A stretch of 17,270 nt of DNA from the NCBI GenBank assembly GCA_937942465.1, contig CALDEO010000058.1:1-17270 (forward strand), written 5' to 3'. Of this stretch, positions 1 to 17,270 are shown in pieces (position 1 is the first letter of the stretch; every line of letters begins with the position of its first letter). The DNA is from an uncultured Saprospiraceae bacterium (GTDB lineage Bacteria; Bacteroidota; Bacteroidia; Chitinophagales; Saprospiraceae). Both the position numbers and the translations under genes were made by a program. Below the pieces are notes generated by a model. That model worked only from the letters and a program-made list of their open reading frames with translations, made no database searches and had not been told where the DNA came from.

Positions 1-447
1 ATGATATTTGCATTGGTTTTCACCTTTGTTGCAAGTAAGACGAACATCAATAGGAAATATGTTCATATGGGTAGTTTATTGATTGGTGGATTGGGATTCA
101 TATGTATGTACTTTATCAGTAGCGCAACGATGTTACATTTATGTTTTGCGGCGATCGGTATCGCTTGGGGTAGTATCCTATCGATGCCATATGCGATGTT
201 ATCTAGTAGTATTGATGCTAAAAAAATGGGGATCTACATGGGAATATTCAACATGTTCATAGTGATACCTCAGATTGTAGCCTCTATCGGTGGCATCAAC
301 TTGGCTTATGCGATTATGGGAGATGAGACGATCAATACTATGTTGCTAGCGGGAGCATGCTTGATTATTGCTGGTCTATGTAACTTCCTCATCACTAATC
401 CTAATGCGATCACTTACAACAAAAGCGAGCAACTTATAAACGAGTAA
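1..447 (+). CDS. MFS sugar transporter, C-terminal part (5' end outside window)
   Basis: This is the end of an inner-membrane transporter of the major facilitator superfamily. About four hydrophobic segments are visible (residues about 1-11, 22-41, 44-66 and 78-100, then 113-131), followed by a short polar tail. The stretch AWGSILSMPYAMLSSSI followed by GIYMGIFNMFIVIPQI is typical of the SLC45/GPH-like sugar transporters common in Bacteroidota, where the loop and helix near the C-terminus carry this pattern. The first ATG of the window is almost certainly an internal methionine, because a complete MFS protein has about 12 helices and 400-500 residues. A GNAT gene follows after only 4 bases, so the two are probably co-transcribed. 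The substrate cannot be read from this fragment; a disaccharide such as maltose is a family-based guess. Confidence 0.8.
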   Translation: MIFALVFTFVASKTNINRKYVHMGSLLIGGLGFICMYFISSATMLHLCFAAIGIAWGSILSMPYAMLSSSIDAKKMGIYMGIFNMFIVIPQIVASIGGINLAYAIMGDETINTMLLAGACLIIAGLCNFLITNPNAITYNKSEQLINE

Positions 448-451
448 TGGT

Positions 452-895
452 ATGAAAAATATAAAAATCATAACTGCAGATATCAACTTGTTAGACTTGC
501 TTGTACCGTTGTTTGATCAATACCGAGTATTCTACAAAATGGCTTCCGATATTGAAGCAGCTAAGATTTTTCTCTCAGAAAGGATAACAAAAGAAGAGTC
601 GATCGTTTACATTGCGGTGCAAGATGGTGGAGCGATTGGTTTCACTCAGCTCTACCCTTCTTTTTCATCAGTCAGTATGCAGCGCAGCTACATTCTCAAC
701 GACTTGTATGTATCGGATCAAGCCAGGAATAAAGGGATTGCATCTATGCTATTAACACATGCTCAAGACCTGTGTAAAAGGCAAGGTTATAAGGGGCTAG
801 CGCTAGAGACTGCGATGGATAACCCTGCACAGCATCTGTACGAAAAATTAGGATGGACTAAAGACACTGAACACTTCCATTATTTTTGGAGTTGA
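452..895 (+). CDS. GNAT family N-acetyltransferase
   Basis: A 147-residue cytoplasmic acetyltransferase of the GNAT fold, which moves an acetyl group from acetyl-CoA to an amine. Motif A is clear: the beta-4 strand ILNDLYVSD (81-89) runs into the CoA pyrophosphate-binding loop ARNKGIA, with R92, G95 and A97 matching (R/Q)xxGx(G/A). Motif B is seen in LALETAMDNPAQHLYEKLGW (116-135), where the strand, N124 and the YEKLGW segment are standard. Length fits a minimal single-domain GNAT. It starts 4 bases after the transporter stop, so they are likely one transcription unit. The acceptor substrate is unknown. Confidence 0.9.
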   Translation: MKNIKIITADINLLDLLVPLFDQYRVFYKMASDIEAAKIFLSERITKEESIVYIAVQDGGAIGFTQLYPSFSSVSMQRSYILNDLYVSDQARNKGIASMLLTHAQDLCKRQGYKGLALETAMDNPAQHLYEKLGWTKDTEHFHYFWS

Positions 896-949
896 CCTAC
901 GGTCTAGTCATTTGCGAAAGCTTGATAACTTAAATTAAATAGCTTTAAC

Positions 950-1579
950 CTAAGCTTGATAAGCACTCAATACGTCGTTGATACTTTGATAGATCGCTTC
1001 TTCTTTCTTTAACACATCAGCGATCTTGAGCCATTCCGCCTTAAGGATATCCTCTTCTAGTTGCGGTGTTAATGTCTGTTTTGTAGCTTTCATTTTGTAC
1101 CAATAAGACTTTTTGATTGCTCGCTTGCCCTGTCTTGTTCGATACATGTGTTTTGTAACGATTAGTTTTTTGCCTAATTCTATATTTTGTATTCCAGTTT
1201 CTTCTTCTACTTCACGTACAGCAGCATCTTTTTTAGATTCTCCTTCGTCGATTTTACCTTTCGGTAAATCCCAAAACCCACGTCTAAAAATAAATAACAA
1301 TTCACCTAGTTCATTTTCTACAACACCACCTGAAGCCTTTACAATCTTAAACAACTCTTTAAGATCAGTTTTAAGTGTTTCAAAATCTTTAGATTCTATA
1401 ATAACGACATCATGGTGCTGGGCCTTCTCCATCATATCTATATGCTGCAGCAACACCTTAGTTTTGCCCATATACCTAGATCTTAAAATTTTCTTTCCAG
1501 TATAAATCTGTAACAACGTTTCGGTATCCGTGTCATTACAGATGATTAAAGGTTTTTCGTTGATGTATACTTTATACAT
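950..1579 (-). CDS. Nudix hydrolase
   Basis: A Nudix (nucleoside diphosphate-X) hydrolase. The full Nudix box GX5EX7REVEEETGI is present, beginning at the GKIDEGE segment (nucleotides about 1258-1190 on the minus strand), so the Mg-binding REVEEE helix is intact. About 75 residues before the catalytic domain form a separate N-terminal part. I place the start at the ATG at 1579 (MYKVYINEKPL), because this is how relatives in Bacteroidota typically begin; the open frame extends to an ATG at 1681, but the extra 34 residues (MVLNWSVKTL...) look like translated leader. The gene diverges from pyrE, a neighbour pair I recall as frequent in this phylum. It converges on the GNAT gene with 54 bases between. 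Substrate unknown. Confidence 0.88.
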   Translation of the reverse strand: MYKVYINEKPLIICNDTDTETLLQIYTGKKILRSRYMGKTKVLLQHIDMMEKAQHHDVVIIESKDFETLKTDLKELFKIVKASGGVVENELGELLFIFRRGFWDLPKGKIDEGESKKDAAVREVEEETGIQNIELGKKLIVTKHMYRTRQGKRAIKKSYWYKMKATKQTLTPQLEEDILKAEWLKIADVLKKEEAIYQSINDVLSAYQA

Positions 1580-1762
1580 TTCTATTTGGTTAAATCTGCG
1601 CTTATTGAGTAAGTATAATACAATACAAATAACGTCATTTTTATTTAGTTGTAGTGTTTTAACACTCCAATTGAGCACCATATGTCTAATATTATGGTTG
1701 ACTCAAAATAGAAAGAAACCCATGCAGCGTTTAAATTAAAACGTATCAATGTTCTTAAGTCC

Positions 1763-1793
1763 TTTGCTTATAAGCTAGTATATAGTACCTTTG
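1763..1793 (+). promoter_or_regulatory. Bacteroidota-type promoter of pyrE (-33 TTTG, -7 TACCTTTG)
   Basis: TTTG at 1763-1766, a 19-base spacer, then TACCTTTG at 1786-1793. This matches the primary sigma factor consensus of Bacteroidota (TTTG, about 19 bases, TAnnTTTG) exactly. Transcription would start near 1800, giving a leader of about 23 bases before the pyrE ATG at 1823, too short for an attenuator or riboswitch. Confidence 0.8.
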
Positions 1794-1822
1794 CAGCGCT
1801 TAAATGAGAAGATATTACTACT

Positions 1823-2461
1823 ATGAATTACGTTACTGAGGTTGCTAAAAAGTTACTAGAAATAAAAGCGATTAAGCTAAGTCCGCAAGCGCCATTTACT
1901 TGGGCTTCTGGTTTGCAATCCCCTATATATTGTGATAACCGTATCAGCCTCAGTCATGTAGAGACTAGAGACCTGATAAAAGAAGGTCTTGCTCAACTGA
2001 GTAGTGAGCTAGGTAATTTTGATATAATAGCCGGTGTAGCTACTGCGGGTATTGCACATGGAGCTTTGCTAGCAGACTACATGCATAAGCCATTTGCTTA
2101 TGTAAGAGCACAGGCCAAAGGACATGGTAGACAAAATCAAATAGAAGGTGAAATAAAACCAGGACAAAAAGTATTGGTAATTGAAGATCTTATCTCTACT
2201 GGAGGTAGTAGCGTTGCGGCTATAAATGTTCTCAAAGAAGCAGGTCATGAGGTCGTTGGTGTTTTAGCCATATTTACGTATGGTTTTGATATTGCTAAAG
2301 AAAATTTTGCAGCAGCAGAAATTAAGTTCCAGACCCTAACTGACTATGATAGCTTAATAATGTTTGCTCAGAAGGAGGACTATGTAAGCAATGCAGAATT
2401 AACAACATTAACAGAATGGAATAAAGACCCCAAAGCATGGTCTGACAATCAATCTAAATAA
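1823..2461 (+). CDS. pyrE: Orotate phosphoribosyltransferase
   Basis: PyrE joins orotate and PRPP to make orotidine 5'-monophosphate, the fifth step of de novo pyrimidine synthesis, in the cytoplasm. The 212-residue length is normal. The PRPP-binding motif is VLVIEDLISTGGSS (117-130), with the acidic pair E121-D122 and the TGG loop. The flexible catalytic loop is KGHGRQNQIEG (99-109). The N-terminal FTWASGLQSPIYCDNR (25-40) is the usual orotate-side segment. The ATG lies about 23 bases after the predicted transcription start, and no Shine-Dalgarno sequence is seen, as is normal in this phylum. The M42 peptidase gene follows after 20 bases and is probably co-transcribed. Confidence 0.97.
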   Translation: MNYVTEVAKKLLEIKAIKLSPQAPFTWASGLQSPIYCDNRISLSHVETRDLIKEGLAQLSSELGNFDIIAGVATAGIAHGALLADYMHKPFAYVRAQAKGHGRQNQIEGEIKPGQKVLVIEDLISTGGSSVAAINVLKEAGHEVVGVLAIFTYGFDIAKENFAAAEIKFQTLTDYDSLIMFAQKEDYVSNAELTTLTEWNKDPKAWSDNQSK

Positions 2462-2481
2462 AAGGATAACAAAGAAGATAT

Positions 2482-3561
2482 ATGGCTATAATTAATAAAG
2501 CATCAGAACAATTTTTAAAGAAATACCTTAATAATGCTTCACCTACTGGGTTTGAAGTTGAAGGTCAAAAATTGTGGTTAGACTATATCAAACCATACAT
2601 TGATGAGTGGCACATTGACAACTATGGCACTGCATATGCTGTGATCAATCCTGGAAAGGAGTTTAAAGTTGTAATTGAAGGTCATGCAGATGAAATATCA
2701 TGGTTTGTTAATTATATAACGGATGATGGATTCATTAATGTAATTCGTAATGGTGGATCGGATCACTCTATTGCACCGAGTAAACGTGTTAATATCCATA
2801 CCGAAAATGGATTTGTCAAAGGTGTATTTGGATGGCCAGCTATTCATACTCGTAAAGGGAAAAATGCCAATATGGCCCCTACTATCGAAAACATCTTCAT
2901 TGATGTTGGAGCAAAAGACAAAGAAGAAGTACTTAAGATGGGTATACATGTAGGTTGTGTCATCACATATGAAGATGAAATGACTGTGCTCAACGATAGA
3001 TACTATGTCGGACGTGCTCTTGATAATAGAATGGGTGGGTTCTGTATTGCAGAAGTTGCGAGACTACTGCACAAAAACAAGAAAAAGCTTCCTTATACCC
3101 TCTACATAGTAAATGCGGTACAAGAAGAAATCGGTCTACGTGGAGCTCAAATGATCGCAGATACGATCAAGCCTAATGTAGCTATCGTAACAGATGTATG
3201 TCACGATACTAGTACTCCATTGGTCAATGTGAAAATTCAAGGTGATACTAAGGCAGGTCTAGGACCGGTACTGACTATTGCTCCAGCAGTTCACAATATA
3301 TTACTGCAGTTGATCAGAGATACAGCTGACAAAAAGAAGATACCATATCAATTATCGGCTTCATCTAGAAGCACAGGTACAGATACGGATGCATTCGCTT
3401 ATAGTAATGGTGGTGTACCATCAGTGTTGATCTCATTGCCACTTAGGTATATGCATACGACTGTGGAAATGGCTCATAAAAATGATGTTACTAACGTTAT
3501 TAAGCTTATGTATGAAAGCTTACTCAACATCAAGAAAAACCACAACTTCAAGTATCTTTAA
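2482..3561 (+). CDS. M42 family metallopeptidase (glutamyl aminopeptidase / TET-like)
   Basis: A cytoplasmic di-metal aminopeptidase of family M42, whose members usually form large tetrahedral (TET) complexes and trim peptides. At 359 residues it is standard length. Metal and catalytic residues can be placed: H68 and D70 in EGHADEISW, the bridging D181 in RALDNRMGG, E215 (general base) and E216 in QEEIGLRGA, D238 in VTDVCHDT, and H325 in LRYMHTTVE. All look intact, so it should be active. Older annotations often call such proteins endoglucanase or cellulase M; the peptidase call is better supported. It sits 20 bases after pyrE with no visible promoter of its own. Confidence 0.93.
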   Translation: MAIINKASEQFLKKYLNNASPTGFEVEGQKLWLDYIKPYIDEWHIDNYGTAYAVINPGKEFKVVIEGHADEISWFVNYITDDGFINVIRNGGSDHSIAPSKRVNIHTENGFVKGVFGWPAIHTRKGKNANMAPTIENIFIDVGAKDKEEVLKMGIHVGCVITYEDEMTVLNDRYYVGRALDNRMGGFCIAEVARLLHKNKKKLPYTLYIVNAVQEEIGLRGAQMIADTIKPNVAIVTDVCHDTSTPLVNVKIQGDTKAGLGPVLTIAPAVHNILLQLIRDTADKKKIPYQLSASSRSTGTDTDAFAYSNGGVPSVLISLPLRYMHTTVEMAHKNDVTNVIKLMYESLLNIKKNHNFKYL

Positions 3562-3619
3562 TCGCAACGAATACAAACTTGATTAAGTACTTTCTGTTGT
3601 AAACACATCATATGTTTTT

Positions 3620-3675
3620 AAACCAGACTCTATAATCCTAAGTGTTTAATAACTTAGTAGTATAGAATCTGGTTT
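3620..3675. repeat. Long imperfect inverted repeat (about 23-bp arms)
   Basis: Outer arms AAACCAGA (3620-3627) and TCTGGTTT (3668-3675) pair perfectly, and the inner 15 bases of each arm (3628-3642 and 3653-3667) pair at 12 of 15 positions around a 10-base loop. It lies in the 169-base gap between the M42 peptidase and the UbiA-like gene. Neither strand has a T-run right after the stem, so it is not a classic intrinsic terminator; it could still end the pyrE transcript, act on the RNA, or be a small palindromic intergenic element. Confidence 0.6.
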
Positions 3676-3706
3676 CAAGAATTGTTGAATATTACTGTTA
3701 CAACTA

Positions 3707-3720
3707 TTATCAATTGATAA
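3707..3720. promoter_or_regulatory. 14-bp perfect palindrome before the UbiA-like gene (possible operator)
   Basis: TTATCAATTGATAA is a perfect palindrome ending 10 bases before the TTG start at 3731. Its position suggests an operator or an RNA element near the start, but AT-rich DNA produces such palindromes by chance and no regulator is identified. Confidence 0.3.
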
Positions 3721-3730
3721 ACTTGGCGTC

Positions 3731-4582
3731 TTGGGTATTTTTCGCTCCTTGGTTAATTTCTATCTATACAGCAACTTGCATATCGCTATTTGTTGTCTAG
3801 CAATAGTTATTTTTACTCAAGTAGCTATGAATGCTAATTTAGACGTTACCTACATTTCATTTATATTTTCTGGTACACTATGCTTATATGCAATACATAG
3901 ACTTATAGGTATAAGAAACCTACCTACCGAGAGCATTACCAGCAGATTTGAAGTTATAATGAAGTATAACTTGCATATCACAGTATATGCAGCTGCAGCT
4001 GGGGTCATGACACTTTTATATTTTTATAAGCTAGATGTTACTCAGAAGTATCTATCAATAATACCAATACTCTTAAGTGCCGCATACGTACTTCCGATCT
4101 TACCTGGTGGTAAAAGGCTACGTGACGTTCCCCTTATCAAGATTTTTCTTATCGCTATATGTTGGTCTTTATTTACCTGTATTATTCCACTTTGGGGTAC
4201 TGTACAGCCAGCGCTATTAGCTATTTTGGCTATCGAGAGAGCTTTGTTTTTACTAGCTATTACGATACCTTTTGATATCAGAGATCAGGAGATCGATAAT
4301 AGACAAGGAGTCAAGACTATTGCCACTTCATTAGGTAAGCATACTTCCCAGCTCATTGCTTATTATGCGTTTTTTATTGCTGCTTCTATATTACTTTGGA
4401 GTAAGTATAATTCATTAATCACTGGTTTCTATTTCTTTCCATTGGTGGTTACGTATATCATAGGAGTACTATTAGTCTCTAAAACTTCACAATCAAGAAG
4501 TGATTTTTATTTTACGGGTTGGGTTGATGGTTTGTTGATTATACCCATTATCGTAGCTAGTCTTTTAAAAAGCTTCAGCTAG
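3731..4582 (+). CDS. UbiA-like prenyltransferase family membrane protein
   Basis: A 283-residue inner-membrane protein with about eight or nine hydrophobic segments, related to the UbiA superfamily of prenyltransferases, which attach isoprenoid chains to aromatic acceptors. The second Asp-rich motif is present as FDIRDQEIDNRQGVKTIA (181-198; D182, D185, D188), the best family marker. The first motif (usually NDxxDxxxD) is not found; the equivalent place reads YAIHRLIGIR (53-62). Without it, Mg-prenyl diphosphate binding is doubtful, so it may have a changed function. The start is a TTG at 3731: an in-frame stop lies at 3686-3688, no ATG occurs between, and the first internal ATG (residue 33) would cut into the first helix. 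It converges on a GNAT gene 72 bases away. Confidence 0.72.
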   Translation: MGIFRSLVNFYLYSNLHIAICCLAIVIFTQVAMNANLDVTYISFIFSGTLCLYAIHRLIGIRNLPTESITSRFEVIMKYNLHITVYAAAAGVMTLLYFYKLDVTQKYLSIIPILLSAAYVLPILPGGKRLRDVPLIKIFLIAICWSLFTCIIPLWGTVQPALLAILAIERALFLLAITIPFDIRDQEIDNRQGVKTIATSLGKHTSQLIAYYAFFIAASILLWSKYNSLITGFYFFPLVVTYIIGVLLVSKTSQSRSDFYFTGWVDGLLIIPIIVASLLKSFS

Positions 4583-4654
4583 ATATACATACGTTAATCC
4601 TGCAATATAATGTGATGTAATACTTTAAGTATGAATTGAATTTTACTTTGGGGC

Positions 4655-5095
4655 TTAGTTGATTCTCTTCTCCATTTTATAGTGAGGTAATCCTACTTCC
4701 AAGAATTCTTCACCCACAATGTGATAGTCAAGTTTTAAGTAAAACTTCTGTGCCACTTCTCTAGCATGTAATACGATAGTCTTGTAATTTTTATGTTTAG
4801 CGAAAGCTTCACAATAATTGACTAGAATCTTACCAATACCATTGCCTTGCATGCTCGCTGCAACAGCAACTTGACGCATTTTAATGATATTCCCATCAAT
4901 GGGCTTGAGTATCATTGTACCTACAAGAGAGGTTCCTACAAAAGCGCCAATGTGATAAGAATCCCATTCCTGAGATATCTGACCAGGAGTAAAACTCATG
5001 TTTATGGGCTTCCGTAATATCGCATCACGCAAGTCTAAATTAAGATCAAATAAAGGAGAATAAAAATCAATAAGAGAACAATGTATGGTAGGCAT
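4655..5095 (-). CDS. GNAT family N-acetyltransferase
   Basis: A 146-residue acetyltransferase of the GNAT fold. The acetyl-CoA loop is MRQVAVAASMQGNGIGKIL (73-91), with Q83, G84, G86 and G88 as the (R/Q)xxGxG signature. The C-terminal half LHAREVAQKFYLKLDYH (109-125) and EFLEVGLPHYKME (130-142) follows the pattern of the small ElaA/YitH-like GNAT branch, where HARE and LPHxKM are conserved. It begins 12 bases after the stop of the DUF4249 lipoprotein gene on the same strand, so the two probably share a transcript, though no functional link is evident. Substrate unknown. Confidence 0.88.
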   Translation of the reverse strand: MPTIHCSLIDFYSPLFDLNLDLRDAILRKPINMSFTPGQISQEWDSYHIGAFVGTSLVGTMILKPIDGNIIKMRQVAVAASMQGNGIGKILVNYCEAFAKHKNYKTIVLHAREVAQKFYLKLDYHIVGEEFLEVGLPHYKMEKRIN

Positions 5096-5107
5096 TAAGT
5101 CTATAGA

Positions 5108-6034
5108 TTAAAGCTCAAACAACGTTTGGGAATAACCACCGAAAATACCATATCCACCCTCTACATTAGAGAATATCTCTAATGGTGTGGTTTGGTTGGA
5201 GTTGACATTGTCATTCAGTTTATAATACTCGATAGATTTAGAGTAATTATATAAATCTTCTGAGACTGACATAATACGTAACATAACCTTGCCATTCTGT
5301 ACACTAGTTGTGTCCCCATTAGTAGATTTATCAAAATCTTCATAAGTTATAAAACTACTACTGAGGCTACCAGAAGATTGTCCATTGTGTACCTGAAATA
5401 TTTTTGTCTGAAGATTATCTGAGTCATTAACTCTATCTGTATCCGAAGATGTAGAGCTAAGCCATTGTGCTTCAAGCCATCCTTCAACACTAAATGGATT
5501 ATTACCTTTCACAGATCTATTCGTATTAACGATGTCGTAAATGAGGAAATCGGAAGTGTTATTATTATCGTTATCAATTGTAAGATCAAACTGTAGTGCT
5601 TGCCCTTGTGTATGATAGACTGTAGTAGTGTCGTACAGTGTAATATCTACTTTATCAGGAATAGCGTTGGAGGCATATACGGAGGGAAATCCATCGGCAT
5701 GAGCTTCTAAAAAGTAAGTCTTATTCTCTTCTGGATAATAATTGTAAGCAATGTATTGACCATTTTCTGAATGATACATTGTTCTAACAGAGTCTAAAGG
5801 ATCATCGGTGCTAATAAATACATTAGCATAGTTGACTGACTCAATATTGTGCTTGTCACTACCTAAACTTCCAGTTTTACTCAGATGTATCGTAAACACA
5901 GAATCTGGGTTGAATGTAGAATTAACAACAAGCTTAGACTCAAAAGACCCATACTCAATATCAATATCTCTTTGACATGATGTAATAACACCAATCAATA
6001 TAAATAAAAACAGTATGACCTTTAGATCTTTCAT
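5108..6034 (-). CDS. DUF4249 domain-containing lipoprotein
   Basis: A 308-residue predicted lipoprotein. The N-terminus is a lipoprotein signal with a hydrophobic core (about 4-17) and lipobox VITSC, giving a mature Cys at residue 20. The rest is beta-rich and low in helix, with segments such as SKLVVNSTFNPDSVFTIHLS (33-52) that match the start of DUF4249 proteins. In Bacteroidota these usually lie directly downstream of a TonB-dependent receptor of the type found at 14419-17085 and are thought to act with it at the outer membrane. Here the receptor is on the same strand but about 8.4 kb upstream, with four genes between. The divergent gap to the dikinase-like gene holds two palindromes. DUF4249 assignment is from sequence memory; ligand unknown. 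Confidence 0.75.
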   Translation of the reverse strand: MKDLKVILFLFILIGVITSCQRDIDIEYGSFESKLVVNSTFNPDSVFTIHLSKTGSLGSDKHNIESVNYANVFISTDDPLDSVRTMYHSENGQYIAYNYYPEENKTYFLEAHADGFPSVYASNAIPDKVDITLYDTTTVYHTQGQALQFDLTIDNDNNNTSDFLIYDIVNTNRSVKGNNPFSVEGWLEAQWLSSTSSDTDRVNDSDNLQTKIFQVHNGQSSGSLSSSFITYEDFDKSTNGDTTSVQNGKVMLRIMSVSEDLYNYSKSIEYYKLNDNVNSNQTTPLEIFSNVEGGYGIFGGYSQTLFEL

Positions 6035-6163
6035 TACCGTCTAAAAATACAATTAAGACTTGATAAAGACAAGTTATTGAATGGCTAAGTTAATTTTATA
6101 CAAAACTTTAACAAAGTGTCTGCTCAGTACGCAATATATGTTAAGTTAATCAGTTTCAAAAAG

Positions 6164-6177
6164 TTGATTTAAATCAA
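6164..6177. promoter_or_regulatory. Perfect FNR/CRP-type palindrome in divergent intergenic region
   Basis: TTGATTTAAATCAA is a 14-bp perfect palindrome and matches the FNR consensus TTGATnnnnATCAA at all ten fixed positions. Its centre (6170.5) is within one base of the midpoint between the two divergent start codons (6034 and 6308), so one bound regulator could act on both genes. No regulator gene is in the window, and AT-rich DNA raises the chance of a random match. Confidence 0.45.
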
Positions 6178-6231
6178 AATTTGGTCAATTAGAATTTTTA
6201 TTGGATCTTCTGTGTTATGGAATGGGATGAG

Positions 6232-6253
6232 GGTTTAATTTAAATATTAAACC
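6232..6253. promoter_or_regulatory. Inverted repeat upstream of the dikinase-like gene (possible operator)
   Basis: Arms GGTTTAAT (6232-6239) and ATTAAACC (6246-6253) are perfect complements around a 6-base AT spacer. The repeat ends 54 bases before the ATG at 6308, where a promoter or operator is expected. It has no following T-run, so a terminator is unlikely. Confidence 0.4.
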
Positions 6254-6307
6254 GACCAAAAGGCTACTTAATATTGTCTATATCACATAACTATAGAATA
6301 ACCATTT

Positions 6308-9202
6308 ATGACCTTACATTTTAAAACTTCGGTATTCCTTTTCACTTGCATTATTCTTATGGTACCGTCTGTGTCAAAAACTCAGGGTTATAGTAATGAA
6401 CAGATTAGGAATTATATACAATCTTGGAAAGACTATAATAGAGGACCTTATAAAGATATTAAGTGGTTTTGCGATGATAACACTATTCGTGAAGCCAGGG
6501 ACCCTTGTCCTGAGCCATTAAAAGGAAAACAACATGCAAGGTATGCTCCTGAAGTTGAAGAATTAGCAGCTAAAAATCATTTATTTTTTGGGCAGATACT
6601 CACATATACCGACAAAGATGATTTTTGGGATGAACCTAATGATCATAGTCGACTCAAACAATATCAGATAGAGCAATTTTTATTTAATGCTGATAATGGA
6701 TGGATACATCAACAATCTCAGTTTTATAGGGGTGCCAAACAAATTGAAGACGAAAAAGAATGGGGACAAGCATTTCTGGAGAAAATAAGCCGTTCTAATA
6801 AGGCTTTCAGCGAGGAATACTTACTACTGAGACTGGCAGCTAGAGATATACCTCACGGAGAGGACACTGATGAAACTCAAAGAATCAGAGCATATTCTAA
6901 GTATCTAGGCGATGATTACAACCCTTTTTTCGATTTAAGAATAAAGCTCCACAACAATCCAGAAAAATCCGATTTGACGAAAGTCATAAATTTTAAGGAA
7001 AAACATTATACTAAGCTTAATCAATCTCAGAAGGACTGGCTAGACAAATTAATAACTGATATGAAGGCTTATTATCAGAATTTTGATGTACAACAAATCA
7101 GCAGCTATGCTCGATTTATGCCTAAGGAGTCACAATTGTTTAAGTTACTAAATGAATCAACTACATCACTTACAGATGTGTCACCCAAACTGCGTGCAAT
7201 GGCCTTGTCAGAGCTCATATATAGTCTGCGTGAAAACTGGAAAGATACTCAATGGGATGTTGCTAGAATAAAGCTATTAGACCTTACTGTCGAAATTGAG
7301 AAACAATTGATACGGGATCTTGCTGAGTGGGAAACGACTACCCTCTCTGAGTTACGTGATAAAATCTGTTATACAACTAAAGCACTTGCTGGTGCAGGAT
7401 ACATAGAGTCATGGGAGTATGACTTGCTTGTTAATGATATCAATTGGCTATATGGTACGGCGGTATCTCGGTCGGATCTTATGTTTTATCGTAAATCTGC
7501 ACAGAAAACGATACAATGGGGAAGTCAAAGGTTGACTGCCATATACATGACCGATGTGAATAACTACATTGAATTTGAACCACTTACTAAAGGTTTTCTA
7601 GATGATAAAATACGAAGTACCTTGTTGTTGTCTTACGGTAATACGCTTGCAGAGTTGAATGAACTCATCATCACGAATCTTGATTACAAAGCAGAAGTAT
7701 TAGGCATCAATAAGCCCGGTCTCATATCAGGGCTTAATCCGGGTTATGCCAAAGGTAAGTTGATCGTTAAGTCAGAAGTAAAAGAAGATGAACATCTCAA
7801 TAGCAATTATATATATGCCTTTAATAGACCACCAGCAGACTTGAGTCCTGTAGCGGGCATCCTATCAGTGGAAGCAGGAAACCCTGTCTCACATGTACAG
7901 TTGCTTGCAAGGAATCTTGCGATCCCAAATGCAGTGATAGGAGCCGATCTTTTAGAAAAATTAGAGAAGTACGATGGTAAAGAAATATTCTATGCAGTAT
8001 CAGAGGATGGATATGCCAGACTAAAGCTTGCATCTGATATGTCTACAGATGAAAATAAACTATTTGAAGACAAACAGAAAAACAGAAAGAAATTAAAAAT
8101 CAGTACTGAACGATTGGTTTTTAATCCAGATAGTCTTTTGGATATGTCAAAGATTGGTTCAGAAGTTTCGGGAGTCTGGTGTGGACCCAAAGCCGCTAAT
8201 CTGGGTCAGTTAAAAAAACTATATCCTACCATGGTTGTGGAAGGGATCGTTATACCTTTCGGAATATTTAAAGACCATTTAGAACAAGATATACCTTCCA
8301 TAGGTGAAACGTATTGGACTTTTCTTCATAGAATATTTACAGAGAAAGAAGCAATGGAATCGCAAGGGATTGATCAGTCAGAGATTGATTGTATCGTGTT
8401 GCAAGAGTTAGCACTGTTTAGAGATCTCATATTAGAAATCCCATTAAAAGATTCATTTGTAAAGACGTTGACCGGATCGTTTACTGATATTCTTGGAAAA
8501 CCAATGGGTGATGTACCGGTGTTTTTAAGATCAGATACCAACATGGAAGATCTACCAGAGTTTACAGGTGCCGGTCTCAATCTTACATTATTTAATGTGC
8601 TACAAAAAGAAAAAATCCTTAACGGAATCAAGAAAATATGGGCTTCACCATTTCAAGAAAGAAGCTATCGATGGAGACAGAGTTATCTCGCCAACCCTGA
8701 AGACGTCTACCCTAGCATACTCATTATACCTAGTGTCAATGTTGACAAATCTGGTGTCATAATAACTGATGCATACCAGGAAAATGGCATTTCTACAGTA
8801 TCATTTAGTAGAGGTGTAGGTGGAGCCGTGGATGGACAGTCTGCAGAGACCTATAGATTGTATGCCAATGGATATAATGAACTTACATTTCCAGCAAGAG
8901 AGGGACTGTATCGAACAATACCCCCATCAGGAGGGTCTATAATAGAGACTGCTAATTTTTTAGAACCTGTATTATCTTCTGCGGAGCTGAATCAACTAAA
9001 AACCCTCATATCCAGTGTAAAGGAAAAAATGTTAGCAAATCTTAACGAAAAAGGTCCTTGGGATATCGAATTAGGTTTTAAAGATGGTGAAATTTGGCTT
9101 TTTCAGATTCGCCCATTTGTAGAAAACAAATCGGCGTTGCAATCTGAATATCTAAAGACACTAAATCCTGATCTTGGGAATGAGCCAGTAGCTATTGACT
9201 AG
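6308..9202 (+). CDS. Secreted dikinase-like protein (phosphohistidine + PPDK_N ATP-binding domains)
   Basis: A 964-residue protein with a clear Sec signal peptide (hydrophobic core about 9-22, likely cut near residue 26). Residues about 30-460 are largely helical and match nothing I recognise; C56 and C67 could form a disulfide. Residues about 470-575 are a PEP-utilising-type swivelling domain with the phosphohistidine loop AGNPVSHVQLLARNLAIPNA (523-542; H529). Residues about 615-940 are a PPDK_N-type ATP-binding domain: CGPKAANLGQLKKL (625-638), PVFLRSDTNMEDLPEFTGAG (737-756), and a C-terminal segment with D919, E921, Q933 and R935 whose spacing equals that of the PPDK nucleotide-site residues D321/E323/Q335/R337. 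The PEP/pyruvate TIM barrel is absent. The His-then-ATP-domain order is that of glucan/phosphoglucan water dikinases, not PEP synthase. Likely chemistry: ATP to phosphohistidine to an unknown acceptor. A serine hydrolase gene follows after 20 bases. Confidence 0.8.
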   Translation: MTLHFKTSVFLFTCIILMVPSVSKTQGYSNEQIRNYIQSWKDYNRGPYKDIKWFCDDNTIREARDPCPEPLKGKQHARYAPEVEELAAKNHLFFGQILTYTDKDDFWDEPNDHSRLKQYQIEQFLFNADNGWIHQQSQFYRGAKQIEDEKEWGQAFLEKISRSNKAFSEEYLLLRLAARDIPHGEDTDETQRIRAYSKYLGDDYNPFFDLRIKLHNNPEKSDLTKVINFKEKHYTKLNQSQKDWLDKLITDMKAYYQNFDVQQISSYARFMPKESQLFKLLNESTTSLTDVSPKLRAMALSELIYSLRENWKDTQWDVARIKLLDLTVEIEKQLIRDLAEWETTTLSELRDKICYTTKALAGAGYIESWEYDLLVNDINWLYGTAVSRSDLMFYRKSAQKTIQWGSQRLTAIYMTDVNNYIEFEPLTKGFLDDKIRSTLLLSYGNTLAELNELIITNLDYKAEVLGINKPGLISGLNPGYAKGKLIVKSEVKEDEHLNSNYIYAFNRPPADLSPVAGILSVEAGNPVSHVQLLARNLAIPNAVIGADLLEKLEKYDGKEIFYAVSEDGYARLKLASDMSTDENKLFEDKQKNRKKLKISTERLVFNPDSLLDMSKIGSEVSGVWCGPKAANLGQLKKLYPTMVVEGIVIPFGIFKDHLEQDIPSIGETYWTFLHRIFTEKEAMESQGIDQSEIDCIVLQELALFRDLILEIPLKDSFVKTLTGSFTDILGKPMGDVPVFLRSDTNMEDLPEFTGAGLNLTLFNVLQKEKILNGIKKIWASPFQERSYRWRQSYLANPEDVYPSILIIPSVNVDKSGVIITDAYQENGISTVSFSRGVGGAVDGQSAETYRLYANGYNELTFPAREGLYRTIPPSGGSIIETANFLEPVLSSAELNQLKTLISSVKEKMLANLNEKGPWDIELGFKDGEIWLFQIRPFVENKSALQSEYLKTLNPDLGNEPVAID

Positions 9203-9222
9203 ACCTCACAACGATAAAAATC

Positions 9223-10473
9223 ATGAAACGACTATATATATTATTCCTTTTCCTTATTGGCAGTTCTACATCATATGCCTACCCTATCGATGGATATAAT
9301 TATACTCACATTGATCGATTGTCATATTTATACAAGCAATTTCTAGTTGATTCTAATAGTGTAAAACTAGAAAATGGGGCCTTGTGGATGATGGAGGATA
9401 TTGAACTTTCGCTTGTTGACGATAAGTCTAAATTAGAAAATTATTTTGAGGAAAATAAAGATCTTGATAAAGCAGTAAGTAGTTTGTTTAGGCAACTAGA
9501 AACTCCTTATTCCTTCTCGGTAATAGATTATAGCGACCACAATAATATTAAATATGGATCGCATCGTGATGAAGTACAATACCAACCAGGAAGTGTTGGC
9601 AAACTTGCTATTATGATTGCTTTCTTTACAGAGTTGGATGAAGTCTATGATGGTGACTGGGACGAGATGCGAGGTATACTTAACAGTAAGTTTGTGACAG
9701 CCGAAAAATGGGCTATACCTAATCATCACACCGTGCCTTTCTATGATAGCAAAAAAGATAAAATCTATAAACGTAAAGTAATTGCTAGCGATCAATTTAG
9801 TTTATATGAGTGGCTTGACCATATGGTCTCTGTAAGCTCTAATGCAGCAGCAAGTATCATGTGGAGAGAGGCGGTAATATTACGTGCTTTTGGAGATAGA
9901 TATGAATGTGTATCTGATTCTGAAATTAAAAGTTTCTTTGATAATACACCCAAGTCTATATTGTCAGATATTGCTATAGATGTAGTCAACTGTCCTCTTA
10001 CTACTATGGGTATCGAATCTGATGAATGGAGATTAGGTAGCTTTTTTACATCAGGATCAGATCAATATATCCCACCTAAAGGAGGCAGCACAGGTACAAC
10101 TAAGGGTTTATTAAAGTTCTTAGTACAACTTGAAAAAGGAACTGTTGTGAGTGAACGAGCATCACTTGAAATGAAACGATTAATGTATTTGACAGATCGT
10201 CGGATTAGGTACGCTAGAGCTAACTCGCTTGATGATAGTGCCGTATATTTTAAGAGTGGTAGTTATTATAGTTGTAAAGCAGAAGCTGGATTTACTTGCA
10301 GTAATTATGCTGGCAATCGCTTTAACTACATGAATAGTATTGCAATGGTTGAGACTAAGAAAGGACGTAAATATATGGTGTCGTTAATGTCAAATGTATT
10401 GCGTAAAAACAGTGTAAATGAACATCTGAGGTTGGCTAATCAGATCGATAGACTATTGAATGACTTGGAATAG
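9223..10473 (+). CDS. Secreted serine hydrolase, class A beta-lactamase fold
   Basis: A 416-residue exported protein (signal peptide 1-19, SYA before the probable cut) of the beta-lactamase / penicillin-recognising superfamily. The three active-site motifs are in order: SVGK (S124, K127) as SxxK, SSN (205-207) as SxN, and KSG (344-346) as KTG. I see no ExxLN segment holding the deacylating Glu of true class A beta-lactamases, so a transpeptidase, esterase or carboxypeptidase-like role is more likely than antibiotic resistance. C351 and C359 flank the loop after KSG and may form a disulfide, fitting an exported protein. About 85 residues precede the hydrolase domain. It lies 20 bases after the secreted dikinase-like gene and converges on the translocase-like gene with 20 bases between, so it is probably co-transcribed with the dikinase. 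Confidence 0.82.
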   Translation: MKRLYILFLFLIGSSTSYAYPIDGYNYTHIDRLSYLYKQFLVDSNSVKLENGALWMMEDIELSLVDDKSKLENYFEENKDLDKAVSSLFRQLETPYSFSVIDYSDHNNIKYGSHRDEVQYQPGSVGKLAIMIAFFTELDEVYDGDWDEMRGILNSKFVTAEKWAIPNHHTVPFYDSKKDKIYKRKVIASDQFSLYEWLDHMVSVSSNAAASIMWREAVILRAFGDRYECVSDSEIKSFFDNTPKSILSDIAIDVVNCPLTTMGIESDEWRLGSFFTSGSDQYIPPKGGSTGTTKGLLKFLVQLEKGTVVSERASLEMKRLMYLTDRRIRYARANSLDDSAVYFKSGSYYSCKAEAGFTCSNYAGNRFNYMNSIAMVETKKGRKYMVSLMSNVLRKNSVNEHLRLANQIDRLLNDLE

Positions 10474-10493
10474 ATTGAGATCTAAAGCAACGA

Positions 10494-13202
10494 TTATGAT
10501 ACTCTACGTAATGCAGGTCCATTTCTTAATTCAAATTTTTTGAACCGTCTATCTGTTATCAACGCTAATAATGTCGAGTCGTTAGATTCTAAGATATAAG
10601 ACTTGGCTTTATCTCTTACTAGATAGTTTTTTTGATACAGAAGATGAGTCAATGCACTCTTTAATTGTTCCTTATTTGCTCTTTTATCTTCTATTGGTTT
10701 GGAAGTATAATTTTTGTTGATTACCACTTCTAACATAGGTAAGAAGCTCTTTTTGATTTTGTACTCTAGTATGTCGTCCAAAAAATCCAAGGCAATAGAC
10801 TTTTTTTGCATATCAGGCTTGGATAAGTTTCTGAATACCATATCCATATCTTCCAAATTGTGACTAATTCCTAGAAAGGTAAAGCATTGCAGGACGCTTT
10901 TTTGAATAAGTAAATTCTGAACTCTCAATAGACGCTTTACGTCAAATGCATTTCCTAAACCTACTTGACTGTGAAGACTCTTCATAGATTCGATGTGCTT
11001 TCGCAAGTTAGATATTTCCAACATGAGCCCTCTATTAACAATATTACGTTGATAGTCAAGATTAGGAAATTGACTATTCATTTCATGTACTGATTTGAGA
11101 GCCTCATTTCTTAACCGCCATCTGCCATGTTTTAGTAGTTTAAATAATGTATTCGTTGATTTTTGTAGAGGTATCATCGCAAGTATATGCGGCCAACCCA
11201 GCATATAGCTTTTGTATCCGCCAAGTAAGCCATTCTCTATATGCTGCACTGTACGAAGGCCATAACATGCCAACGCTTCATAGCATAAATGTTGATATTG
11301 AATATCCTTGGACAATTTAAATAAGAGTAACCCAAAGCTCTTGAATGTTCCGTGTTTAGATGCTCTAATAGCACTTTTGGTAAATTCAGGTGCAAGAGGT
11401 GTTTTTAAATACTGTGTAATTAATGGGTATAAAGTTATAATTCTACATTTAACGATTGCCTCCATTAAGTACAACTTAAGAGCAGCTCTATCTTCATGCT
11501 TTTCTTGGTAGACTAATTCCCAAAAGGACTTTATTCTAAGAGGTAAATTAATCCGACCTCTAGTTGCATAATTATGACTTATTTCGTCTGCCAGCGTTCG
11601 ATAAAAAATCGCTTGTGACCTCAAAGTGAATCTAGGTAATAATCCAATTATTATTTGCTCTGGCTCAAGGTACTTTAAGAATACAGAATAGATGCTGTCA
11701 AGTACTTGATCATCAGGGTCATTTAAGTGAGATTCTAGAATATGTTGAATATCACTAAAATCGTAAAAATCAATTCTTTCGACACATGCAATCCTTATTG
11801 ATGCTGTAGGATGAGATAAGTGATTTTGTAATTCCGATATGCTATATGTAATCGTTAGATCATTGAGTTTAGAAAGTAATTTATTGCTTTGCTTGTCATG
11901 AGGATCTACGGATTGCTTATGACCATTTGCTCCAGTAATCTTTCTTTTAAAAGAGCTTGAGTATGACAGCTGTAATCTACGTAACTGCCACAACCATATT
12001 ACGGAGATCAACACCACCAATGCCGTAAGAGCATACACTGGCAATGATAGTACAGTGAGCATACTCAATAACAATATCCCAGCTAAACCTGTGGCAAGAC
12101 TATCTATCACTAAATCAATAAAATTTTTAGCTTCGTTTTTGATCTCTTTTGGCAGAGACATCATCGAAAGCTCTGATGATGACTTGTACACTGATTGTTT
12201 CAGAATTCCGTCGCTACCTTTTAAGAGAACTGCAAATATCAACACAGGTGATATGAGAAATAGGATAGCAAATAAAAAGATTGATATCGGAAATATACTC
12301 ATACTCTGAACTACACCAAAGCGCTTGACTATACGTGAACTCAAAAAGAACTGAACGATGAGCGAGAAAACATTGAAAGATGATAAACAAATTCCTAAAA
12401 AGGCAGTCAGTTTTGTTTCATCTGGGAATGCTTCGATAGCTACGGTATTGAATTGGTAATCGACAAGTTTAGATAATAATACACCAATGCCCAATACAAT
12501 TGCCAAATTAGTAACATGTTTAAATTTGAAAATATGAAATGAACTAGAAATCGTAGGTCCTGATGACACAAACTTTTCTTCAACTGGCGACTTAAGACTG
12601 CGAATAACAATTCTGTACAGAAAATAACAAGACAGCAAAGAGATAGAAGCGATAAAGAACAATCCACTATTGCCTATAAAAGGAACCAAAATACTTGCTG
12701 TATATCCGCCAAATATTCCTCCAGCTATAGCACCAGACCCAATCGGTCCGAAAACTCTTTTGGCTTGACGCAAATTAAAAGCTTCATTACATAGTTGCCA
12801 AAACTGTGTGGCTAGTACCAAAGCGAATATGGCGATATATATATAACTTAAGTATGCAAATACTGATACTCCAATACCAAGATAGAATAGACCTCCAAAT
12901 GAAAGTAGTATCACTACATGAAAAAGACATGTTATCTTAATGAGCTTATGTAGAGAAGTTCTTTTACGTACGTAATCAATCAAATAATGTGTACCTACAG
13001 CTGTTAATGCAATAACAATGAATGCTGAGGGTAACGTTTTGATACCATATACCGTAAGAAATATTGAGGTTACCGCTGGCTTGAGTAGAAGCAGAGAAAA
13101 TATGATCAGAAATATAATACTTTGTAAAGACAATACTAATCTGAACTCCCCATCTCTGAGGTCCATATTTCTAATAAGCCACTGTTTAAAACTACCTATC
13201 AC
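10494..13202 (-). CDS. ATP/ADP translocase-like (NTT/MFS) membrane protein with C-terminal HEAT-like repeats
   Basis: A 902-residue protein. Residues about 20-410 contain about 12 transmembrane helices with features of nucleotide (NTP/NDP) transporters: QFWQLCNEAFNLRQAKRVFG (133-152), which matches the FWxxxNxxxxxxxAKRxF signature, and GILKQSVYKSSSELSMMSLP (332-351) followed by NEAKNFIDLVIDSLATGLAG (356-375). After a linker (about 412-445) the rest, about 450 residues, is an alpha-helical solenoid of HEAT/armadillo type, probably cytoplasmic. Classic translocases of Chlamydia and Rickettsia lack this tail; HEAT-fused relatives occur in free-living bacteria with unproven substrates. The start is GTG at 13202, since MDLRDGEFRL (13-22) is the usual pre-helix segment. 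A hairpin lies 29 bases upstream. Same strand as the serine hydrolase at 13291, 88 bases apart. Confidence 0.78.
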   Translation of the reverse strand: MIGSFKQWLIRNMDLRDGEFRLVLSLQSIIFLIIFSLLLLKPAVTSIFLTVYGIKTLPSAFIVIALTAVGTHYLIDYVRKRTSLHKLIKITCLFHVVILLSFGGLFYLGIGVSVFAYLSYIYIAIFALVLATQFWQLCNEAFNLRQAKRVFGPIGSGAIAGGIFGGYTASILVPFIGNSGLFFIASISLLSCYFLYRIVIRSLKSPVEEKFVSSGPTISSSFHIFKFKHVTNLAIVLGIGVLLSKLVDYQFNTVAIEAFPDETKLTAFLGICLSSFNVFSLIVQFFLSSRIVKRFGVVQSMSIFPISIFLFAILFLISPVLIFAVLLKGSDGILKQSVYKSSSELSMMSLPKEIKNEAKNFIDLVIDSLATGLAGILLLSMLTVLSLPVYALTALVVLISVIWLWQLRRLQLSYSSSFKRKITGANGHKQSVDPHDKQSNKLLSKLNDLTITYSISELQNHLSHPTASIRIACVERIDFYDFSDIQHILESHLNDPDDQVLDSIYSVFLKYLEPEQIIIGLLPRFTLRSQAIFYRTLADEISHNYATRGRINLPLRIKSFWELVYQEKHEDRAALKLYLMEAIVKCRIITLYPLITQYLKTPLAPEFTKSAIRASKHGTFKSFGLLLFKLSKDIQYQHLCYEALACYGLRTVQHIENGLLGGYKSYMLGWPHILAMIPLQKSTNTLFKLLKHGRWRLRNEALKSVHEMNSQFPNLDYQRNIVNRGLMLEISNLRKHIESMKSLHSQVGLGNAFDVKRLLRVQNLLIQKSVLQCFTFLGISHNLEDMDMVFRNLSKPDMQKKSIALDFLDDILEYKIKKSFLPMLEVVINKNYTSKPIEDKRANKEQLKSALTHLLYQKNYLVRDKAKSYILESNDSTLLALITDRRFKKFELRNGPALRRVS

Positions 13203-13231
13203 TCTTAAAAAGAATACAATTATTAAAATGG

Positions 13232-13259
13232 AATGCTGTTCTTTGAAAAGAACAGCATT
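13232..13259 (-). terminator. 13-bp perfect hairpin between serine hydrolase and translocase-like gene
   Basis: AATGCTGTTCTTT (13232-13244) and AAAGAACAGCATT (13247-13259) are perfect complements with a 2-base centre. On the minus strand the stem is followed by CCATTTTAATAATTG, a weak T-tract, so it may be an inefficient terminator or attenuator after the serine hydrolase. It ends 29 bases before the GTG of the translocase-like gene and could instead affect its translation or processing. Confidence 0.5.
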
Positions 13260-13283
13260 AGATAGCTCTAATGTCTTAAAAGC

Positions 13284-13300
13284 GAAACCTTTACGGTTTC
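13284..13300 (-). terminator. Small hairpin across the serine hydrolase stop codon
   Basis: On the minus strand GAAACC, GTAAA loop, GGTTTC, then GCTTTTAAG. The stop codon lies in the loop. The short stem plus four T residues resembles a weak intrinsic terminator, placed just before the stronger 13232-13259 hairpin. Confidence 0.35.
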
Positions 13301-14247
13301 ATGCTAATAACTTTTCTCTTCTTTGACATATTCATAATGTTGTTTGGAACAACACCATCCAAAGCCCGCTCAGCAGCATATACAAGATCTTTACAGATCT
13401 TGCCTCCACTTGCATCTTCAATTAATGCTACGAGAATATACTTTGTGCCATCTTCTTTTACAACCAATGCACTATCAGAGTGCCAATTTCTCCAAGATCC
13501 TGACTTTCTGTATATATCGCAATATGGATCAATCTTATCCAATGAATTTACAAATTTATGGTGTAGTTCAGGGTGTCCCATATATTGAAGCATTTCCTTA
13601 CTTCTCTCTGGATTTACTAATTTACCATATGCAAGCATTGTATAAAATCTACATACTTGATCCACAGTAGCAGCATGACTCAAACCTTTAATTGGGTCTG
13701 GTTTTTTTCTGCCACTAGCAGCATATTTTTTACCTACCCAGAGACCACCACCATTATTTCTATCATACAGTTTATAAGCATCTGATGTAAGCACTGTCGA
13801 AATCTTATCAAAACCAAGACGTTCTATCATTCTGGTAGTCGCTGCATTATTAGATTTTGCAATCATAAGTCTGAGATCTTTTTTGACTTCAGGAGATTCT
13901 ATCATCTCTCCTTTTTCTATTGCATCCATAGAAGCTAGCAACACGGCAATTTTTGGTAAACTTGCAGCATACATCATGTTGCCACCGTTAATAGAGACAT
14001 ATTTTACATTGAATGGGTCAGATAGATCTACTAACCCAACAGACATTCTCTTTGATCGAATTAATTTATTCCATTTTTTATTTTTCTTAATCTCATTTAG
14101 AAACTTCTTTTGCAATAAATGATCCTGCTGATTTGTAGGGTCTTTATAAATCTGCTCACTATATGGAAATGTAGTCAATCCTGCATATTGACCGCTAAGT
14201 AAAACCGCTGAAAATAATAAACTTAAAGTAAAAATTAATTGCTTCAA
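13291..14247 (-). CDS. Secreted serine hydrolase, class A beta-lactamase fold
   Basis: A 318-residue exported hydrolase of the beta-lactamase superfamily. A signal peptide covers about residues 1-20 (hydrophobic 4-18, SGQ at the likely cut). The motifs are SLPK (S96, K99), SNN (132-134) and KSG (248-250), followed by SWRNWHSDSALV (251-262). The segment LRLMIAKSNNAATTRMIERL (126-145) is the usual SxN helix. No ExxLN deacylation motif is seen, so I do not call it an antibiotic resistance enzyme; acting on a cell-wall or peptide substrate is more likely. The start is TTG at 14247: an in-frame stop lies 18 bases upstream and there is no ATG between, while TTG directly precedes KQLIFTLSLL of the signal peptide. 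A TATCTTTG -7 box lies about 38 bases upstream. It resembles the hydrolase at 9223 only in fold and motifs. Confidence 0.85.
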   Translation of the reverse strand: MKQLIFTLSLLFSAVLLSGQYAGLTTFPYSEQIYKDPTNQQDHLLQKKFLNEIKKNKKWNKLIRSKRMSVGLVDLSDPFNVKYVSINGGNMMYAASLPKIAVLLASMDAIEKGEMIESPEVKKDLRLMIAKSNNAATTRMIERLGFDKISTVLTSDAYKLYDRNNGGGLWVGKKYAASGRKKPDPIKGLSHAATVDQVCRFYTMLAYGKLVNPERSKEMLQYMGHPELHHKFVNSLDKIDPYCDIYRKSGSWRNWHSDSALVVKEDGTKYILVALIEDASGGKICKDLVYAAERALDGVVPNNIMNMSKKRKVISMKP

Positions 14248-14284
14248 TATAAAGTATGTATTAGTTTAACTCAATAAAGTCCCG

Positions 14285-14292
14285 CAAAGATA
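14285..14292 (-). promoter_or_regulatory. Predicted -7 box (TATCTTTG) for the minus-strand serine hydrolase
   Basis: Read on the minus strand this is TATCTTTG, an exact match to the TAnnTTTG -7 element of Bacteroidota, giving a leader of about 30 bases before the TTG at 14247. No TTTG is found at the matching -33 distance. It lies in the 171-base gap after the TonB receptor gene and suggests the serine hydrolase and translocase-like genes have their own promoter. Confidence 0.55.
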
Positions 14293-14418
14293 CATCATTT
14301 ATGATAAAATGTGTCTCTAATACACTCTCTATGTGTTAATTATACTTTAAAATGGTCTAAATTGAGAGACTTCAAATCAAATATAAAGTCATTAAACATT
14401 TTCTCAAGTTGATATTGA

Positions 14419-17085
14419 TTAATCTAAGAAAACATACTTTATACTAAAGCTTGGCATTATTGGAAATAAACTTATCTGTCTTAGGGTAGGAATACTTTTG
14501 CCTGGTTCTTGAAAAAGATATACATAGAACGGATTTAGTCTATTGTAAATATTATAAATACCAAATTGAAATTCCAATCTCTTGTCATCAAATCTCTTTA
14601 CATACTTAGCATCAAGATCAAGGTGATGAAAACTATTGAGTCGTTCTCTATTTCTACCTTCGCTGAAAGTAATGACATTACCTTCTATATCTAAATATTG
14701 GCTTGTGGCTAACGTAAATGCACTACCGCTACCATAAGAGAAATTAAGGTTAAATTGCCAGTTTTGTAAAGGCTTCCATCCTAAGTTTACTTTTATATCA
14801 TCGGGTCTATCGTATTGAGAAACAAATGGAGCACCATCATCTATTTCCTTGAAGGTATTACGAGCATATACATTGGAGTATGCTCCTTCAATTTTGAATT
14901 TACCAAATGACTGTTGAACAGCAAGCTCCCAGCCTCTTGATATCCCATCTCCAGATATAACACGACTTTGCCAATCTGTATTATTTTTGAATACTATTGG
15001 TGGGTTATCCTGATTTACAATCGAAAACAAAACATCCTGAGCACCACTATAATCTACTAAACCGGTTATGCTTTTACTAAAAACCGACACTGAAATATAG
15101 TCAATTAATAACTTTTTGGTTTCTAAGGTCAATGATATTTGGTTTGCTAACTTAGGTTTAATATCATCAGTAACTGGGACCCATAGGTCTGCCGGAAACC
15201 CACCTCCACCATTAGATAGAAGATGTAAATACTGCGCTGTATTACTATAGTTTAATCTAGTATGTACTCTATCTGACCACTCAGATAGGATACTTACTCG
15301 AGGCTCCCAATTGTCATAACTGGTAGATTGACTATCAAACCGACTATATCGCAATCCCATATTCAATTTAAATAGCTTGCTAATATGGTTTTTATATTCA
15401 CTAAAAGCCGCCCATTCCCTTGCTCCTATTAGTTGTATTTCTCCTAATATCTCTGTTGGACTCTGACTACCCTCTCGGATACTTTGCACTATTGCTGGTG
15501 AGTAAGAATGATCTATTAATTCAGCACCAAAACTCAATTTATCAAATTGGAACAAATATGAATCAAATTGAATAGACACTTTCCTATCTTTTATGGATGA
15601 TGATGATACAACATCCAATTGATTTCTTAGATTTTGAGCATCTTCTACTCTATCAGATATATAGGTAGCTTGAGATGTAATATTATATAATGATTGGCTT
15701 ACTAATACCTTCATCACTAGGTCATCAGACCATATTCTTTGATATTGAGCTCCACCGAGACGAGTACCCCAAGTTATCTTGTTGCGGTCAATAAATCCAT
15801 AATTACCAGCATCACCTAGGCTCTCTTCTATAGTTTCTAGGCTTATCTCATCATTACCCGTATATCCAAAAATATTTATCTCATCATTTTTGCTTAGTTG
15901 GAAATGGACATTACCACTGTAGTCATTGTATGCAATATTAATATCATCATATTGAATTACACTTTTGACTAATGGATTAATATATAATCCTAATATGGAC
16001 TGTCTCGCATTAAAATTAAAACTGACCTTATCTTTAACAATAGGTCCTTCGATATGTGTCATAAGTGCTGATAGGCTTGCTGCAACACTGGCTTCTGGTT
16101 TTAACTTATTACCGTTTTTAGTTTTAATATTAACTACCGATGAGAGTCTACCACCATACCTGGCAGGCATTCCACTCTTAAATAGCTCAATGTTTTGAAT
16201 ATTATCAGATTGTAATATGGATGATAAACCAGCTATATGGGACATTTCATACACAGGTACTCCATTGTATAAGTACAAGTTTTCATCTGGGGATCCTCCA
16301 CGTATTACCAAGCCTGTCTGCCCCTCTGCACCTGACTGAACCCCAGGTTTTTGACGCATTAAATTCAGTCCATTTTCATCACCAAGATATCCTCTTACAT
16401 GACCCACATCTTGAAATGCAATGACTCCATTATCACCTTCTATATCAGTAATATCTCTTACTATATTGGATTGTATAGTTACACCTAGTAATTCATTGTC
16501 TTTGCCAAGTCCGATGTCATTTCTTACTCCGACTGAGTTTAATTTTACTTTAGCAACTTGATATCCTAGATATTGCACTTTGATAGAATCAACCTTAGTC
16601 ACAATACTGTAGAACCCCTTGTCATCAGTGATCCCTATAGGTCTGTCATTCAAGGTAAGTATATATGCCCCAAACAGTTTCTCTTTAGATTCAATATCAT
16701 AGACTGACCCATAATGTCTCGTCAAAACTGGTTCTGGAATGTAGTTTTTACTTCTAAAGATTAGTATCTTATTTGAAGATCCACATGAATAAGATATCGG
16801 TTGGGTTTTAGCGATTTTTTCAAGAAGTACCTTAGCTGTAATATTACGAGCATTAAAAGAGAGCTGCTTTCTATTGTCAAGAATAGATGTACTGTAGCTA
16901 AAAGTTAAATTTTGTTGGGATTCAAACTGCTCCATTAATGAGATTATGGAGTATGATCTATCTTCTATACTTATGGAATAACTGAAGCAATCTTGACCTT
17001 GTATACAAGTCGCAACCATCATCACTATGATGACAGGTAATATTAGAATCTTTCTAAGTCGTATGTAACCTTTTGTAATTAGCAT
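14419..17085 (-). CDS. TonB-dependent receptor with STN and carboxypeptidase-regulatory-like domains
   Basis: An 888-residue outer-membrane active transporter. After a signal sequence (hydrophobic 12-28) comes an STN (secretin/TonB short N-terminal) domain at about 44-112, which in such receptors signals to a FecR anti-sigma factor. A carboxypeptidase-regulatory-like beta domain follows (about 124-200), then the plug (about 230-325) with VIRGGSPDENLYLYNGVPVY (260-279) and ELFKSGMPARYGGRLSSVVN (300-319), then the beta barrel to the C-terminus (ending YVFLD). No SusD follows, and this plug type is normally paired with a DUF4249 lipoprotein; the only one in view is at 5108-6034. The start ATG overlaps the end of fecR by 7 bases, implying translational coupling. 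Ligand unknown. Confidence 0.92.
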   Translation of the reverse strand: MLITKGYIRLRKILILPVIIVMMVATCIQGQDCFSYSISIEDRSYSIISLMEQFESQQNLTFSYSTSILDNRKQLSFNARNITAKVLLEKIAKTQPISYSCGSSNKILIFRSKNYIPEPVLTRHYGSVYDIESKEKLFGAYILTLNDRPIGITDDKGFYSIVTKVDSIKVQYLGYQVAKVKLNSVGVRNDIGLGKDNELLGVTIQSNIVRDITDIEGDNGVIAFQDVGHVRGYLGDENGLNLMRQKPGVQSGAEGQTGLVIRGGSPDENLYLYNGVPVYEMSHIAGLSSILQSDNIQNIELFKSGMPARYGGRLSSVVNIKTKNGNKLKPEASVAASLSALMTHIEGPIVKDKVSFNFNARQSILGLYINPLVKSVIQYDDINIAYNDYSGNVHFQLSKNDEINIFGYTGNDEISLETIEESLGDAGNYGFIDRNKITWGTRLGGAQYQRIWSDDLVMKVLVSQSLYNITSQATYISDRVEDAQNLRNQLDVVSSSSIKDRKVSIQFDSYLFQFDKLSFGAELIDHSYSPAIVQSIREGSQSPTEILGEIQLIGAREWAAFSEYKNHISKLFKLNMGLRYSRFDSQSTSYDNWEPRVSILSEWSDRVHTRLNYSNTAQYLHLLSNGGGGFPADLWVPVTDDIKPKLANQISLTLETKKLLIDYISVSVFSKSITGLVDYSGAQDVLFSIVNQDNPPIVFKNNTDWQSRVISGDGISRGWELAVQQSFGKFKIEGAYSNVYARNTFKEIDDGAPFVSQYDRPDDIKVNLGWKPLQNWQFNLNFSYGSGSAFTLATSQYLDIEGNVITFSEGRNRERLNSFHHLDLDAKYVKRFDDKRLEFQFGIYNIYNRLNPFYVYLFQEPGKSIPTLRQISLFPIMPSFSIKYVFLD

Positions 17086-17270
17086 TGTATTGCATCAATA
17101 ACGTACGAACCGTTATCAATGTGATACTCAAGACCAATCGTTACAGACAACTCTTCTAGGATATTTTCGAATGTTTGATTCTTAAAACTAGAGCTGATGT
17201 TACATTTATAGTTAATGGCCTTTGACTTTGATTTTGTTATCGATACATTGAAGTGATCTTCTAGATCAGA
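17079..17270 (-). CDS. FecR family anti-sigma factor, C-terminal part (DUF4974 type; 5' end outside window)
   Basis: The last 63 codons of a gene running in from the right edge, ending with TAA at 17079-17081. The translated end contains SDLEDHFNVSI (1-11), then a YKCNISSSFKNQTFENILEE segment (21-40), LGLEYHI-like TIGLEYHIDNGSYVI, and a final Cys (AIQC). This is the usual C-terminal DUF4974 pattern of Bacteroidota FecR proteins: L-E-xx-F-xV, a Cys-containing strand, an F-x-N-x-xLE-type helix, and a terminal short strand ending in Cys. FecR is an inner-membrane anti-sigma factor that receives the STN-domain signal from the receptor. It overlaps the receptor start by 7 bases, so the pair is translationally coupled; an ECF sigma gene is expected beyond the edge. 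Confidence 0.85.
   Translation of the reverse strand, partial: SDLEDHFNVSITKSKSKAINYKCNISSSFKNQTFENILEELSVTIGLEYHIDNGSYVIDAIQC

Follow-up and report, generated by a model that had tools for sequence, protein, structure and literature searches.

The exported-looking dikinase encoded at positions 6308..9202 (+ strand) of the window, the whole 17,270-nucleotide stretch of DNA analyzed here, belongs to a four-gene module that also contains two exported-looking serine hydrolases and a membrane protein of the nucleotide-transporter (NTT) fold with HEAT repeats (NTT-HEAT). This grouping is well supported, and sequence searches across genomes show that the four are inherited together in a near-strict manner. 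ATP-using enzymes are not expected outside the cytoplasm. The original prediction considered the dikinase gene by itself and overlooked its co-inherited partners, both hydrolases and the NTT-HEAT protein, which bear directly on the puzzle of how such an enzyme could work there.

The dikinase and its relatives

The dikinase gene (c0) is an open reading frame of 964 aa that ends in an ATP-grasp domain (residues 606-945; 8123..9142, + strand) carrying K628, R741, D919, E921, and Q933. The Pfam model PPDK_N (PF01326) matches residues 626-947 with an E-value of 5.5e-20 and a score of 72 bits (cut-off 27). Ahead of it lies a phosphohistidine swivel domain (residues 466-604; 7703..8119, + strand), in which the codon of H529 occupies 7892-7894 (+ strand). 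Pfam detects this domain weakly in the protein of the window itself (PF00391, PEP-utilizers; E 0.082, 13 bits, cut-off 23.1), and PF00391 is matched at E ≤ 1 by 41 of 50 family members, with a best E-value of 8.9e-4. In an alignment of 88 sequences including the window (86 distinct, two being duplicates of loci already counted), H529, K628, R741, D743, E747, D919, E921, Q933, and R935 are identical throughout. T760, invariant in 50 of 50 sequences, aligns with a threonine of rifampin phosphotransferase (Rph) that is described as acting jointly with one lysine and one arginine to position ATP (PMC4844700). Of 7988 candidates scored in the protein search, 529 were relatives at E ≤ 1e-3, and the 120 relatives listed are full length, at 908-1021 aa. 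The family pattern is not due to chance. Both the ATP-site residues and the swivel catalytic histidine are in place, and by sequence the protein is a member of the PPDK_N/PEP-utilizer swiveling dikinase superfamily that looks catalytically complete, as the original prediction had held for its ATP and histidine sites. An exported setting with no known ATP source could suggest that catalysis has been lost and that the dikinase is now an envelope binding protein, but with the nine residues examined in the catalytic and ATP sites unchanged across all 88 sequences, this reading has next to no credence.

The N-terminal region (residues 30-460; 6395..7687, + strand) is a putative acceptor domain. An AlphaFold2 model of the dikinase (mean pLDDT 83.6) is helical over residues 81-458, with a short β piece at 48-79. 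Neither Pfam nor this model, whose N-terminal region is all-alpha, contains a TIM barrel. In an alignment of 36 sequences the region displays its own set of many invariant polar residues, as expected of a substrate pocket. A profile of the region found no convincing relative among solved structures (best E 0.018, to a phage sheath protein), and it stays as unclassified as had been proposed. The cysteine pair C55 and C67 is kept in 87 of 88 dikinases, the remaining one having a gap, and fits a disulfide formed outside the cytoplasm.

Pfam places the phosphohistidine domain ahead of the C-terminal PPDK_N domain, which bears out the predicted domain order, and the predicted lack of a PEP/pyruvate barrel stands as well. 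The dikinase has its PPDK_N and phosphohistidine domains in common with PEP synthase and pyruvate phosphate dikinase (PPDK), but differs from them in its missing barrel, its reversed domain order, and its exported-looking start; identity with either enzyme was rejected on the absence of the PEP/pyruvate TIM barrel from Pfam matches and the AlphaFold2 model. In the glucan and phosphoglucan water dikinases (GWD and PWD) the His domain also precedes a C-terminal ATP domain, and the dikinase shares with GWD an SHV motif at the catalytic His. The likeness to GWD that had been drawn holds for this order but is unsupported as a special kinship, with GWD1_pHisD (PF22973) matching weakly in 6 of 50 family members (best E 0.15). 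The dikinase differs from GWD and PWD in its N-terminal region and in being bacterial and exported-looking, and starch- or glucan-binding modules are absent from the 25 of 31 matched families listed for the dikinase family. Rph is arranged as ATP, RIF-binding, and His domains (PMC4844700), whereas the blocks of the dikinase, compared with the Listeria structure 5hv1, are circularly permuted into the order alpha domain, His domain, ATP domain; the dikinase differs further in its exported-looking start and in having partners. Aligned by hhalign with one Rph sequence, the His domain reached a probability of 0.6, which is not significant, and the alpha domain reached 0.4 against its Rph counterpart, a value that shows no match. 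Identity with Rph was rejected on a score of 48 bits against the NCBIfam cut-off of 999 bits and on the different domain order.

A second exported-looking family with the His domain before the ATP domain is encoded in the window's own genome (L022 511-3942, on G000:C22) and at two other loci, L012 and L013, so the dikinase architecture is not unique. All three have a start that resembles a signal peptide by eye and a His motif, SHVNLRA, before PPDK_N. The L022 protein continues into CARDB and a SprB-like stretch, and the L013 protein ends in a Por secretion tail (Por_Secre_tail); these are possibly cell-surface dikinases. They share about 28% identity with our dikinase over the His and ATP parts alone and have another N-terminus. 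At a more distant locus, L011, the His motif pattern is absent. The superfamily is already known; our literature search found no description of this exported subfamily, in which the blocks are permuted, the N-terminal region is distinct, and the partners are fixed.

Residues 1-27 of the dikinase (6308..6388, + strand) resemble a signal peptide. This was judged by a simple home-made rule that scores a hydrophobic core, charge, and either small residues at -3/-1 or a lipobox. The rule is positive in the window's dikinase and in 81 of 88 dikinases overall, in 83 of 84 first hydrolases, and in 61 of 65 second hydrolases, compared with just one of 64 NTT-HEAT proteins. None of the 52 members of five control clusters resembling cytoplasmic enzymes was positive. 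Two further clusters typed by eye, one sensor-like and one membrane-transporter-like, gave 3 positives of 12 and 6 of 9, respectively, and background open reading frames of at least 200 aa gave 200 of 617. The dikinase and both hydrolases therefore look exported by a simple rule to which 200 of 617 background frames also respond, and the predicted signal peptide met with no contrary result. A misread start, or action before export, would instead place catalysis in the cytoplasm. The many background positives of a home-made rule and the seven negative dikinases speak for this, but the contrast with the enzyme-like control clusters, the rule-positive hydrolase partners, and the nearly invariant cysteine pair make it very improbable. 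None of the outcomes that would have undone the original prediction (a cytoplasmic start, lost ATP-site residues, or a hidden PEP/pyruvate domain) was found, the signal peptide being assessed by the simple rule.

Gene neighborhoods and co-inheritance

Neighborhoods were compared for the best 80 of 555 confirmed relatives, all from named organisms, together with seven loci of unnamed relatives, two of which duplicate named loci, and the window. The gene next to the dikinase on the same strand encodes a β-lactamase-fold serine hydrolase (c1) at 84 of 88 loci. A membrane protein of about 940 aa (c2) and a second β-lactamase-fold hydrolase (c3) each occur at 64 of 88, both mainly on the opposite strand and convergent. 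Many of the missing partners coincide with contig or locus ends; where 6 kb or more of downstream sequence is available (70 loci), c1, c2, and c3 are present at 69, 61, and 61, respectively. The order c0+ c1+ c2- c3- is kept at 57 of 88 loci, and three Saprospiraceae loci are rearranged to c2+ c3- c0+ c1+. In 60 of 84 cases the dikinase and c1 are separated by -4 to +12 bp. All four genes are held together at loci L029, L031, L036, and L049, in the marine flavobacterial genera Formosa, Maribacter, and Cellulophaga. In the window, the module is flanked by minus-strand genes at 5108-6034 and 14419-17085, which Pfam assigns to a DUF4249 protein and a TonB-dependent receptor (Plug). Genes of these two kinds are often neighbors, and the module may have entered by insertion into such a pair.

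The four genes also travel together across genomes. Across 395 genomes sampled from the phylum Bacteroidota, 13 genomes from 12 genera carry the dikinase (E ≤ 1e-50), and the first hydrolase (E ≤ 1e-20) was found in exactly the same 13; these searches scored at most two candidates per genome for the dikinase and the NTT-HEAT protein and at most four for the first hydrolase. All 13 dikinase genomes carry the second hydrolase, which was found in none of 23 others hand-picked out of the 382. A close NTT-HEAT protein (at least 800 bits; one split over two contigs) occurs in 11 of the 13 and in none of the 382 others, where the best score is 582 bits, while NTT matches of any kind at E ≤ 1e-20 are present in all 13 and in 24 of 382. 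The two exceptions, G239 and G255, have the dikinase and both hydrolases adjacent, with only more distant NTT relatives, located elsewhere. Of 60 relatives, eight have the dikinase (E < 1e-200), and a close NTT-HEAT protein is present in those eight alone. Of the 92 genomes of one family, the same two carry the dikinase and an NTT-HEAT protein above 1000 bits, the best other NTT-HEAT score being 606 bits. Fisher p-values for co-occurrence range from 4e-10 to 1e-24, but they ignore kinship, and their significance is overstated.

Co-inheritance persists where the genes lie apart. In G008 the four genes are at four places (C1:547683, C1:309471, C1:397893, and C2:106580). In 11 named genomes where a partner is missing at the locus despite 6 kb of room, the NTT-HEAT gene and the second hydrolase were each recovered genome-wide in 11 of 11; the first hydrolase is absent at one such locus, L051, a count that refers to the locus only. 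The genes can be dispersed in the genome without being lost, and the link between them is therefore not only one of shared location.

The two serine hydrolases

The first hydrolase (c1; 9223..10473, + strand; 416 aa) starts 20 bp 3' of the dikinase in the window. It carries the motifs S124-x-x-K127, S205-x-N207, and K344-S-G, which are invariant in 28 sequences, and matches PF13354 (Beta-lactamase2) with an E-value of 8.5e-9. The second (c3; 13291..14247, - strand; 318 aa) carries S96-x-x-K99, S132-x-N134, and K248-S-G, invariant in 27 sequences, and matches the same model at 8.6e-20. The mature N-terminus of c1 opens with a conserved YPIDGY..TGI.RL motif, perhaps a docking segment, and the second hydrolase is tandemly duplicated at L063 13512-15413. 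Both enzymes share PF13354 and the SxxK, SxN, and KSG (KTG-type) motifs with class A β-lactamases and PBP-type hydrolases. The window's c1 and c3 match no NCBIfam model at E ≤ 0.01, and the matches of their relatives are weak (best E 3.5e-5 and 8.7e-5). Identity as class A β-lactamases was not supported, the NCBIfam cut-off of 200 bits contrasting with 11.5 bits for c1 and no score for c3. They are better read as PBP/β-lactamase-fold enzymes than as resistance enzymes.

Two β-lactamase/PBP-fold partners would suit acyl transfer, and the dikinase could accordingly be an ATP-dependent ligase or condensing enzyme like the prodigiosin ligases, instead of a kinase that makes a stable phosphorylated product, with the hydrolases as partner transpeptidases. 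Its ATP domain matches models of PigC (E 4.5e-13) and RedH (E 5.8e-10). These matches, however, are limited to the shared ATP domain, and they are outscored by the top PEP synthase models (E 5.2e-20), which makes a ligase clearly improbable.

The NTT-HEAT protein and nucleotide supply

The membrane protein c2 (10494..13202, - strand; 902 aa), convergent to c1, has an NTT/TLC-fold transmembrane domain at residues 1-423 (11934..13202, - strand) followed by HEAT repeats at residues 434-895 (10518..11903, - strand), as read from HEAT_2 matches and a helical model. HEAT_2 is matched at E ≤ 1 in 30 of 30 family members, with 0.072 for the window's own protein. Pfam TLC (PF03219) is matched at E ≤ 1 in 23 of 30 (best 1.3e-12), the window's own c2 giving no match. 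The c2 profile finds AtNTT1, the Arabidopsis ATP/ADP carrier, with an E-value of 1.6e-12, and c2 is classed with the NTT fold. With the usual MFS topology, its HEAT domain would face the cytoplasm.

In AtNTT1, K155, E245, E385, and K527 are described as important charged residues, K527 being important in triphosphate transport (PMC4256464, PMC10654386). Mapped by hand on the alignment, three of the four are apparently replaced in c2, by a hydrophobic residue, an alanine, and T371; the stretch around K155 aligns without significance. The acid at position 385 is the sole signature charge kept (D248). NTT-HEAT fusions are widespread and, according to Major et al. 2017, have no known function (PMC5381601). 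Like them, c2 combines the NTT fold with C-terminal HEAT repeats, but it forms a defined subclass tied to an exported-looking dikinase, with its signature charges apparently changed. Another NTT-HEAT lineage lies at L117-L121 and L124-L127 without this dikinase alongside, and several of these loci adjoin lipoprotein-like genes. Its partners at L124 and L125 are, by Pfam, a metallophosphoesterase and Omp85, while both neighbors at L117 have no Pfam match. Some of these loci also carry a separate NTT of about 440-500 aa and a gene that by eye looks like a cNBD protein.

From apparent export and co-inheritance we infer an acceptor in the envelope, action of the hydrolases on that acceptor, and delivery of ATP by the membrane protein. 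The best explanation, to which we give about an even chance, is an envelope dikinase that receives nucleotide from its own transporter and acts on an envelope acceptor also processed by the hydrolases. The dikinase would be the catalytic center of this four-component envelope system. The NTT-HEAT protein would move nucleotide, most probably by exporting ATP in exchange for a nucleotide or phosphate coming back, with its HEAT domain serving on the cytoplasmic side as a regulator or docking surface. In the periplasm, by analogy with Rph and PPDK, ATP would be bound by the C-terminal domain and its β-phosphate passed to H529, after which the His domain would swing to the N-terminal alpha domain and the acceptor would be phosphorylated or activated. 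That acceptor may be an envelope glycan, peptide, or lipid head group, which the two serine hydrolases may prepare, trim, or re-link.

A dedicated ATP supply line to the periplasm, in which the NTT-HEAT protein exports the ATP that powers envelope modification by the dikinase, is a tentative and rather doubtful proposal. ATP is still carried by two microsporidian NTTs in which three of these charged residues are changed, but their changes spare K527, whereas the apparent replacements in c2 include it; the lack of a close NTT-HEAT protein in 2 of 13 dikinase genomes also stands against supply. Alternatively, leaked or environmental ATP may be present in the envelope anyway, and the NTT-HEAT protein may import AMP, another nucleotide, or a phosphorylated product for scavenging or recycling. 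Loss of the K527-type lysine argues against classical triphosphate exchange and so favors import, as does the existence of the second exported-looking dikinase family with surface-protein domains. A steady-state level of periplasmic ATP is, moreover, reported in E. coli, a bacterium lacking an ATP/ADP translocase (PMC7432876). Strict pairing with one NTT-HEAT subclass is less directly explained by import, which we consider unlikely.

If the supply line is real, it would give NTT-HEAT fusions their first partner and a possible role. It may also explain by what route some free-living Gram-negative bacteria move ATP across the inner membrane, its entry into the periplasm being described as unclear (PMC7432876). 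The co-inherited four-gene set makes both the periplasmic ATP route and the function of NTT-HEAT proteins testable in marine flavobacteria.
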